Assembly (NCBI GenBank): GCA_003054495.1
Contig: CP028514.1
Coordinates: forward strand, 236,501-300,500
Source: Carboxydocella thermautotrophica
GTDB lineage: Bacteria; Bacillota; GCA-003054495; Carboxydocellales; Carboxydocellaceae
Reading direction: 5' to 3'
DNA: 64,000 bases
Positions within the stretch are counted from its first letter, which is position 1. The number at the start of each line of letters is the position of its first letter. The notes under the pieces were generated by a model. The model was not told the DNA's origin. It worked only from the letters and a program-made list of their open reading frames with translations, and ran no database searches. The position numbers and the translations under genes are program-made. This document shows positions 1-64,000 of the stretch, in pieces.

Positions 1-1
1 C

Positions 2-1090
2 AGAGGAGCGGAGGAACAGGCCAGCCATGTCAGTGAAACAGCCCGTCTGACGGAGATGATGGCAGGTCGGCTGGCCCAGCTGGAAATGGCTTTGCAGCAG
101 TTACAGCTGGCTGCCCAGACCACCCTGAATTCCGGCCAAAGCGGGCGACAGGCAGTGGAAGAAACTATTGCTGGTATGCAGCGCATCCAGACTGAGGTAG
201 AAAAAGTAGGGGTGGTGGTGGCCAGATTAGGGGAACATTCCACCCAGATCGGCAATATTATTCAGGTAATTGATGAAATCGCGGAGCAGACCAACTTGCT
301 GGCTCTAAATGCAGCGATAGAAGCAGCCAGAGCCGGTGAGCATGGTAAAGGCTTTGCGGTAGTCGCCGATGAGGTACGAAAACTGGCAGAACGGTCAGGC
401 CGGGCGACAAAGGAAATCGCCCAGCTGATTAACAATATCCAGTCCGGTATCGAAGAAGCCGTTCATGCCATGGGACGCAGTCAGAAAGAGGTAACCAGCG
501 GAGTAGAACTGGCGGCTGGAGCCGGGCAGGCTTTAGCGGATATTCTGGCCAACCTGGAACAGACCGGGATTGTGATGCAGGAAATGGTCCAATCTCTGGC
601 GGCAATGGCAGAAGCCAATGAGTCAGTGGTGAAAGCCGTCAGCAATGTGGCAGCTATAACCGAGGAAAATACGGCCTCTACTGAAGAAATGGCTGCCAAT
701 TCCGCTCAGGTTCTCAACGCCCTGGCCGAAGTGGCCATGGCAGTAGAGGCCCAGGCAGCAGCCAGTGAAGAAATGGCTGCAACCGCCCAGGAAATGAATC
801 GTACGACCGGGGAAGTAGCGAAAATGGCTACCGACTTACAGACTATTTCCGAGAAATTACGGGAATGTCTGGGAGAGTTTCAGCTTTATCCCATTGAACG
901 CCCCTGCTGGGAAATCCAAAACTGTCCCACTGAGCGCAAGGAAATGTGTCCAGCCTACCAAAACGAAGAGCTGCGCTGCTGGTTGATTAGTGGCACCTGG
1001 TGTGGAGGTGTCAAACAGGGAGATAAGGATGCCAAGCGCCATAACTGCATGAACTGCACTGCTTTCAAGGAAATGATGCGTTTGAAATAG
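2..1090 (+). CDS. Methyl-accepting chemotaxis protein, 3' part, with C-terminal two-CW domain
   Basis: The reading frame is open from the left edge, so the N-terminal sensor and membrane part lie outside the window. What remains is the cytoplasmic coiled-coil signalling domain, with the receptor hairpin tip [20 protein letters not shown] followed by [13 protein letters not shown], which docks CheA/CheW. After the coiled coil comes a Cys/Trp-rich tail of about 65 residues ([26 protein letters not shown]). It resembles the two-CW domain found on some clostridial receptors and probably binds metal or a cofactor. The receptor part is certain; the ligand is unknown. A terminator follows directly, so this is the last gene of its unit. 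Confidence 0.9.
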
Positions 1091-1117
1091 GGAGCTGCGG
1101 CTCCCTTCAATTTTTTT
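1090..1117 (+). terminator. Rho-independent terminator after the chemotaxis receptor gene
   Basis: A GGGAGC/GCTCCC stem with a 4-nt loop begins on the last base of the stop codon. It is followed after five bases by seven T. Confidence 0.8.
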
Positions 1118-1145
1118 GAGAGGCCAGGGTTTTTTGTGGTAAAAT
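1116..1145 (+). promoter_or_regulatory. Candidate SigA promoter for ldh
   Basis: TTGAGA (1116-1121), an 18-nt spacer and TAAAAT (1140-1145) lie just upstream of the ldh ribosome binding site. The -35 match is only fair. Confidence 0.4.
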
Positions 1146-1168
1146 ATTAAAGATGGAGGTGGAGGTTG

Positions 1169-2116
1169 ATGGAAAAAACCAACAAGATAGTAATTGTCGG
1201 AGCAGGCAATGTAGGAGCCACCACCGCGTATGCTTTGCTAATCAGTGGCATTGCCTCTGAACTGGTTTTGTATGATATAAACCGGCAGAAAGCAGAAGGG
1301 GAAATTATGGACTTGGCCCATGGGGCTTCCTTTGTTCCTCCTGCCAGACTGAGGGCCGGGTACCTGGCTGATTGCCGGGAAGCGGATATTATCATTTTCA
1401 CTGCCGGGGCAGCCCAGCAACCCGGGGAAACCCGGCTGGATCTGGTAGATAAAAACACCAGGATTGTGGAAAAGGCTCTGCTGCCCATTCTGGAGCAGGC
1501 ACCGGAGGCGCTGGTTTTAATGGTAACCAACCCGGTAGATGTTATCACATACCAGGCATGGAAGCTTTCTGGCCTCAGTCCTGAACGGGTGCTGGGTTCG
1601 GGTACGGTACTGGATAGTGCCCGTTTTCGGCACGTGCTGGGCCAGCATTGCGGAGTAGATGTCCGCAATGTCCATGGTTATATTCTGGGTGAACACGGGG
1701 ATAGTGAGCTGGCTGCCTGGAGCTCAGTACATATTGGCGGTATCCGGCTGGATGATTACTGTCTGGCCTGTGGCCAGGGCTGTGGTCAGGAAAAGCGGGA
1801 AGAAATGTTCCGCCAGGTTCGGGATGCTGCTTATCAGATTATCCAGGCCAAAGGAGCAACCTATTATGCAGTTGGGCTGGCGGTCCGGCGTATCTGTGAG
1901 GCCATCCTGCGGGATGAACACTCTATTCTGACGGTATCCAGCCTCATGCAGGGGGAATATGGCTTGCGGGATGTTTGTCTCAGCGTTCCCTGTGTGATTG
2001 GCCGGCAGGGAAGAATCAAGGTGCTGGAGCTCAATCTGACTGCGGAGGAAAAGGAGAAACTGCAGCATTCTGCGGCCGTTATTGCCAGTTATCTGCCCGC
2101 GACAGACCGGAAGTAA
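1169..2116 (+). CDS. ldh: L-lactate dehydrogenase
   Basis: NAD-dependent cytosolic enzyme that interconverts pyruvate and L-lactate. The N-terminus holds the dinucleotide-binding motif GAGNVGATTAY (residues 11-21) and an acidic residue after the second strand (LYDINR), typical of NAD preference. The substrate loop reads QQPGETRLDL; Gln at the specificity position with the following Arg indicates lactate rather than malate. The catalytic His lies in GEHGDSE near residue 179. Length (315 aa) is normal. ATG 1169 fits the GGAGGTGGAGG leader better than the TTG one codon upstream. It is monocistronic, with a terminator before it and a mobile-element remnant after it. Confidence 0.95.
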   Translation: MEKTNKIVIVGAGNVGATTAYALLISGIASELVLYDINRQKAEGEIMDLAHGASFVPPARLRAGYLADCREADIIIFTAGAAQQPGETRLDLVDKNTRIVEKALLPILEQAPEALVLMVTNPVDVITYQAWKLSGLSPERVLGSGTVLDSARFRHVLGQHCGVDVRNVHGYILGEHGDSELAAWSSVHIGGIRLDDYCLACGQGCGQEKREEMFRQVRDAAYQIIQAKGATYYAVGLAVRRICEAILRDEHSILTVSSLMQGEYGLRDVCLSVPCVIGRQGRIKVLELNLTAEEKEKLQHSAAVIASYLPATDRK

Positions 2117-2187
2117 GGAGGTAAGCAGCAGCTTCAGAAAACTAGACTATAATTGATTGTATTTAACTGTTTTGCTACAATAAAAAA

Positions 2188-2244
2188 ATGGAACTATTAT
2201 CCATTGGAGAAGCAGCTAAGTTCGGCAGGGTTTCGGGGAGCTGA
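2188..2244 (+). pseudogene. Remnant of IS607-type resolvase-transposase tnpA (18 codons)
   Basis: An ATG opens an 18-codon frame, MELLSIGEAAKF then GRVSGS and stop. It looks like the first turn of the MerR-type helix-turn-helix that starts IS607 TnpA serine recombinases (family pattern LLSIGEAAKLLGVS). The frame ends where the family would continue into the second helix, six bases before the TnpB-like start. I infer that tnpA was lost by an internal deletion, leaving the element unable to move alone. With only 18 residues the assignment is tentative. Confidence 0.5.
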
Positions 2245-2250
2245 TCAGGA

Positions 2251-3741
2251 ATGCCAGAGAAACACGAGAAGAAGAAATTTAGCATAACTGTGTGCGGGGA
2301 GTTTTTTCCGGAGATTTACCCGACTCACCGGTCTTCGAAGTGGAGCCGGGGCGAAGAAGACCCGCTGACTACGGAGATGCGTCTCTTCTGTGCCTGTATG
2401 CGGTGGGCCTTTAACCGGCTCCTGGAAGGTGCTTCCCGCCATGAAATCAAGAAGGCAGGACAAGAACTTTTCGGGCTGAACTCCCGCTATGCGGATGATG
2501 ATAGACTTAAAGCACAGGCCCTGCTGGACTCCCAAACAGAACTGCTGAAGTTAGAAAATGAAGAAACAGAAGAGAAGCTGGGCCGGGCCAGGAAGAAGCT
2601 CAGCCTGGCTATGAGGAAACTGGCGAAGGCAGAGGAAAAGGGGGCTGCTTCAGAAGTTATTGAAAAGCTCCGCCTGGCAGTCAAGGGGCGGAACAAGCGG
2701 GTGGTTTCACTGGCAAAAAGGCTGGCTGAACTGAAGGATTACCAGGAGAAGGGTACAATACCAGAGGTAGTCTTTGGGGGCAGAAGGCTGTGGGAAAAGG
2801 TCTGCCAGGGCCGGGCCGCCCGTGAAAAATGGCGGCACGCCCGCAGGAACCGCCTCAACTCCCGGGGAGACGAGAGCAAGGGAGGCAACCCCAACATTAA
2901 GATATTTTATGAAGGACGCTACTTGGTACATTTGACATTTGAAGTGGTCAGGGTGCAGGAACCGGACTTTGCTAAAGGTTGTCTGGCTATAGACACAAAC
3001 CCTGATGGGGTAGCCCTGTGTAACGTTAGTGCTTCCGGCCAGCCGGAACCGTGGGCGGAGGGTTTCAGCGTTCCTTATCCCGGCAACCTGGGCAAGTACG
3101 AAGGAGAGTTTCAGGTTATCCCTTACCCGAACGGTTTTCTTTATATCAGAATACCAGACTTAGCCCATGCTTCCAGCTTCCGGCGTAGCTACCTGATAGG
3201 CGTTTTAGCCAGAGTAATGGTAGATATAGCTTTCTTTTCAGGCAAACCCATTGTTTTAGAAAACCTGAACTTTAGCAAAGACAGACTGGACACTAATAAA
3301 AAGTTTAACCGCATGGCCTCCAATTTTCCATTTGCGAAAATGGTAGGAGCAATGTATCGGAGAGCGACAAAAGAAGGGGTGCCTTTCAAGTTAGTATCAC
3401 CCCGGCATACTTCAACCATAGGTTACTGGAAGTATATGAAACGTTACGCCGTTCCGGTGCATTGTGCGGCGGCACTGGTTACAGGACGCCGGGCGATGGG
3501 CTTCAGGGAACGGGTGACTGAAGAACTCAGGCAACTGGTATCGCAAATCAAGCAAAACCTGACCCGGAAGGTTAATCCTGATAGACCTGGGGAAGGAAAA
3601 GGGATGACCCGTGGGGTCAGGGCCTGCTTGAGGCGGCTGGGGGAGAGGCTTCCTGTGCATAACGGGCTTGCCCAGAGTGAGCAGGAGGCGTATAACTCCG
3701 TCTGGCATGACCTGAAGTTATTGGCCCTGTCCGTACGGTGA
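2251..3741 (+). CDS. TnpB-like protein (IS200/IS605 accessory, TnpB-related clade)
   Basis: A 496-residue RNA-guided-nuclease-like protein with a long charged coiled-coil insertion (residues about 85-165). RuvC-I is visible as CLAIDTNPDGVAL (Asp near 249) and RuvC-II as PIVLENLNFSKD (Glu near 334). The usual C-terminal CxxC zinc ribbon is absent, and where RuvC-III normally reads ADxNAA the protein has VHCAAALVTGRRAMGF. This matches the TnpB-related accessory proteins that keep a TS-x-IG-x-x-KY motif (here HTSTIGYWKY). It may have an altered or dead active site, or the third acidic residue may be placed elsewhere. Codon use resembles the neighbours, so the insertion is probably old. Confidence 0.75.
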   Translation: MPEKHEKKKFSITVCGEFFPEIYPTHRSSKWSRGEEDPLTTEMRLFCACMRWAFNRLLEGASRHEIKKAGQELFGLNSRYADDDRLKAQALLDSQTELLKLENEETEEKLGRARKKLSLAMRKLAKAEEKGAASEVIEKLRLAVKGRNKRVVSLAKRLAELKDYQEKGTIPEVVFGGRRLWEKVCQGRAAREKWRHARRNRLNSRGDESKGGNPNIKIFYEGRYLVHLTFEVVRVQEPDFAKGCLAIDTNPDGVALCNVSASGQPEPWAEGFSVPYPGNLGKYEGEFQVIPYPNGFLYIRIPDLAHASSFRRSYLIGVLARVMVDIAFFSGKPIVLENLNFSKDRLDTNKKFNRMASNFPFAKMVGAMYRRATKEGVPFKLVSPRHTSTIGYWKYMKRYAVPVHCAAALVTGRRAMGFRERVTEELRQLVSQIKQNLTRKVNPDRPGEGKGMTRGVRACLRRLGERLPVHNGLAQSEQEAYNSVWHDLKLLALSVR

Positions 3742-3990
3742 CCCCGTTTAGCCGGTGTCGGACAAACCGGTAGGCGTCCTAACAGGACGCGGGAGGCGGA
3801 GTTATACTCCCACCGGGAGGTCAGCATAAACCGGTGCAGTACTCCCGTCCGGGTGGAACTCCCGGGCCGAGGTCCCCTGTCGCCCTGCCCCGCGGGGGCA
3901 AATCAAGTATTCGGAAAGGAGGCGAAATCCTGGTCTGGGGGCCGACTTGGCTGGAGATAAAAACAGTCAAGTTTTTTGAACCAGGTTTCA
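3742..3990 (+). other. GC-rich structured non-coding tail after the tnpB-like gene
   Basis: About 250 bases with no convincing gene but many short inverted repeats, including a perfect GCGTCCT/AGGACGC hairpin (about 3773-3790) and several CCCGGG-type stems up to about 3900. TnpB guide RNAs (omega RNA) are encoded at this position, overlapping the 3' end of tnpB and running into the element's right end. I infer an omega-RNA or its relic. It also separates the ftsK-like gene from whatever promoter it once had. Confidence 0.4.
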
Positions 3991-3996
3991 GGGAAC

Positions 3997-5988
3997 ATGG
4001 GAGAGGAACCGAGATTTTATCGGGAGATTCCGGCTCCAAAAGGGCGGGATCTGATTGACTATATTAAAAATCTGGGGCAATCAGCATCTCAGCCGGCTAC
4101 GGAGAAAGCCAGACCGGTTACACCGCCGGCTAACCAGGATGCTGGGGTGAGTCCGGGTGCGGGGCGACGCAGTCCGGCTCAGGGATTGTCGGTATCCAAG
4201 TTTGAGGAATTGTTTAGCTACCGGCGTCCCGTGTTGCTGGAAGAACTGGAGCGAAAAAAACAAAAGGAAGCGGAAAAAAGGCAAGGGGAAATACTGGCGG
4301 CACAGGCAACGGCCATGGAAATGGCCCCGGTTGTGGCGGAGACTATCACAGAATCTTTTCAGGAAGACATGTCCCCTACCCGGCTCTTGACTGACGATGA
4401 GTTACTGGCTCTGACCAGCGCCTGGGAAGAACTGGAGGGATGGGATGCTGAAACAGCAGATGGGGAAGAGTCTGAAGAAACAGTAGTGCAGACTGAATCA
4501 GAAGAGAAACCGCTTCAGCCGCTAGAGATCAGCAAGGAGGCGGGAGCCAGCTGGCAGGAACCGCAGTCAGTACTGCCTCCTCTGGAGTTTCTTACCTTGC
4601 CACCGACAGAACAGACTGCCAACGATGATGATGAGGAAATCCTTCAAAACGCTGCCTTGCTGGAGCAGACTCTGTCTCATTTTGGCATCAAGGCTCAGGT
4701 TACCGATTTCAGCCGTGGACCGACCATTACCCGCTATGAATTGCAACCGGCACCGGGGGTTAAGGTCAGCCGGATTGTTGGTCTGGCCGACGATCTGGCC
4801 CTCAGTCTGGCGGCAGCCGATATTCGGATTGAAGCTCCCATCCCTGGCAAATCGGCGGTGGGCATTGAAGTACCCAATCGTCAGGCCCGGCCCGTCTATT
4901 TTCGCCAGGTGCTGGAGGATCCCCAGGTAAGCAAGCATCCTTCGCCGCTGGCGGTGGCCCTGGGCCAGGATATTGCCGGGGAAACGGTGGTAGCTGACCT
5001 GGCCCGCATGCCTCATCTGCTGATTGCTGGTTCTACTGGTTCGGGAAAATCGGTTTGTATGAACACCCTGATTGCCTCCGTCCTCTTCAGAGCCCAGCCC
5101 TGGCAGGTCAAGTTCCTGATGATTGACCCCAAGATGGTGGAGCTATCAGTTTACAATGGCATCCCTCACTTGCTGGCTCCGGTGGTAACTGATCCCAAAC
5201 AGGCTACTGCTGCGCTAAAATGGGTAGTAACTGAAATGGAAAACCGCTATAGCCTGTTTGCTGCCAGTGGTGTGCGCAATCTGGAAAGCTATAATCAGCT
5301 GCTGGTATCCCGCCAGGAACAGCCTTTGCCCCTGATTGTGGTGCTGATTGATGAGCTGGCAGACCTGATGCTGGTGGCCTCCAAGGAAGTGGAAGAATAC
5401 ATTTGCCGGCTGGCCCAGATGGCCAGGGCGGCAGGGATACATCTGGTCATCGCTACCCAGCGGCCATCGGTAGATGTAATTACCGGTATTATCAAAGCCA
5501 ATATCCCTAGCCGTATAGCCTTTGCCGTATCTTCCCAGGTAGATTCCCGCACCATTTTAGATATGGCTGGAGCAGAAAAACTGCTGGGCCGGGGAGATAT
5601 GCTCTTCTTCCCCCTGGGACAACCCAAACCGCGCCGGGTACAGGGCGCCTTTGTCAGTGACCGGGAGATTGAAAGACTGGTTAACTTCTGGCGCCAGCAA
5701 GGCGTGCCTGATTATCTGGTGGGTTTTGGTAGCGAAGACAACAATAATGAAGGCAAAAACCTGGAGGAAGAGGATGAATTGCTGCCGGAAGCTATCCGTC
5801 TGGTTATTCAATATGGTCAGGCTTCTGCTTCCCTTTTGCAACGCCGCTTCCGCATCGGGTATACGCGGGCTGCACGGCTCATCGATATCATGGAGCAAAT
5901 GGGAGTAGTGGGCAGTTATGGAGGCAGTAAACCCCGAGAAGTTTTGATGACAATGGAGGAATTTGAACAGTGGCTCGGGAACGCTTAG
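3997..5988 (+). CDS. Soluble FtsK/SpoIIIE-type DNA translocase (SftA-like)
   Basis: Hexameric ATP-driven DNA pump that clears chromosomes from division septa. The first 220 residues are an acidic, low-complexity linker with no membrane segments, unlike FtsK/SpoIIIE proper and like soluble SftA (YtpT). The motor has Walker A GSTGSGKS (about 345-352), Walker [11 protein letters not shown] (about 447) and the conserved [12 protein letters not shown] stretch. A gamma winged-helix domain (about 595-655) ends the protein and would read KOPS/SRS polarity sites. ATG 3997 (MGEEPRF) follows a weak AGGGA; a TTG seven codons upstream has no ribosome site. rsuA overlaps the 3' end. Confidence 0.88.
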
Positions 5989-6698
5989 ACAGGATTCTGG
6001 CCCATCTGGGTCTGGGCAGCAGAAAAGAAGTCAAAGGCTTAATTAAGGCTGGCAAGATTACGGTAGACGGGCGGCTAGCCAATGACCCAGGTGAACCCAT
6101 CGACCCGGAGAGCTGTTGTCTGGCCGTAGATGGCCAGTGCCTTACTTATCGGCGGCATTTTCATTATTTGCTGAACAAGCCGTCTGGTGTGATTACGGCC
6201 ACTACCGACCGGCGAGAAAGGACGGTGCTGGATCTATTGCCGGCTGAGTGGCGGCGACCGAATCTTTTCCCGGTGGGAAGATTAGATAAAGATACTGAAG
6301 GGCTCCTTCTCCTGACTACTGATGGTCAGCTGGCGCATCGCCTGCTAGCTCCCAAACATCATGTGGATAAAACCTATCTGGTGCGGGTGGATGGTCCGCT
6401 GGGGGAAAGGGAGCAAAAGGCTATTGAGCAGGGGGTAGAGCTGGAAGATGGCTACCTGACCCAACCTGGCCGGCTGGAGATTCTACGGGCAGAAACTCCG
6501 GGAGAAGGGCTGATTACCATCCATGAGGGAAAATATCATCAAATTAAGCGCATGTTCGCAGCTCTGGGACTAAAGGTAATCTATTTAAAGCGAATGAGTA
6601 TGGGCCCTTTGCAGCTGGATCCGGCACTGGCTCCAGGGGAGGCCCGGCCGCTGACAGCAGCTGAGGAGGCGAGTTTGTATGCTTTCATCCAAACTTGA
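5970..6698 (+). CDS. rsuA: 16S rRNA pseudouridine synthase, RsuA/RluB family
   Basis: Converts a uridine of 16S rRNA (position 516 in E. coli RsuA) to pseudouridine. It has an N-terminal S4 RNA-binding domain (residues 2-60, [16 protein letters not shown]), then the catalytic core with [11 protein letters not shown] and the active-site Asp in [14 protein letters not shown] (near 105), and the [12 protein letters not shown] motif near the end. Length of 242 aa suits the family. The GTG start at 5970 sits inside the ftsK-like gene behind GGAGGA, suggesting translational coupling. RluB cannot be fully excluded. Confidence 0.85.
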
Positions 6699-7314
6699 AG
6701 TGAAGGGGCTGACCATTCCGCCCCTTTTTTATAATCTTTCTTTTCAACTTAATGCCGGGGAATGGAAGCTGATAAGTGGTCCTTCTGGTACGGGAAAAAG
6801 TACCTTGTTACATTATCTTATCAACTACTGGCAGCCACCAGCAGGAACGATCTGGTTTAATGGCAGGGACATAACTACTATTGATCCGATAAGTTTGAGG
6901 CATCAGATGGTTCTGGTGCCGCAGCGGTTTTTTTTATTTCGAGGTACTGTGGCGGAGAATTTGCAAAAACCCCTGCTCTGGCGGGGAAAAAGTTTTAGCT
7001 GGTCGACTGCCCGGGACTTGCTGGCTGAATTGGGCTTACCGGAAATTGCGGCGGAGCAACGGGCTGAACTGTTATCGGGTGGGCAACAGCAGAGACTGGC
7101 GTTGGCCCGTGCCCTTTTGCTGGAACCAGAAGTGTTGCTCCTGGACGAACCTACTTCAGCCCAGGATGAGGACAATAGTCTCAGAGTGGAAAAAATAATT
7201 CGCCGCTATTGTGCCCGGGGAGGAGCCTGCCTCTGGATAAGTCACGATCCCAGGCAACTGGAGCGAATGGGGAATGTTCTCCACTTGAAGCAAGGGGGGG
7301 TTTTTCATGAATAA
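6679..7314 (+). CDS. fetA: Iron export ABC transporter ATP-binding subunit FetA (YbbL)
   Basis: A compact 211-residue ABC ATPase with Walker A GPSGTGKST (34-42), Q-loop VPQRFFLF, signature LSGGQQQRLAL (about 131-141), Walker B VLLLDEPTSA and H-loop WISHDP. The partner gene encodes a FetB/YbbM-type permease, identifying it as the FetAB exporter that lowers cytoplasmic iron and protects against peroxide. The ATG lies inside the rsuA 3' end behind GAGGAGG, and the stop overlaps the start of fetB, so three genes are coupled. Substrate is inferred from family. Confidence 0.85.
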   Translation: MLSSKLEVKGLTIPPLFYNLSFQLNAGEWKLISGPSGTGKSTLLHYLINYWQPPAGTIWFNGRDITTIDPISLRHQMVLVPQRFFLFRGTVAENLQKPLLWRGKSFSWSTARDLLAELGLPEIAAEQRAELLSGGQQQRLALARALLLEPEVLLLDEPTSAQDEDNSLRVEKIIRRYCARGGACLWISHDPRQLERMGNVLHLKQGGVFHE

Positions 7315-8077
7315 CCTGGCCCTGGTACTGGCTTCCAGTCTGGTAATACTGGCTTTGTTCTTATCCAGAGCTTTTCGCCTGGGGCTGGAAAAGGAAATGC
7401 TGGCGGGTGTGGGACGAGCAGTAATCCAGCTTCTGGTCATCGGAATGTTACTTAACTGGGTTTTTGCCCGAAACCGCTGGTATTTTACTCTTGCCATGAT
7501 CGGAATCATGGTTATTGTCGCTGGAGGAAACGCGGCTCGAAGAGGAGAGGGGATACCGCGGGTAAAACGGATAACCATACTGTCCATTGCTACCGGGGTG
7601 GCCGTACCGTTGCTGGTATTAGTGCTTACAGGAGCTATTAAAGCTACTCCTAAAGAAATGATTCCCGTGGCCGGAATGCTGGCCGGCAATGCTATGGTAG
7701 CCAGCGGATTGGTTTTGAAAAACATGAAAGAGAGCATGGTGCAACAAAGGGAAGAGATAATGAACGCCCTCTATCTGGGTGCTACCATTGCCCAGAGTGT
7801 AGCAGAGATTCGCCCCCGGATCATCAAGACGGGGATGCTCCCTACCATTGATGGTTTGCGTACTCTGGGCCTGGTACAGCTGCCAGGCATGATGACCGGG
7901 CTGATTCTGGGCGGAGTCTCTCCTCTGGTAGCAGTAAAGTATCAGATTATGGTGGCCTTTATGCTTTTAGGGGCCGTAAGTATTACCAGTATAATGGTGA
8001 TTTTGCTGGCTTTACCTTCTTTTTTTACTGCGAATGCCAGTTTAAATGAAAATTTACTGAAGGAATTCGGTTCGTAA
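7307..8077 (+). CDS. fetB: Iron export ABC transporter permease FetB (YbbM)
   Basis: A 256-residue inner-membrane protein with about seven hydrophobic segments and the family's conserved patches GNAMVASGL, GATIAQSVAEI, GMLPTIDGLRTLGLVQLPGMM and GLILGGVSPLVAVKYQI. It forms the membrane path of the FetAB iron exporter. The ATG overlaps the last codons of fetA behind an AAGGGGGGG ribosome site. Strong family match; metal specificity is not visible in the sequence. Confidence 0.9.
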   Translation: MNNLALVLASSLVILALFLSRAFRLGLEKEMLAGVGRAVIQLLVIGMLLNWVFARNRWYFTLAMIGIMVIVAGGNAARRGEGIPRVKRITILSIATGVAVPLLVLVLTGAIKATPKEMIPVAGMLAGNAMVASGLVLKNMKESMVQQREEIMNALYLGATIAQSVAEIRPRIIKTGMLPTIDGLRTLGLVQLPGMMTGLILGGVSPLVAVKYQIMVAFMLLGAVSITSIMVILLALPSFFTANASLNENLLKEFGS

Positions 8078-8088
8078 ACGTCGAAATA

Positions 8089-8116
8089 GTTATCACCGGA
8101 AAGTGAAGGTGATAAC
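8089..8116 (+). promoter_or_regulatory. Hairpin enclosing the ribosome binding site of the HEAT-repeat gene
   Basis: A perfect 9-bp inverted repeat, GTTATCACC (8089-8097) and GGTGATAAC (8108-8116), has a 10-nt loop. Its right arm contains the GGTGAT Shine-Dalgarno of the GTG start at 8118. There is no T-run, so it is not an intrinsic terminator. It would hold translation low when folded. Confidence 0.55.
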
Positions 8117-8117
8117 C

Positions 8118-9647
8118 GTGAATTTTCAGCAGACTTTACAGCAACTGATAGAGGGCACCAGTAAAGCTGATTTTGCTGCAGCAGAAAAATTGCTGGAACT
8201 GACTGCTATTTTAGGGGAGTTTAAATGCCGTTCCTGGCAGATTCATCAGGCCCTGGACCAGTTTGCTGAAGACCCGGATTTGGCCCGGGAATTCAGTCGT
8301 CGCCTGATTCTGGCGGGAAGTATACCCAAGACCCGCTGGTGGGCCAAGCGCATAAAACATCTGCGGCGGCAGGGAGATCAGCTGGTGGCCCAGGTTGTGG
8401 CGGAAGAAGCGGCCAGCTGGTTGGGACATCCTGAATGGCCGGTTAGGCAGGGAGCAGTAGAGCTTCTGGCGGTAGGCTGCTCTATCCGTGGAGAATGGTT
8501 ACAGCAGGCTTTGCGGGATTTTCGTGTCTATGTTCGGGGCATGGTTTACCGAATAATTTGTTTTGCTCTGGCCAACCCGGATGTTCAGAAAGTGGAAGGG
8601 CTGAGCCGTACTCAGCTTATCGAAATGGTGGAACAGGGGCTGGCGGACCCATCTCCCTATGTGCGGGAAAAGGCTGCCTATTGTCTCAGTTACCTGCCGG
8701 AAGTGGATAGTATTGAGCTATTGCAGCCTTTATTATATCAGACTGAGCAGCCATCCCGGGTACGTCTGGCTATTCTCAATGCCCTGATGGAAAATCTGGG
8801 GGAAGAGGAACAACGGCATTTGCTCTGGTCTTTGCGGCGGGACCAGCGGCTGGTAATGCGGCTGGCTATCCGGGAAATGGATTGTCAGTTAAGTCGACTG
8901 GACCTGGAAGAAGATGAACCCCTGCTGGCCTGGGGACAGTATTATTCTCCCTGGGATTCAGGGAACAAAGAGGCACTGGATCGCTGGTTAGCTATGCTGT
9001 TACAATCTGAACCGGCAGGACAGAAAGAAATCATAGGCCTGCTCAAAAGAGCCTGGCAGTTCCACTGGTTAACTGACTGGTTGGATTTTTTGAAGGAAGC
9101 CAGTGATAAACAGCTGCAAATACCGGTAGACCTCTGGGAGCTGGTTGGGGAGGAAGCTGTACCGGCATTGCTGGAAATCCTGCGTAAGGAAAAGGATGTG
9201 CAGCTGCGCCAGATAGCCATGGCTATCCTGGGACGACTGGGCTGTTATGACGAGCTGGAAAGACATTTGCTGGAGACCAGGAATCCCCCTGACTGGGAGG
9301 GGGTACTGGAACAGCTGGCCCGGGAAGGAAATCCCATCAGGTTGAACAACATCAGACCACTCTTAACCAGTTTTGCGCCCAGGGTGATTCTGGCTGCAAC
9401 CCGTTATTTGCTGGCGATAGACAGTCAACAGCTGAGCCAGTGGCTTAAGGCAGAGCTGTTGCAGCAATTGCTGCAAAATGTAGCAGAAGGTAAAATTTAC
9501 GGAAAAAACTGGGGAGACCTGGCCCGCTTACTGGCGGCTCTTGCCTGTAAATGGCAGGTGGATTTGCGGCTATTGTTACCCGGTAGTGAGCAGGATAACA
9601 TTTTATTACAACAGTTCATCCTGGAGGTTTATACCCACCGCAGCTAG
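8118..9647 (+). CDS. HEAT-repeat protein of unknown function
   Basis: A soluble protein of about 509 residues made of amphipathic alpha-helical pairs with recurring HEAT-like patterns, for example WPVRQGAVELLAVG, SPYVREKAAYCLSYLP, PSRVRLAILNALME and VQLRQIAMAILGRLG. There is no catalytic motif, signal peptide or membrane segment. Such solenoids usually act as scaffolds. GTG 8118 (VNFQQTL) is preferred to GTG 8103 because AAGGTGAT precedes it at proper spacing; the Shine-Dalgarno lies in a hairpin. The gene ends in a terminator. Function not recognised; a link to the upstream iron exporter is positional only. Confidence 0.7.
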   Translation: MNFQQTLQQLIEGTSKADFAAAEKLLELTAILGEFKCRSWQIHQALDQFAEDPDLAREFSRRLILAGSIPKTRWWAKRIKHLRRQGDQLVAQVVAEEAASWLGHPEWPVRQGAVELLAVGCSIRGEWLQQALRDFRVYVRGMVYRIICFALANPDVQKVEGLSRTQLIEMVEQGLADPSPYVREKAAYCLSYLPEVDSIELLQPLLYQTEQPSRVRLAILNALMENLGEEEQRHLLWSLRRDQRLVMRLAIREMDCQLSRLDLEEDEPLLAWGQYYSPWDSGNKEALDRWLAMLLQSEPAGQKEIIGLLKRAWQFHWLTDWLDFLKEASDKQLQIPVDLWELVGEEAVPALLEILRKEKDVQLRQIAMAILGRLGCYDELERHLLETRNPPDWEGVLEQLAREGNPIRLNNIRPLLTSFAPRVILAATRYLLAIDSQQLSQWLKAELLQQLLQNVAEGKIYGKNWGDLARLLAALACKWQVDLRLLLPGSEQDNILLQQFILEVYTHRS

Positions 9648-9665
9648 GGTGGGTATAACTTTTTC
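9630..9665 (+). terminator. Rho-independent terminator overlapping the HEAT-repeat gene stop
   Basis: A perfect 10-bp stem TATACCCACC/GGTGGGTATA spans the stop codon and is followed by a T-run. Confidence 0.85.
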
Positions 9666-9727
9666 CTGTAATTATGGACAAGAGTTAACGAATATGTTAT
9701 GGTAAAGCTATTGAAGAGGGTGATAGA

Positions 9728-10519
9728 TTGTTACTACATCTCAGTATGAGTTTAGCGGCGGGTTTAACTATTACTCTGGGTGCGATCCTGGCTTATCAGA
9801 TTCGCAAGCCGGACCAGAAATTGATGGCAGCTTTTTTGGGTTTTGCCGCCGGGGTAATGGCAGCTTTGATTGGTACAGATCTGTTGCCAGAAGCTATGGA
9901 AACAGCAGGCTGGCCGCGGACTATCATCGGTGTTTGCCTTGGCTTTCTTTTCCTGGCCGGTATGGACAGGATTGCCCACCATACCCATGGTTTTGATCCG
10001 GAGGTGGAAAAGGAGATAGCCAGCAGCAAAGAACCGGATTGTGGCTGCTGTATCCACCTGGATCATACCAATCTTAACCCGGTCCATTTATGGAAACTGG
10101 GGTTCCTGGTGGCTTTAGGAACGGCCTTGCATAACCTGGTTGAGGGATTGACAGTGGGGGTTGGCTTCACGGTTGGGGAACACCTGGGAGAGGCTATTTT
10201 GCTGGCTGTAGTCCTGCATAATATTCCTATCGGCATGGCTATTGCCGTGCCCTGGCGTCTGGCCCGGCAGAGCCTGGTGAAAACGATAGCCATGACTTCA
10301 TTGGTTGGGCTTTTTACCCCCCTGGGAACCTTATTGGGCCTGCTGGCTGATAGCCTGATTGCTCGTTTCGATGGGTTTATTATGGCAGTAGTGGCCGGGA
10401 CCATGATCTATATCGCCTCCCTGGAGTTGATTCCCAAGTCCTACCGCAATCATCCCTGGTATGGGGCCATTGGGCTGGTAGTAGGGATGTTCACAATTTT
10501 TATTGTGCATCAACATTAG
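9728..10519 (+). CDS. ZIP-family divalent metal transporter
   Basis: A membrane protein of 263 residues with about eight hydrophobic segments and the two ZIP helix motifs HNLVEGLTVG (near 134) and HNIPIGMAIA (near 164), whose His and Glu form the binuclear metal site. The loop after the third helix carries HHTHG, CGCC and HLDH, a plausible zinc/iron-sensing segment. It resembles the ZupT/GufA-like branch. Start is TTG 9728 with AGAGGGTGAT upstream; an ATG six codons later is possible. Followed by a DUF441 gene 11 bases on. Direction of transport and metal (Zn, Fe or Mn) are not decidable. Confidence 0.85.
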   Translation: MLLHLSMSLAAGLTITLGAILAYQIRKPDQKLMAAFLGFAAGVMAALIGTDLLPEAMETAGWPRTIIGVCLGFLFLAGMDRIAHHTHGFDPEVEKEIASSKEPDCGCCIHLDHTNLNPVHLWKLGFLVALGTALHNLVEGLTVGVGFTVGEHLGEAILLAVVLHNIPIGMAIAVPWRLARQSLVKTIAMTSLVGLFTPLGTLLGLLADSLIARFDGFIMAVVAGTMIYIASLELIPKSYRNHPWYGAIGLVVGMFTIFIVHQH

Positions 10520-10530
10520 GAGAGATGGAT

Positions 10531-10971
10531 ATGGGGCAAAATATCCTTTTGTTAATTTTACTGGCTTTAGGGATACTGGGCCGGAATAATACGGTTGCTC
10601 TGGCAGCCTGTTTATTACTGGCCTTGCGTTTACTTAAATTGGACAAGCTGTTTCCCCTCATAGAAAAACACGGGCTGGAACTAGGGGTAATAGTTCTGAC
10701 TATCGGGGTACTGGCTCCCCTGGCCAGTGGGGCGATTTCTCTAGAAACCATCTGGCAAACAGTGCGCAGTTCTTCCGGTTTGCTGGGGATTGCAGTTGGG
10801 GTACTGGTTGCCTATCTTGGGGGGCGTGGAGTCCATTTATTATCCGACCTGCCTCAGGCGGCAACAGGGATTATCATCGGTACAGTCATGGGTGTGGCCC
10901 TGTTACGGGGGGTACCGGTAGGACCATTGATTGGAGCTGGGATTTTAGCATTATTGCTTCAATATAAGTAG
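10531..10971 (+). CDS. DUF441-family small membrane protein (YeaL-like)
   Basis: A 146-residue integral membrane protein with four hydrophobic segments, matching the DUF441 pattern (LALGILGRNNTVALAACLLL, GVIVLTIGVLAPLASG, LGIAVGVLVAYLGGRGV, GTVMGVALLRGVPVGPLIGAG). No biochemical role is established for the family. ATG 10531 is chosen because AGGAGAG lies seven bases upstream; ATG 10525 would abut the ribosome site. It is probably co-transcribed with the ZIP gene and the following TPR gene. Confidence 0.8.
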   Translation: MGQNILLLILLALGILGRNNTVALAACLLLALRLLKLDKLFPLIEKHGLELGVIVLTIGVLAPLASGAISLETIWQTVRSSSGLLGIAVGVLVAYLGGRGVHLLSDLPQAATGIIIGTVMGVALLRGVPVGPLIGAGILALLLQYK

Positions 10972-10982
10972 GGGAGGTTGTC

Positions 10983-12080
10983 ATGGTGATTGAATACTTT
11001 TATCTACAAGCGGGAGAAAAAGAGTTGATAGGGAATGTGGTGATTGACGAGAGGTTTCCCTTGCCTGTGGTGCAGGAAGACCTTGCTTATATGTTCAATA
11101 ACGATAAGGGTATTCCCTGGGCTTACTTCATTAAAGGAATGGTATATGTGCTGGCTGAGGAAATCGACCCGGAAAACCACCAGAAATACTGGGAGTTTCT
11201 TCAGAATTATGACCCCAACCTGGCGGAAAAACTGGTGGCAGAAGGAGCAAAAGCTGCTGAAAAAGGTGCAAAAGACTGGGCGTTACGCTACTGGCAGGTA
11301 GCTGCTCGTCTAGATGGCAATCAGCCGGAGTTGCTCTATAATTATGGCATGTATTTTCTTGAAGAAGCGGCCAGGGCTAATGAAAACAGCAAAAGGGAAG
11401 AAATGCTGGAAAAAGCGGAAGAATATCTGGAAAAAGCGATTTGTATTAAAGGAGACTGGGCTCTGCCCTGGTACCGTCTAGGGTTTGTTTATCGTCATCT
11501 AGGCGACTGGGCTGAGGCTAAAGAAGCCTGGCAAAAAGCCCGGGAGCTGGGAGTGCCGGTAGAAGTAGAGGCGGAGATTGAACAATTAATCAATGATATC
11601 GATAGAATAGAACTGGTAGAATCCCAGTTTAAAAGCGGGCGAGCTTCACTGGCTCAGGGCAAGCTGAAGCAGGCAGCTTTGCTGCTTCAACCCCTGGTAA
11701 AAAAATATCCCGACTGGTGGGAAGCAAAATACTACCTGGGGCTGACGTATCGTTATCTAGAGGAATATGATAAAGCGATTGCTGTTTTAAGCGAAACAGT
11801 AAAACAGGCTCCCTGGTTCATTTCCGCTTACAATGAGCTGGCTATGTGTCTTTTTGTCCAGGGAGAACTGGAAAAAGCAGCAGATTATCTCTGGTTGGCT
11901 ATTGCTAAACAACCTAAGGATGCTGGTTTATGGACAAACCTGGGCCTGGTGTATCAGAAGCGGGGTCAGTTGGATGATGCTGCTAAATGTTTCTACAAGG
12001 CACTGGAATTTAATCCTAAAGATGCCTTTGCTTTAAATTATCTTGCCGAATTGCCGGAAGAGTATCGCCGACCCTGCTAG
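10983..12080 (+). CDS. TPR-repeat protein
   Basis: A soluble 365-residue protein. The first 75 residues are not TPR; the rest is tetratricopeptide repeats, for example ALPWYRLGFVYRHLGDWAEAKEAWQKA, WWEAKYYLGLTYRYLEEYDKAIAVL and GLWTNLGLVYQKRGQLDDAAKCFYKAL shortened here by their positions (about 157-183, 247-271 and 315-340). No signal peptide. TPR arrays mediate protein-protein contacts; the partner is unknown. The ATG has GGGGAGG upstream, and the sigma-54 activator starts 10 bases after the stop, so the two may be translated from one message. Confidence 0.75.
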   Translation: MVIEYFYLQAGEKELIGNVVIDERFPLPVVQEDLAYMFNNDKGIPWAYFIKGMVYVLAEEIDPENHQKYWEFLQNYDPNLAEKLVAEGAKAAEKGAKDWALRYWQVAARLDGNQPELLYNYGMYFLEEAARANENSKREEMLEKAEEYLEKAICIKGDWALPWYRLGFVYRHLGDWAEAKEAWQKARELGVPVEVEAEIEQLINDIDRIELVESQFKSGRASLAQGKLKQAALLLQPLVKKYPDWWEAKYYLGLTYRYLEEYDKAIAVLSETVKQAPWFISAYNELAMCLFVQGELEKAADYLWLAIAKQPKDAGLWTNLGLVYQKRGQLDDAAKCFYKALEFNPKDAFALNYLAELPEEYRRPC

Positions 12081-12090
12081 GAGGGGAATT

Positions 12091-13659
12091 ATGGCTATAC
12101 TGCGATTTCGCATTGTCTACCAGGATCGGGTAGGGATTTTGTCTGATATAGCCAGGGAGCTTTCCCTGCAACAAGTTAACATCATTACTCTTGAACTTTC
12201 CCCCAATGTTATGTTTATGGAAGCGGAACTGCCGACGGGCCTGGATTTCAGCCGGATTAACCTGCTATTGCATAAGGTGGAAGGAGTCAAGGACGTCGAA
12301 CTGATTGAGCGCATGCCCCACCAGGAACGGGAATGGCACTTACAGGCCTTGCTGGATTCCATCAGTGATGGTATTCTGGCTATCGATCAGGAGGGCAAAA
12401 TCGTAACCATTAATCCGGTAGCGGAAACTATTTTCCGCATTAAGCGGCAGGAAGCTCTGGGCCGACCGGTAGCGGAAATTTTAAGCCCGGATATTCCCAT
12501 GCTCAAATGCTTGCAGGATGGGCAGCCATATTCCCATAAAGAAATGATTCTCAATACCAGGCGGGGGAGATTGCACTTCCTGACTACCGGACGTCCGATT
12601 AAAGATGAAAAGGGCCGGGTTATCGGGGTGGTAGCCAGTATCAAGGATATGAGTGAGGTCAGACAGCTGGTTTACTCGGTAACCCAGCCGCCAATGACCA
12701 CTTTTGCAGATATTCTCAAGACCAGTCCCTCCTTGCGCCCCCTAATCGATTTGGCGCAGACCGTAGCCAGAGGCAATTCCACTATCTTAATCAGGGGGGA
12801 GAGCGGTACGGGGAAGGAACTGCTGGCCCGGGCCATCCACATGGCCAGCCGGCGGCGGGGCAAGCCCTTTGTCCCTATTAACTGCGCTGCCCTGCCTGAC
12901 TCCCTGCTGGAGGCGGAATTGTTTGGCTATGGCGAAGGAGCTTTTACCGGGGCCAAAAAAGGCGGTAAACAGGGGCTATTCGAATTTGCACACCAGGGTA
13001 CCCTTTTTCTTGATGAAATCGGAGAACTATCTCCCCATCTGCAGGCCAAGCTTTTGCGAGTATTGCAGGAAGGGAGAGTGAGAAGAATTGGGGAGCAAGA
13101 GGAAATCCCGGTAGATGTCCGCATCATCTGTGCTACCCATCGCAACCTGGAGGAAATGATTGGAAATGGGCGTTTTCGGGAAGACCTTTACTACCGTTTA
13201 AATGTTGTCCCTCTATATTTGCCCCCCTTGCGCGAGAGAAAAGAAGATATCCCCGGTCTGGTGAAAAGCTTTATTGAAAAGTTTAACCAGCGCCTGGACA
13301 AAAATGTCCAGGTCATTGAACCTCAGGCTCTGAAGCGGCTGGAGAGTTATGACTGGCCAGGCAATATCCGCGAGCTGGAAAATGTAATTGAAAGGGCTAT
13401 GAATCTGGCAGCTGGTCCGCGTCTGCAGGAACAGCATATACTCCTGGAAAGAAATCAGGAAGTGCGCTCAACCCTTCCCAGAAACAATTTTGGGGAAATG
13501 CGCACTTTGGCTGAAATTGTTGCTGAAGTGGAGAAAGAAGTTATACGTCAGGCCCTCAGTCGGTATAAAAGTGGGCGCCAGGCGGCTAAAGCGCTAGGGC
13601 TATCTCACACTGCCTTGCAAAATAAAATCAAGAAATATCAGCTGGCCGATGGCAACTAA
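12091..13659 (+). CDS. Sigma-54-dependent activator with ACT, PAS, AAA+ and HTH domains (TyrR-like)
   Basis: A 522-residue enhancer-binding protein. An N-terminal ACT domain (about 4-72, RIVYQDRVGILSDIARELS) should bind an amino acid. A PAS domain follows (about 80-190). The AAA+ core has Walker A GESGTGKE (about 236-243), the sigma-54 contact loop GAFTGA (about 285), Walker B LFLDEIGEL and the R-finger region. A Fis-type helix-turn-helix ends it (RQAAKALGLSHTALQNKIKKY starts near 493). ATG 12091 follows GAGGGG. Its immediate neighbour is alanine dehydrogenase with a -24/-12 promoter, so its target is very likely that gene, in response to an amino acid. Confidence 0.92.
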   Translation: MAILRFRIVYQDRVGILSDIARELSLQQVNIITLELSPNVMFMEAELPTGLDFSRINLLLHKVEGVKDVELIERMPHQEREWHLQALLDSISDGILAIDQEGKIVTINPVAETIFRIKRQEALGRPVAEILSPDIPMLKCLQDGQPYSHKEMILNTRRGRLHFLTTGRPIKDEKGRVIGVVASIKDMSEVRQLVYSVTQPPMTTFADILKTSPSLRPLIDLAQTVARGNSTILIRGESGTGKELLARAIHMASRRRGKPFVPINCAALPDSLLEAELFGYGEGAFTGAKKGGKQGLFEFAHQGTLFLDEIGELSPHLQAKLLRVLQEGRVRRIGEQEEIPVDVRIICATHRNLEEMIGNGRFREDLYYRLNVVPLYLPPLRERKEDIPGLVKSFIEKFNQRLDKNVQVIEPQALKRLESYDWPGNIRELENVIERAMNLAAGPRLQEQHILLERNQEVRSTLPRNNFGEMRTLAEIVAEVEKEVIRQALSRYKSGRQAAKALGLSHTALQNKIKKYQLADGN

Positions 13660-13672
13660 TCTTGCCATCGGC
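13645..13672 (+). terminator. Stem-loop at the end of the sigma-54 activator gene
   Basis: An 11-bp perfect stem GCCGATGGCAA/TTGCCATCGGC with a 6-nt loop spans the stop codon. The T-run is poor, so it may be a weak terminator or an mRNA 3' stabiliser. Its right arm also forms one of the candidate activator sites. Confidence 0.45.
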
Positions 13673-13725
13673 AATTTACGTTGCCATAATTGGAAACTAA
13701 TATTGCCAAAATAAAAGAATGGAAA
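13662..13725 (+). promoter_or_regulatory. Candidate enhancer sites for the sigma-54 activator
   Basis: Three TTGCCA-based inverted repeats lie 35-110 bases upstream of the -24/-12 promoter: TTGCC-N3-GGCAA (13662-13674), TTGCCA-N4-TGGAAA (13681-13696) and TTGCCA-N11-TGGAAA (13703-13725). Their clustering and position fit upstream activator sequences. The binding protein is an inference. Confidence 0.45.
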
Positions 13726-13756
13726 CCGGGAACCTTATTAATAAGCTATTCGACAA

Positions 13757-13775
13757 ATCGGCACAATTTTTGCAA
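13757..13775 (+). promoter_or_regulatory. Sigma-54 (-24/-12) promoter of alanine dehydrogenase
   Basis: The sequence TCGGCACAATTTTTGCAAT has the invariant GG (13760-13761) and GC (13772-13773) twelve bases apart and matches the consensus TGGCAC-N5-TTGCA closely. Transcription would start near 13785, well placed for the ald ribosome site at 13799. Confidence 0.8.
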
Positions 13776-13814
13776 TAGTAGATGGTGCAGAGATTCAAGG
13801 GAGGTATGTTTTTT

Positions 13815-14945
13815 ATGATTATTGGTGTACCCAAAGAGATTAAAAATAATGAAAACCGGGTTGCTATTACTCCGGCAGGTGTCCAGGCAATGGTAGCTGC
13901 CGGGCATAAGGTAGTAATTGAAAACAATGCCGGTGCAGGCAGCGGTATTAGCAACGAAGAATACATTGCTGCTGGGGCGGAAATTCTGGCCACTCCTCAG
14001 GAAGTATTTGCTGCTGCCGATATGATTATGAAGGTAAAAGAGCCCCTGCCGCAGGAATATGACCTTTTCAAAGAAGGCCAGGTTTTGTTCACCTATCTGC
14101 ATCTGGCTCCCGAACCGGAACTGACCCGGGCCCTGCTGGCCAGGAAGGTAGTGGGCATTGCTTACGAAACCGTTGAGCTGGACAACCACACCCTGCCCCT
14201 CTTGACTCCCATGTCTGAAGTGGCCGGCCGGATGGCAGTGCAAATTGGTGCCCGTTTCCTTGAAAAACCCCAGGGTGGCAAGGGTATCCTGCTGGGCGGT
14301 GTGCCCGGGGTACCTGCTGCTGATGTAGTGATTATCGGTGGCGGTGTGGTAGGTACCAATGCTGCCAAGATGGCTATGGGTATGGGTGCTCAGGTAACCA
14401 TTATTGACAAGAGCGCTGACCGTCTCCGTTACCTGGATGATATTTTCGGTGGCCGCATTAAAACCCTGATGTCTAACTCCTACAACATCGAACGGGCTGT
14501 GCGTTTTGCTGACCTGCTCATCGGGGCGGTTCTGATTCCGGGAGCAAGGGCGCCCAAACTGGTTACCGAAGAAATGGTCAAGCAAATGAAACCCGGTTCC
14601 GTAATCGTCGACGTAGCCATTGACCAGGGTGGTTCAGTAGAAACTATTGACCGGGTAACCACTCACAGTGATCCGGTTTACGAAAAACACGGTGTGGTTC
14701 ACTATGCTGTAGCTAACATGCCTGGTGCTGTGGCCCGAACTTCTACTTTTGCCCTGACCAATGTTACCTTGCCGTATGCTCTGGAACTGGCCAACAAAGG
14801 CTGGGAAAAAGCTGTACGGGAAAGCAAGCCTCTGGCCCGTGGAGTTAATACTGTCGATGGTAAGCTGACCTATCAGGCAGTAGCTGAGGCTCTGGATCTG
14901 CCCTATACTCCTTTGACCGAAGTCTTACCTGGCGTACAACTCTAA
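13815..14945 (+). CDS. ald: Alanine dehydrogenase
   Basis: Hexameric NAD-dependent enzyme interconverting L-alanine with pyruvate and ammonia. [20 protein letters not shown] opens the protein; the substrate Lys is in MKVKEPL (about 75), the catalytic His in FTYLHLA (about 96), the nucleotide motif [11 protein letters not shown] starts near 175, and VDVAIDQGG and the [15 protein letters not shown] segment close the site. At 376 aa it is full length. ATG 13815 has GGGAGGT nine bases upstream; a further in-frame ATG at 13782 would precede the predicted transcription start. It depends on the sigma-54 promoter and probably on the adjacent ACT-domain activator. Confidence 0.95.
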
Positions 14946-14956
14946 TAAAAAATAAC

Positions 14957-14985
14957 AGCCCCCATCCCTGCGGATGGGGGCTTTA
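14957..14985. terminator. Bidirectional terminator between ald and the tRNA cluster
   Basis: An 11-bp stem AGCCCCCATCC/GGATGGGGGCT with a CTGC loop. The plus-strand side ends in TTT; on the minus strand the stem is followed by a run of six T, which ends the tRNA transcript. Confidence 0.8.
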
Positions 14986-15000
14986 GGATTCGCATTAAAA

Positions 15001-15036
15001 AGGTTCGAACCTCCAACTTCGAACCTCGAACTTCGT
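15001..15036. repeat. Short TTCGAACCTC-type repeat array, copy 1
   Basis: Tandem variants of GAACCTCGAACTTC lie just past the last tRNA gene. A similar array is at 15620-15652. Each contains GGTTCGAACC or CGAACCTCG, which resembles the tRNA T-arm. Confidence 0.6.
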
Positions 15037-15039
15037 ATA

Positions 15040-15116
15040 TGGGGTGACCGATGGGAGTCGAACCCACGCATGCAGGGGCCACAACCCTGTGCCTTAACCA
15101 CTTGGCGACGGTCACC
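15040..15116 (-). tRNA. tRNA-His (anticodon GTG), CCA encoded
   Basis: Cloverleaf with a GGTGACC/GGTCACC acceptor stem, the extra 5' G of tRNA-His, anticodon loop TTGTGGC, T-loop GTTCGACTC and encoded CCA. It is the last gene of the cluster. Confidence 0.93.
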
Positions 15117-15125
15117 ATAAATAAA

Positions 15126-15202
15126 TGGCGCGCCCGGCAGGACTCGAACCTGCGACACTCTGCTTAGAAGGCAGATGCTCTATCCAGCTGAGCTACGGGC
15201 GC
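15126..15202 (-). tRNA. tRNA-Arg (anticodon TCT), CCA encoded
   Basis: Acceptor GCGCCCG/CGGGCGC, anticodon loop CTTCTAA, T-loop TTCGAGT and encoded CCA. It reads AGA and AGG codons. Confidence 0.93.
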
Positions 15203-15225
15203 AGTCTATATGCAAATAAAATAAA

Positions 15226-15301
<76 letters not shown>

Positions 15302-15308
15302 ACATAAA

Positions 15309-15385
15309 TGGCGCGCCCGGCAGGATTCGAACCTGCGACCACCAGATTCGTAGTCTGTTACTCTATCCAGCTGAGCTACGGGCGC
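15309..15385 (-). tRNA. tRNA-Arg (anticodon ACG), CCA encoded
   Basis: Acceptor GCGCCCG/CGGGCGC, anticodon loop CTACGAA. The first anticodon base A would be edited to inosine by TadA to read CGU, CGC and CGA. Confidence 0.93.
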
Positions 15386-15393
15386 ATGTTGTA

Positions 15394-15468
15394 TGGAGCG
15401 GAAGACGGGATTCGAACCCGCGACCCTCGCCTTGGCAAGGCGATGCTCTACCACTGAGCCACTTCCGC
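15394..15468 (-). tRNA. tRNA-Gly (anticodon GCC), CCA encoded
   Basis: Acceptor GCGGAAG/CTTCCGC, anticodon loop TTGCCAA, encoded CCA. Confidence 0.93.
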
Positions 15469-15480
15469 ATTGTATAGTTC

Positions 15481-15598
15481 GCTTGATTATAAACTTCGCA
15501 TTACTGCGTCAGCTGTCGCTGCGGCATCCTCGACGTACCTCCAGTACGCCTCCGGTGCCTCGCTTCAGCTTCCTTGTACTGCTCGTTTCTAATCAAGC
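15481..15598. repeat. Palindromic interspersed repeat between two tRNA genes
   Basis: A 118-bp unit bounded by inverted ends GCTTGATTATAAAC and GTTTCTAATCAAGC (13 of 14 positions pair). The inside is a partial long hairpin centred on GTAC-CTCCA-GTAC. It codes for nothing convincing and lies between tRNA-Gly and tRNA-Lys. It looks like a REP/MITE-type unit; copy number elsewhere cannot be judged here. Confidence 0.6.
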
Positions 15599-15619
15599 TC
15601 AATGAGCAAGCTGACGATT

Positions 15620-15652
15620 TCGAACCTCGCACCTCGAACTTCGAACTTCGAA
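15620..15652. repeat. Short TTCGAACCTC-type repeat array, copy 2
   Basis: Units of CGAACCTCG and CGAACTTCG in tandem, matching the array at 15001-15036. The two copies flank the first five tRNA genes and the palindromic repeat. Confidence 0.6.
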
Positions 15653-15655
15653 TAG

Positions 15656-15731
15656 TGGTGAGCCATGCTGGACTCGAACCAGCGACACCCTGATTAAAAG
15701 TCAGGTGCTCTACCTACTGAGCTAATGGCTC
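15656..15731 (-). tRNA. tRNA-Lys (anticodon TTT), CCA encoded
   Basis: Acceptor GAGCCAT/ATGGCTC, anticodon loop CTTTTAA, encoded CCA. Confidence 0.93.
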
Positions 15732-15741
15732 ACATTGGAAA

Positions 15742-15816
15742 TGGCTGGGGTGGCTGGATTCGAACCAACGCATGGCGGAGTCAAAGTCCGCTGCCTTACC
15801 GCTTGGCTACACCCCA
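15742..15816 (-). tRNA. tRNA-Gln (anticodon TTG), CCA encoded
   Basis: Acceptor TGGGGTG/CACCCCA, anticodon loop CTTTGAC, encoded CCA. Confidence 0.93.
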
Positions 15817-15823
15817 GCGGAGA

Positions 15824-15902
15824 TGGCGGAGCAGACGGGATTCGAACCCGCGACCTCCTGCGTGACAGGCAGGCATCCTAGACCAGGCTAGACCACTGCT
15901 CC
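15824..15902 (-). tRNA. tRNA-Asp (anticodon GTC), CCA encoded
   Basis: Acceptor GGAGCAG/CTGCTCC, anticodon loop CTGTCAC, encoded CCA; 79 bases with a slightly long D-arm. Confidence 0.9.
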
Positions 15903-15907
15903 GCGTA

Positions 15908-15983
15908 TGGTGGGCGATGACAGGATCGAACTGCCGACCCCCTGCTTGTAAGGCAGGTGCTCTCCCAGCTGAGCTAATCGCCC
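15908..15983 (-). tRNA. tRNA-Val (anticodon TAC), CCA encoded
   Basis: Acceptor GGGCGAT/ATCGCCC, anticodon loop CTTACAA, encoded CCA. One T-stem pair is G-T. Confidence 0.92.
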
Positions 15984-15987
15984 ATGA

Positions 15988-16063
15988 TGGTGACCCCTAC
16001 GGGATTCGAACCCGTGTTACCGCCGTGAAAGGGCGGTGTCTTAGACCACTTGACCAAGGGGCC
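15988..16063 (-). tRNA. tRNA-Glu (anticodon TTC), CCA encoded
   Basis: Acceptor GGCCCCT/AGGGGTC, anticodon loop CTTTCAC, encoded CCA. First gene of the ten-tRNA transcript. Confidence 0.92.
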
Positions 16064-16091
16064 GTTACCGAACTCGTCAGCGACATTTGAT

Positions 16092-16120
16092 AGTTTATCG
16101 CATTCCGGCTCACTCTGCAA
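16092..16120 (-). promoter_or_regulatory. Candidate SigA promoter of the tRNA cluster
   Basis: On the minus strand, TTGCAG, a 17-nt spacer and TAAACT end about 30 bases before tRNA-Glu. Confidence 0.45.
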
Positions 16121-16224
16121 TGGCAAGTAGATTCGATTTTAATAGTTTATTCCCGACATTCTTATATTTTCTCCGAAATACAATGGAATATTCCTCGGCA
16201 CAAAAAATTTTGCAGAAACTTTTA

Positions 16225-16253
16225 TTGACAAATCCGATGGGAAAACTTAAAAT
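16225..16253 (+). promoter_or_regulatory. SigA promoter of the SAM-regulated metI-metC operon
   Basis: TTGACA (16225-16230), 17-nt spacer, TAAAAT (16248-16253). Transcription would begin a few bases before the riboswitch. The stretch 16130-16224 upstream shows nothing else recognisable. Confidence 0.8.
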
Positions 16254-16263
16254 TAAGAAGACG

Positions 16264-16396
16264 ACCTTATCAAGAGTGGTGGAGGGACTGGCCCGATGAA
16301 ACCCGGCAACCGGCTGGTAAACCAGCGTCCTGGTGCCAATTCCTGTAGATAAGGCGGTTTTGTGCAAACAAGACCTGCCTTGGGCAGGTTTTTTTC
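16264..16396 (+). promoter_or_regulatory. SAM-I (S-box) riboswitch with terminator
   Basis: The aptamer carries the S-box core AGAGTGGTGGAGGGACTGGC and CCGATGAAACCCGGCAACC, closed by P1 (CCTTAT 16265-16270 with ATAAGG 16349-16354). An intrinsic terminator follows (ACCTGCC/GGCAGGT, 16373-16389, then T-run). AAGGCGGT (16351-16358), which includes the 3' side of P1, can pair with ACCTGCCTT (16373-16381) to form an antiterminator. SAM binding should therefore favour P1 and termination, switching metI-metC off. Confidence 0.95.
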
Positions 16397-16436
16397 TTAT
16401 CCAAAAGGATAAAGTAAATGGAGGAGGTAGAAGGAA

Positions 16437-17585
16437 ATGCAGCTGGAAACTATTCTGGCTCAGCTAGGGGTTCGCAAGGATCAGGGGACAGGCAGTATTA
16501 CCATGCCTATCTATCAAACGGCCACTTTTGCTCATCCTGCCCCAGGGCAATCTACCGGTTTTGACTATTCCCGTTCCGGCAACCCTACCCGGCAGGTGCT
16601 GGAAGAAGCTATTGCCGCTTTAGAGGGCGGGTGTAGAGGTTTTGCCTTTAGTTCCGGCATGGCGGCTTTGACAGCAGTCTTTCAAATATTTAAGCCAGGA
16701 GATAGAATCCTGGTTTGTGATGATTTATATGGCGGTACCTATCGTCTGTTTGAACAAATCCTGCGTCCTCTCGGACTGGCCTTTACCTATCTGGATTTCA
16801 GTAATACCAGCGAGGCGGACTGGGAAAACTATGCAGGTCAGGATGTAAAGGCGGTATTTATTGAAACCCCTACTAATCCGTTGATGAAAATCTATCCTTT
16901 ATCCCGCCTGGCCCAATTCTGTCAGCGGCATCAATTATTATTGCTAGTAGATAATACTTTTATGACTCCCCTGCGCCAGCGACCCCTATTGCTGGGGGCG
17001 GATATCGTTATTCATAGTGCCAGCAAATATCTGGGTGGGCACAATGATTTGATTGCAGGCCTGGTCGCAGTCAAGGACCCTGAGCTGGCGGAACGGGTGT
17101 ATTTTTATCAGAATGCCTGCGGAGCTATACTGGGACCACAGGATAGCTGGTTGTTGCTGCGCGGCCTGAAGACTCTGGCGGTGCGGCTGGAACGGCAGGA
17201 GCAAAATGCAGCCGGAATAGCTTCTTATTTAAATAAACACCCGATGGTAAGAAAAGTCTGGTATCCTGGCCTGGCAGAGCATCCGGGAAGAGAGTGGCAT
17301 TTTGCTCAGGCCAGCGGGCCAGGAGCTATGGTGTCTTTTGAAGTGGAATCAAAGGAGCTGGCATTAGAGGTCTTAAGCAAAATCAGACTTATTTCGTTTG
17401 CGGAAAGCTTAGGCGGAGTAGAATCGCTGTTGACTTATCCTGAAACCCAGACCCATGCGGATATCCCGGAAACGGAGAGAAGGAATAGGGGTATTACTGA
17501 TTGTTTGTTGCGCTTATCAGTTGGCCTGGAGCATCTGGAAGATTTGCTGGCAGATCTGGAACAAGCTCTAGGCGGGGAGGTATAG
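16437..17585 (+). CDS. metI: Cystathionine gamma-synthase / O-acyl-homoserine thiolyase, MetI type
   Basis: PLP enzyme of the Cys/Met metabolism family that joins cysteine (or sulfide) to an activated homoserine. Landmarks are GFDYSRSGNPTRQ, AFSSGMAAL, DDLYGGTYRLF, ETPTNPLM, the PLP-lysine motif HSASKYLGGHND (Lys near 197) and the FAESLGGVESLLTYP substrate-site segment characteristic of MetI. Length 382 aa is usual. ATG has GGAGG upstream. It is the first gene after the SAM riboswitch and ends 3 bases before metC, matching the S-box metI-metC operon of Bacillus. Exact acyl donor (acetyl or succinyl) is not visible. Confidence 0.9.
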   Translation: MQLETILAQLGVRKDQGTGSITMPIYQTATFAHPAPGQSTGFDYSRSGNPTRQVLEEAIAALEGGCRGFAFSSGMAALTAVFQIFKPGDRILVCDDLYGGTYRLFEQILRPLGLAFTYLDFSNTSEADWENYAGQDVKAVFIETPTNPLMKIYPLSRLAQFCQRHQLLLLVDNTFMTPLRQRPLLLGADIVIHSASKYLGGHNDLIAGLVAVKDPELAERVYFYQNACGAILGPQDSWLLLRGLKTLAVRLERQEQNAAGIASYLNKHPMVRKVWYPGLAEHPGREWHFAQASGPGAMVSFEVESKELALEVLSKIRLISFAESLGGVESLLTYPETQTHADIPETERRNRGITDCLLRLSVGLEHLEDLLADLEQALGGEV

Positions 17586-17588
17586 AAA

Positions 17589-18734
17589 ATGGAACGCGAT
17601 TTAAAGGAAAAAAGTCTTTACGTTCATGCGGGTCCGCGGGGTGATAAATATACAGGTGCCGTAAATGTCCCTGTTTATCTCACCAGTACCTTTGACCAGG
17701 AGGAATTGCCTGCTCGCAAACCCTATGAATACAGCCGGGGCCAGAACCCTACCCGGGAAGCTCTGGAACAGGCTATTGCCAGACTGGAAGGGGGTAAATA
17801 CGGTTTTGCTTTCAGCTCCGGGATGGCGGCTATCTCTACAGCTCTCTGTTTATTCGCGACCGGGGAGCATGTACTGGTGACGGAAGATTGTTATGGTGGT
17901 ACTTACAGGATTTTGACCAAATTCTTTGCCCGCTATGGGGTGGAATTTGATTTTGTGGATACTACCGATCTGGAACAGGTAAAAAAGGCGATAAAACCCA
18001 ATACCAGAGGGATTTTTGTGGAATCGCCCAGCAATCCCCTGATGCGGATTACCGACCTGGCGGCTTTGAGCCAGCTGGCCCGGGAAAAGGGGCTGATTAC
18101 CCTGATTGATAATACCTTTGCTACCCCTTATTTGCAAAAACCCCTGGCGTTAGGCATTGATGTGGTGATCCACAGTGCGACCAAATACATCGGGGGACAT
18201 AGTGACCTGCTGGCGGGTCTGATTGTGGTCAATGATGAACAGCTGGCCCGGCAAATCAAGCTGGTTCAGATGGCCTTTGGGGCAGTTCTCAGTCCTTTTG
18301 ACTCCTACCTGACCTTGCGGGGGCTAAAAACCCTGGCTATTCGCATGGAACAGCAGCAAAGCAACGCCCGGGAACTGGCCCTCTGGCTGCGGGATAGAAA
18401 AAAGGTGAAAAGGGTGTATTATCCCGGCTTCAGCGACCATCCCGGTGCGGAAATTCACCAGCGCCAGGCCCGGGGACCAGGAGCAGTGATCACCATTGAC
18501 CTGGGCAGTGAAGAAGAAGCCATTGCCTTTATTAATTCTACCAGCATTCCGGTCATCGGGCCTAGTTTGGGCGGAGTAGAAACCATTATCACCCATCCTT
18601 TTTCCATGTCCCATGCCGGTATTCCGGCGGAAATCAAGAACCGGCTGGGAATTACGCCGGGACTGGTGCGAATTTCGGTAGGGATAGAAGAAGTTGAGGA
18701 TTTGAAACAGGATTTTTCAGCTCTGGACCGATAA
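17589..18734 (+). CDS. metC: Cystathionine beta-lyase (or gamma-lyase), MetC type
   Basis: Second PLP enzyme of the operon, 381 aa. It has YLTSTFDQ, YEYSRGQNPTREALE, AFSSGMAAI, TEDCYGGTYRI, ESPSNPLM and the PLP lysine in HSATKYIGGHSD (near 197), then PSLGGVETIITHP and MSHAGIP. Position after metI under one SAM riboswitch indicates cleavage of cystathionine to homocysteine in methionine synthesis. Sequence alone does not separate beta- from gamma-lyase, so the product call rests partly on operon context. Confidence 0.85.
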   Translation: MERDLKEKSLYVHAGPRGDKYTGAVNVPVYLTSTFDQEELPARKPYEYSRGQNPTREALEQAIARLEGGKYGFAFSSGMAAISTALCLFATGEHVLVTEDCYGGTYRILTKFFARYGVEFDFVDTTDLEQVKKAIKPNTRGIFVESPSNPLMRITDLAALSQLAREKGLITLIDNTFATPYLQKPLALGIDVVIHSATKYIGGHSDLLAGLIVVNDEQLARQIKLVQMAFGAVLSPFDSYLTLRGLKTLAIRMEQQQSNARELALWLRDRKKVKRVYYPGFSDHPGAEIHQRQARGPGAVITIDLGSEEEAIAFINSTSIPVIGPSLGGVETIITHPFSMSHAGIPAEIKNRLGITPGLVRISVGIEEVEDLKQDFSALDR

Positions 18735-18771
18735 TTGCAATTATTTTTAGTCACGTGTCTGCCAGAAAAAA

Positions 18772-18798
18772 CTCCCCTGAACTTTCTGTTCAGGGGAG
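18772..18798 (-). terminator. Terminator of the c-di-GMP-controlled mini-gene (also behind metC)
   Basis: An 11-bp stem CTCCCCTGAAC/GTTCAGGGGAG. On the minus strand it is followed by six T, so it mainly ends the minus-strand gene; it may also stop metC transcription. Confidence 0.8.
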
Positions 18799-18803
18799 CC
18801 TTG

Positions 18804-19013
18804 TTAGCTCTCAAATAACACATTGGCATTATAACCGGAACCGCCCGTTTGCCGCATCAGGTCTTTGAAAGTCTTGGGCTGAACGGTACGGATGGGAATT
18901 TGTTTGCCGCAGACCGAGCAAATAATGCGCCGTTTCCCCGAAATCGGCTCTCTCTTGGTGATGAGTGTGTCCATTGAGACATGAAGAAATCCACATTTGC
19001 ATTCCAGTTCCAT
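18804..19013 (-). CDS. 69-residue Cys-containing protein under a c-di-GMP riboswitch
   Basis: A small soluble protein with two Cys pairs: CKC at the N-terminus (residues 5-7) and CSVCGK near 32-37, plus a basic middle (KREPISGKRR). It could form a small zinc-ribbon fold. There is no signal peptide or membrane segment. The ATG follows GGGGGTG at good spacing, with its own riboswitch and promoter upstream and a strong terminator downstream, so this is a real monocistronic gene despite its size. I do not recognise a named family; c-di-GMP control suggests a role in surface or motility lifestyle. Confidence 0.75.
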   Translation of the reverse strand: MELECKCGFLHVSMDTLITKREPISGKRRIICSVCGKQIPIRTVQPKTFKDLMRQTGGSGYNANVLFES

Positions 19014-19036
19014 ATATTACACCCCCAAATGAAAAA

Positions 19037-19066
19037 GCCTTTCCAGGAAGCCTCCAATGGAAAGGC
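19037..19066 (-). terminator. Riboswitch expression-platform terminator
   Basis: On the minus strand GCCTTTCCA and TGGAAAGGC form a 9-bp stem followed by TTTTTC. The 5' arm CTTTCCA can instead pair with TGGAAAG just after the aptamer core (19091-19097), giving an antiterminator. Confidence 0.8.
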
Positions 19067-19095
19067 GGAGCAGTCTGTGGCTCTCTATCTCTTTC

Positions 19096-19191
19096 CAGCT
19101 TCGGCAACCTGGCAATCATAGCCTCCGGAGCGAGGCCTTAGACCCATGGCTTTGCGCCCCCACCTTTCGATGGGTTTGCCTTTATCGACTG
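19096..19191 (-). promoter_or_regulatory. c-di-GMP-I (GEMM) riboswitch
   Basis: Read on the minus strand, the aptamer shows the GEMM-I landmarks: AGGCAAACC, a GAAA tetraloop hairpin (CCCATCGAAAGGTGGG), GGCGCAAAGCC, the tetraloop receptor halves CTAAGGCC and GGCTATG around a GCCTC/GAGGC stem, and the closing GCCAGGTTGCCGAA. A short P1 (CAGT/GCTG) closes it. It is followed by a terminator with a competing antiterminator, so c-di-GMP should control read-through into the 69-residue gene. From the overlap of P1 with the antiterminator strand I predict an OFF switch, with low confidence. Confidence 0.92.
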
Positions 19192-19211
19192 TGTGTAGTA
19201 TTTCACTTATT

Positions 19212-19240
19212 AATTTAGCACTATTTGTAACAAGTGTCAA
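19212..19240 (-). promoter_or_regulatory. SigA promoter of the c-di-GMP riboswitch transcript
   Basis: Minus-strand TTGACA (19235-19240), exactly 17-nt spacer, TAAATT (19212-19217); start about 15 bases before the aptamer. Confidence 0.8.
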
Positions 19241-19279
19241 CTCTTAATTGGTGAAAAATGACGAAAAAACTCAAATGGC

Positions 19280-19308
19280 TTGCCAAGGCAGGGTTTAACT
19301 GTTAAAAT
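19280..19308 (+). promoter_or_regulatory. SigA promoter of the SCIFF locus
   Basis: TTGCCA (19280-19285), 17-nt spacer, TAAAAT (19303-19308), about 40 bases before the SCIFF start. Confidence 0.7.
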
Positions 19309-19346
19309 TATTTAGGGAAAATCAATAATGTGAGGAGGATATTCTA

Positions 19347-19487
19347 ATGGCTAAGCATATTAAAACTCTGGCTGTAAAAAATCTGCAAAATACCGTTAAA
19401 ACCGGGGGTTGTGGCGAATGCCAGACCAGCTGTCAATCAGCTTGCAAAACTTCCTGCACAGTTGGTAACCAGGTTTGTGTAAGATAA
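19347..19487 (+). CDS. scfA: SCIFF ranthipeptide precursor (six Cys in forty-five residues)
   Basis: A 46-residue peptide starting MAKHIKTLAVKNLQ, with a basic leader and a core holding six cysteines at 22, 25, 29, 33, 37 and 44 (CGEC, CQSAC, CKTSC, CVR end). This is the SCIFF signature: the most widespread clostridial ribosomal peptide, whose cysteines are linked to alpha or gamma carbons of other residues by the radical SAM maturase encoded next door. The ATG follows TGAGGAGGAT. A terminator-like hairpin between precursor and maturase would keep precursor mRNA in excess. Biological role of the family is still unsettled (quorum or redox roles have been proposed). Confidence 0.95.
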   Translation: MAKHIKTLAVKNLQNTVKTGGCGECQTSCQSACKTSCTVGNQVCVR

Positions 19488-19495
19488 AGAAAGGG

Positions 19496-19526
19496 CCTGA
19501 CCTCACCTGCGGGGTCGGGTTTTTTA
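19496..19526 (+). terminator. Attenuating terminator between SCIFF precursor and maturase
   Basis: Stem CCTGACC (19496-19502) with GGTCGGG (19513-19519), followed by seven T. Partial read-through would feed the maturase gene. Confidence 0.7.
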
Positions 19527-19558
19527 CTGTCTAATGCTGTTTAATGAGGTGGTAGACA

Positions 19559-20911
19559 TTGTTGCATAAATTTACCCTCTTTGGCAGTAGGATTGTCTAT
19601 GATGTGGCTTCCGGCTCCGTCCATGTAGTGGACGAGCTGACCTGGCGGATTCTGGACTACTGGCCGGTTGCAAGTCGGGAGGAGATTGGAGCCAAATTAG
19701 GGCAGGAATATAGCCAGGAAGAAATCGAGGAAGCGGTCCGGGAGCTGGAGGAATTAAAAAAGGAGGGTCTATTGCTGGCAGAGGACCAGGCTCCGGCTGC
19801 TTTGCATTTGCGCCAGCAATCGGTAGTAAAGGCCCTTTGTCTCCATGTGGCCCATGACTGCAATTTGCGCTGCCGTTATTGTTTTGCCGGCACCGGGCCT
19901 TTTGGCGGGGACCGTACTCTGATGAAGGAGGAAACAGGGCGTCAGGCCATTGACTTCTTGCTTAAAGCCAGCGGAAAGCGGCAGCAGGTGGAAATTGACT
20001 TCTTTGGCGGGGAGCCGCTGCTGAATTTTCCGGTAGTCAAAAACCTGGTGGCATACGGCAAAGAGGCGGCCGCGGCAGCCGGGAAGAAAATCAAATTTAC
20101 TTTGACTTCCAATGCCCTGTTGCTAACTGAAGAAATTGAACGGTGGTTGAATGAAGAGGAAATGGCAGTGGTTCTAAGCCTGGATGGGCGTCCGGAGGTC
20201 CATGATCGCATGCGCCCCCGGCTGGATGGCAGTGGTTCTTACCAGCGTACTGTTGACCATATCCTGCGTTTTGTTAACAGCCGTAACCAGGAAAATTATT
20301 ATGTGCGGGGAACTTTTACCGGCTTACAACCGGATTTTGCGGCAGATGTCATTTACATGGCTGACCTGGGGATTAAACACCTGTCGGTAGAACCGGTAGT
20401 AGGGGCGCCGGAAGAGGATTATGCCCTGAAGGAAGAGTATCTACCACAATTGCTGGCAGAATATGAACGGCTGACAGAGGAGTTTTTGCGGCGCCAGGAA
20501 ACAGGGCAGCCCTTTACCTTTTTCCATTTCAACCTGGATCTAACGGGTGGCCCTTGTCTGGCCAAACGGCTATCCGGTTGTGGTGCGGGCCATGAATATC
20601 TGGCCTGCGACCCGGAGGGCAACCTCTACCCCTGTCATCAATTTGTCGGCAATAAAGATTTCTGGCTGGGAACAGTAGATACAGGAGTAGAAAAACCGGA
20701 GCTGGTCCAGCGTTTTCAGGAGGCCCATGTCTTCAACAAGCAGAAATGTCAGAATTGCTGGGCCCGCTATTTATGCAGCGGTGGTTGCCATGCCAGCAAC
20801 TACCACAGCCATGGCCATTTGCTGGAACCATATGAAATGGGATGTGCCCTGGAAAAGAAGAGACTGGAATGCGCTATTTATATTCAGCTAAAAACTGCAG
20901 GTCTTGTTTAA
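19559..20911 (+). CDS. scfB: SCIFF peptide maturase, radical SAM/SPASM
   Basis: A 450-residue enzyme that installs thioether crosslinks in the SCIFF peptide. Residues 1-85 form a peptide-recognition region (HVVDELTWRILDYWP). The radical SAM motif is CNLRCRYC (Cys 101, 105, 108), followed by FFGGEPLLNF and LSLDG. The C-terminal SPASM part carries further clusters with CGAGHEYLAC, CHQF and the CQNCWARYLCSGGCHAS ligand block. It starts at TTG 19559 behind GAGGTGG. Its stop codon lies in the 17-bp target duplication of the IS that follows, so the IS landed just past the coding region. Confidence 0.93.
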   Translation: MLHKFTLFGSRIVYDVASGSVHVVDELTWRILDYWPVASREEIGAKLGQEYSQEEIEEAVRELEELKKEGLLLAEDQAPAALHLRQQSVVKALCLHVAHDCNLRCRYCFAGTGPFGGDRTLMKEETGRQAIDFLLKASGKRQQVEIDFFGGEPLLNFPVVKNLVAYGKEAAAAAGKKIKFTLTSNALLLTEEIERWLNEEEMAVVLSLDGRPEVHDRMRPRLDGSGSYQRTVDHILRFVNSRNQENYYVRGTFTGLQPDFAADVIYMADLGIKHLSVEPVVGAPEEDYALKEEYLPQLLAEYERLTEEFLRRQETGQPFTFFHFNLDLTGGPCLAKRLSGCGAGHEYLACDPEGNLYPCHQFVGNKDFWLGTVDTGVEKPELVQRFQEAHVFNKQKCQNCWARYLCSGGCHASNYHSHGHLLEPYEMGCALEKKRLECAIYIQLKTAGLV

Positions 20912-20926
20912 ATTTTAAAGAAAAGG
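20910..20926. repeat. Target site duplication, left copy
   Basis: Direct repeat AAATTTTAAAGAAAAGG, identical to 22552-22568. It overlaps the scfB stop codon. Confidence 0.88.
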
Positions 20927-20995
20927 TGTCAATAACTTGTGAAAATGTCACCCCAAAATAGGGTTAATTATCGTCACAAAATGTCACACCCTGCT

Positions 20996-21132
20996 AAGAA
21001 CCTAACCGGGCTTTGGCAATTGTAGTTATTACGTTCGGTTAAGTCAAGGGTAAAGTGAACGGGCTTCGCCCGCCCTTGACTTAACCTCACTTCATAACTT
21101 TTGGCAAATCAAGCCCGGTTAAGGTTCCTAAA
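20996..21132. repeat. Long imperfect hairpin inside the IS, behind the transposase gene
   Basis: Nested inverted repeats: AACCGGGCTT with AAGCCCGGTT on the outside and GGTTAAGTCAAGGG with CCCTTGACTTAACC on the inside, around a CGGGC/GCCCG tip. About 135 nt of sequence folds on itself. No T-run follows, so it is not a plain terminator. Confidence 0.65.
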
Positions 21133-21150
21133 AATTAGATCCAGGCAAAG

Positions 21151-22473
21151 CTAAGCATACTTTCGGAGAAATATCTCTTCAAGCATTTTTAATATATCCC
21201 TGTCACTGTCTTCGTAGGTAAGTCTTTTAACCAGATTGTGTCCATACTTAAAGTAATGCGTATCTGGAGGTATATAGGGCTTTCTTTCAGTAGCTTCAGT
21301 TTTTGGCTTTTGCGTCTTTTGTGGCTTAACATAGGGGATCGTTTCAAATACAGTGTTTTTGTATTGCACTTTTACACCAAAAACCGGACTTATTAATACA
21401 TCTATCTTCGTACGTGGCGGAATAGGATTGGTTTCTTTATAGATAACCTTAAAATGCCTGTTATAGAAAGAAAATACGCCCCCATTATCGATAGTTCTTT
21501 TTTGTTTAACACATAGTATATGGCCAATATCAATGTTTTGGTCAAGCGCCCTATAAGCAGTTTCTGGCTCTAAAGCTTTCACTGCAAACTGACTGTTAAA
21601 TTTCTCTATATATTGAGATAGGAACTCATTAGCTTCATCAATAGTGGTAATACCGGCTATTTTGAATTCAACGGGGAGCCTGCTTTGAAGCGTTTCCCAT
21701 AGTCGCTCTACTCTACCTTTGGCCTGGGGTGAACGTGCTGGAATAAGGGTTATACCTAGCTCTTTCATAGCTCTGCCAAACTGGGTGTCGTTAACAACTT
21801 TGCCTTGCAATTGCTCCTCAATCGTAAGCCTTGAAGCGTTTTGGGAGAGAAAAATTGAGTGTCTGTCTGCATAGATACTTGCTGGAATACCGTGTTTGTT
21901 AACGATTTGCCAGGTTACCTCAAAATATCCTTGCAAGCATTCATTCTTGGCCAGGTAGAGTCCTACTATTTTCCCGGTGGCATCGTCAATTGCACCATGG
22001 AGAGCAAACTTTTCATTAGTGCCAAACCATTCAAAAGGAGTGGCATCCATTTGTATAAGGAGGCCTTCCTGAGGCCTTCTCTTTCTGCGGCGATGAGGTT
22101 TAAATCTCCTTCGTTTCTTAGGACTGTTAATGCCTGCTTTGGTCAAAATAGTGTGGAGACAGGAATAACTTATGGCTATTTCCTCGTGCACCTCCAGAAG
22201 CTCCATAAAGTGCTTGAAATTGGCGTTCTTGTACTTATCGGACTGTTTCAATAAGATAATCTTGCTTTTAAGCTCGTCAGTGAGCGCATGCTGCGGCTTA
22301 CGACCTGTATTTTTATGGATAAGGAACGCCGGCCCTTGTTCCATCACTCCTTTTTTAAGGCGCTTAATCTGGCGTTCACTTAGACCTAAGCTCATAGCTG
22401 CTTCACTGATTGATAGTTTCCCATCAATTAAGGAAGAAATTACCTTGTACCTATTTAGTTGTTTTTGTGTCAT
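21151..22473 (-). CDS. IS1202-like (ISNCY) DDE transposase
   Basis: A 440-residue transposase. It opens with helix-turn-helix DNA-binding segments (LSISEAAMSLGLSERQIKRLKKG), then an integrase-type catalytic core with Asp in LIQMDATPFEW, Asp in IYADRHSIF and Glu in KGRVERLWETLQ, and a beta-rich C-terminal domain. ATG 22473 (MTQKQLNRY) follows GAGGTGCG; an ATG eight codons upstream lacks a ribosome site. The frame is intact, so the element may be active. Confidence 0.88.
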   Translation of the reverse strand: MTQKQLNRYKVISSLIDGKLSISEAAMSLGLSERQIKRLKKGVMEQGPAFLIHKNTGRKPQHALTDELKSKIILLKQSDKYKNANFKHFMELLEVHEEIAISYSCLHTILTKAGINSPKKRRRFKPHRRRKRRPQEGLLIQMDATPFEWFGTNEKFALHGAIDDATGKIVGLYLAKNECLQGYFEVTWQIVNKHGIPASIYADRHSIFLSQNASRLTIEEQLQGKVVNDTQFGRAMKELGITLIPARSPQAKGRVERLWETLQSRLPVEFKIAGITTIDEANEFLSQYIEKFNSQFAVKALEPETAYRALDQNIDIGHILCVKQKRTIDNGGVFSFYNRHFKVIYKETNPIPPRTKIDVLISPVFGVKVQYKNTVFETIPYVKPQKTQKPKTEATERKPYIPPDTHYFKYGHNLVKRLTYEDSDRDILKMLEEIFLRKYA

Positions 22474-22551
22474 TAGATAACGCACCTCGTTTCTCATAGT
22501 GACATTTTATCAAAATACTTTACAAGGTGACATTATCACAAGATAATCACA

Positions 22552-22568
22552 AAATTTTAAAGAAAAGG
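22552..22568. repeat. Target site duplication, right copy
   Basis: Direct repeat identical to 20910-20926. The -35 box of the next gene starts on the following base. Confidence 0.88.
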
Positions 22569-22597
22569 TTGGCTGGATAGTTAAAATATGATATAAT
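22569..22597 (+). promoter_or_regulatory. SigA promoter of the M23 peptidase gene
   Basis: TTGGCT (22569-22574), 17-nt spacer, consensus TATAAT (22592-22597), directly abutting the IS target duplication. Confidence 0.8.
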
Positions 22598-22655
22598 AGA
22601 AAAGCCATGTTTATCTTTTGCGGACTGCAGTGGATGAGCAGGGAAAGGAGGGGCC

Positions 22656-24020
22656 ATGCAGAAAGAGCTTGCAACCAAACAGCAAAATGGCAACTGGCTG
22701 GGGGTTGTGCTGGGCCTGGCACTGGTAGCCAATGTCCTGGCAGCCTGGCAAACTGATGATAGAATTAAAGCTTTTGCAGTAGAAATCGATGGGAAGCAAG
22801 TAGCAGTGGTAGAAGAACGCCAGCAGGCAGACCGCTTGATCAAGCAGTTGATCAAAGAACGCCAATTAAGGGGAGAGGCTTCTCATCAGCCGGTGATTGT
22901 CTATGAACCGGTAAAGGCAAGAAAAGAGGAATTGACTGCAGCTGACCGGCTGCAACGAATTTTACAGGAACAGTTGTTGCCGATCCGGGCCGCATATGGA
23001 ATCGAAATCAACGGCCGGGTGGAAGTGGTTCTGCCAACCCGGGAAGAGGCGGAAAAAGTACTGACTCTATTGCAGCAACAGGCCAATGGCGGTATGAAAG
23101 GCACAGTAGTGTCCAGTCAAATTAAAGAAAAGATTGCGGTTGTTAAAACAGTAGCAGCCAGTGGTGAGCTGGTCACGGCTCCGGAAGCGGCTCGAATCCT
23201 GCTGCAAGGGCGGACAGAAATCAAGGAATATACCGTTAAGGAAGGGGATAGTCTCTGGCTGATTGCCCGGCGCTATGACTTAAGGGTGAAAGACATCCGG
23301 GCGTTGAATCCGGAGATTACCGGTGAATTCGTCGATGTGGGCCAGGTCATCAAACTGGCCAAAGTTGAACCCCTGGTACATATTGAAACCAGGCTACGGA
23401 CTCAGATTGTCGAGAACATTCCGGCTCCTGTTAAGGTGGAAATGAAACGGACCTTGCGCCGGGGGGTAGAAAAGGTAGTTCAGGAAGGTAAACCGGGTAA
23501 ACAGGTTAAACAGGTGGAAACGGTATTTATTAATGGGGTACCGGTAGGACAAAAACTGGTAGCCAGCCGGATTGTGGAAAATCCTCGCCCCAGAGTTATT
23601 TACAAAGGCGGACGGGGAGGGAGTTATATGATTGCCTCCCGGGGTAACGTGGGCAGTGACTTGCTCTGGCCTACTCGTGGTCCGATCTCTTCTCCCTATG
23701 GTGAACGCTGGGGTCGGATGCATACCGGAATAGATATTGATGGCAGTACCGGCAACCCTGTTTATGCTGCTGAAGATGGAGTGGTTATTCAGGCTGGCTG
23801 GTATGCTGAATACGGTAAGTTCATAGCGATTCGCCATGACAATGGACTGGTTACCCGTTATGGCCACCTATCTTCCATAGATGTAACCGAAGGCCAGCGG
23901 GTCAGCCGGGGTGAATATATAGGTGCTGTAGGTTCAACTGGCCGCAGTACTGGTTCTCATCTCCATTTTGAGGTACTGAAAAACGGTGATTTCCAGAATC
24001 CTCTTGCATATTTGCGCTAA
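22656..24020 (+). CDS. M23 peptidoglycan endopeptidase with LysM and G5 domains
   Basis: A membrane-anchored cell-wall hydrolase of 454 aa. An uncleaved signal anchor (about 13-31) is followed by an extracytoplasmic region, a LysM peptidoglycan-binding domain (about 190-235, YTVKEGDSLWLIARRY), a G5 domain (about 245-320) and a C-terminal M23 domain. The zinc site has HTGIDID (His near 356, Asp 360) and HLHFE (near 435-439), so the enzyme should be active on peptide crossbridges. ATG follows GGAAAGGAGG. It has its own promoter and terminator. Confidence 0.93.
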   Translation: MQKELATKQQNGNWLGVVLGLALVANVLAAWQTDDRIKAFAVEIDGKQVAVVEERQQADRLIKQLIKERQLRGEASHQPVIVYEPVKARKEELTAADRLQRILQEQLLPIRAAYGIEINGRVEVVLPTREEAEKVLTLLQQQANGGMKGTVVSSQIKEKIAVVKTVAASGELVTAPEAARILLQGRTEIKEYTVKEGDSLWLIARRYDLRVKDIRALNPEITGEFVDVGQVIKLAKVEPLVHIETRLRTQIVENIPAPVKVEMKRTLRRGVEKVVQEGKPGKQVKQVETVFINGVPVGQKLVASRIVENPRPRVIYKGGRGGSYMIASRGNVGSDLLWPTRGPISSPYGERWGRMHTGIDIDGSTGNPVYAAEDGVVIQAGWYAEYGKFIAIRHDNGLVTRYGHLSSIDVTEGQRVSRGEYIGAVGSTGRSTGSHLHFEVLKNGDFQNPLAYLR

Positions 24021-24024
24021 ACTA

Positions 24025-24058
24025 CAAAACCAGGGACTGCCCTGGTTTTGTTCTTTTT
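24025..24058 (+). terminator. Terminator of the M23 peptidase gene
   Basis: 11-bp stem CAAAACCAGGG/CCCTGGTTTTG followed by TTCTTTTT. Confidence 0.88.
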
Positions 24059-24063
24059 CGGGG

Positions 24064-24111
24064 TTTACCTGAACAAAAATTTTAATATACTATACGGGGG
24101 TATACTTGACA
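24064..24111 (+). promoter_or_regulatory. trxB promoter region with CsoR-like operator
   Basis: TTTACC (24064-24069), 16-nt spacer and TATACT (24086-24091) form one promoter; TTGACA at 24106 could serve a second. Between them ACGGGGGTAT (24094-24103), inside TATAC-GGGGG-TATA, equals the core of the copper repressor CsoR operator as I recall it from Bacillus copZA. It would cover the first promoter's start site. Confidence 0.45.
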
Positions 24112-24175
24112 AAAGAGATTTTTCGTAAGAAAATAAAGGTAGCGAAAATACAGGAAAGTGAAAGAGGGATGAAAA

Positions 24176-25102
24176 ATGGCCAATACTGTGTATGATATTA
24201 TCATCATCGGAGGGGGGCCGGCAGGGTTGACGGCTGCCCTCTATGGAGCCCGCTCCAATCTGAAAGTGCTGGTAATCGAAAAAATGATGCCCGGTGGGCA
24301 GGCTGCCATTACGGAAAGCATTGAAAATTATCCTGGTTTTCCCCAGGGCATTGCCGGTTTTGAACTGGGCATGAAATTGCATGAACAGGCCGGACGTTTT
24401 GGTGCTGAAATGGTAGTGGAAGAAGTGGTGGAACTGCAACTGGCCGGCCAGCCCAAGGTGGTCAAAACCACCCAGAATACTTATGAGGCTAAAGCGGTAA
24501 TTCTGGCTACTGGGGCCAAAAACCGCGCCCTGGGTTGTCCGGGGGAAGAACAATTCCGGGGCCGGGGAGTTTCTTATTGTGCCACCTGTGATGGAGCCTT
24601 TTTCACCGGCAAAAAGGTGGTAGTAGTAGGTGGCGGCAACTCCGCAGTGGAGGAAGCGGTGTACCTGACCAAGTTTGCGGAAAAGGTAACCATTATCCAC
24701 CGTCGGGATACTTTGCGGGCTGACAAAGTAGTACAGGAAAAGGCTTTTAATGAACCAAAGATCGATTTTCTCTGGAATAAAGTAGTGGTGGAAATCACCG
24801 GGCAGGATCAGGTAACAGGGGTAGTGGTTCAGGATACGGTGACCGGAGAAAAATCTACTGTAGCCACTGATGGGGTTTTCGTCTTTGTCGGCATGGAGCC
24901 CCAGACTGCTCTGGTAGCAGGACAGGTGGAACTCACTGAAGATGGCTATATTCGGGCCGATGAAAGCACTGCTACCAATTTGCCGGGGGTTTTTGCTGCC
25001 GGAGATGTGCGCAAAAAACCCCTGCGCCAGGTGGTAACAGCCGTAGCTGATGGAGCGGTAGCAGCCATGGCTGCTGAAAAATATGTCGAAAATTTGAAAT
25101 AG
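24176..25102 (+). CDS. trxB: Thioredoxin reductase
   Basis: A 308-residue FAD/NAD(P)H disulfide reductase that recycles thioredoxin. FAD motif GGGPAGLTAALYGAR (about 12-26), the redox pair in SYCATCDGAFF (Cys 135 and 138), the second nucleotide fold VVVGGGNSAVEEA, the phosphate-binding HRRDTLRA that favours NADPH, and the closing FAAGDVRKKPLRQVVTA are all present. ATG follows AAAGAGGGATG. Preceded by an operator-like GGGGG box, so it may be tied to copper or sulfide stress. Ferredoxin-dependent variants look similar but usually lack the HRRxxxRA motif. Confidence 0.92.
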   Translation: MANTVYDIIIIGGGPAGLTAALYGARSNLKVLVIEKMMPGGQAAITESIENYPGFPQGIAGFELGMKLHEQAGRFGAEMVVEEVVELQLAGQPKVVKTTQNTYEAKAVILATGAKNRALGCPGEEQFRGRGVSYCATCDGAFFTGKKVVVVGGGNSAVEEAVYLTKFAEKVTIIHRRDTLRADKVVQEKAFNEPKIDFLWNKVVVEITGQDQVTGVVVQDTVTGEKSTVATDGVFVFVGMEPQTALVAGQVELTEDGYIRADESTATNLPGVFAAGDVRKKPLRQVVTAVADGAVAAMAAEKYVENLK

Positions 25103-25179
25103 ATCAGGCCTGGCAGGAATCTGCCTGCCGGGGTAGAATATAACCTGTGGGAATTTTACCACAGGAAGGAGAATGTCTG

Positions 25180-25929
25180 GTGCCAAAGCCAAAACACCGG
25201 AAAAAGCCAAAGGTCGTGAAACAGGATGGGCTGGTTGGTACTGCGCCTACCGGGAACAAAAAGAAAGATCACTGGGTTATTCTGGCCATCTTTACCATTG
25301 CAGCCCTGATCGGGGCCATCCTGTTACCGGCAATATTCAACCGGGGGCAAGCCCAGCTGGGCGGCAGAGGAGTTAATATCAGCCAGCAGGAAGAGATAGT
25401 TAAGAAAAACCCTCAGGATATTGATGCCAAGGATGCGCTGGGGACTGCCTATTTCAACCAGGGCAGCAGCAAATTGCAGGCCGGGGACCAGAAAGGGGCC
25501 CAGCAGGATTTGCAACGGGCAATCGCTCTTTTCAATGATGTACTCAAAGTCAAGCCCCAAAAAATCGAAACCCTGGGTGACCTGGCCACAGCCTATTATT
25601 ATACTGGCGATACGGTTAAAGCCATAGAACTGGCCCAAAAGGCCCTCAGTATTAATCCCGATTTTACTCCGGCGCGCTTGAACCTGGCTATCTACCTCAG
25701 CAGCCAGGGCAAATACCAGGAAGCGATAAATGAGCTGAAGAAAATCCCCGCTACCAGCCCGGATTATGCCACAGCTCAGGCGCGGATTAAGGAATATCAG
25801 CAGGCTCTGACCCAGCCTGCCCCTTCCGGAACAGGAAGCGCTGGAACGGGCAGCAGCACTACAGGAACAGGCGGTACTCCGGTTCCCGGTCCGGCACCGG
25901 CTCCCACACCGGCTAAACCGGCTCAATAA
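25180..25929 (+). CDS. Membrane-anchored TPR protein
   Basis: A 249-residue protein with a lysine-rich N-terminus, a single membrane helix (about 32-50, VILAIFTIAALIGAILLP), an extracytoplasmic TPR region (about 70-200) and a Pro/Gly/Thr-rich tail. GTG 25180 is chosen because AGGAAGGAG lies eight bases upstream; other frames have starts too close to it. A CCTGTGG/CCACAGG hairpin precedes the ribosome site. It probably scaffolds envelope proteins; no specific function can be assigned. A terminator follows. Confidence 0.78.
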   Translation: MPKPKHRKKPKVVKQDGLVGTAPTGNKKKDHWVILAIFTIAALIGAILLPAIFNRGQAQLGGRGVNISQQEEIVKKNPQDIDAKDALGTAYFNQGSSKLQAGDQKGAQQDLQRAIALFNDVLKVKPQKIETLGDLATAYYYTGDTVKAIELAQKALSINPDFTPARLNLAIYLSSQGKYQEAINELKKIPATSPDYATAQARIKEYQQALTQPAPSGTGSAGTGSSTTGTGGTPVPGPAPAPTPAKPAQ

Positions 25930-25938
25930 GGATTTTCA

Positions 25939-25966
25939 CCTCTGCCTTTCAGGGCAGAGGTTTTTT
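25939..25966 (+). terminator. Terminator after the TPR gene
   Basis: Stem CCTCTGCC/GGCAGAGG with TTTCAG loop and six T. Confidence 0.88.
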
Positions 25967-26047
25967 CTTGCCATAACTTACCGGGACCGCAAATAGCATA
26001 TAAATTGTATAATAGAGGAGGAGAAAGAGTTAAAGGGAGAGATTAAT

Positions 26048-26899
26048 ATGCCGATTTTAGATACTAATCTTTATTACTGGCGGGGATTGCTGGCTGGTCT
26101 TGCCCTTTGTTTGCTAGGGCTGGTTTTGGTCTGGTGGCCTCAACCAAAACAGGGACTTTACCTGATTTTGCAGCAGCTACTCAAGGCCAAACTGGTCTGG
26201 GAGACCAGAGATTGGCGGGAAATTGAAGGGGAGCATTTTCGCATTCGCTATCAGGGCGATGCGGAAGGAGCTGATGAAGCCCGATTGGTTTTGCAGACTG
26301 CGGAAAAATTTTATCCTTCGCTTCTGAAAAAGTTTCATATTTCAGGAATAGAGGGAAAAACCCTGGTAGTCATTTTCCCCGACAAAGACAGCCTTAATCG
26401 TTCTTTTGGCTGGGGTGGGGATCAGGGGACTATGGGTGTCTACTGGGCAGGTACGATTCGGGTGCTGGCTCCGCAGCAATGGGCACAGGCAGAGGAGGAT
26501 TTTGTGGTCAATGGACCTATGGCTCATGAATTTGCCCATTTGCTGGTGGATAAACTGACTCTGGGCAATTATCCCCGCTGGCTGACGGAAGGGATTGCCC
26601 AGCAACTGGAATATGAATTGACCGGTTTTGAATTTAAGGCCAGGTCAGGCTCTCATTCCTGGTATCCGGTAGAAATGATGGATGGACAGTTTGACAGCTT
26701 GCCTGATCAGGAGCTGGCCTATATCCAGGCCCGGCAAATGGTCAGGTTCATGGAGGAAAGATATGGCGAAAAAGCCTGGCGGCGCCTGTTGCCATATCTC
26801 GGTCAGGGCTGGCCTTTTAGCTGGGCCTGGTACAAAGCTTTTGGCGAAAATTTTGCTGATTTTTCCCGGGCATTTATAAGCACCGATCAAGCTGGGTAA
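26048..26899 (+). CDS. Membrane-anchored metalloprotease, peptidase MA-like (gluzincin)
   Basis: A 283-residue protein with an N-terminal membrane helix (about 13-30, LLAGLALCLLGLVLVWW). The zinc signature HEFAH (near 159-163) is followed by the gluzincin Glu in RWLTEGIAQQLEYE about 22 residues later, as in the peptidase-MA family. The active domain would face outside. Two consecutive stretches are rich in Trp and Tyr. Substrate is unknown. The start follows AAAGGGAGAG; the BON-domain gene begins 26 bases after the stop, suggesting one operon. Confidence 0.82.
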   Translation: MPILDTNLYYWRGLLAGLALCLLGLVLVWWPQPKQGLYLILQQLLKAKLVWETRDWREIEGEHFRIRYQGDAEGADEARLVLQTAEKFYPSLLKKFHISGIEGKTLVVIFPDKDSLNRSFGWGGDQGTMGVYWAGTIRVLAPQQWAQAEEDFVVNGPMAHEFAHLLVDKLTLGNYPRWLTEGIAQQLEYELTGFEFKARSGSHSWYPVEMMDGQFDSLPDQELAYIQARQMVRFMEERYGEKAWRRLLPYLGQGWPFSWAWYKAFGENFADFSRAFISTDQAG

Positions 26900-26925
26900 A
26901 CTACTGCCAAAAAGGGGTGCTGCTG

Positions 26926-27789
26926 ATGAATCAGGATAACCGCTTGCAGGAAAAAATTACCCGGCATTTGCAGGAAAAGATGAACTTGAGTGCTGAAGAT
27001 ATCAATGTCCGGGTGGTCAAGGGCAAGATCCAGCTTTCCGGTTGTGTGGATTTACTGGCAGAAAAGGAAAGGGCAGAGGAACTGGTACGGGAAGTGGCCG
27101 GGGCTGAACCCCTGGATAATAGCCTGACGGTGGTAACGGAAAATGTGCCTGCCGATAAGGATGTAGAGGCGGCAGTACGGGAAAGATTGCAGCGCCATGG
27201 GATTGACCTGGGCCATATAGGAGTTAAAGTTAGTAACGGTGTGGTGGTACTGGTCGGCAAGACCGCCAGCTGGGCGGAAGAAGAGGCGGCTCGCCAGGCT
27301 GCCTCCCAGGTCTACGGGGTGAAGGAAGTAATTTCTCAGGTAGAAGCGGGGGCACTGGCAGACTGGGATGACGCTACCATTACCAACAGTATAGAGGATG
27401 TTTTTGCCCATGCCGAAACCCTGGCCAACCATGACATTGTGACCCAAACCCGGGCTGGAGTGGTTACCCTGTTGGGCTGGGTAGACCGCCCCGAGGACAG
27501 AACTACTGCTGAAAAGCTGGCTGGACAGGTACCAGGGGTAAAAAAGGTGCGCAATCATCTGCGGGTCAGGGAAGGAGCCCGGAACGGGGATATTGCCCTG
27601 ACCAATCAGGCTCGCAGTTTGCTGGGAGCCAGTGGTTTGGCCATGGTCAGGGTTTATGTGGTAGAGGGGATCGCTTTTCTGGCTGGTCGGGTAGCCAGCA
27701 TTGACCAGAAGAAAAAGGCCGAAGCCCTGGTGACCGGGATTGAGGGGATAAAAGGTATCAATAATTCTATAATTGTTTCTCTGCATTGA
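26926..27789 (+). CDS. Protein with four BON domains
   Basis: A 287-residue protein built of four successive BON units (about 3-68, 73-135, 145-210 and 220-287), each with the pattern V-x-x-G-x-V-x-L-x-G and a closing GVKxVxN/S-L strand. There is no signal peptide, so unlike OsmY/BON lipoproteins it appears cytosolic. BON units often bind membranes or ligands. ATG 26926 follows AAAGGGGTG; an in-frame GTG three codons upstream is less well placed. Function not known. Confidence 0.75.
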   Translation: MNQDNRLQEKITRHLQEKMNLSAEDINVRVVKGKIQLSGCVDLLAEKERAEELVREVAGAEPLDNSLTVVTENVPADKDVEAAVRERLQRHGIDLGHIGVKVSNGVVVLVGKTASWAEEEAARQAASQVYGVKEVISQVEAGALADWDDATITNSIEDVFAHAETLANHDIVTQTRAGVVTLLGWVDRPEDRTTAEKLAGQVPGVKKVRNHLRVREGARNGDIALTNQARSLLGASGLAMVRVYVVEGIAFLAGRVASIDQKKKAEALVTGIEGIKGINNSIIVSLH

Positions 27790-27907
27790 AGGATTTTGCT
27801 GCTCAATGGCGAAAAATATTATAGGGAAAACGATACAAATGAAACGGAGGCGGGCCCTGAACGGTCCCGCTCCTTCTTTGCTTGCAGAGAATGGAGGAGA
27901 CACGAGA

Positions 27908-29170
27908 GTGACAGTATTGAAAATACGCGGTGGTGTGAGACTGGAAGGAAAAGTACGGGTTAGTGGTGCCAAAAATGCTGCTCTGACTGCTATCAGTGCA
28001 GCCATGCTGGCTACCAGCCCTGTTTATCTGGAAAATATGCCGCAAATCAGCGATGTGCTGGTGATGCTGGATATTATTCGTCTGCTGGGAGCGGAAGTAA
28101 GCTGGGATGAGCCGACGGTAGTGCGGATTGTTCCCCCGGAGCACCCCGGTTATGATACCCCTTATGAACTGGTGAAAAAACTGCGGGCCTCCAATCTGTT
28201 ACTGGGTTCGCTGCTACCACGGACCGGCCGGGCCCACATCGCCCTGCCGGGAGGCTGCAATATCGGGAGCCGGCCCATGGACTTGCATATCAAAGGGCTG
28301 GGGGCGCTGGGAGCCGAGGTGGAACTGAGCCAGGGGTATATTAAGGCCCGGGTTAGAAATGGCTTGCAGGGGGCCAAGATCTATCTGGATTTTCCCAGTG
28401 TTGGCGCAACGGAAAATCTGATGATGGCAGCTGCTACTGCCAAAGGCCAAACAATCATCGAAAATGCGGCCAAGGAACCGGAAATTGTGGATCTAGCCAA
28501 TTTTCTCAATGCAATGGGTGCCAAAATCCGCGGGGCCGGCACTGATGTGATCAAAATCGAGGGAGTCAAGGCTTTGCAGGGGACCCGTTATGCCATCATT
28601 CCTGACCGTATTGAAGCCGGGACCTACATGGTGGCAGCGGCAGCCACTGATGGGGATGTTACTATCGAAAATGTCATTCCCACCCACGTGGAACCGGTGA
28701 CAGCTAAACTAAAAGAAATGGGTGTAAGAGTAATTGAGGAAGATGATGTTATTCGGGTTATCAGCACAGGAACACGCCGACCGGTAGATATAAAAACGAT
28801 GCCTTATCCTGGTTTTCCGACCGATATGCAGTCTCAAATGATGGCCCTGTTAGCTGTAACCCCTGGTGTCTCCATGGTTACCGAAAATGTCTTCGAAAAC
28901 CGGATGCAACTGGCTGATGAGTTGAAACGCATGGGAGCCCGGATTAAGATTCAGGGCAGAACCGCAGTGGTGGAAGGAATTGAGCGGCTGGAAGGAGCCC
29001 AGGTGCGGGCCACGGATCTGCGGGCAGGCGCTGCCTTGATCATCGCCGGTCTGGTAGCAGAGGGAATTACTGAAATCGATAATGTTCACTATATTGACCG
29101 GGGTTATGAAAATCTGGAAGAAAAATTTAATGGTCTCGGGGCAGGAATTTGGCGGGAAATAGCGAAATAA
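27908..29170 (+). CDS. murA: UDP-N-acetylglucosamine 1-carboxyvinyltransferase
   Basis: First committed enzyme of peptidoglycan synthesis, adding enolpyruvate to UDP-GlcNAc; the target of fosfomycin. The N-terminus reads LKIRGGVRLEGKVRVSGAKNAAL, and the catalytic Cys is in LPGGCNIGSRPMDLH (near 117), so it should be fosfomycin-sensitive. The pseudo-symmetrical alpha-beta repeats and RIEAGTYMVAAA, YPGFPTDMQSQ and NVHYIDRGYE motifs are present. GTG 27908 with GGAGGAG is the likely start; the longer frame upstream lacks one. 420 aa is standard. Many Firmicutes carry two copies; which paralogue this is cannot be told. Confidence 0.93.
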   Translation: MTVLKIRGGVRLEGKVRVSGAKNAALTAISAAMLATSPVYLENMPQISDVLVMLDIIRLLGAEVSWDEPTVVRIVPPEHPGYDTPYELVKKLRASNLLLGSLLPRTGRAHIALPGGCNIGSRPMDLHIKGLGALGAEVELSQGYIKARVRNGLQGAKIYLDFPSVGATENLMMAAATAKGQTIIENAAKEPEIVDLANFLNAMGAKIRGAGTDVIKIEGVKALQGTRYAIIPDRIEAGTYMVAAAATDGDVTIENVIPTHVEPVTAKLKEMGVRVIEEDDVIRVISTGTRRPVDIKTMPYPGFPTDMQSQMMALLAVTPGVSMVTENVFENRMQLADELKRMGARIKIQGRTAVVEGIERLEGAQVRATDLRAGAALIIAGLVAEGITEIDNVHYIDRGYENLEEKFNGLGAGIWREIAK

Positions 29171-29203
29171 GTCGCGTAGGTTAGATTATGGAAGTAGAGG
29201 AGT

Positions 29204-30493
29204 GTGAGAGGTGTGATATTTACCAGGTGGAAATACAGGCCGTTCTGGCGTCTGGGCGTAGTTTTTCTAACGGTGACCGGAGGCGGAACACTGATCTGGA
29301 CCGCTTTTCTGGCCTGGTATCTGGAGGTACCGGATGATAAGCTGCTGGCCATTTTCGGACCAGTAATTCCTATCGGTGTCGTAGCGGCAGCTGCGATTCT
29401 GGCCTACGTGAATAGGTTGCTGGTGGAGGTCTTAACGATATTTGCAGATGCAGCGAAGCGGGTAGCAGAAAAAGACCTTACCACCACCATCTATTTTCCT
29501 ACCAATGATATTTTTGGCAAGACCGCCGAAGCTTTTAATAAAATGATTGTCGATGTGAGAGCTACTGTCCAGCAAAGCGCTGTTACAGCAGAAGGGGTAA
29601 CAAAAGAAGCTGTTGAGGTTTCAAAGGCTACGGAGAGTGCCACTGCCTCTATTCAGCAGATTTCCGCAGCCATGGAGCAAATTGCCGGCGGTTCGCAGCG
29701 ACAGGCTGATGAGATTCTGGAAACCGTGCAGACCATGCAGGAAATATCGGCTGCTGTATCCCAGGTTGCGGCCCATTCCCAGCAGGCCTTTGCTTCCTCT
29801 CAGCAGGCAGCCCAGCTGGCCAGTAAAGGACTAAAGCAGGTGGAAGAGGCGGTAGCTAAAATGCATGCCATTTCAGAGGCGGTACAAACCTCCTCGGCAG
29901 CAGTGGAAAAACTCTATCAACGGTCCACTTACATTGGCGAGATTGTCAATGTCATTACCGGTATTGCCGATCAGACCAATTTGCTGGCCTTGAATGCGGC
30001 GATTGAAGCGGCCCGGGCCGGTGAACACGGACGCGGCTTTGCTGTTGTAGCCGATGAGGTGCGCAAACTGGCAGAAGGCTCAGGAGAAGCTGCCCAGAAA
30101 ATTGGTGAACTGATTGAGGAAATTCAGGCTGAAACCGCCAGTGCTGCTCTGGCCATGACCAATGGCAACCGGGAGGTTGAAGACGGGGTCAAGGTTGCGC
30201 TGAAAGCAAAACAGGCCCTGGATGAAATTCACCATGCTGTTCTTTTAACCGAGGAAATGGTACAGGGTATAAGCAAGGCTTCCCAGGAGCAGTCTCAGGG
30301 ACTATCCCAGCTGGCTGGAGCAGTGGAAAAAATCAGTGGCATTGCCCAGCAGTTCTCCACTGCTACCCAGCAGGTGGCAGCTTCCCTGGAACAGCAAATG
30401 TCGGCTAATGAGCAAATCAATGTTCTTTCCTATAACCTGGTGAAACTGGCAGAGGAATTGAAAAGGTATATTGATAATTTTAAAGTTCAGTGA
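29204..30493 (+). CDS. Methyl-accepting chemotaxis protein without extracellular sensor
   Basis: A 429-residue receptor with two membrane helices (about 15-40 and 47-72) separated by only a few residues, so no periplasmic ligand domain exists. A HAMP domain follows (about 66-115), then the signalling coiled coil with tip [34 protein letters not shown] described here by its position (about 262-295). Such receptors may sense membrane energy or cytosolic cues. GTG 29204 or GTG 29213 could be the start; AGAGGAG fits the second slightly better. It ends at a palindrome and a terminator. Confidence 0.88.
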
Positions 30494-30503
30494 ACTTTAG
30501 CCG

Positions 30504-30529
30504 ACCACGGTTGTCGCCGTGGTTTTTTT
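30504..30529 (+). terminator. Terminator after the chemotaxis receptor
   Basis: ACCACGG/CCGTGGT stem with six-nt loop and seven T. A separate perfect palindrome TAAAGTTCA-G-TGAACTTTA sits just upstream over the stop codon. Confidence 0.88.
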
Positions 30530-30531
30530 CT

Positions 30532-30540
30532 TGCTATAAT
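30532..30540 (+). promoter_or_regulatory. Extended -10 promoter of the methyltransferase-walJ-htrA-rlmH run
   Basis: TGCTATAAT gives the TGn extension plus a consensus -10 box, right behind the terminator. There is no matching -35. Confidence 0.5.
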
Positions 30541-30567
30541 GAAGAAGTACGGGAGGAACTGGTAATC

Positions 30568-31194
30568 ATGGAACTGGAGCTGGTGAGCTGGCAGGGCAAG
30601 AAGAGGAGTTTTCAACTGTACCGGGTGCGCGACCTTGATACTCTGCTGGCTCAGGTGGAAACGGATGAAGATATTCCCTTCTGGGCCGAACTGTGGCCGG
30701 CGGCAGAAGGGCTGGCCCTGTGGCTGGAAGCGAGACCGGAACTGGTACAGGGCAAGCGGGCCCTGGAGCTGGGCTGTGGTCTGGGACTGGTGGGTCTGGT
30801 AGCAGCTGCCAACGGAGCAGAGGTAGTGCAAACCGATTTTGTCCCAGCGGCCCTGGAACTGGCCGGTCGAAATGCCCGGGCTAATGGCCTGGAACAACTG
30901 ACCTGGCAGTTGCTGGACTGGCGGCAGCATCGAAAGCTGGGAGAGTTTCAGCTCATCCTGGGTTCGGATTTGTTTTATGAACCCGGGTTGCATGAAGATT
31001 TACTGGCCACCCTGGAACTTAACCTGGCTCCGTCTGGACACTGTCTTTTCAGTGACCCTGGGCGTGAAGGGGCCCAGGCCTTTGTCCGCCTTCTGGAGCA
31101 ACTGGGCTGGCAGATTGAGAAAACCAAAGTGGAAAAGATCGATATTATCCAGGCAAGGAGAGGAGACCATGAGAATAGCTACCCTGGCGAGTAG
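30568..31194 (+). CDS. SAM-dependent methyltransferase, METTL21-like (Methyltransf_16)
   Basis: A 208-residue class I methyltransferase with motif I LELGCGLGLVGLVAAANGA (about 66-84), motif II VVQTDF and the post-motif LILGSDLFYEP, a pattern shared with lysine protein methyltransferases of the METTL21 type. The substrate in bacteria is unknown. ATG 30568 lies 11 bases after GGGAGG. The 3' end overlaps walJ by 26 bases, implying coupled expression. Confidence 0.78.
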   Translation: MELELVSWQGKKRSFQLYRVRDLDTLLAQVETDEDIPFWAELWPAAEGLALWLEARPELVQGKRALELGCGLGLVGLVAAANGAEVVQTDFVPAALELAGRNARANGLEQLTWQLLDWRQHRKLGEFQLILGSDLFYEPGLHEDLLATLELNLAPSGHCLFSDPGREGAQAFVRLLEQLGWQIEKTKVEKIDIIQARRGDHENSYPGE

Positions 31195-31960
31195 CAGTTC
31201 AGGCAATGCCATCTGGGTGGAGGGAGAGGAAACGGCTGTACTGATTGATGCCGGACTGAGTGTACGCAAGCTAAAAGAGGCAGCTGCCCAGCTGGAACGC
31301 TGTCTGGAACAGCTAGCCGCAGTAGTGGTTACCCATGAACACAGGGATCATACCTGCGGACTGGGAGCTTTAAGCAGGAAATATAACTTGCCTGTGTATG
31401 CGACGGAATCCACCTGGGCGGCCATGGAGGCTCAGCTGGGCCCTATTGCCGAGCATAATCGCTGTATGCTGGCACCGGAGGAAAAAATAGAAATCGGGGA
31501 GCTGGCTTTCGAGGCTTTTTCCACTTCCCATGATGCCGGTGATCCGGTTGGCTATGTTTTTCATACCCGGGAAGCCACGGCAGGGGTTATGACTGATACC
31601 GGCTATGTCAGCCGGGGCATGGCTCGCAAATTGATGGAGTGTGAGCTACTGGTTTTTGAGGCTAACCATGACCGGGAGATGCTGATTCAGGGCCCTTATC
31701 CCTGGTCTTTAAAAAAGCGTATACTCAGTGACCGGGGGCACCTGGCCAATGATACGGCCGGTGATGTACTGGCCCGGCTCTGGGGTGGCCGCCAGCAGGG
31801 GGTGTTGCTGGCCCACCTGAGCCAGGAAAACAATACGCCCCAGAAGGCGCTGAAAACAGTGGAGGAACACTTTCAGGCTCTGGGAATCAAACCGGGAGAG
31901 GAAGCATGGCTGGAAGTGGCACCGGCCAGCAGTCCTTCTGCCTGGTTAGAAAAAAAATAA
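31169..31960 (+). CDS. walJ: Metallo-beta-lactamase fold protein WalJ/YycJ
   Basis: A 263-residue MBL hydrolase with the metal ligands HEHRDH (near 53-58), further His in STSHDAGD, Asp in MTDTGY and a late His in LLAHLSQENN. It matches YycJ/WalJ, an exonuclease-like protein linked in Bacillus and streptococci to cell-wall control and DNA repair/division coordination. The usual WalR-WalK-WalH-WalI genes are absent here; only the downstream half of the classical cluster (walJ, htrA, rlmH) is conserved. ATG follows AAGGAGAGGAG. Confidence 0.88.
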   Translation: MRIATLASSSSGNAIWVEGEETAVLIDAGLSVRKLKEAAAQLERCLEQLAAVVVTHEHRDHTCGLGALSRKYNLPVYATESTWAAMEAQLGPIAEHNRCMLAPEEKIEIGELAFEAFSTSHDAGDPVGYVFHTREATAGVMTDTGYVSRGMARKLMECELLVFEANHDREMLIQGPYPWSLKKRILSDRGHLANDTAGDVLARLWGGRQQGVLLAHLSQENNTPQKALKTVEEHFQALGIKPGEEAWLEVAPASSPSAWLEKK

Positions 31961-31998
31961 TAAGGTAATCCTAATAAACAAAGGGAAGGAGGATACTT

Positions 31999-33159
31999 AT
32001 GGATCAGTTTTATTATGAACGGAGACCTGGATTTTTAAGCTACATAGTTGTCAGTCTGCTTAGCGCCATAGTGGGCGGTCTGGTAGTAGGAGCTGCTTTA
32101 TGGGGGCCACTTCGCGATCTGGAAAAGAAACAGGCAGAAGTGAAGATTAATCAGCCAGCGCAAATTACGCCCGGACAGACTGTCCCCCTGCCCGCAGGCT
32201 CGGCGCCAGTTGTGGATATTGCCAAACAGGTAGGACCGGCGGTAGTGGGAATATCTAACCGGGCTACCCGCATTGATTTCTGGGGTGAAACTCATGGCAG
32301 TGTGGAACAGGGTTCTGGCTCCGGGGTAATCATCGATCCCCAGGGTTATATAGTTACCAATAACCATGTAGTGGAAGGGGCCCAGGAACTGGTTGTCAGT
32401 CTGGCTAATGGCAAACATATCCCCGCCAAACTCATCGGCCGGGATCCCCGAACTGACCTGGCCGTAATCAAAATCAATCCGGCGGAAGCGGGAGAACTGA
32501 CGGTGGCCAAACTGGGAGACTCCTCCCAGCTGCAGGTTGGGGAACTGGTAGTAGCTATCGGTAACCCGCTGGGGGAAGAATTTGCCCGCACGGTTACGGC
32601 CGGAATTATTTCCGCTCTCAACCGGACTCTGACCGTGGGGGAACAGAAATTTACCCTGATTCAGACTGATGCTGCCATCAACCCGGGTAATTCCGGTGGG
32701 GCCCTGGTCAATTCCAGGGGAGAAGTTATTGGGATCAACAGTGTAAAAATCATCAGCGAAAAAGTGGAAGGCATGAATTTCGCCATTCCCATCAATACCG
32801 CTAAACCCATAATTGAACAGCTCATCAAAAACGGGAAGGTAATCCGGCCCTGGCTGGGTATTCTCTACCGTGGTGTGGAAATTGACAAAGATCTGCAGCA
32901 ACAATATGACTTGCCAGTAGATTACGGAATCGTGGTCGATGATGTAGTGGCCAATGGCCCTGCTGGTCTGGCCGGGATCCAGGCCCAGGATATCATCGTG
33001 GGAGTTGACGGGGAAAAGGTAAAGACCTTCCAGGATCTGCAGGAACTGGTCGGAAAGCATAAGGTGGGCGATACCATCAAGGTAAAAGTGGTGCGTAACC
33101 GTCAATTCAAGGAATTTAGTGTAAAACTGGGTGAAATGCCGGGGACTTTACAGCCCTAA
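31999..33159 (+). CDS. htrA: HtrA/DegP-like serine protease with PDZ domain
   Basis: A 386-residue membrane-anchored S1C protease. One N-terminal helix (about 14-36) is followed by a Pro-rich linker, the trypsin-like domain with triad His in VTNNHVVEG (near 123), Asp in RTDLAVIKI (near 153) and Ser in INPGNSGGAL (near 232), and a C-terminal PDZ domain (about 295-375). It degrades or refolds damaged exported proteins. GGGAAGGAGG precedes the ATG. Gene order walJ-htrA-rlmH matches Bacillus yycJ-htrC-rlmH. Confidence 0.94.
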   Translation: MDQFYYERRPGFLSYIVVSLLSAIVGGLVVGAALWGPLRDLEKKQAEVKINQPAQITPGQTVPLPAGSAPVVDIAKQVGPAVVGISNRATRIDFWGETHGSVEQGSGSGVIIDPQGYIVTNNHVVEGAQELVVSLANGKHIPAKLIGRDPRTDLAVIKINPAEAGELTVAKLGDSSQLQVGELVVAIGNPLGEEFARTVTAGIISALNRTLTVGEQKFTLIQTDAAINPGNSGGALVNSRGEVIGINSVKIISEKVEGMNFAIPINTAKPIIEQLIKNGKVIRPWLGILYRGVEIDKDLQQQYDLPVDYGIVVDDVVANGPAGLAGIQAQDIIVGVDGEKVKTFQDLQELVGKHKVGDTIKVKVVRNRQFKEFSVKLGEMPGTLQP

Positions 33160-33177
33160 ATGATGGGAGTGGCTAAT

Positions 33178-33345
33178 GTGTACTGTGTTTGTGAACGCCA
33201 TTTGGAGAAAGCAATGGACGAATTCGTCGATGTCTATGAACAACCTCCCGACCTCTATCTGCTAGAGAAGGTATCCTTTACGGACTGGCTGGCTCCTCAG
33301 CACTGCGATTTCTGCGACCAGCCGCCGAAATACCTGGTGGTTTAA
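33178..33345 (+). CDS. CxxH/CxxC small protein
   Basis: A 55-residue protein, MYCVCERHLEKAMDEFVDVY onward, with CxxH near the start (CERH) and CDFC near the end, expected to bind one zinc. It matches the short CxxH/CxxC family conserved between htrA and rlmH in many Firmicutes. GTG 33178 is preferred because GGGAGTG precedes it and family members start at this point; an ATG at 33160 directly after the htrA stop is also in frame. Function unknown. Confidence 0.82.
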   Translation: MYCVCERHLEKAMDEFVDVYEQPPDLYLLEKVSFTDWLAPQHCDFCDQPPKYLVV

Positions 33346-33346
33346 G

Positions 33347-33826
33347 ATGCAGGTTACAGTTGTTTGTGTGGGTAAGCTCAAGGAAAAATACTGGCGGGAG
33401 GCGGAACAGGAATACCTGAAGCGGCTGGCACCCTATGCCAGGGTGAAAATCATTGAAGTCGCGGATGAGTCCTGCCCGGAAGAGGCCGGGGAGAGTGTTC
33501 GGGAACAGGTACGACAAAAAGAGGGGGAACGCTTGCTGGCGGCTCTCCCTCCTCATTCCTGGCGGGTAGCTCTTGACCTGCGGGGAAAGACCTGTTCTTC
33601 GGAGGAGATGGCGGCCAGGGTCGAGGAATGGTTACTGGCAGGCTGGAGCCATCTGGTCTTTGTCATTGGGGGTTCCCTGGGGCTGGCGGATAAGGTGCTG
33701 GCTGCCTGTCAGTTTAAGCTCAGTTTTGGAGCTTTTACTTATCCGCATCAGATGATGCGAGTGATTTTGCTGGAGCAGATTTATCGCTGGCAGAAAATCC
33801 GGCGGGGTGAGCCTTATCATAAGTGA
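33347..33826 (+). CDS. rlmH: 23S rRNA pseudouridine-1915 N3-methyltransferase RlmH
   Basis: A 159-residue SPOUT-class enzyme that methylates pseudouridine 1915 of 23S rRNA at the ribosomal decoding centre. The trefoil-knot signature FVIGGSLGLADKV (about 103-115) and the closing HQMMRVILLEQIYRW...RGEPYHK are diagnostic. Length is exactly that of the family. It begins one base after the CxxH/CxxC gene stop. Confidence 0.95.
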   Translation: MQVTVVCVGKLKEKYWREAEQEYLKRLAPYARVKIIEVADESCPEEAGESVREQVRQKEGERLLAALPPHSWRVALDLRGKTCSSEEMAARVEEWLLAGWSHLVFVIGGSLGLADKVLAACQFKLSFGAFTYPHQMMRVILLEQIYRWQKIRRGEPYHK

Positions 33827-33840
33827 TTTCGGGTGATAAA

Positions 33841-34287
33841 ATGATAAAGTTTAATAAAATTAATTTCCAAAAAATAAAACAACGATTGCCATTAACCAGT
33901 CAAATTTTTTCAAGATACAGTGAAGAAATAATTGCAGTATATCTTTTTGGGTCATTAGTAAAGGATAATATCAAGCCTTTAAGTGATATTGATCTGGCCA
34001 TTTTATTTAATTTTAAATTGACTCAGACAGTAATGGTCGATTTAGAAAACCGGATATTTATCGAGCTTATAAGATTTCTAGAAACAGAAGAAATAGACGG
34101 GATTGTTCTCAACTACCAGCCAATAAGCAGACAATTTGCGGTCCTTAAGAATAAACAGATCCTATATTGTTCTGATCATAAAAAAAGAATAGATTTTGAA
34201 ACAGGGGTAATCCTTAGTTATCTTGATTTTAAGCCCTACCGGGAGGAATTTAACCGGGAGTTTGTTAGGGCACTGGGGGGAAGGTAA
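33841..34287 (+). CDS. mntA: MntA-like antitoxin nucleotidyltransferase
   Basis: A 148-residue minimal nucleotidyltransferase with the GSx10DxD-type motif FGSLVKDNIKPLSDIDLAI (about 42-60), whose Asp pair binds magnesium. MntA antitoxins neutralise the HepT ribonuclease by transferring AMP groups to its active-site Tyr. ATG 33841 follows GGGTGAT. Codons here are strikingly A/T-rich compared with rlmH just upstream, marking the start of an acquired island. HepT follows one base after the stop. Confidence 0.88.
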   Translation: MIKFNKINFQKIKQRLPLTSQIFSRYSEEIIAVYLFGSLVKDNIKPLSDIDLAILFNFKLTQTVMVDLENRIFIELIRFLETEEIDGIVLNYQPISRQFAVLKNKQILYCSDHKKRIDFETGVILSYLDFKPYREEFNREFVRALGGR

Positions 34288-34288
34288 A

Positions 34289-34717
34289 TTGGATGAAAAG
34301 TTACTTACTCAAACAAGATTGCTAAAAAAATATATCAATCTGTTAGAAAAAGTTGCTCATACTGAAAAAAACGTTTTTTTAAAAGATGAAATTTTAACAG
34401 CTGCCGCTGAACGTTATTTACAGTTAGCTATTGAAACCTGCATCAATATAGGAAATCGAATAATAGCTTTAGAGCAGATAGATAGAAACTTGCCTCCCCC
34501 GGAAACTTACGTGGAAATTTTTGAAACAATGTTTAAGATAGGATTAATCAATGAGCAACAACTGAATAATTATAGAAAAATGGCCAGATTTAGAAACAAG
34601 CTTGTGCATGTATATTGGGAAATTGACCATGAAACGGTATATGAGATAATCACAAACAACCTAAGTGATTTAAAAGAGTTTTTAAATATTGTGGTCAGCT
34701 ACCTACAAAAAAACTAA
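34289..34717 (+). CDS. hepT: HepT-like HEPN ribonuclease toxin
   Basis: A 142-residue alpha-helical HEPN-domain RNase. The catalytic RX4HXY motif is intact in FRNKLVHVYWEI (about 101-112), with the Tyr that MntA would AMPylate. It starts at TTG 34289 behind GGGGGAAGG, since no in-frame ATG is close. Together with mntA it forms a HepT/MntA toxin-antitoxin module, here in the rarer order antitoxin first. A terminator follows. Confidence 0.88.
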   Translation: MDEKLLTQTRLLKKYINLLEKVAHTEKNVFLKDEILTAAAERYLQLAIETCINIGNRIIALEQIDRNLPPPETYVEIFETMFKIGLINEQQLNNYRKMARFRNKLVHVYWEIDHETVYEIITNNLSDLKEFLNIVVSYLQKN

Positions 34718-34757
34718 AATCCTTCCCCGCCTATTCAGCGGGAAAGGATTTTTTATA
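34716..34757 (+). terminator. Terminator of the mntA-hepT operon
   Basis: Stem of AAATCCTTCCC(C)GC with GCGGGAAAGGATTT, followed by T-run. Confidence 0.8.
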
Positions 34758-34776
34758 AAAAAATTAAGCAAGAAGA

Positions 34777-36138
34777 CCCCCACCTCTATAGGTGGGGGAT
34801 AAATTGCAAAAATAACACACAAAAAATGAAGAATTTTCCAAAATGGATATAATATAAACAAAATGTATAATAATGCGCTATATGTATTTTTTTAGAAAGG
34901 AGGTGCGCCTGTGCAAGTAACAAGAGTCGTAGTAGTAGAGATAAACCTTGCAAAACAACAGGAAATAATATGTCAACATCTAACATATTCCGCATCTAAA
35001 CTTTGGAATGTAGCAAACTATGAAGTTGCAAAGAATAACCTAAAGCCCAATAAATTAAAAAGCAATCTTAAAAACAACTTTTGGTATAAGAACCTACACT
35101 CTCAATCTGCTCAAGCTGTTCTTGAAAAACTACAAATTGCTTGGGAGAATTGTTATAAAAAACATACTAAAAGACCAAGATTTCAACCCAAAGATGGACA
35201 CTTTCCTGTAAGGTGGAAGAAGCAGGGGATACAAGTTCAAGATGGAAAGATTAGACTTTCTCTATCTAAACAAACTAAAGAATATTTAAAAACTGCGCAT
35301 TCAATTGAGTCCGATTACCTATGGATAAGTTTACCGAAAAACTTATCGCTCAATAATGTGCAGGAAGTTGAAATAAAACCACATACAATATATGGACATA
35401 CCACATATGTTATGCATGTTGTATATAGAAAAACCTTGCAAGATAAAACAACTCAAGGCAATGGTGTTATGGCAGTAGATTTAGGAGTAGGAAACCTTGC
35501 AACAGTAGTCACAACTAATAATACTGCAACAATATATGATGGCAAATCTCTTGTATCAAGGCTTAGACTTTTTTCTAAAAAGAAAGCTAAACTACAAAGT
35601 GCTATTGATAAAAATAAACATACTACATCTAAGAAAATGCATTATCTTATCATCAAAGAAAGGAATTATCTTAAAGATTATACACACAAGGTATCAACAT
35701 TCATTGTAAGACAAGCAATACAAGAAGAAGTTAAAACAATAGCAATAGGTAAGTTAAGTTATGGTATAACCAATATGGATATAGGCAGAAGAAACAATGA
35801 AAAACTGCATAAAATACCATTTGGGAAACTATGTAACATGATAGAGTATAAAGCTAAAGAAGTAAGTATAGATGTAGTATTAATAAATGAAAGCTACACA
35901 TCACAAACTTGTTCAACTTGTGGCAGAATAGATAAGTCTAATAGAAAGTTTAGAGGTCTATATGTTTGTGATTGCGGGAATGTATTAAATGCAGATATAA
36001 ATGGAGCAGCAAACATATTAAAGAGAGTAGTCCCAAGCCTAAAGGCAGGTAGGGATAGAGGGTTTTTGAACAACCCGGTTAGAGTGGCGATAAACCACTG
36101 ACTAACTTAAAAGAATCCCCCACTTCTATAAGTGGGGG
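34777..36138 (+). mobile_element. TnpB-only IS200/IS605-type element bounded by matching hairpins
   Basis: The left hairpin (34777-34798, CCCCCACCT-CTAT-AGGTGGGGG) and the right hairpin (36117-36138, CCCCCACTT-CTAT-AAGTGGGGG) have the same loop and differ by one compensated base pair. Sub-terminal hairpins of this kind are the TnpA recognition structures of IS200/IS605 elements. No tnpA is present, so the element is an IS1341-type, mobilised in trans if at all. Exact cleavage sites a few bases outside the hairpins cannot be set. Confidence 0.82.
34911..36101 (+). CDS. tnpB: RNA-guided endonuclease TnpB, apparently with relocated RuvC-II Glu
   Basis: A 396-residue TnpB. RuvC-I is MAVDLGVGNLATVV (Asp near 190). 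At RuvC-II, where most TnpBs read IVxEDL, this one has IAIGKLSYG with Gly instead of Glu, while a Glu appears 47 residues on in VLINESYTSQTCSTCG. RuvC-III is LNADINGAANI. The zinc ribbon CSTCG...CDCG is complete. This fits the TnpB/Fanzor branch with a rearranged but working active site. GTG follows GAAAGGAGGTG. A guide RNA would come from the 3' end up to the right hairpin. Very A/T-rich codons. Confidence 0.9.
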   Translation: MQVTRVVVVEINLAKQQEIICQHLTYSASKLWNVANYEVAKNNLKPNKLKSNLKNNFWYKNLHSQSAQAVLEKLQIAWENCYKKHTKRPRFQPKDGHFPVRWKKQGIQVQDGKIRLSLSKQTKEYLKTAHSIESDYLWISLPKNLSLNNVQEVEIKPHTIYGHTTYVMHVVYRKTLQDKTTQGNGVMAVDLGVGNLATVVTTNNTATIYDGKSLVSRLRLFSKKKAKLQSAIDKNKHTTSKKMHYLIIKERNYLKDYTHKVSTFIVRQAIQEEVKTIAIGKLSYGITNMDIGRRNNEKLHKIPFGKLCNMIEYKAKEVSIDVVLINESYTSQTCSTCGRIDKSNRKFRGLYVCDCGNVLNADINGAANILKRVVPSLKAGRDRGFLNNPVRVAINH

Positions 36139-36143
36139 AGGGT

Positions 36144-36560
36144 TCAATCCCCAATAATCTTAATCAATACCCTTTTTCGGCGTTTGCCATCAAATTCCCC
36201 GTAAAAAATTTGTTCCCATGGTCCCAGGTCTAACTGGCCATTGGTAACAGCTACCACTACTTCCCGACCCATGATGGTGCGCTTGAGGTGAGCATCGGCA
36301 TTGTCCTCAAAGCCATTATGCCGGTATTGTTCATAGGGCTTCTCGGGAGCCAGCTTTTCCAGCCAGGTTTCAAAATCGTGATGCAAGCCACTTTCATCAT
36401 CATTGATAAAAACACTGGCGGTTATATGCATGGCATTACATAATAAAAGACCTTCCTTGATTCCGCTTTCCCGCAGGGCGGCTTCTACCTGAGGTGTAAT
36501 ATTAATAAAAGCCCGCCGGGTTTTGGTTTCAAACCACAGTTCCTTGCGATAGCTTTTCAA
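36144..36560 (-). CDS. yjbQ: YjbQ/UPF0047 family protein (secondary thiamine-phosphate synthase)
   Basis: A 138-residue protein of the YjbQ family. It has [20 protein letters not shown] at the start, [42 protein letters not shown] and [16 protein letters not shown]. Members form trimers with a His/Asp metal site and show weak thiamine-phosphate synthase activity in E. coli; the true role is uncertain. The start is TTG at 36560 behind GGAGGGG, since the longer upstream frame lacks a ribosome site. It ends six bases from the TnpB element's right hairpin. Confidence 0.85.
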
Positions 36561-36628
36561 TTTAATCCCCTCCTGCTTCCATTTTACGAACCTTAATGCA
36601 AGTATGCAATATGCATGCAGCAGAATGA

Positions 36629-36657
36629 TTGTATTTAAGCACAAGCAATGTTAGAAT
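36629..36657 (+). promoter_or_regulatory. Candidate SigA promoter of gltB-gltD
   Basis: TTGTAT (36629-36634), 17-nt spacer, TAGAAT (36652-36657), divergent from yjbQ. Confidence 0.6.
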
Positions 36658-36698
36658 ATACAGCAATAGGAAAACTTAAACGAAGAAAGGTGCATGCT

Positions 36699-39600
36699 AT
36701 GAGAGAGTACATGAATGGCTTACCACCCAAGCAAGGACTGTATGATCCCCAGTTTGAGCATGATGCCTGCGGTATTGGATTTGTGGCCAATATCAAGGGC
36801 AAGAAGTCCAATGAGATTGTACGTCAGGCTCTGACTATTCTCCTGAACCTGGATCACCGGGGAGGCCAGGGTTCGGAGACCAACACCGGTGACGGTGCCG
36901 GTATACTTATGCAAATTCCTCATGCCTTCCTGGTAAAGGAATGTGCCCGGCTGGGCATTGATTTACCTGAACCCGGACAATACGGGGTTGGTATGCTCTT
37001 TTTACCGGTTGATCCGGAGGAAAGGGCAGCCTGTGAACAGAAACTGGAGGAAATAATCGCAGAAGAAGGCCAGGTCTTGCTGGGCTGGCGGACTGTGCCT
37101 ACCGATAATTCCAGCCTGGGGGAAATGGCTCGCAAAGCGCAGCCTTTTATTCGCCAGGTCTTTATTGCTCCTCCCCGGCCGCAGTCAGATCGGATGGCCT
37201 TTGAGCGTAAGCTCTATGTTATCCGTAAACGGGCTGAAAAGGAAATTCGCCATGGGGACCACCCTGGTGGTAAATATTTCTATTTCGCTAGTCTCTCGGC
37301 TAGCACTATTGTCTACAAGGGCATGCTGACTCCAGAACAAGTAGACCGCTTCTACATCGACCTACAGGACCCCGCAGTTGAAACAGCATTGGCCCTGGTT
37401 CATTCCCGCTTCAGTACCAATACCTTTCCCAGCTGGGAGAGGGCTCATCCCTACCGCTATCTGATTCACAATGGAGAAATCAATACTTTGCGCGGCAATG
37501 TCAACTGGATGCATGCACGCCAGGCGGTTTGTGAAAGCGAGCTTTTTGGTGAAGATATGGCCAAAATCCTGCCAGTTATCGATCCAGATGGCAGTGACTC
37601 GGCAATGTTCGATAACTGCCTGGAATTCCTCTACTTAACTGGACGGTCCTTGCCTCATGCCATGATGATGATGATTCCGGAACCCTGGCAGAACCATGAG
37701 AGCATGAGCCCGGAGAAAAAAGCCTTTTATGAGTATCATAGCTGCTTGATGGAACCATGGGATGGTCCGGCGGCTATGGCCTTTACCGATGGCCGCATCA
37801 TCGGGGCTGTGCTGGACCGGAATGGGCTCAGACCTTCCCGCTATTATGTTACAGAAGATGACCTGATTATCATGGCTTCTGAAGTAGGGGTGCTGGAAGT
37901 TCCCCAGGAAAAAGTGATTATCAAGGAAAGACTGCGTCCGGGCCGCATGTTGCTGGTGGATACGGAAGCAGGCCGTATTATCTCCGATGATGAACTAAAG
38001 CATCAAATTGCAACCGAACATCCCTATGAAGAATGGCTGAAAGAACATCTGGTAGCACTGGAAGACCTGCCCGAAGGTCCGGTGGCACCGGAGCTGGATC
38101 ACCAGACAGTACTGAAAAAACAGCTGGCCTTTGGTTATACTTTTGAGGAACTGAAAGATACCCTGGCGCCCATGGCGGAAAAGGGGATGGAACCGGTTGG
38201 GTCCATGGGGATGGATGCACCGCTGGCGGTGCTTTCCGACCGGCCGCGGCTTCTGTATGATTACTTTAAACAGCTGTTTGCTCAGGTGACTAACCCGCCT
38301 ATTGATGCTATTCGGGAGGAAATCATCACTGCGACGGTGACCAATCTGGGCCCGGAAGGAAACCTTCTCAAACCAGAGCCCACCAGTTGCCGGCAGATTA
38401 AAATCCAGACCCCGATTCTGAGCAACGAAGAGCTGGCCAAAATCCGCTATCTCCGGCGTGAGGGGGCCAAATCAGTAACTCTACCCATTCTCTTCCGGGC
38501 AGCAGACGGCGCCAGAGGCATGGAACAGGCACTGGAAGACCTGTGCCGGGCGGCGGATGCAGCTATTGATGCAGGGTGCAATTATCTGATTCTTTCCGAC
38601 CGGGGAGTAGACGCCTATAATGCACCCATTCCCGCTTTGCTGGCCCTGTCCTGTGTCAACCATCATCTGGTCCGCAATGGCAGAAGGACTAAAGCCAGCC
38701 TGATTCTCGAATCAGGGGAGCCGCGGGAAGTTCACCATTTTGCTGTTCTACTGGGCTATGGGGCCGGCGCCATTAACCCTTACCTGGCTTTTGAGACCTT
38801 AGATGACATGATCAATCAGGGCATGTTGCCTGGCATCAGCCGGGAAAAGGCCATCAAAAACTATATCAAGGCTGTTACCAAAGGGGTAGTAAAAGTCCTG
38901 TCCAAAATGGGTATCTCCACTATCCAGAGCTACCGGGGAGCTCAGATCTTTGAAGCCATTGGCCTTTCCCAGGAGTTTATAGACAAGTATTTCACCTGGA
39001 CTCCTTCGCGGGTGGGAGGTATTGGGCTGGATATAGTAGCCCAGGAGGCTTTAATGCGCCATCAACGAGCATTTTCTGCTCAGGAGGGGCTGGACCAAAC
39101 CCTGGATCCTGGCTCCGATTACCAGTGGCGGCGAAATGGAGAGGACCATCTCTTCAATCCTGAGACCATTCATCTGTTGCAGGAAGCTTGCCGCCGGGGA
39201 GACTACCAGCTCTACAAAAAGTATGCTGCTTTAATTAATGACCAAACTCAGAAACACTTTACTTTACGGGGATTATTCAAGTTTAAACCCAAGCGCAAAC
39301 CTATTCCACTGAATGAGGTCGAATCGGTGGAATCCATTTGCCGTCGTTTCAAGACGGGGGCGATGTCCTTTGGCTCCATTAGCAAGGAGGCCCATGAATG
39401 TCTGGCCATCGCCATGAACCGCATTGGCGGGAAGAGCAATACCGGGGAAGGCGGGGAGGATCCTGCCCGTTTTAAACCCGACCCCAATGGGGATCTCAGA
39501 CGCAGTGCCATTAAACAGGTGGCTTCCGGACGTTTCGGGGTTACCAGCGAATATCTGGTCAATGCCGATGAAATTCAGATCAAAATGGCTCAAGGGGCCA

Positions 39601-41279
39601 AGCCCGGGGAAGGGGGCCAGCTGCCAGGGCGTAAGGTTTATCCCTGGGTAGCAGCGGTGCGGCATTCTACTCCTGGAGTGGAGCTGATTTCCCCTCCGCC
39701 TCACCATGATATCTATTCCATAGAGGATCTGGCTCAGTTGATCCATGACCTGAAAAACGCTAACTCCAATGCCCGTATTAATGTGAAGCTGGTATCGGAA
39801 GTGGGCGTAGGGACCATTGCTGCCGGGGTGGCCAAAGGCCGGGCTGATGTGGTGCTGATCAGCGGTTATGATGGTGGTACTGGAGCTTCCCCGCGGACCA
39901 GTATCAAGCACGCAGGGTTGCCCTGGGAGCTGGGACTGGCAGAAACCCACCAGACCCTGGTGTTAAATAACCTGCGGGACCGGATTGTGGTGGAAGTGGA
40001 TGGCAAGCTGATGACCGGCCGGGATGTAGTGATTGCTACTCTGCTTGGGGCAGAGGAATATGGCTTTGCCACCGCGCCGCTAGTAGTTATGGGCTGTGTG
40101 ATGATGCGGGTCTGTCATATGGACACCTGTCCGGTGGGGATTGCCACCCAGAACCCGGAACTGCGGAAAAACTTCCAGGGTAAACCGGAACATGTGGTTA
40201 ACTTCATGCGTTTTGTGGCCCAGGAAATCAGGGAAATCATGGCTGAGCTCGGTTTCCGCACCATTGATGAAATGGTGGGACGTACCGATGTGCTGGAAGT
40301 AAATGAAGCCATTGAACACTGGAAGGCCAGGCATCTGGATTTATCACCCCTGTTGTACCAGCCGGATGTGCCGGAAACAGTAGGCAGATATTGCCGCACA
40401 CAGCAGGACCATGGGCTGGATAAGTCCCTGGACCGTCGGGAGCTGCTGGATATTTGCCGACCGGCCATCGAGCGGGGTGAAAAGGTTACTGCCACTCTGC
40501 CTATCCGCAATATTAACCGGGTGGTGGGAACCATTGTGGGCAGTGAAATCACCCGTCGCTATGGTTCGGAAGGCCTGCCGGAAGATACCATCTGGCTCAA
40601 GTTTAAAGGCTCAGCAGGCCAGAGTTTTGGTGCCTTTATACCCAGAGGTATGACACTGGAGCTTGAAGGAGATGCCAATGACTATATTGGCAAGGGTCTA
40701 TCAGGGGGCAAGATTATCGTCTATCCGCCTCTGGAAGCCAAATTCAAGCCGGAGGAGAATATCATTATCGGTAACGTCGCCCTTTATGGGGCTACTTCGG
40801 GGGAAGCGTATTTCCGGGGTGTAGCCGGGGAAAGATTCTGTGTGCGGAACAGTGGCGCCTATGCCGTGGTAGAAGGGGTAGGTGACCATGGTTGTGAATA
40901 TATGACCGGTGGCCGGGTAGTAGTGCTGGGTAAAACCGGGCGCAACTTCGCTGCCGGGATGTCAGGCGGTATCGCCTATGTGCTGGACGAAGACGGCACT
41001 TTCCCGCAGCGCTGCAATAAAGAAATGGTATTGCTGGAACGGCTGGAAAATGAACGGGAAATCGAGGAAGTCAAGACTATGATCACTAAACACGCCCGTT
41101 ACACCGGCAGTGCTCTGGCCGAAGCCGTACTGGCTGATTGGGATAACAAGATAACCCAATTCGTCAAGGTCATACCCAGGGATTATAAACGGATGATTGA
41201 GGCCATCGAGGAAGCCTATGCATCCGGTCTGACCGGGGACGAAGCCCTGCTGGCGGCCTTTAAGAAAAACTGGAATTAA
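36699..41279 (+). CDS. gltB: Glutamate synthase large subunit
   Basis: A 1526-residue enzyme that makes glutamate from glutamine and 2-oxoglutarate. Domains in order: a class II glutamine amidotransferase whose nucleophile Cys is in DACGIGF (near 24, after a short propeptide), a central domain, the FMN-binding synthase barrel (about 800-1200), the [3Fe-4S] ligands in [12 protein letters not shown] (about 1132-1143), and the C-terminal GXGXG beta-helix. ATG 36699 (MREYMNG) follows GAAAGGTG. gltD starts 21 bases after the stop. Together they suggest GS-GOGAT ammonia assimilation. Confidence 0.96.
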
Positions 41280-41300
41280 GGGTGTATAGGAGGTACGGCT

Positions 41301-42785
41301 ATGGGTAAACCGACCGGTTTTATGGAATACCAGCGGCAACTGCCGGGTGACCGGGAGCCATTGGAAAGAATCAAGGACTGGAATGAATTCCACTACCAAT
41401 TTGAGGAAGAACAACTGAAGATCCAGGGGGCCCGCTGCATGGAGTGCGGCACCCCCTACTGCCACACCGGAGTGATCATCAATGGAGCTGTTTCCGGCTG
41501 TCCCCTCAACAATTTGATCCCTGAGTGGAATGACCTCATTTACCGGGGTCTGTGGCGGGAGGCACTGGAACGGTTGCACAAGACCAATAACTTCCCCGAA
41601 TTTACAGGCCGGGTCTGTCCTGCTCCCTGTGAAGGGGCTTGTACTTGCGGTTTGCACGGTCAGCCGGTAACTATCAAGAATAACGAATGTGCTATAATCG
41701 ACCGGGCTTATGAAGAAGGCTGGGTTGTGCCCCGGCCTCCGGCCATCCGCACTGGCAAAAAAATAGCGGTGGTAGGGTCAGGTCCCTCGGGGTTGGCAGC
41801 CGCAGCTCAGCTCAATAAAGCAGGACACTGGGTTACCGTATTTGAGCGGGCTGACCGGGTGGGGGGACTGTTGATGTATGGCATCCCCAATATGAAGCTG
41901 GATAAGAAGATTGTCCAGCGCCGCATCGATATTCTGGCAGCAGAAGGCATTACATTCGTCACCAATACCGAAGTGGGTAAGGACTTTCCCGTAGGCCGCT
42001 TGCTGGGAGAATTTGATGCCGTTATCCTTTGCGGAGGTTCAACTAAGCCCCGGGATCTGCCGGTAGAAGGCCGTAACCTGCAAGGTATCCATTTCGCCAT
42101 GGAGTTTCTCAAGGCCAATACCAAGAGTCTGCTGGACTCCAATCTGGAAGATGGTAACTATATTTCCGCCGCGGGCAAGGATGTAGTGGTGATCGGGGGC
42201 GGTGACACCGGTACTGACTGTGTTGCTACTGCCATCAGGCACGGTTGCCGTAGCGTGGTACAGCTGGAGATCATGCCCCAGCCACCGAAAACGAGAGCGG
42301 CAGACAATCCCTGGCCGCAGTTTCCCCGGGTATTGAAGGTGGATTATGGCCAGGAGGAAGCTGCCGCCCTTTATGGTGCAGATCCCCGTCAATATTGCGT
42401 GATGACCAAACGGTTTGTTGGTGATGAACAGGGGCGGGTCAAGGAAGTGCATACAGTCCAGGTGGAATGGGTGAAAGGGCCACAGGACCGCCTGGTACCA
42501 CAGGAAATTCCCGGTACGGAAAAAGTCTGGCCCGCGCAGCTGGTGCTGCTGGCCATGGGTTTTGTGGGACCGGAAAGACAGCTCCTGGATCAGCTGGGAG
42601 TTGAACTGGACCAATTCGGTAATGTGAAAGCGGAATTTGGCAAATTCCGTACCAATATACCGAAGGTATTTGTAGCTGGTGACATGCGCCGGGGCCAGAG
42701 TTTGGTGGTCTGGGCCATTCGCGAAGGCCGGGGAGCGGCCCGGGAGTGTGACCGCTTCTTGATGGGAAACACCAATTTGCCATAA
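41301..42785 (+). CDS. gltD: Glutamate synthase small subunit
   Basis: A 494-residue FAD/[4Fe-4S] flavoprotein that feeds NAD(P)H electrons to GltB. N-terminal Cys clusters [16 protein letters not shown] and [12 protein letters not shown] bind two [4Fe-4S] centres; the FAD fold begins at [15 protein letters not shown] (near 154) and a second fold at [37 protein letters not shown] closes the FAD site. The start follows AGGAGGTACGG. Related dehydrogenases share this subunit, but the gltB neighbour settles the call. Confidence 0.95.
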
Positions 42786-42787
42786 AG

Positions 42788-42809
42788 AGGGGCCTTATCG
42801 CCCCTTTTT
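42788..42809 (+). terminator. Terminator of gltB-gltD
   Basis: AGGGGC/GCCCCT stem with CTTATC loop and five T. Confidence 0.82.
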
Positions 42810-42926
42810 GTTTTCTGTGGACTGTGCTACTTTTCACAAAAAATTCAGGGATTTAGCAGGAAAAAAAGAAAAAGCAGCGAATATAATTTGAGCGAAAAAT
42901 TACAAACAATTACTGGAGGTGTCAAA

Positions 42927-43685
42927 ATGGTAGAGAGAAAGAAAGTGCTGGGGGGAGTGCTGGCTGGGGCCTTATTGCTGGGGAGTTTTACTCTGGCTGG
43001 CTGTGGCAGTGAAGCCCAGAAGACCGGCGAAAATAGCGGTGAAAAGGCTGCTAGCGCACCGGCGGTTCAGGTCTATCAGCGACCGGAAATCATCAAAAAT
43101 CCGGATGAAGCATTGAATCTGCTGAAAGATGGAAATGCCCGCTTTGCCGGCGAAAAGGTTTTGCCCGACAATCTGGGGGATGAACGGCGGGAAGAGCTGA
43201 AAAAGAATGGCCAGCATCCTTTTGCCATCATTGTCAGCTGTTCTGATTCCAGGGTACCGCCGGAAATCATCTTCGATCAGGCTTTAGGGGATTTATTTGT
43301 TATACGGGTAGCCGGAAATGTGATTGATCCGGTGGCTACTGGCAGTGTTGAATATGCGGCTGAACACCTGGGTACTCCCCTGATTGTCGTCATGGGTCAT
43401 GAAAAATGCGGTGCCGTTACCGCTGCGGTTAAGGGCGGAGAAGTACCGGGCAGCATCGGCTCAATTATAGAAAAAATCAAGCCTTCGGTGGAAAAAGCGA
43501 AGGCTACCGGTCTGGCCGGCGATCAGCTGGTAGAAAAGTCTACGGAACTGAATGTGGAAGCTTCCATGGTCGAACTGGAAAAAAGCCCTATCATTAAGGA
43601 ACTGGTAGAACAGGGTAAGCTGAAAATCGTGGGAGCCAAATATCATCTGGGCAGTGGCCAGGTTGAATGGCTGGAAACCAAATAA
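42927..43685 (+). CDS. Exported lipoprotein beta-carbonic anhydrase
   Basis: A 252-residue enzyme that equilibrates CO2 and bicarbonate. A lipoprotein signal (about 1-25) ends in the lipobox LAGC, with Cys 26 as the lipidation site, and a Ser/Ala/Glu linker follows, so the enzyme is anchored outside the membrane. The beta-class zinc ligands are Cys in IVSCSDSR (near 105) and His/Cys in GHEKCGAV (near 157-161), with the Asp-Arg pair intact. Most bacterial beta enzymes are cytosolic; surface placement suggests CO2/bicarbonate supply at the envelope. ATG 42927 follows TGGAGGTG. Confidence 0.92.
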   Translation: MVERKKVLGGVLAGALLLGSFTLAGCGSEAQKTGENSGEKAASAPAVQVYQRPEIIKNPDEALNLLKDGNARFAGEKVLPDNLGDERREELKKNGQHPFAIIVSCSDSRVPPEIIFDQALGDLFVIRVAGNVIDPVATGSVEYAAEHLGTPLIVVMGHEKCGAVTAAVKGGEVPGSIGSIIEKIKPSVEKAKATGLAGDQLVEKSTELNVEASMVELEKSPIIKELVEQGKLKIVGAKYHLGSGQVEWLETK

Positions 43686-43689
43686 GGAT

Positions 43690-43725
43690 AAAAGGCACTT
43701 TGCGGGAGAGCAAAGTGCCTTTTTA
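43690..43725. terminator. Bidirectional terminator between the carbonic anhydrase gene and fadD
   Basis: Long stem AAAAGGCACTTTGC/GCAAAGTGCCTTTTT with a GGGAGA loop; T-runs on both strands. Confidence 0.85.
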
Positions 43726-43727
43726 TC

Positions 43728-45620
43728 TTACCGGGAGAGAGGAGTACCGGGGCTAATTGGAATATCTTCCTCTTCATCATGTTTGTAGATGACTTCCACA
43801 TAGGGGCCCTGGTCCTGATACATGGCCAGGAAATCCTGTTCATATTTCTTGTATATGATCCTGCGTCGGATTTTCAGAGTGGGAGTGACTTCTCCGGCAT
43901 CCATAGTAAATTCCTGGGCGCGGATGGTAATGCGTTTAACCTGTTCATACCTGGGGAGATGCTTGAGGGCTTTGGCTACCCGCTTGGCCAGAAGTTTCTG
44001 GATTTTGGGCAGGGTAATCAATTCCTGGCGGGTAGTGAAATTCACCCCTTTCTCGCGCGCATAGTGTTCCAGGTCGGTAAAATCAGGAACAATCATTGCA
44101 GTCATAAAAGGCTGTTTATCTCCATAAACAACGGCCTGGGCGATAAAACGGTCAGCTGTAAGGAGTTGTTCAATGGGCTGGGGGGCTACATTTTTGCCTC
44201 CGGCAGTGATGATTAAATCCTTTTTACGGTCGGTGATGAAAAGAAAGCCGTCATTATCAATGATGCCGATATCTCCTGTTTTTAACCAGCCATCTTCAGT
44301 AAATAATTCGGCAGTAGCTTCCGGATTGTTATAATAGCCTGGTGTGAGATTGGGGCCTTTGGCCAGAATTTCGCCATCAGGGGCAATTTTTAATTGCACT
44401 TCCGGAATGGCCAGGCCAACTGAACCAAACCGATAGTTTTCCCGGCGGTTACAGGTTAGAACCGGGGAAGTTTCGGTCAGACCATAGCCTTCAATGACCC
44501 TGATGCCTACAGCATAAAAGAATTCAGCCAGATCTCGGCCCAGGGGAGCGCCACCGGAGACGCAGAAATCCAGACGGCCGCCAAAGCGTTCCCTGATTTT
44601 ACGAAAAACCAGACGGTCAGCCAGAGTGTCCTGCCAGCGTAGCCACAGGGGAACAGGTTGTTTGGCAGCCAGCAGGTTAGCGCGTTTTTTTCCTGCTTTA
44701 ATTGCCCAGTGGAAAATGCGTTTTTTCAGGAAGGAAGAAGTGGCGACGTTTTCCATAATGCGGTGATGGATTTTTTCATAAAGGCGGGGTACACTGCACA
44801 TGAGATGAGGACGAACTTCTTCCAGGTTTTTGGGGACGTCATTGATGCTTTCGGCATAGGCGATGGTTACCCCGGCATAAAGCATGTAGTACCAGCCCAG
44901 GGTTCTTTCCAGCACATGACTTAATGGCAGGAAGGAAAGGCTGACATGGGTATCCGGGCTGGGGACAACCTGGTAACAGCCCCAGGCATTGCTGAGAAAA
45001 TTGATATGGGTCAGGATAACTCCTTTGGGGTTACCAGTAGTGCCGGATGTATAAATGATGGAACAGATATCAGTGGGTTTTACCTGGGGCCAGGTTCGAT
45101 CATAAAGACCGGGTTGTTGTTGCCAGAGTTCCTTGCCAAGCTGACGCAAATCGGCAAAAGACCACAGTTTTATGTTTTCTGCTTTTTCTTTCAAAGAAGT
45201 GGGGATGGGGTCAGGCAGAATCAAATGTTTTAAATCTGGCATCAGCTGCTGATGATTTATTACTTCTTCTGCTAGTTCTGAGGAGCCAACAATCAGGATT
45301 TTGCTGCCACTATCATTGATAATATGAGCAACCTGAGGGCCTTTATTTGTAGGATAGATGGGAACATTGATGGCACGAGCAGCGATAATGGCCAGGTCCC
45401 AGAGGGGCCAGAAATACTGGGTTGTCATCATCAGACCTATCCGGTCTCCGGGATTGGTATCCAGGGCCAGAAGACCCAGGGTAAAGAGCTGGACTTCTTC
45501 GGCGGCCTCTTTCCAGGTTACAGGCTGATATTTGCCCTCTTTTTTGGTTAGAAACAGGGGTTTATTGATATATTTGGGCAGTTGTTGGTGAAACAGCCCA
45601 ATAGTAGTTTGGTGATACAT
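43728..45620 (-). CDS. fadD: Long-chain fatty acid-CoA ligase (AMP-forming)
   Basis: A 630-residue ANL-superfamily enzyme that activates fatty acids to acyl-CoA. The P-loop is YTSGTTGNPKGV (about 180), followed by LPLSHVLERT, GYGLTETSPV, the Asp in LKTGDIG and the hinge DRKKDLIITAGGKNVAPQPIE-type motif (A8) near 480-500. The C-terminal Lys region is TPTLKIRRR. It resembles the FAA1/LcfA long-chain branch. The ATG at 45620 follows GGAGGGAG; a further ATG 12 codons upstream lies within the operator. Its promoter carries a FadR-type palindrome. Confidence 0.9.
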   Translation of the reverse strand: MYHQTTIGLFHQQLPKYINKPLFLTKKEGKYQPVTWKEAAEEVQLFTLGLLALDTNPGDRIGLMMTTQYFWPLWDLAIIAARAINVPIYPTNKGPQVAHIINDSGSKILIVGSSELAEEVINHQQLMPDLKHLILPDPIPTSLKEKAENIKLWSFADLRQLGKELWQQQPGLYDRTWPQVKPTDICSIIYTSGTTGNPKGVILTHINFLSNAWGCYQVVPSPDTHVSLSFLPLSHVLERTLGWYYMLYAGVTIAYAESINDVPKNLEEVRPHLMCSVPRLYEKIHHRIMENVATSSFLKKRIFHWAIKAGKKRANLLAAKQPVPLWLRWQDTLADRLVFRKIRERFGGRLDFCVSGGAPLGRDLAEFFYAVGIRVIEGYGLTETSPVLTCNRRENYRFGSVGLAIPEVQLKIAPDGEILAKGPNLTPGYYNNPEATAELFTEDGWLKTGDIGIIDNDGFLFITDRKKDLIITAGGKNVAPQPIEQLLTADRFIAQAVVYGDKQPFMTAMIVPDFTDLEHYAREKGVNFTTRQELITLPKIQKLLAKRVAKALKHLPRYEQVKRITIRAQEFTMDAGEVTPTLKIRRRIIYKKYEQDFLAMYQDQGPYVEVIYKHDEEEDIPISPGTPLSR

Positions 45621-45642
45621 AGCATCTCCCTCCGGCCTAGCA

Positions 45643-45658
45643 GAATGAATATTCATTC
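45643..45658 (-). promoter_or_regulatory. FadR-like operator upstream of fadD
   Basis: A perfect 16-bp palindrome GAATGAATATTCATTC. It closely matches the Bacillus FadR (TetR family) box TGAATGANTANTCATTCA and covers the predicted transcription start. Long-chain acyl-CoA would relieve repression. No fadR gene lies nearby. Confidence 0.7.
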
Positions 45659-45687
45659 AATTTAAAAATAATTCTATTTTCAGGCAA
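45659..45687 (-). promoter_or_regulatory. SigA promoter of fadD
   Basis: Minus-strand TTGCCT (45682-45687), 17-nt spacer, TAAATT (45659-45664), abutting the operator. Confidence 0.65.
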
Positions 45688-45869
45688 ATACAACTTCTCT
45701 CCCCCTAAATGCAATTAAGTCATGGTAAATGGTAAAATATATAGGTTGGATGGTAGGTCTTTTTCATCGGTCAGCCTAACCGGTTACTGTTATCAGAAAG
45801 GGAAATATGCTACAATTAGCTTATGTCCAAATAGCAATATCTAAAACAGAAGGGAATGGATGGACAGCC

Positions 45870-47063
45870 ATGGTTTTATTATCCTGGACCAGTGGGTTGA
45901 TTTTGCTGGTCATGGTGGGAGTTTTCTGGCTCTTGCCGGGAAGCAGCAGCCGCAGCTTATGGTTGGCTCTGAGCAATATCGCACTCCTGCTATACTGGTA
46001 TCCTGGGCAGGGCTTATTAATGCTGGGATTGGCCATGCTAACTTTTCTGCTGGGAGAAATTCTGAGTCGGTGGGGCCAGAGGCGAGCCTGGCTGCTGGCA
46101 CTGGCTATAATAGTGGTGAGTTTTTATTTGCTTTATACCAAGTATTTTGCTTTTCTTTTACAAATACTCAATCAGGCTTTACAGGCCCTGGGACAGCCGG
46201 GCCGCTGGCACTGGGAACAGGTGGCGGTTCCGGTGGGGATATCTTTTGTCACCTTTCGCTGGCTGCATTATGTAATCGATAGCTACTGGGGCAAGGTTGA
46301 GCAAAGAGAGTTAATAACCTTCCTGGGCTATTCCTTTTTCTGGCCCATTCTTACTTCCGGGCCTATTGAACGCTGGCAGGATTTTTCTCGCCAATTGGGA
46401 GAAAAACAGCGCTGGCAGTGGAATTACCTCTGGGAGGGGCTGGAACGCATTTTGCTGGGGTTGTTCAAGAAATTGCTGGTGGCAGCGGCGCTGGCTCCAC
46501 TGGCCAGTGGCTTGAGCAAGCCCGGACTGTCTGCAGGAGCCTACTGGCTGGCAGCTCACGCCTATGCCTGGCAACTCTATGTGGATTTTTCCGGCTATAC
46601 TGATATAGCTGTGGGCAGCAGCCGTCTCTTTGGTCTGAGAATCCAGGAAAACTTCGACTGGCCTTATTTGCGAGGGAATATATCTCTGTTCTGGAAACAC
46701 TGGCATATGTCTTTGACCCGCTGGTTCCGGGACTATCTTTTTATCCCCCTGGGGGGAAGCCGGGTGGCTTTCCGCCGGATTTTATTCAATACCCTGGTGG
46801 TCATGTTTGTAACCGGTATCTGGCATGGAGCGGGCTGGAACTTTATTTTCTGGGGGATGCTCCATGCTGGGGCGCTCATTCTCTGGCGGCTTTATCGCCG
46901 CTATCTTCTGCCCCGTTTACCCGAGAGCTGGCCTGACCAGTACTGGTATCGCGGTTTGGCCATATTCATTACATATAATTTTGTTGTACTGGCCTGGATA
47001 CCTTTTACTACAAACCTGCAACAGGCCCTTCGGGTTCTGCAGATTATGGGAGGCGGTGGCTGA
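45870..47063 (+). CDS. MBOAT-family membrane O-acyltransferase (DltB/AlgI-like)
   Basis: A 397-residue multi-pass membrane protein of the MBOAT superfamily, which passes acyl groups across the membrane to cell-envelope polymers. The family core is present: YVDFSGYTDIAVGSSRLFG, NISLFWKHWHMSLTRWFRDY, IPLGGSR and the catalytic His in GIWHGAGWNF (near 319). It is shorter at the C-terminus than AlgI/PatA proteins; the missing final helix appears as a separate micropeptide gene overlapping its stop (TGATG). ATG 45870 (MVLLSW) is favoured by family alignment; ATG 45807 with AAAGGG is an alternative. No dltA or dltC nearby. Confidence 0.9.
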   Translation: MVLLSWTSGLILLVMVGVFWLLPGSSSRSLWLALSNIALLLYWYPGQGLLMLGLAMLTFLLGEILSRWGQRRAWLLALAIIVVSFYLLYTKYFAFLLQILNQALQALGQPGRWHWEQVAVPVGISFVTFRWLHYVIDSYWGKVEQRELITFLGYSFFWPILTSGPIERWQDFSRQLGEKQRWQWNYLWEGLERILLGLFKKLLVAAALAPLASGLSKPGLSAGAYWLAAHAYAWQLYVDFSGYTDIAVGSSRLFGLRIQENFDWPYLRGNISLFWKHWHMSLTRWFRDYLFIPLGGSRVAFRRILFNTLVVMFVTGIWHGAGWNFIFWGMLHAGALILWRLYRRYLLPRLPESWPDQYWYRGLAIFITYNFVVLAWIPFTTNLQQALRVLQIMGGGG

Positions 47064-47173
47064 TGCTGAGCTGGCGGGAGCTAATAGCGGCTATTTTCTG
47101 GCTTGGTTTGATCTTACTGGCTGTACTGGGCTCTACTCTTGGACAAACCCAGTTTATCTATAATCAATTTTAA
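47063..47173 (+). CDS. DltX-like micropeptide, one membrane helix and C-terminal FxYxxF
   Basis: A 36-residue peptide, MLSWRELIAAIFWLGLILL then AVLGSTLGQTQFIYNQF. One membrane helix (about 8-25) is followed by a C-terminal FIYNQF, which fits the FxYxxF motif of DltX. In the Dlt pathway the Tyr of that motif has been reported to carry the acyl group between DltB and the acceptor polymer. The ATG overlaps the MBOAT stop (TGATG) and an AGGCGG sits upstream, so translation is coupled. The SGNH gene starts 12 bases after the stop. A frameshifted MBOAT C-terminus is the alternative reading. Confidence 0.8.
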   Translation: MLSWRELIAAIFWLGLILLAVLGSTLGQTQFIYNQF

Positions 47174-47185
47174 GGAGAAAGAGGT

Positions 47186-48286
47186 ATGAACAAAATTTTG
47201 CCTTTCAATGGCAAAGTACTGATCTTGATTATAATTGGCCTCTTCCTGGTGGACTGGGGCCTGAACCGCTATCTGGACTGGCGGCTCCTGGAAAAACAGG
47301 ACTGGCGGGTGAATAATCCTGATCTGGGTTCAATCCGGGTAGTGCTGGACCGGTTACCACGCGCTCCCGGACTGGTGGTAGTCTGTCTGGGGGATTCGGA
47401 AATGTATGGTTCCAGTACTCCTGCTGACCGTACTATTCCGGCTTATTTGGCCCGCTCCCTGCGGGAGAAGTTTCCCGGTCAAAAGATAACTGTAATTAAC
47501 CTGGGTATAAAGGGTTTGAAACCGGCAGAAGCCTATTTTCTGGTACGTCAGCTTAAAAAAATGCCGGTGGATATTCTGGTGTATAATATCAGCCGGGGCT
47601 GGTTTGCCGAAAAAGGGGGAGTGCGCTTTCAGGACGTACTACGCCTGCCCGGCAATGCTGAGGCAGCTCGTAACCTGGGCATAAAAGTAGCTGAGACCAG
47701 CAGGGAAGAGCAACTGGGGGAGAAAGTAGCGGCGGTTTGGAGTTTTTATCGCTATCGACAGGTGGTAGCGCGGGACTTTTTGCATTTATCTGATCTGGTT
47801 CAGGGTACAGCCGAACGCAGCCAGGCGCCTCAGCAGTGGCAGCAGAAACAGCAACAGCAGGCAGGACAGGGAAGACCCTGGCAGGAAAAAAAGGAGGTTT
47901 TGTTAAAAGGGGCCGGAGGGCAACTGGCATCCCTGAATTTAACCACTGCCAATCTGGAGTGGCGGCTTTACCTGGAATTGTTGCGGGAATGGGAAAACGC
48001 AGGTCGACCGGCCCTGGTTTATGCTACTCCTGCCAATATGGAGTTATTGAAACAAAAGTATAAAATTGATGTACAGCGCTGGGAAAAGGAAAAGCAGCAA
48101 ATACTGGCTGCAGCCCGGCGGCACAACTGCCGTTCCCTGGACTACAGCCAGCTGATAGAGAGTAATTGGTTTACTGATGAGATTCACCTCATGGCAGAAG
48201 GTAACCGGAAGGTAGCGGAGCATCTGGCTCAGGAGCTGGCCAGTTTGCCTGCCGCCCGGGCCAGTTTGGCCGGGATGGGCAACTGA
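47186..48286 (+). CDS. Membrane-anchored SGNH hydrolase-like acyltransferase partner
   Basis: A 366-residue protein with one N-terminal membrane helix (about 10-27) and an SGNH/GDSL-type extracytoplasmic domain. The nucleophile Ser lies in VCLGDSEMYG (near 70) and the Asp/His pair in TDEIHLMAEGNRKVAEHL (near 331-334). A Gln-rich insertion sits at about 212-235. The position after an MBOAT and a DltX-like peptide parallels DltD and AlgJ/AlgX, which move acyl groups onto surface polymers. Start follows AAGGAGAAAGAGG. The 3' end overlaps the convergent aldo/keto reductase gene by 58 bases. Confidence 0.85.
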   Translation: MNKILPFNGKVLILIIIGLFLVDWGLNRYLDWRLLEKQDWRVNNPDLGSIRVVLDRLPRAPGLVVVCLGDSEMYGSSTPADRTIPAYLARSLREKFPGQKITVINLGIKGLKPAEAYFLVRQLKKMPVDILVYNISRGWFAEKGGVRFQDVLRLPGNAEAARNLGIKVAETSREEQLGEKVAAVWSFYRYRQVVARDFLHLSDLVQGTAERSQAPQQWQQKQQQQAGQGRPWQEKKEVLLKGAGGQLASLNLTTANLEWRLYLELLREWENAGRPALVYATPANMELLKQKYKIDVQRWEKEKQQILAAARRHNCRSLDYSQLIESNWFTDEIHLMAEGNRKVAEHLAQELASLPAARASLAGMGN

Positions 48287-49239
48287 TAGGGGCATTTCTC
48301 CTGACACTGGCCACAGGCCTGACACTGGCTGGCTGGAACGGGGAGGGCGGCATAGCGCTCCTGGGCCCATTCCTTGAGATCATAACGGTCATAATAGCCT
48401 TCCAGTAGAAAAACCATGGGGATATCGATTTGCTGGGGGCAGGGCAGGCAATAGCCGCAGCGGCGGCAGAACTCCTGGCCAGCTGCCTGGGCCCAGGTCA
48501 GAAGTTTCTCTTCTTCTTCAATACCAAGAGCACCCTGGGCCAGAGCCTGGACATTAGCAGTGACTTCTGCAGCAGAAGCCATTCCCACCAGCAGGCAATC
48601 GACAGCTGGATCGGCGGCTAACCAGCGCAAAGCCTGATCTGCCGCAGGGATAAAACCGCCAGCCAGGGGCTTCATGGCCAGAGTGAGAAGGCCATGCTCC
48701 CGGGCTGATTGAAAGAGGCCCCGGTTTTGTTGTTCTACCACATTGTAGGGGAACATCATGCTGGCGAAAAGGCTGGACTTGATGGCCTGGGCCATGATTT
48801 CCGCTGAATGAGAAGTTACTCCAACCCAGCGGACCCAGCCCCGCTCTCTGGCCAGAAACAGGGCTTCCAGGGCTCCGCCGGGGGCGGTGACCCGTTGCCA
48901 GTCCGCAGGAGTTCTGAGATTGTGTAACTGGTAGAAGTCAAGATAGTCGGTTTGTAATAGGCGCAAACTGGTTTCAATATCTTTCAGCATGGTTTCCCGC
49001 TCCCGGGCCATGGACTTGCTGGCCAGCAGAAAACGGGAACGATAGCCTTTCAGGGCCTGGCCCAGCAAGGTTTCACTGGCACCATAACCACGGGCGGTAT
49101 CGATAAAGTTTATGCCGTGGTCAGCGGCGGCAGCCACTAGATTGGCTACCTGTTCAGGTTCTGCCTTTTGCAGGGGAATGCCGCCTAAGCCCAGGCGGGA
49201 GACAGCGATATCTGTTCCTGAAAGTTGACGATATTCCAT
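48229..49239 (-). CDS. Aldo/keto reductase with C-terminal [4Fe-4S] ferredoxin domain
   Basis: A 336-residue oxidoreductase. The AKR barrel (about 1-265) holds the tetrad Asp/Tyr in FIDTARGYG, Lys in LLASKSM and His in YQLHNL. The tail contains CRRCGYCLPCPQ (about 274-285) and CQACGQCQEKCPY (about 318-330), ligands for iron-sulfur clusters, so the electron source may be ferredoxin-like rather than only NADPH. This architecture is common in anaerobes; the substrate is unknown. The start codon follows GAGGTGAT on the minus strand. Its last 58 bases overlap the SGNH gene tail to tail. Confidence 0.88.
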   Translation of the reverse strand: MEYRQLSGTDIAVSRLGLGGIPLQKAEPEQVANLVAAAADHGINFIDTARGYGASETLLGQALKGYRSRFLLASKSMARERETMLKDIETSLRLLQTDYLDFYQLHNLRTPADWQRVTAPGGALEALFLARERGWVRWVGVTSHSAEIMAQAIKSSLFASMMFPYNVVEQQNRGLFQSAREHGLLTLAMKPLAGGFIPAADQALRWLAADPAVDCLLVGMASAAEVTANVQALAQGALGIEEEEKLLTWAQAAGQEFCRRCGYCLPCPQQIDIPMVFLLEGYYDRYDLKEWAQERYAALPVPASQCQACGQCQEKCPYQLPIPAKLARAAGKLASS

Positions 49240-49304
49240 ATTATCACCTCAAAGGACTTAATTCCACATCGATGCTAAAAATCCTGTCTGAGGAGGTAAG
49301 CGGC

Positions 49305-50705
49305 TTGGCAATCACAGCAGAACGACTACCCCGGGAGTTTGTACAGAGGCTTGAACCCTTGCTGGGAGAGGAATGGCCGGAGTTCCTGGCCGCCCTGGCG
49401 GGAGAGAGTCAGCACGGCCTGCGCCAAAATCCCTTGAAAATTCAGCAGGCTGAGTGGGAAAAAATCGCTCCTTTTCCTCTGGAGAGGGTGCCCTGGTGTC
49501 GGGAAGGTTATTATTTACAGGAAGAAGAGCGACCGGGGAAACACCCTTACTACCATGCCGGACTTTATTATATCCAGGAACCCAGTGCCATGGCGCCAGT
49601 GGAAGCTCTGGAGGTTCAGCCAGGGGAGAAGGTATTGGATCTCTGTGCAGCTCCGGGGGGCAAAACCACCCAGATTGGAGCCAAATTGCAAGGAAAAGGG
49701 ATTCTGGTAGCCAATGATAATAATCCCCAGCGCATCCGGCCCATGGTTAAATATGTTGAGACTTTTGGTTTAACCAATTGCCTGATTTTCAACGAACGAC
49801 CAGAGCGGCTGGCCCGCCATTTTCCCGGCTATTTTGATAAAATTCTGGTGGATGCACCCTGTTCAGGAGAAGGGATGTTCCGGCGGGAGCCGGAGAGCAT
49901 GGGGGCATATCAGAAGTTTGGTCCGGAACGCTGCCGGCAGATGCAGAGGGAGATCTTGCGGGCAGCTGCCCGGATGCTGAAACCCGGGGGAGTAATGGTT
50001 TATTCTACCTGTACCTTTAATCCATATGAAAACGAAGGGACAATCCAGGAGTTTTTGCAGGAACATTCCGAATTTCAGCTGGAGCCGGTGCCTCAGGCCC
50101 ATCTCTATAGCCCGGGCCGCCCCGACTGGGTGGTAGGGGGCAGGCCGGAACTGGCCCTGGCTTGCCGGATCTGGCCGCATAAAAACAGAGGAGAAGGACA
50201 TTTTCTGGCCAGATTGCGCAAAAATAACAATGGAAGCAGATTGGCTGGAGCAGGCAGACCCGGTGGTACTGATCCCTACCTGGCCGAAGGAGCCAAGGAA
50301 CTGGCCTCCTGGCACCGCTTCCGCCAGAACTATTTAAAAACAGAATTGAATGGGCGTTACTGGTTGAATGGCGGGACCCTCTATCTTGTACCCCCGGAAT
50401 TGCCGGTATTGCAGGGATTAAAACTGATTCGTCCCGGATTGACCCTGGGTAATCTCTATAAAGGCAAATTTTATCCTGATTATGCCCTGGCGATGGCTTT
50501 AAAACCGGAACAGTTTGCCCAGCCGGTCTATTTCACCCTGGATGCTCCGGAGCTGAGGAAATACCTGAAAGGCGAGACCTTGACGGCTGGAGCGGCAAAA
50601 GGCTGGCATTTGCTCTGTCTGGACCGGTGGCCACTGGGCTGGGCCCTGGCAGTAGATGGCTATTTAAAAAATTATTATCCTAAAGGCTGGCGACTTCAGA
50701 GTTAG
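49305..50705 (+). CDS. rsmF: rRNA cytosine-C5 methyltransferase, RsmF-like
   Basis: A 466-residue NOL1/NOP2/Sun-family enzyme that makes 5-methylcytosine in 16S rRNA. The SAM site is VLDLCAAPGGKTTQIGAKL (about 118-136), followed by LVDAPCSGEGMFRR and the catalytic YSTCTFNPYENEG. A C-terminal RsmF-type (PUA-like) domain occupies about 330-466. TTG 49305 is taken as start because AGGAGGT precedes it by the right distance and the family begins LPxxFxxRxxxLLGEE; an ATG eleven codons upstream lacks a ribosome site. Confidence 0.88.
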   Translation: MAITAERLPREFVQRLEPLLGEEWPEFLAALAGESQHGLRQNPLKIQQAEWEKIAPFPLERVPWCREGYYLQEEERPGKHPYYHAGLYYIQEPSAMAPVEALEVQPGEKVLDLCAAPGGKTTQIGAKLQGKGILVANDNNPQRIRPMVKYVETFGLTNCLIFNERPERLARHFPGYFDKILVDAPCSGEGMFRREPESMGAYQKFGPERCRQMQREILRAAARMLKPGGVMVYSTCTFNPYENEGTIQEFLQEHSEFQLEPVPQAHLYSPGRPDWVVGGRPELALACRIWPHKNRGEGHFLARLRKNNNGSRLAGAGRPGGTDPYLAEGAKELASWHRFRQNYLKTELNGRYWLNGGTLYLVPPELPVLQGLKLIRPGLTLGNLYKGKFYPDYALAMALKPEQFAQPVYFTLDAPELRKYLKGETLTAGAAKGWHLLCLDRWPLGWALAVDGYLKNYYPKGWRLQS

Positions 50706-50709
50706 TTTG

Positions 50710-50737
50710 TCCGGGAAAATTCCCGGAGTTTTTTTTA
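50710..50737 (+). terminator. Terminator of the rsmF-like gene
   Basis: TCCGGGA/TCCCGGA stem, AAAT loop region, eight T. Confidence 0.88.
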
Positions 50738-50779
50738 TATTCTTTACCTCCAGGCAGGAAAAGAAACAATACTATCGAA

Positions 50780-50802
50780 TATAATAAATTGAGTACTTAC
50801 TC
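50780..50802 (+). promoter_or_regulatory. -10 box and TetR-type operator of the exporter operon
   Basis: TATAAT (50780-50785) is followed by the inverted repeat GAGTA-CT-TACTC (50791-50802) over the expected start site, as in autoregulated tetR promoters. No clear -35 box. Confidence 0.5.
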
Positions 50803-50820
50803 GAAAAGGAGGGAGGGGAA

Positions 50821-51429
50821 GTGGCCAGAACCCGTAAAGGAGAAGAAACCAGGCAGCGGATCCTGGCAGCAGCCCTGAAGCTATTCAGTGCCAGAGGTTA
50901 TGCCGGTACTTCTACAAGAGAGATTGCCCGGGAGGCAGGGGTGGCAGAGGGTACTATTTTTCATTATTTTCCTACCAAAAAAGCTCTCCTGCAGGGTGTA
51001 CTGGAACCGATTATGATCAGCAGTCTGATGCGAACCTGGGCGGAGACCGAACAATTGCCCCTGGCCCAGGCGCTGGAGAAGATTCTGCGGCAGCGGCTGA
51101 CTATCATCGAGAAGAATCAGGAGCTGTTCAAGCTGATTTTGCTGGAAGCAGCTCTGCAGCCAGAATTGAGGGAGTATTTGCTCAAGGAAATAATCTTGCC
51201 TCTACGGGCAGCAGTACTGGAATTTCTGGAGAAGAAATTGGACAGAGAAAAGCTGAGGCCTGTAAATCGAACGGCCCTGGTTCAAATATTACTGGGGGCG
51301 ATGGTTTCGTCTTTAATGTATAAGGGCTTGCTCAAGCCTGCTTTGCCTGAAGAACCGGAGATGGATAAGATGATAGCTGAAATGATAAAAATTATCATGG
51401 AAGGGGTGACTAATGATGAAGGGAGTTAG
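50821..51429 (+). CDS. TetR-family repressor of the adjacent ABC exporter
   Basis: A 202-residue one-component regulator. The N-terminal helix-turn-helix (about 10-55) has GYAGTSTREIAREAGVAEGTIFHYFPTKKALL spread across it; the helical C-terminal domain should bind a hydrophobic inducer. GTG 50821 follows GGAGGGAGGGG. Its end overlaps the HlyD-type gene by 17 bases, and an inverted repeat sits on the promoter, so it likely represses its own operon until the exported compound appears. It could also be a fatty-acid regulator, but operon context favours efflux. Confidence 0.88.
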   Translation: MARTRKGEETRQRILAAALKLFSARGYAGTSTREIAREAGVAEGTIFHYFPTKKALLQGVLEPIMISSLMRTWAETEQLPLAQALEKILRQRLTIIEKNQELFKLILLEAALQPELREYLLKEIILPLRAAVLEFLEKKLDREKLRPVNRTALVQILLGAMVSSLMYKGLLKPALPEEPEMDKMIAEMIKIIMEGVTNDEGS

Positions 51430-52429
51430 AATTGTGGTGGTCCTGCTGGTGCTGGCAGGACTGGGCTGGTATGGCTGGCTGAAACAGCAGGGAAAACCAG
51501 CAGAAGATGTTTATAACGGCTGGGTTGAAGGCGAGGAATACCGGGTAGTGGCGGAAACGGCCGGCAAGGTCAAGGAGGTACTGGTAAAGGAAGGGGAGCT
51601 GGTCAAGGCTGGCCAGGTAGTGGCTAAACTGGATGATGAAGCGGCCCGCCTGCAGCTGGCGCTGGCGCAGGCTAACCGGGCAGCGGCCGAAGCCAGGGCT
51701 GGTGATGTGAAAGCAGGTAGCCGTCCGCAACAAATCGCCCAGGCCCAGGCCCAGGTACGGGCTCTGCAGGCTTCTTTGCAGGGAGCTCTGGAGAATTTGA
51801 AGCGTTTGCAAAGTCAGCGCCAGGATGTAGAGGAGCTGGTCCAAACCGGGGGAGCTACCGCTGACCAGCTGGAAGCCGCAAAAGCGGCAGAAGCCAGTGC
51901 CCAGGCCGCTGTAAATAGCCTCAAGGCTCAGATTGATGCTGCCAGGGAGCAAGTCCGCTTACTCCAGGCGGGAGCTACCTCCTATTCCCTCTCTGCCCAG
52001 GACGCCCAGGTGGAGGCAGCTCGTCAACAGGAGGCCCTGGCCCAATTGCAGGTGAATAAGGCCCGGGTAGTAGCTCCGGTAAGGGGAGTGGTTCAGAATA
52101 TCCTTCTCAAGGTGGGGGAGCTGGCCAATCCCGGTTCTACCCTGTTAAATCTGGTAGATCAGGACCGCCTTTATGTAAATATCTTTGTACCCCAGAGCCA
52201 GCTGGACCGGGTGCAACTGGGAAGGAAGGCGATAGTGGAGGCGGAAAATGGCAAGCTCAAAGGGGAAGGCAAAATCGTCTATATTTCTCCCCAGGGGGAA
52301 TTTACACCTAAAAATATTCAAACCAGGGAAGAAAGAGCCACTCAAGTCTTCAAAGTAAAAGTTGAAATCACTTCCTGCGGGTCCAGTGGCTTTAAACCGG
52401 GCCAGGCGGTGGAAGTCAGGCTGAAATAG
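51413..52429 (+). CDS. HlyD-family membrane fusion/adaptor protein (YbhG-like)
   Basis: A 338-residue periplasm-side adaptor. A signal anchor (about 5-22) precedes a lipoyl/biotinyl half (VYNGWVEGEEYRVVAETAGKVKEVLVKEG region, about 34-75), a long Ala/Gln-rich coiled-coil hairpin (about 80-215) and the second half with APVRGVVQNILLKVGELANPG, then a beta-barrel. In Gram-positives it probably helps the exporter release substrate outside. It is coupled to tetR by overlap and precedes the ATPase by 12 bases. Confidence 0.88.
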   Translation: MMKGVRIVVVLLVLAGLGWYGWLKQQGKPAEDVYNGWVEGEEYRVVAETAGKVKEVLVKEGELVKAGQVVAKLDDEAARLQLALAQANRAAAEARAGDVKAGSRPQQIAQAQAQVRALQASLQGALENLKRLQSQRQDVEELVQTGGATADQLEAAKAAEASAQAAVNSLKAQIDAAREQVRLLQAGATSYSLSAQDAQVEAARQQEALAQLQVNKARVVAPVRGVVQNILLKVGELANPGSTLLNLVDQDRLYVNIFVPQSQLDRVQLGRKAIVEAENGKLKGEGKIVYISPQGEFTPKNIQTREERATQVFKVKVEITSCGSSGFKPGQAVEVRLK

Positions 52430-52441
52430 GGGGAGTGGCCA

Positions 52442-53188
52442 GTGGAATATGCCATCAAGGTAGAAAACCTGACCAAGATTTTTGGTGACCGCAAGGCAGT
52501 AGATAACCTTTCCTTTGCCATCAAGCCGGGACAAATTTTTGGCTTTCTTGGCCCCAATGGTTCCGGCAAATCCACCACCATCCGCATGTTGTGCGGAATT
52601 CTCACTCCGACCTCAGGCAAGGGGACAGTGCTGGGCATAGACCTGAAGGATGGGGAAAAGATTAAACAGCATATAGGCTATATGTCGCAGAAGTTTAGCC
52701 TTTATGAGGATTTAACTGTCAGGGAAAACATGCGCTTTTATGGCGGGGTATATGGGTTAAAGGGCAAGAAACTGGAGGAGCGTTACCGTTATCTCCTGGA
52801 CTTGACCGGTTTGGGGGACCGGGAGGAACAGCTGGCGGGTACACTATCAGGGGGCTGGAAACAACGACTGGCCCTGGCCTGTGCCCTTTTACATGAGCCC
52901 CAGCTGCTGTTTTTAGATGAACCTACTGCCGGGGTTGACCCCTTGTCCCGACGCATTTTCTGGCAGTTGATTCACCGCCTGGCAGAAGAGGGAGTAACAA
53001 TCCTGGTCACTACCCACTATATGGATGAGGCAGAACAATGTGATGTCCTTGGCTTTATCTTTCAAGGGCGTTTGCTGGATTTCGGTGCCCCGGCGGAAAT
53101 CAAGGCCCGGCACGGAGGACAATCAGTGGAGGATATATTCATCAATTTTGTGGCTGGGCAAGAGGCTAAGGCGGGTGAAAGCCGATGA
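52442..53188 (+). CDS. ABC-2 exporter ATP-binding protein
   Basis: A 248-residue ATPase with Walker A GPNGSGKSTTI (about 35-45), Q-loop YMSQKFSLY, signature LSGGWKQRLALA (about 137-148), Walker B LLFLDEPTAGVDP and H-loop TTHYMDEAE. The sequence groups with YbhF/CcmA-type drug or lipid exporters. GTG 52442 follows GGGGGAGTGG. It overlaps the permease start by 4 bases. Confidence 0.9.
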   Translation: MEYAIKVENLTKIFGDRKAVDNLSFAIKPGQIFGFLGPNGSGKSTTIRMLCGILTPTSGKGTVLGIDLKDGEKIKQHIGYMSQKFSLYEDLTVRENMRFYGGVYGLKGKKLEERYRYLLDLTGLGDREEQLAGTLSGGWKQRLALACALLHEPQLLFLDEPTAGVDPLSRRIFWQLIHRLAEEGVTILVTTHYMDEAEQCDVLGFIFQGRLLDFGAPAEIKARHGGQSVEDIFINFVAGQEAKAGESR

Positions 53189-54318
53189 GCTGGGTGCGAC
53201 TGAAAGCGATAATATGGAAAGAATTTATTCAAATCAGCCGGGACCGACCCAGTTTGGCCATGATTTTTGGGGTACCGGTTATGATGATGCTGCTTTTTGG
53301 TTATGCCATCAGTACTGATGTGGAAAACATCGCGACCCTGGTCTGTGATCAAAGTAAAACCAGAGCCAGCCGGGAGCTGGTGAGTGCCATGGCCAATACC
53401 GGTACCTTTGATTTACGCTACTGGACCGAAAATCCCGGGGAAGTCCGCCGTTATCTGGATGGCGGGATAGCCAGGGTGGCTCTGATTATTCCTCCAGATT
53501 ACAGTAAGCGTTTAGCCCGGGGAGAAATGGCCCAGGTTCAGGTTTTGCTGGATGGATCTGATCCGCTGGTGGCCCGCACTGCCCTTTCGGCAGCCCAGAT
53601 GCTGGCCCAGTCTCTAAATCTCAATCTGGTTACCCAGCGTCTGGAACGGCAGGGAGCCGGGCCGGGGTTGAATTTGGCTCTGGATATGAGGACGAGAGTT
53701 TGGTATAACCCTAATCTGGAAAGTCTGCGGTTTAATATCCCGGGGCTAATGGGTCTGGTTTTGCAGAACATAACAGTGATTCTCACCGCTTTTGCCCTGG
53801 TGCGGGAGCGGGAACGGGGGACTCTGGAGCAAATCATTATTACTCCCATCAAGCCGGTGGAACTGATTATCGGCAAACTGGTTCCTTATGTATTTATCGG
53901 CTTTTTTGATCTCTTGCTGGTACTGGCGGTGGCGGTTTTCTGGTTCGGGGTGAAAATTTCTGGCAGCGTGGCGTTGCTGCTGGCGTTAGCTACTATCTTT
54001 CTGGCCTGTGCGCTGGGGATGGGTATGTTTGTTTCTACCGTTGCCCGAAACCAGCTGCAGGCTATGCAGATGGCCTTTTTGATTCTGTTGCCCAGTATTC
54101 TTTTGTCCGGGTTTTTGTTTCCCCGGGAATCCATGCCTAAAATCATCTATTGGATTGGGCAGGTTCTACCATTAACCTACTTTTTGCAGATTGTCCGCGG
54201 CATCGTGCTGCGGGGAGCGGATTTTTCCCATCTCTGGCAGGTATCATTCTGGCTGGCTGTGCTGACGGCAATCATCTGTACTCTTTCCGTTTTGCGCTTC
54301 CGTAAACGGCTGGATTAA
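53185..54318 (+). CDS. ABC-2 exporter permease (YbhS/YbhR-like)
   Basis: A 377-residue membrane protein with one helix near the N-terminus, a large extracytoplasmic domain (about 45-170) and five further helices. It has RERERGTLEQIIITPIKPVELIIGK and the conserved FLFPRESMP loop of ABC-2 drug/lipid exporters. Only one permease gene is present, so it probably works as a homodimer. The stop codon overlaps the stop of the convergent HD-GYP gene by 4 bases. Confidence 0.9.
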   Translation: MSWVRLKAIIWKEFIQISRDRPSLAMIFGVPVMMMLLFGYAISTDVENIATLVCDQSKTRASRELVSAMANTGTFDLRYWTENPGEVRRYLDGGIARVALIIPPDYSKRLARGEMAQVQVLLDGSDPLVARTALSAAQMLAQSLNLNLVTQRLERQGAGPGLNLALDMRTRVWYNPNLESLRFNIPGLMGLVLQNITVILTAFALVRERERGTLEQIIITPIKPVELIIGKLVPYVFIGFFDLLLVLAVAVFWFGVKISGSVALLLALATIFLACALGMGMFVSTVARNQLQAMQMAFLILLPSILLSGFLFPRESMPKIIYWIGQVLPLTYFLQIVRGIVLRGADFSHLWQVSFWLAVLTAIICTLSVLRFRKRLD

Positions 54319-55472
54319 AAGAGATTGAGCAAAGCCTCTACCACCCTGGCGTCAAAGCGGCCGGCAACCGCTTCCTGGCGCAAGAGGTGGTAAATTTTTT
54401 CCCTGGGCAGGGCAGCCCGATAGGGACGGTCATCAGCCAGGGCCTGATAATAATCAGCTACTGCCAGGATACGAGCGGGCAAGGGCAGTTGGTCTGCCCG
54501 CAGACGGGAAGGATAGCCACTGCCATCCAGTTTTTCGTGATGAGCGGCGGCCCAGAAGGCCAGCTCCTCCAGACCGGGGATTTCCATCAACAGCCGTTCG
54601 GTATAATAGGCGTGGGCAATGATGCGGCTGTATTCCTGGGGGGTGAGCTGGTCTGGCTTATCCAGGATAGCCGAGGGGACAGCCAGCTTGCCCAGGTCAT
54701 GTAAGAGACCAGCCAGATAGAGCTGACGGCACTGAGCGGTTGGCAGGCCCAGGGTCTGGCCCAGGTAGAAGGCGGTATTGGCAACCCGGCGGCTGTGGGT
54801 GGCGGTATAGGGGCTTTTGGCATCCACCAGGTCAGCGAAAAGGAGGGCTAAATGTTCCAGGGATGCTAGCTGGATATCCTGTTCAAAAACCTGGCTGCGG
54901 CGGCGGATGGCCTGGGCTAAATTGCGATGGGCCAGGTCATAATAAACACGAGGTTCCTGCAAAAGTTCCAGACAGGCATCGGCTACTACAGGAGCCAGGC
55001 GTTTGCCTTTTTCCTTTTCCACAAAGGCGACAATCCGTTCCTGCACCGGTAGCAGGTCATAGTCCTGGCCAAACTGGTTTTCAATCTGATCGGCCAGGAA
55101 AAGGAGCTGGGCTTCTATGGGAATCTCCTCACCGCTCAAGCCCAGTGGGAAACCGCTGCCATCCCAGGCTTCGTGATGAGCAGCGATAATAGGAGCGATT
55201 TCAGTTAACAAAGGGAGCTGGGTGGACCAGCGGGCCCCGGCCAGAGGGTGAGATTCTACCGGGAGCTGAGCATTGACTTTGCCGATATCATGGAGCAGAC
55301 CGCCATAAAAAACCAGGCGCAGGCGGTCAGGAGCAAGTCCCAGTTTTTCGCCGGTGCGTAAGGCCAGATAGGCTACCCGCTGGGCGTGCTCCAGTTTTTT
55401 GTTTTCCGCCAGGTCCAGGGCCAGGGAGAAGGTACTGATTAAAGTGAACAAAGATACTTTCCAGCTATCCAT
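54315..55472 (-). CDS. Tandem HD-GYP domain protein
   Basis: A 385-residue protein with two HD-GYP phosphodiesterase modules. The first (about 20-190) has HAQRV, LLHDIGK, HH and AWDGSGFP; the second (about 215-380) has HSRRVAN, LLHDLGK, HHEKLDGSGYP and PARILAVADYYQAL. Both retain the HD and HH metal ligands, so both may degrade c-di-GMP. No membrane or sensor domain is visible. The ATG at 55472 follows AAAGGAGTGG; the frame extends 23 codons upstream without a ribosome site. Confidence 0.88.
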   Translation of the reverse strand: MDSWKVSLFTLISTFSLALDLAENKKLEHAQRVAYLALRTGEKLGLAPDRLRLVFYGGLLHDIGKVNAQLPVESHPLAGARWSTQLPLLTEIAPIIAAHHEAWDGSGFPLGLSGEEIPIEAQLLFLADQIENQFGQDYDLLPVQERIVAFVEKEKGKRLAPVVADACLELLQEPRVYYDLAHRNLAQAIRRRSQVFEQDIQLASLEHLALLFADLVDAKSPYTATHSRRVANTAFYLGQTLGLPTAQCRQLYLAGLLHDLGKLAVPSAILDKPDQLTPQEYSRIIAHAYYTERLLMEIPGLEELAFWAAAHHEKLDGSGYPSRLRADQLPLPARILAVADYYQALADDRPYRAALPREKIYHLLRQEAVAGRFDARVVEALLNLF

Positions 55473-55511
55473 TTTTTTGCCACTCCTTTGCAGGTATTTG
55501 CTGCCTGATGA

Positions 55512-55563
55512 AGAATATCTTAACATAAAAACTTTTGACAATCTATGATTTTTTCTATATGAT
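55512..55563. promoter_or_regulatory. Divergent SigA promoters with overlapping -35 boxes
   Basis: Plus strand: TTGACA (55535-55540), 17-nt spacer, TATGAT (55558-55563), driving the FprA operon. Minus strand: TTGTCA (55536-55541), 18-nt spacer, TATTCT (55512-55517), driving the HD-GYP gene. The two -35 boxes share five bases, so polymerase can occupy only one at a time. Confidence 0.65.
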
Positions 55564-55612
55564 ATAACTAATAATAATTCCTAATAAGCTAAAATGCAAG
55601 GGGGTATTTTAA

Positions 55613-56827
55613 ATGGACAGAGTTGGAGCGATCAAAATAAAAGAAGGGATTTACTGGGCAGGGGCCCTGAACCCGGATTTAAGGGTATTTGATATTGTGA
55701 TGGAAACAGCCCATGGCACTACATATAACTCTTATGTTGTCAAAGGGGAAAAGATAGCGGTATTTGAAACTGTCAAGGAGCGCTTTTTCTCCGAATACCT
55801 GGCCCGGCTGAAAGAGGTAGTGAACCCTGCTGATATTGATTATATTATCGTTGACCATACTGAACCGGATCATGCTGGCAGCGTCTTTGCTCTGCTGGAC
55901 CTGGCTCCTAATGCCAAAGTGGTGGGGTCCAAATCTGCTTTGCGCTTTCTGAAAGCCATTACCAACCGGGAATTTCCGTCGATTGAGGCCAAAGAGGGCA
56001 TGACTATAGACCTGGGAGGGAAAACCTTGCAGTTTATTATGGCCCCTTTCCTGCACTGGCCGGATTCTATGTATACCTACATTCCCGAGGATAAAGTGCT
56101 GATCACCTGTGATAGTTTTGGCAGCCATTACAGCAGCCCTATGATTTTCGATGACCTGGTCGGGGATTTCAGTTCTGACCTGCGTTATTACTATGATGTA
56201 ATCATGAGTCCTTTCGCCAGTTACGTGCTGGAGGCCATCAATAAAATCCGCAATTTGCCCATAGATGTATTCTGCCCGGGACATGGTCCTGTTCTGCGCA
56301 GCAAGGGCTGGGAAATTGTTGACCTCTATGAACAGTGGAGCAAGCAATTGCTGGCAGAGCAGCACCAGGGTCCGGTGTTGATCGCCTATATTTCAGCTTA
56401 TGGCTACACCAAGGCGATGGCTGCAGAGATCGCCCGGGGGATTGCCAGTGTCAATAGCTGTGAAGTAGAAGTGGTGGATATTACCGAAATACCGCTGAGC
56501 GAGTTGAAGACAAAAATAGAACGAGCCCGGGCTTTTCTGGTCGGCTCCCCTACCATTAACAGGGATGCTGTCAAACCCGCCTGGGATTTGCTCTCGGTGG
56601 TATGTCCCATCAAGAATAAAAACAAACCTGTTGCCGCCTTCGGTTCCTATGGCTGGAGCGGGGAGGCAACCAGAATGCTGGAGGAACGGATGAGTGCCCT
56701 GGGCCTTAAGGTAGTGCAACCGGCATTGCGGGTCAACTTTAAACCCAGTGAGAAGGAGCTCAGGGATTGTTTTGAGTTCGGGGTTGCCTTTGCTCAAAGC
56801 CTGGGCAAAGATGAAACCGGTCGTTAG
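55613..56827 (+). CDS. fprA: Flavodiiron protein (A-type flavoprotein, FprA)
   Basis: A 404-residue O2/NO reductase of anaerobes. The N-terminal beta-lactamase-like domain (about 1-250) has the diiron ligands HTEPDH (His 82, Glu 84, Asp 86, His 87), His in FLHWPD, Asp in TCDSFGSH and His in PGHGP. A C-terminal flavodoxin domain (about 258-395) binds FMN (YISAYGYTKAMA, GSPTINRD, FGSYGWSG). With the next two genes it forms a complete NADH to rubredoxin to O2 chain that reduces O2 to water. Starts after AAGGGGG. Confidence 0.94.
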   Translation: MDRVGAIKIKEGIYWAGALNPDLRVFDIVMETAHGTTYNSYVVKGEKIAVFETVKERFFSEYLARLKEVVNPADIDYIIVDHTEPDHAGSVFALLDLAPNAKVVGSKSALRFLKAITNREFPSIEAKEGMTIDLGGKTLQFIMAPFLHWPDSMYTYIPEDKVLITCDSFGSHYSSPMIFDDLVGDFSSDLRYYYDVIMSPFASYVLEAINKIRNLPIDVFCPGHGPVLRSKGWEIVDLYEQWSKQLLAEQHQGPVLIAYISAYGYTKAMAAEIARGIASVNSCEVEVVDITEIPLSELKTKIERARAFLVGSPTINRDAVKPAWDLLSVVCPIKNKNKPVAAFGSYGWSGEATRMLEERMSALGLKVVQPALRVNFKPSEKELRDCFEFGVAFAQSLGKDETGR

Positions 56828-56852
56828 AGGAGACAGGAAAGGGGTATGGCCT

Positions 56853-58040
56853 ATGGCAATAGTAATTTTGGGCGGCGGGGTAGCTGCTGTCAGTGCCATA
56901 GAAGGCATTCGCCAGCAGGATAAGGAGCAACCGGTTACGCTGGTAGCAGCGGAGAAGTACCCACCTTATTACCGCTTGCGCCTTTCCTTTCTGCTGGGCC
57001 AGGAGTTTGAGGTGGAAAAGTTTTTGTTAAAACCTCTGGCCTGGTATCAGGAAATGGGTGTGGAGCTAAGGCTGGGAATAAAGGCGGAAAGGATTGATCC
57101 CGCTTCCCGTCAGGTGCGGTTAGAAGACGGAAGTGTCCTTTCCTATTCATCCCTGATTATAGCCACCGGAAGCCGGGCCTTTTTGCCGCCGGTACCGGGC
57201 AATCAGCTGGCAGGAGTTTTTACCCTGCGCACCGCTGAGGATGCCCAACGAATCAATGAATTCGCCCGGCCAGGCCAAAAAGGGATCATCATCGGAGGGG
57301 GACCGCTGGGGCTGGAAGCGGCCTGGACTCTCAGTCAGCGCGGTATTCAGGTGGCGGTATTAGAACACAATCAGCGTTTGTTGCCTCGCCAGGTGGATGA
57401 AAAAGCTTCAGCCTACCTCCACCGGGCTGCCCAGAGAGCGGGGATTGAACTGGTGCTGGCTGCCCAGGCCCAGGCCATTACCGGCACGGAAAAAGTAGAA
57501 GCTTTGCAACTGGCCGATGGCCGACAGCTGCCGGCGGATTTTATTCTCTTTTCCACCGGAGTACGGCCCAATCTGGAAATAGCCCAGGCTGCCGGACTTG
57601 CCTGTCAGCGGGGGATTGTGGTCGACCGGTATCTTCGCACTTCCCAGGACCAAATCTGGGCTTGCGGGGACGTGGCGGAATACAATGGCCAGGTCTGGGG
57701 GCTGTGGCCAGTGGCTCAGGCTCAGGGGCGGGTAGCCGGGATGAATGCTGCTGGCGCTGAGGAAAAATATGTAGAGGTGCCGCCGCCATCGATTCTTAAA
57801 GTCATGGGCACATCCGTCTTCTCCATAGGCAACTGGGCTGAGAGTGGTAGCCAGAAAGTCAAGGCAGACGAAGAGGGTTTTTATTGCAAATTGTGTTTCC
57901 AGGGCCGTCAGCTCACTGGTGCCATAGTCATTGGAGATGAGGGCCTGGCCCGGCAGTTAAAACGGGCGGTGGAAAAAGGCATGGAAACGAACCCGGAAGC
58001 AGATTTTTCCCGGATTCTGGCGGATCTGGGACAGGGATAA
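56853..58040 (+). CDS. NADH:rubredoxin oxidoreductase (FAD-dependent)
   Basis: A 395-residue flavoprotein of the pyridine nucleotide-disulfide oxidoreductase fold. FAD motif [18 protein letters not shown] (about 3-20), the second nucleotide motif [15 protein letters not shown] (about 145-159), [17 protein letters not shown] and [11 protein letters not shown]. No redox CxxC is present, as expected for NROR rather than thioredoxin reductase. ATG 56853 follows AAAGGGG. Placed between fprA and rubredoxin, it should pass NADH electrons to rubredoxin. A nitrite-reductase-like or ferredoxin reductase is less likely. Confidence 0.88.
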
Positions 58041-58059
58041 AAAGAAAGGAGATGTTCTT

Positions 58060-58218
58060 ATGGAAAAATACGTCTGTGTTATTTGCGGCTATGTCTATGA
58101 CCCGGCAGTTGGGGATACGGATAATGGGATTGCTCCTGGCACTCCTTTTGAAGCTCTGCCGGCAGACTGGGTTTGCCCCATGTGTGGCGCTGGCAAGGAA
58201 GATTTCGAAAAAGAGTAA
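58060..58218 (+). CDS. Rubredoxin
   Basis: A 52-residue one-iron electron carrier starting [19 protein letters not shown]. The Fe(Cys)4 site is made by CVICG (Cys 6 and 9) and CPMCG (Cys 39 and 42); the conserved aromatic and Pro positions are present. It follows the NROR gene by 19 bases behind AAAGGAG and completes the FprA chain. Confidence 0.96.
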
Positions 58219-58225
58219 GGCTTTT

Positions 58226-58251
58226 GGCCCCGGGAAAGCCCGGGGCCTTTC
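58226..58251 (+). terminator. Stem-loop after rubredoxin
   Basis: Very stable GGCCCCGGG/CCCGGGGCC stem with an AAAG loop but only three T, so termination may be partial and feed the lipoprotein gene. Confidence 0.6.
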
Positions 58252-58273
58252 TGGCAAGGAGGATTAGATTAGC

Positions 58274-58837
58274 ATGCGCAAGCTATTGTTGCTTGTAATC
58301 GTATTGCTGGTCATCATTACTGGCTGTGCCAGACAGACTACCTCTCCTCCGCAGCTGGATAATAAAACGGCGGCCATAGTGAACGGCGAAAAGATCAGCA
58401 CCGTTGACTTTGAACGCCGGGTAGAGAAGAAAAAGTTTGTCCTCACGGCTCAGGGCACGGATTTTAGCGGGCCCAGCCGGGAGCATGCCCTGACCATGCT
58501 CCGGGAAGAGGTAATCGCTGACCTGGTCAGGGAAACTTTATTAATGCAGGAGGCGACCAGACTAAAGCTGATAGCTACTGATGCGGAAGTAGAGGCGGTT
58601 ATCAAGGAAATCCGGGCCAATTTTCCCGATGAGGCCACCTTCCAGGCTACAATTCAGGCCCGGGGGCTGACAGTGGAGGCGATGCACAAATATAACCGGC
58701 TTCAGCTGACACGACAGAAGCTGGTGCAATACTGGGGCGGGGAGGATAAACTGCAGGAAAGTTTGGCAGAGGTGGAAAAAAAGGCGAAGATCCGTATTAA
58801 TGATCAGGTAGTGGAACGGATATTGCAAGAAATTTAA
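58274..58837 (+). CDS. SurA N-terminal-like lipoprotein
   Basis: A 187-residue lipoprotein. The signal peptide ends in the lipobox IITGC (Cys 18). The mature part has the SurA_N chaperone pattern AAIVNGEKISTVDFERRV, then helices LREEVIADLVRETLLMQEA and LKLIATDAEVEAVIKEI. The PPIase domain of PrsA/SurA is missing, so it is a chaperone-only short form. AAGGAGGAT precedes by 10 bases. It may be partly co-transcribed with the FprA operon. Confidence 0.82.
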   Translation: MRKLLLLVIVLLVIITGCARQTTSPPQLDNKTAAIVNGEKISTVDFERRVEKKKFVLTAQGTDFSGPSREHALTMLREEVIADLVRETLLMQEATRLKLIATDAEVEAVIKEIRANFPDEATFQATIQARGLTVEAMHKYNRLQLTRQKLVQYWGGEDKLQESLAEVEKKAKIRINDQVVERILQEI

Positions 58838-58858
58838 ATATAATTCCCACTAACTATA

Positions 58859-58887
58859 TTGACATACTCAGATATACATGCTATTGT
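58859..58887 (+). promoter_or_regulatory. SigA promoter of the metY riboswitch transcript
   Basis: TTGACA (58859-58864), 17-nt spacer, TATTGT (58882-58887), ending about 25 bases before the aptamer. Confidence 0.65.
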
Positions 58888-58911
58888 TATACTACACAAA
58901 TAAATAGGCGA

Positions 58912-60377
<1,466 letters not shown>

Positions 60378-60385
<8 letters not shown>

Positions 60386-60821
60386 GCAGTAATAGACGGG
60401 CACCGATAACCAGGAGCAATAGACCGGCCAGGTGGGTCCAGTGGGGCTGTTTGGGCGTAAGACCGGCCAGGCCCAGATAATCCAGCAAGGCGGCGGTGCT
60501 GACCTGGCCGACGATAATTGCTGTAGTTGCGGAAATGGCCCCCAGGCGGCTAATGCCCAGCACGACGGTAGCAATAATGGCTACATTGATAAAACCCCCC
60601 AGATAGGCATACCAGGGGACTGTACTGATTTTCCCCCAGGTTGGAAAACCGGTACCGGTAAAAATCAGCACCGCCCCCACTCCCGCCAGTCCCAGCAAAT
60701 GTACCAGCAGGGTGGCAGGCCAGAGGCCGAGGTTTTTGTTGAGCAGGGTGTTAAGTACCCCTTGTACAGCCATCAGGGACCCGGCTGCCACCGGAATCAA
60801 CAGTGCAGTCCAATTGCTCAT
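60378..60821 (-). CDS. DMT-superfamily membrane protein, YdcZ (DUF606) type
   Basis: A 147-residue protein with five predicted helices and the YdcZ pattern (AAGSLMAVQGVLNTLLNK, PWYAYLGGFINVAI, GAISATTAIIVGQVSTAALLDYLG). It is half the size of EamA transporters and probably acts as a dimer. Substrate unknown. ATG follows GGGAGGGGAG on the minus strand. Confidence 0.82.
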
Positions 60822-60987
60822 TATCTCCCCTCCCGTGTCGAAAAAGATAATTACATTTATTATTCTGGCTATTAATGTAATGTTTTATGTAAAAAGAGGA
60901 TTTTTTTGCAGCAGGGAGAATACAAATAAATTATTAGATAGCAGGCAGAATAACTCGGGCTCATAGCGGAGAAAGGGGCTTGGGGAG

Positions 60988-63384
60988 ATGAAACTGAATC
61001 TGAGGACCAGGTTAACGCTGATTCTAGCGGTGCTTGTCTTCTTTTCCTGTGGTCTGACGGGCTGGCTGGCGGTCTATCGGGCTAAATCAGTGATTGAAGA
61101 CGAAATGCTGGACCAGGTTAAACGGATATCCTTGCATTTGGACAAAAAAATAGAAGGGGATTTTGAAATGATCATGGCCCGCCTGGGAGTAATTAATGCT
61201 GCCGAAGGGACCAAGTGGCAGGAACTCAAGGCGGAATTGCAACGGCTGGTCACTGCTGAGCTGGTAGGCAGCGCAGATGAGATGGGAGCAGCCTACCATG
61301 TGGAAGGTCGGGACTGGCTGGTGGCGGTAAAGGAACCGCCGGGCGGAGAACTGTTTTTGCGCCAGTTATTGCGCAGGGTACATCAGCTGGAAAACAAAAA
61401 CATCTGGGAAGAACACCTTTTTACTGAAAATGGTGTACAGATGATTGTGCGTCCCCTGATCCGTAATGACCAGATAATTGGTCATGTCTTTGTCTGGCGA
61501 ACTATTGAACCCATTGAAAATCTGGTCGATAAACTGAAAACCGAAATTTTACTGGTTTTTATTTTAACCTTTGTTATGGGCCTGGCGGGGGTTTTCTGGT
61601 TATCCCGGGCCCTGCTGACAGATGTAGACAAAATCAAGGAAGGGATTCAGAGGTTGAAATTTGATTTGCATTCTCCTCTGCCCAAAGTAGGAAGTGAGCT
61701 GGAGGAGATTGCGGCTGCTATTGAAACCCTGTCGGTTTCCCTCCTGAACTTGCAGGAAGCCAGCAAGGGGCTGGTGGCTTCCCGCTATCTGGACGAAACC
61801 CTGCAACGAGGCCTGGAAATGATAGAAAGAGTATTCGGGGCCAAATATGCCGCTATTTTCCTGTATGATGAAAAGGCTGATGAGCTGAGCATTAAAGCAT
61901 CCATTGGCTTAAGCAGGGAATATGTCAAAACCGTAAGGATGAAAAAAGGGGAAGGTTATAGCGGCAGGGTCATGTTGACCGATTTGCCATCTGCAACCGA
62001 TGATTTGCGCAGGGATGAACGCACTGTCTGGGTGCAGATGGTACGCTTTGAAGGGATCGTTTCCCTGCTGGTGGTACCTTTAAGGGGCAAGGGGGGGCTG
62101 CTGGGAACCATTGAGGTCTATACCAAACATAAACACACTTTTACCCCCAGTGAGATCAGTCTGCTTTCATCTCTGGCTCACCAGATCGGGTTATCGGTGG
62201 AAAATGCCATGCTCTTTGAGGAAATGCAAACCAGAGCAATTACCGACCGTTTAACTGGTTTATATAACCAGAAGCAATTTTATGAACTACTGCAATCAGA
62301 GATTGCGGCTGCGCAGTTATATAAAAAGCCTCTTTCCTTGTTGATGCTGGATGTCGACTTTTTCAAGCAGTACAATGATACCTTTGGCCATCCGGCCGGG
62401 GACCGTCTGTTAAAGGAATTTGCCCGTATTCTGGTGGAGAATGTGCGACCTGATGATATTGTCGCCCGTTACGGGGGTGAGGAATTTGCCATTATCCTGC
62501 GGGAGACTTCCCTGGAACAGGCTCTGGACATTGCGGAACGCATACGCCAGAAAGTGGCTGATTCCAGGTTTGAAGGCCGGCTCCAGCAACCCAGTGGACG
62601 GATAACCTGTTCCATCGGGATTGCCCAGTATCCCGTTCATGCCAAAACCCTGGAAGACCTGGTCAAACGGGCAGATGAAGCTCTGTACCGGGCCAAGTAC
62701 AATGGCCGTAACCGGGTGGCTTACCACCTGACCTTTATGGATGCTCTGCTGGAGTCTCTGCCGGCGGAAGAGAAAAACAAGCTGGAACGGCTAAAGACTA
62801 TGATTACAGTCATCAATGCCCGGGACCGCTATACTTTCGGGCATAGCGAACGGGTGATGATGCTGGCCTGTAAAGTAGGAGAACGAATGGGTCTGACGGC
62901 AGAACGCCTTAATCTGTTACAACTGGCAGCCTATTTCCATGATATTGGTAAAATGGAAGTAACCAAGGAGATTTTGTGCAAAGAAGGCGATTTAACAGAA
63001 GCAGAATGGGAACAGTTAAAACAACACGCTGTTGCCGGTGGGGCAGTGGTCAAGACCATACCGGTTCTGGCAGAAGCAGCCCTGATTATCCGCCATCACC
63101 ATGAACGCTATGATGGTTCCGGATATCCTGACGGATTGGCGGGAGATAATATACCTCTGGAGGCCCGGATCCTGGCGGTGGTGGATGCCTGGGATGCCAT
63201 GACCAGTACCCGGGTGTTCCGGGAAGCCAAAGGTCCGGAACAGGCTCTGTTGGAAATCAGGGAACAGAGCGGGAAACAGTTTGATCCCCGAATTGTAGAA
63301 ATCTTTACTGCCCTGGTTGAAGGAGGTGAGCTAAATGGCCCAGGTAGTCATCAATGTCGAGGGCATGAGCTGCGGCCATTGTAA
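60988..63384 (+). CDS. Membrane GAF-GGDEF-HD-GYP protein (dual c-di-GMP enzyme)
   Basis: A 798-residue signalling protein. Two membrane helices (about 8-30 and 186-206) enclose an extracytoplasmic sensor; then GAF (about 270-415), GGDEF (about 425-585) and HD-GYP (about 600-775). The cyclase has an intact GGEEF active site and the product-inhibition site RPDD five residues before RYGGEEF. The HD-GYP has FHDIGK, HHHERYDGSGYP and ARILAVVDAWDAM, so both opposing activities look competent. GGGGAG precedes the ATG. The last 50 bases overlap the copZ-like gene. Confidence 0.93.
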   Translation: MKLNLRTRLTLILAVLVFFSCGLTGWLAVYRAKSVIEDEMLDQVKRISLHLDKKIEGDFEMIMARLGVINAAEGTKWQELKAELQRLVTAELVGSADEMGAAYHVEGRDWLVAVKEPPGGELFLRQLLRRVHQLENKNIWEEHLFTENGVQMIVRPLIRNDQIIGHVFVWRTIEPIENLVDKLKTEILLVFILTFVMGLAGVFWLSRALLTDVDKIKEGIQRLKFDLHSPLPKVGSELEEIAAAIETLSVSLLNLQEASKGLVASRYLDETLQRGLEMIERVFGAKYAAIFLYDEKADELSIKASIGLSREYVKTVRMKKGEGYSGRVMLTDLPSATDDLRRDERTVWVQMVRFEGIVSLLVVPLRGKGGLLGTIEVYTKHKHTFTPSEISLLSSLAHQIGLSVENAMLFEEMQTRAITDRLTGLYNQKQFYELLQSEIAAAQLYKKPLSLLMLDVDFFKQYNDTFGHPAGDRLLKEFARILVENVRPDDIVARYGGEEFAIILRETSLEQALDIAERIRQKVADSRFEGRLQQPSGRITCSIGIAQYPVHAKTLEDLVKRADEALYRAKYNGRNRVAYHLTFMDALLESLPAEEKNKLERLKTMITVINARDRYTFGHSERVMMLACKVGERMGLTAERLNLLQLAAYFHDIGKMEVTKEILCKEGDLTEAEWEQLKQHAVAGGAVVKTIPVLAEAALIIRHHHERYDGSGYPDGLAGDNIPLEARILAVVDAWDAMTSTRVFREAKGPEQALLEIREQSGKQFDPRIVEIFTALVEGGELNGPGSHQCRGHELRPL

Positions 63385-63544
63385 AATGGCAGTGGAAAAG
63401 GCGCTGAAGCAGGTTGGTGGGGTCACTGAGGCTGTAGTGGATCTGGCAGCCAAACAAGTGACAGTTACCTATGATGAAAATCAAACTGGTTTAGCTGCTT
63501 TGCATGCTGCCATTGAAGAGGCCGGCTATGATGTAGTCAAGTAA
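63335..63544 (+). CDS. copZ: Copper chaperone, CopZ-like HMA domain
   Basis: A 69-residue HMA-fold protein with the metal site GMSCGHC (Cys 13 and 16), VEKALKQVGGV and IEEAGYDVV, typical of CopZ. It delivers Cu(I) to a P-type ATPase, which is not in the window. Strong GAAGGAGGTGAGC lies inside the end of the GGDEF gene, so the 50-base overlap is used for coupling. A terminator follows. Confidence 0.92.
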   Translation: MAQVVINVEGMSCGHCKMAVEKALKQVGGVTEAVVDLAAKQVTVTYDENQTGLAALHAAIEEAGYDVVK

Positions 63545-63546
63545 GT

Positions 63547-63590
63547 AAAAGGGCAATACCTGAATACGGGTATTGCCCTTTTACTTTTTT
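63547..63590 (+). terminator. Terminator after copZ
   Basis: 13-bp stem AAAGGGCAATACC/GGTATTGCCCTTT followed by ACTTTTTT. Confidence 0.88.
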
Positions 63591-63618
63591 GGCAGAATAT
63601 AACCTGAGGTGGTAAGAT

Positions 63619-64000
63619 TTGTACAGCAGAGTGGATCGTACCGGGGAAATAGCCTGGAAAATAGCCAATTACCTCTGGCGTTACCGGCATTTGCGGGAAT
63701 TGAAGGCCATTGGCGAGGTGGTCAGGGGTTTGCTGCAGGAACTGGGTCCGACTTTTATCAAACTGGGACAGGTAGCCAGTACCCGGCCGGATCTTCTGCC
63801 GGAAGAATTGTGTCAGCAGTTGCGGGAGTTACAGGATCAGGCCGGCTTGATGAGCCCTGAAGAAGTAAAGGTTCAGGTCCAGCGCGGCTTAGGCCGCTCG
63901 GTAGAAGAGCTTTTTGCTTATTTTGACTGGCAACCTCTGGCCTCTGCTTCCATCGCCCAGGTGCATTTTGCTATTTTGCCCAGCGGGGAAAAGGTAGCTG
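63619..64000 (+). CDS. ABC1/UbiB-family atypical kinase, 5' part
   Basis: The frame runs off the right edge after 127 residues. It shows the family's KxGQ-type motif GPTFIKLGQVASTRPDLLPEE (about 44-64) and the Ala-rich PLASASIAQVHFA (about 110-122) that replaces the P-loop in ABC1 kinases. UbiB/ADCK proteins support quinone synthesis or lipid handling. TTG 63619 follows GAGGTGG. The catalytic half is outside the window. Confidence 0.88.
   Translation, partial: MYSRVDRTGEIAWKIANYLWRYRHLRELKAIGEVVRGLLQELGPTFIKLGQVASTRPDLLPEELCQQLRELQDQAGLMSPEEVKVQVQRGLGRSVEELFAYFDWQPLASASIAQVHFAILPSGEKVA

Follow-up and report, generated by a model that had tools for sequence, protein, structure and literature searches.

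A c-di-GMP-I riboswitch cassette and a small zinc-ribbon-like protein gene with a possible link to anaerobic respiration in Carboxydocella thermautotrophica

The minus strand of the window (the whole 64,000-nucleotide stretch of Carboxydocella thermautotrophica DNA analyzed here) carries a one-gene unit in which a c-di-GMP-I (GEMM-I) riboswitch precedes a gene for a 69-residue protein. The reading that we prefer, to which as a whole we give even chances, is that a c-di-GMP OFF switch governs a one-gene transcript for a zinc-ribbon-like protein that aids or regulates an anaerobic respiratory complex, and that the switch is a cassette copied from the leader of an HD-GYP gene. At high c-di-GMP the aptamer would retain its 3' strand, which would block the antiterminator, allow the terminator to fold and turn the gene off, and at low c-di-GMP the antiterminator would form and the protein would be made. 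If, as seems most likely, the protein has a part in producing or regulating an anaerobic respiratory complex, the switch would therefore couple that step to conditions of low c-di-GMP. The riboswitch class is already known and its target is unusual; what is new, as judged from sequence, is the paralog family, its respiratory neighborhoods and the cassette copy.

Architecture of the unit

The elements of the unit, all on the minus strand, are the following:

19212-19240 (-): predicted promoter, TTGACA-17-TAAATT with extended TG (consensus scan, 10/12 matches)
19100-19190 (-): c-di-GMP-I (GEMM-I) riboswitch aptamer (RF01051, 86 bits, full length)
19091-19112 (-): antiterminator 5' arms CCAGG, GCC and UGGAAAG, of which CCAGG and GCC belong to the aptamer 3' strand (folding)
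19043-19064 (-): antiterminator 3' arms CUUUCCA, GGC and CCUGG, common to the terminator (folding)
19032-19066 (-): intrinsic terminator hairpin and U-run, forming the expression platform (sequence, folding)
19028-19192 (-): riboswitch cassette common to the HD-GYP gene leader at chromosome 804,476-804,563 (blastn, 87.5 %, 168 columns, E 8e-48)
18804-19013 (-): gene for the 69-aa small CxCG..H..CxxCG zinc-ribbon-like protein (paralogs, alignment, codon-position pattern)
18766-18798 (-): intrinsic terminator after the gene, CTCCCCTGAAC-AGAAA-GTTCAGGGGAG, T6 (read in sequence)

The initial annotation of this DNA had proposed a complete minus-strand unit made up of a canonical promoter, a GEMM-I aptamer with tetraloop and receptor, a terminator with a competing antiterminator (here 19066-19032 and 19112-19091/19064-19043) and one tiny gene, and all of these parts were found. 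The promoter (19240-19212) is the top-scoring minus-strand site of the window in the consensus scan, and about 20 bases separate its end from the aptamer. By covariance scan, the aptamer is a member of the known c-di-GMP-I class: positions 19190-19100 (-) match RF01051 over model positions 1-87 of 87 (E 1.4e-15 in Rfam), and the score compares with a gathering score of 35. The Rfam alignment marks zero non-standard pairs and contains the GAAA tetraloop in P2, its receptor in P3 and the G preceding CAAA in the ligand pocket, and binding of the ligand is predicted. The pocket base that discriminates c-di-GMP from cGAMP, which we take to be the G at about 19179, was mapped by hand with the Vc2 numbering. 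In PMC6274999, on which this mapping also drew, the base is G in c-di-GMP aptamers and A in cGAMP-sensing variants, and specificity for cGAMP was therefore dropped. The cGAMP-sensing GEMM-I variants of Geobacter, which control cytochrome and pilus genes, belong to the same aptamer class and share with the present case a possible link between cyclic dinucleotides and electron transfer; they differ from it in having A in the pocket and acting as ON switches, whereas the switch described here has G (hand mapping) and is predicted to be OFF.

The start of the 69-codon open reading frame (19013) is preceded by GGGGGTG and its end is followed by the strong hairpin and T6 at 18798-18766 (-), and the sequence therefore points to a one-gene transcript. 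Compared with its closest paralog, the frame is 63/66/39 % identical at codon positions 1/2/3, a pattern that argues for a real protein with a constrained reading frame. Frames of 96 and 66 aa that overlap on the same strand were dropped, as they start inside the aptamer or the terminator.

The protein family and its gene neighborhoods

Searches of Pfam and NCBIfam with the 69-aa protein returned zero matches above cut-off, in line with the earlier remark that it fits no recognized family. Its supposed orphan status did not survive: the genome encodes five paralogous proteins, this one included, and homologs are present in both other Carboxydocellales genomes examined. From these comparisons the family appears small, expanded in Carboxydocella and without a Pfam or NCBIfam entry. 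Its members share the signature C-x-C-G-x2-H...C-x2-C-G, and an alignment of eight Carboxydocellales members has M1, C5, C7, G8, H11, R21, C32, C35, G36 and P46 in all. The four cysteines and H11 thus being invariant, the metal binding suggested in the initial annotation is plausible, and the protein is likely to be a one-zinc ribbon; its matches to zinc-ribbon families of Pfam are all below threshold. Fold prediction from three sequences gives two strands and a helix with a pLDDT of 67, and the model has zero significant matches in the PDB, which leaves the fold unproven. At the sequence level, C2H2 zinc-finger repeats in the PDB were matched, but these were set aside as look-alikes in spacing and composition.

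Scanning the genome contigs with the single 69-aa sequence recovered zero relatives, and a four-row alignment gave back just the two relatives from the order that had been identified before; the family had zero matches in plasmids and no named PHROG. With a family profile (E about 1e-8), distant homologs were reached in another class of the phylum. These CxxCGxEH...CxxC zinc-ribbon proteins of about 51 aa, whose genes have a 2x[4Fe-4S] ferredoxin gene and one of the Fur/PerR type as neighbors, have Cys pairs, H and R that align with those of the 69-aa family, but their first pair is C-x2-C, the shared C-terminal part is absent and their neighbors differ. Most genomes of another class (L033-L042, L046) encode one zinc-ribbon-like protein of 47-54 aa in this ferredoxin and Fur/PerR-type setting; we know of no family name for this protein.

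Surveying the genes around the four other paralogs revealed a recurrent respiratory context. The paralog that has the window protein's C-terminal extension (L015) is directly followed by genes for an Fe-S subunit, NrfD and a TtrA-like molybdopterin subunit; L016 has napA-/napG-like genes upstream and mobA and fdhD downstream; L017 adjoins multiheme cytochrome, ResB-like and CcsA-like genes (cytochrome-c assembly); and L018 has TtrA/TtrB-like genes nearby. For three of the four, a molybdopterin oxidoreductase gene is no more than 4 kb away, and the remaining one is that beside the cytochrome-c assembly genes. The genome has 11 such oxidoreductase genes (PF00384) and about 5 % of it lies within 6 kb of one; for the three of four paralogs falling inside this fraction the binomial P is about 4e-4, a value computed after the pattern had been seen. 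Among the order relatives, two homologs (L024, L025) adjoin a ResB/CcsA-like pair, as judged by sequence likeness to L017, one (L026) is accompanied by a Mo-oxidoreductase, a NarJ/TorD-type chaperone, a ferredoxin and TatA, and a fourth (L102) is divergent and has mobA/fdhD-like genes some way off. As for the window copy, the closest molybdoenzyme gene is 340 kb away. Outside this class, the distant homologs have surroundings unrelated to respiration, and the respiratory link is therefore claimed only for this order. C. thermautotrophica 41T is a thermophilic CO oxidizer with 30 multiheme cytochrome genes and a sister strain that reduces Fe(III) (PMC6085454). Taking these neighborhoods as a guide, our best guess is that the 69-aa protein would have a helper role in anaerobic respiration.

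The initial annotation's further proposal of a c-di-GMP effector received no support, since there is no nucleotide-binding hint in the protein (Pfam and NCBIfam returned zero matches above cut-off to known c-di-GMP-binding domains, such as PilZ), the neighborhoods point to anaerobic respiratory enzymes and, in the genome search with RF01051, no riboswitch turned up near any of the four other paralogs. A different reading of the family keeps the riboswitch and makes the protein a zinc ribbon with a general regulatory role, directed at RNA polymerase, an mRNA or a partner protein; the paralog neighborhoods would then be local targets, and the lone copy would be a trans-acting regulator of motility, pilus or c-di-GMP turnover genes. 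Binding to polymerase or nucleic acids is frequent among zinc ribbons, the lone copy has its switch in common with an HD-GYP gene, in a regulon that includes flagella and pili, and the distant relatives adjoin a Fur/PerR-type regulator and a ferredoxin gene. This reading is possible but clearly the less probable of the two, given that regulator families yielded zero matches and that the close paralogs lie within or beside respiratory gene runs, not beside regulators.

Predicted switching mechanism

The terminator hairpin at 19066-19032 (-) reads GCCUUUCC...GGAAAGGC and is followed by UUUUU. For the unbound leader, the minimum-energy fold is the antiterminator (-59.8 kcal/mol), which disrupts the aptamer 3' strand; aptamer and terminator folded separately sum to -56.0 kcal/mol, ligand energy excluded. 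In these folds the aptamer and the terminator are mutually compatible and each excludes the antiterminator, and the antiterminator, built on the aptamer 3' strand, is hence predicted to be incompatible with the ligand-bound aptamer. The stability of the leader is ordinary for its composition (z -1.5); the case for a riboswitch is carried by the covariance-model match and by arms that exclude each other. Because the antiterminator uses the aptamer 3' strand, a transcription-terminating OFF switch is predicted. The same topology is found in Cd1 of Clostridioides difficile, which is an OFF switch (PMC9262584): the aptamers (RF01051) are alike in sequence and structure, and in both a terminator platform is combined with an antiterminator that takes the aptamer 3' strand. 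Whereas Cd1 and known GEMM-I switches target flagellar, adhesion or turnover genes, the present, predicted switch precedes a lone zinc-ribbon-like mini-protein.

We infer the direction of switching, as the energy gap between the antiterminator and the aptamer plus terminator is small, the folding energy model leaves out the ligand and tertiary contacts, and in the HD-GYP sister leader, which has the same arms, folding favors the terminator at equilibrium and not the antiterminator preferred by the window leader. GEMM-I switches of either direction exist (PMC9262584), and the full-length leader is able to pair around the ribosome-binding site, so that the gene might instead be ON at high c-di-GMP, or be controlled mainly via ribosome access, the protein then belonging to the sessile state. 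We consider this unlikely, because an aptamer that fits with the terminator and an antiterminator that invades the aptamer constitute OFF geometry.

A shared cassette and its conservation

An RF01051 search of the whole genome (a chromosome of 2,690,058 bases and a second contig of 53,067 bases) identified six c-di-GMP-I aptamers. Sequence comparison indicates that the window riboswitch is a near-copy cassette, transplanted between promoters and genes. The cassette, of about 165 nt, comprises aptamer and platform; the aptamers of the window and HD-GYP leaders are 95 % identical, a second comparison of the leaders gave 86 % identity, and the likeness, with the same platform arms, runs to the end of the T-run and stops there, as it does two bases 5' of the aptamer. 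The promoters and coding flanks differ, and the start codon is farther away in the HD-GYP leader. The P3 stem is GCCUC/GAGGC in the window and GCCC/GGGC in the sister leader, changed on both sides and still paired. No other pair among the six genomic riboswitches was found to have a common platform. Likeness to a third riboswitch relative is 0.82 for the HD-GYP copy and 0.79 for the window copy, and there are hints, no more, that the HD-GYP copy is the older one. The protein encoded by the HD-GYP gene carries the motifs HDIGK, HHE and GYP and ends in a HATPase domain; this combination of a phosphodiesterase with an anti-sigma-kinase-like domain (L020, chromosome 804412-804565) is an unusual pairing.

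The remaining four switches precede a Flp-type pilin gene with Tad-like genes, a gene for a transglutaminase-like protein, a gene for a secreted 223-aa protein and a flgB-flgC-fliE-fliF-like run, so that by annotation the other five GEMM-I targets appear ordinary and only the 69-aa gene stands apart. Within the window, two further c-di-GMP turnover genes were recognized by motifs, a tandem HD/HD-GYP protein at 54315-55541 (-) and a GGDEF and HD-GYP hybrid at 60988-63384 (+). In an order relative, a GEMM-I switch (L061, contig C20, 28612-28701) lies before the gene for a secreted CxxCH-motif protein, possibly a cytochrome c, a pairing that again hints that c-di-GMP and electron transfer are connected.

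The unit is present in a second C. thermautotrophica strain, with aptamer, platform and reading frame unchanged from aptamer to stop; over 18701-19330 the two strains differ only at 18711 and 19224. Loss of the small frame where the aptamer is kept, which the initial annotation had named as a counterargument, is thus not seen within the species, both strains keeping both. The two other order genomes have GEMM-I switches and homologs of the protein, never together, and their homologue-bearing contigs contain zero GEMM-I hits; these genomes are drafts, 83-85 % complete, and the absence of the unit is therefore provisional. That the unit arose recently by accident and sees little use, a leader having been copied ahead of a spare paralog with no selected role, would agree with a switch-gene link seen in one species among the genomes examined and with a window paralog away from respiratory loci, but is quite improbable given the intact aptamer, terminator and antiterminator arms, the pairing kept in P3 despite changes on both sides, the identity of leader and frame in two strains and the protein-level constraint on the frame.

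A bolder extension of the preferred reading, which we regard as doubtful, is that in motile cells the mini-protein, freed from c-di-GMP repression, would act on the molybdoenzyme and cytochrome systems of its paralogs; c-di-GMP would then directly switch the biogenesis of respiratory complexes, through an undescribed zinc-ribbon family and a whole cassette transplanted from a phosphodiesterase gene. If the preferred reading is right, support of anaerobic respiration would join the targets of c-di-GMP riboswitches, in a thermophilic CO oxidizer of a metal-reducing lineage, an unannotated protein family would be flagged at molybdoenzyme loci, and the cassette would provide a clean example from nature of a whole riboswitch being copied from one promoter and gene to another.

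Divergent from the riboswitch unit lie the genes for a SCIFF ranthipeptide precursor (19347-19487 (+), TIGR03973) and for its radical SAM maturase (19559-20911 (+), TIGR03974). A functional link with these neighbors was dropped, since such a unit is absent beside the SCIFF loci of two order relatives. The window also contains a cluster of ten tRNA genes at 15043-16063 (-) and two SAM riboswitches, at 16264-16355 and 58912-59016 (+), each upstream of genes for PLP enzymes of Cys/Met metabolism.
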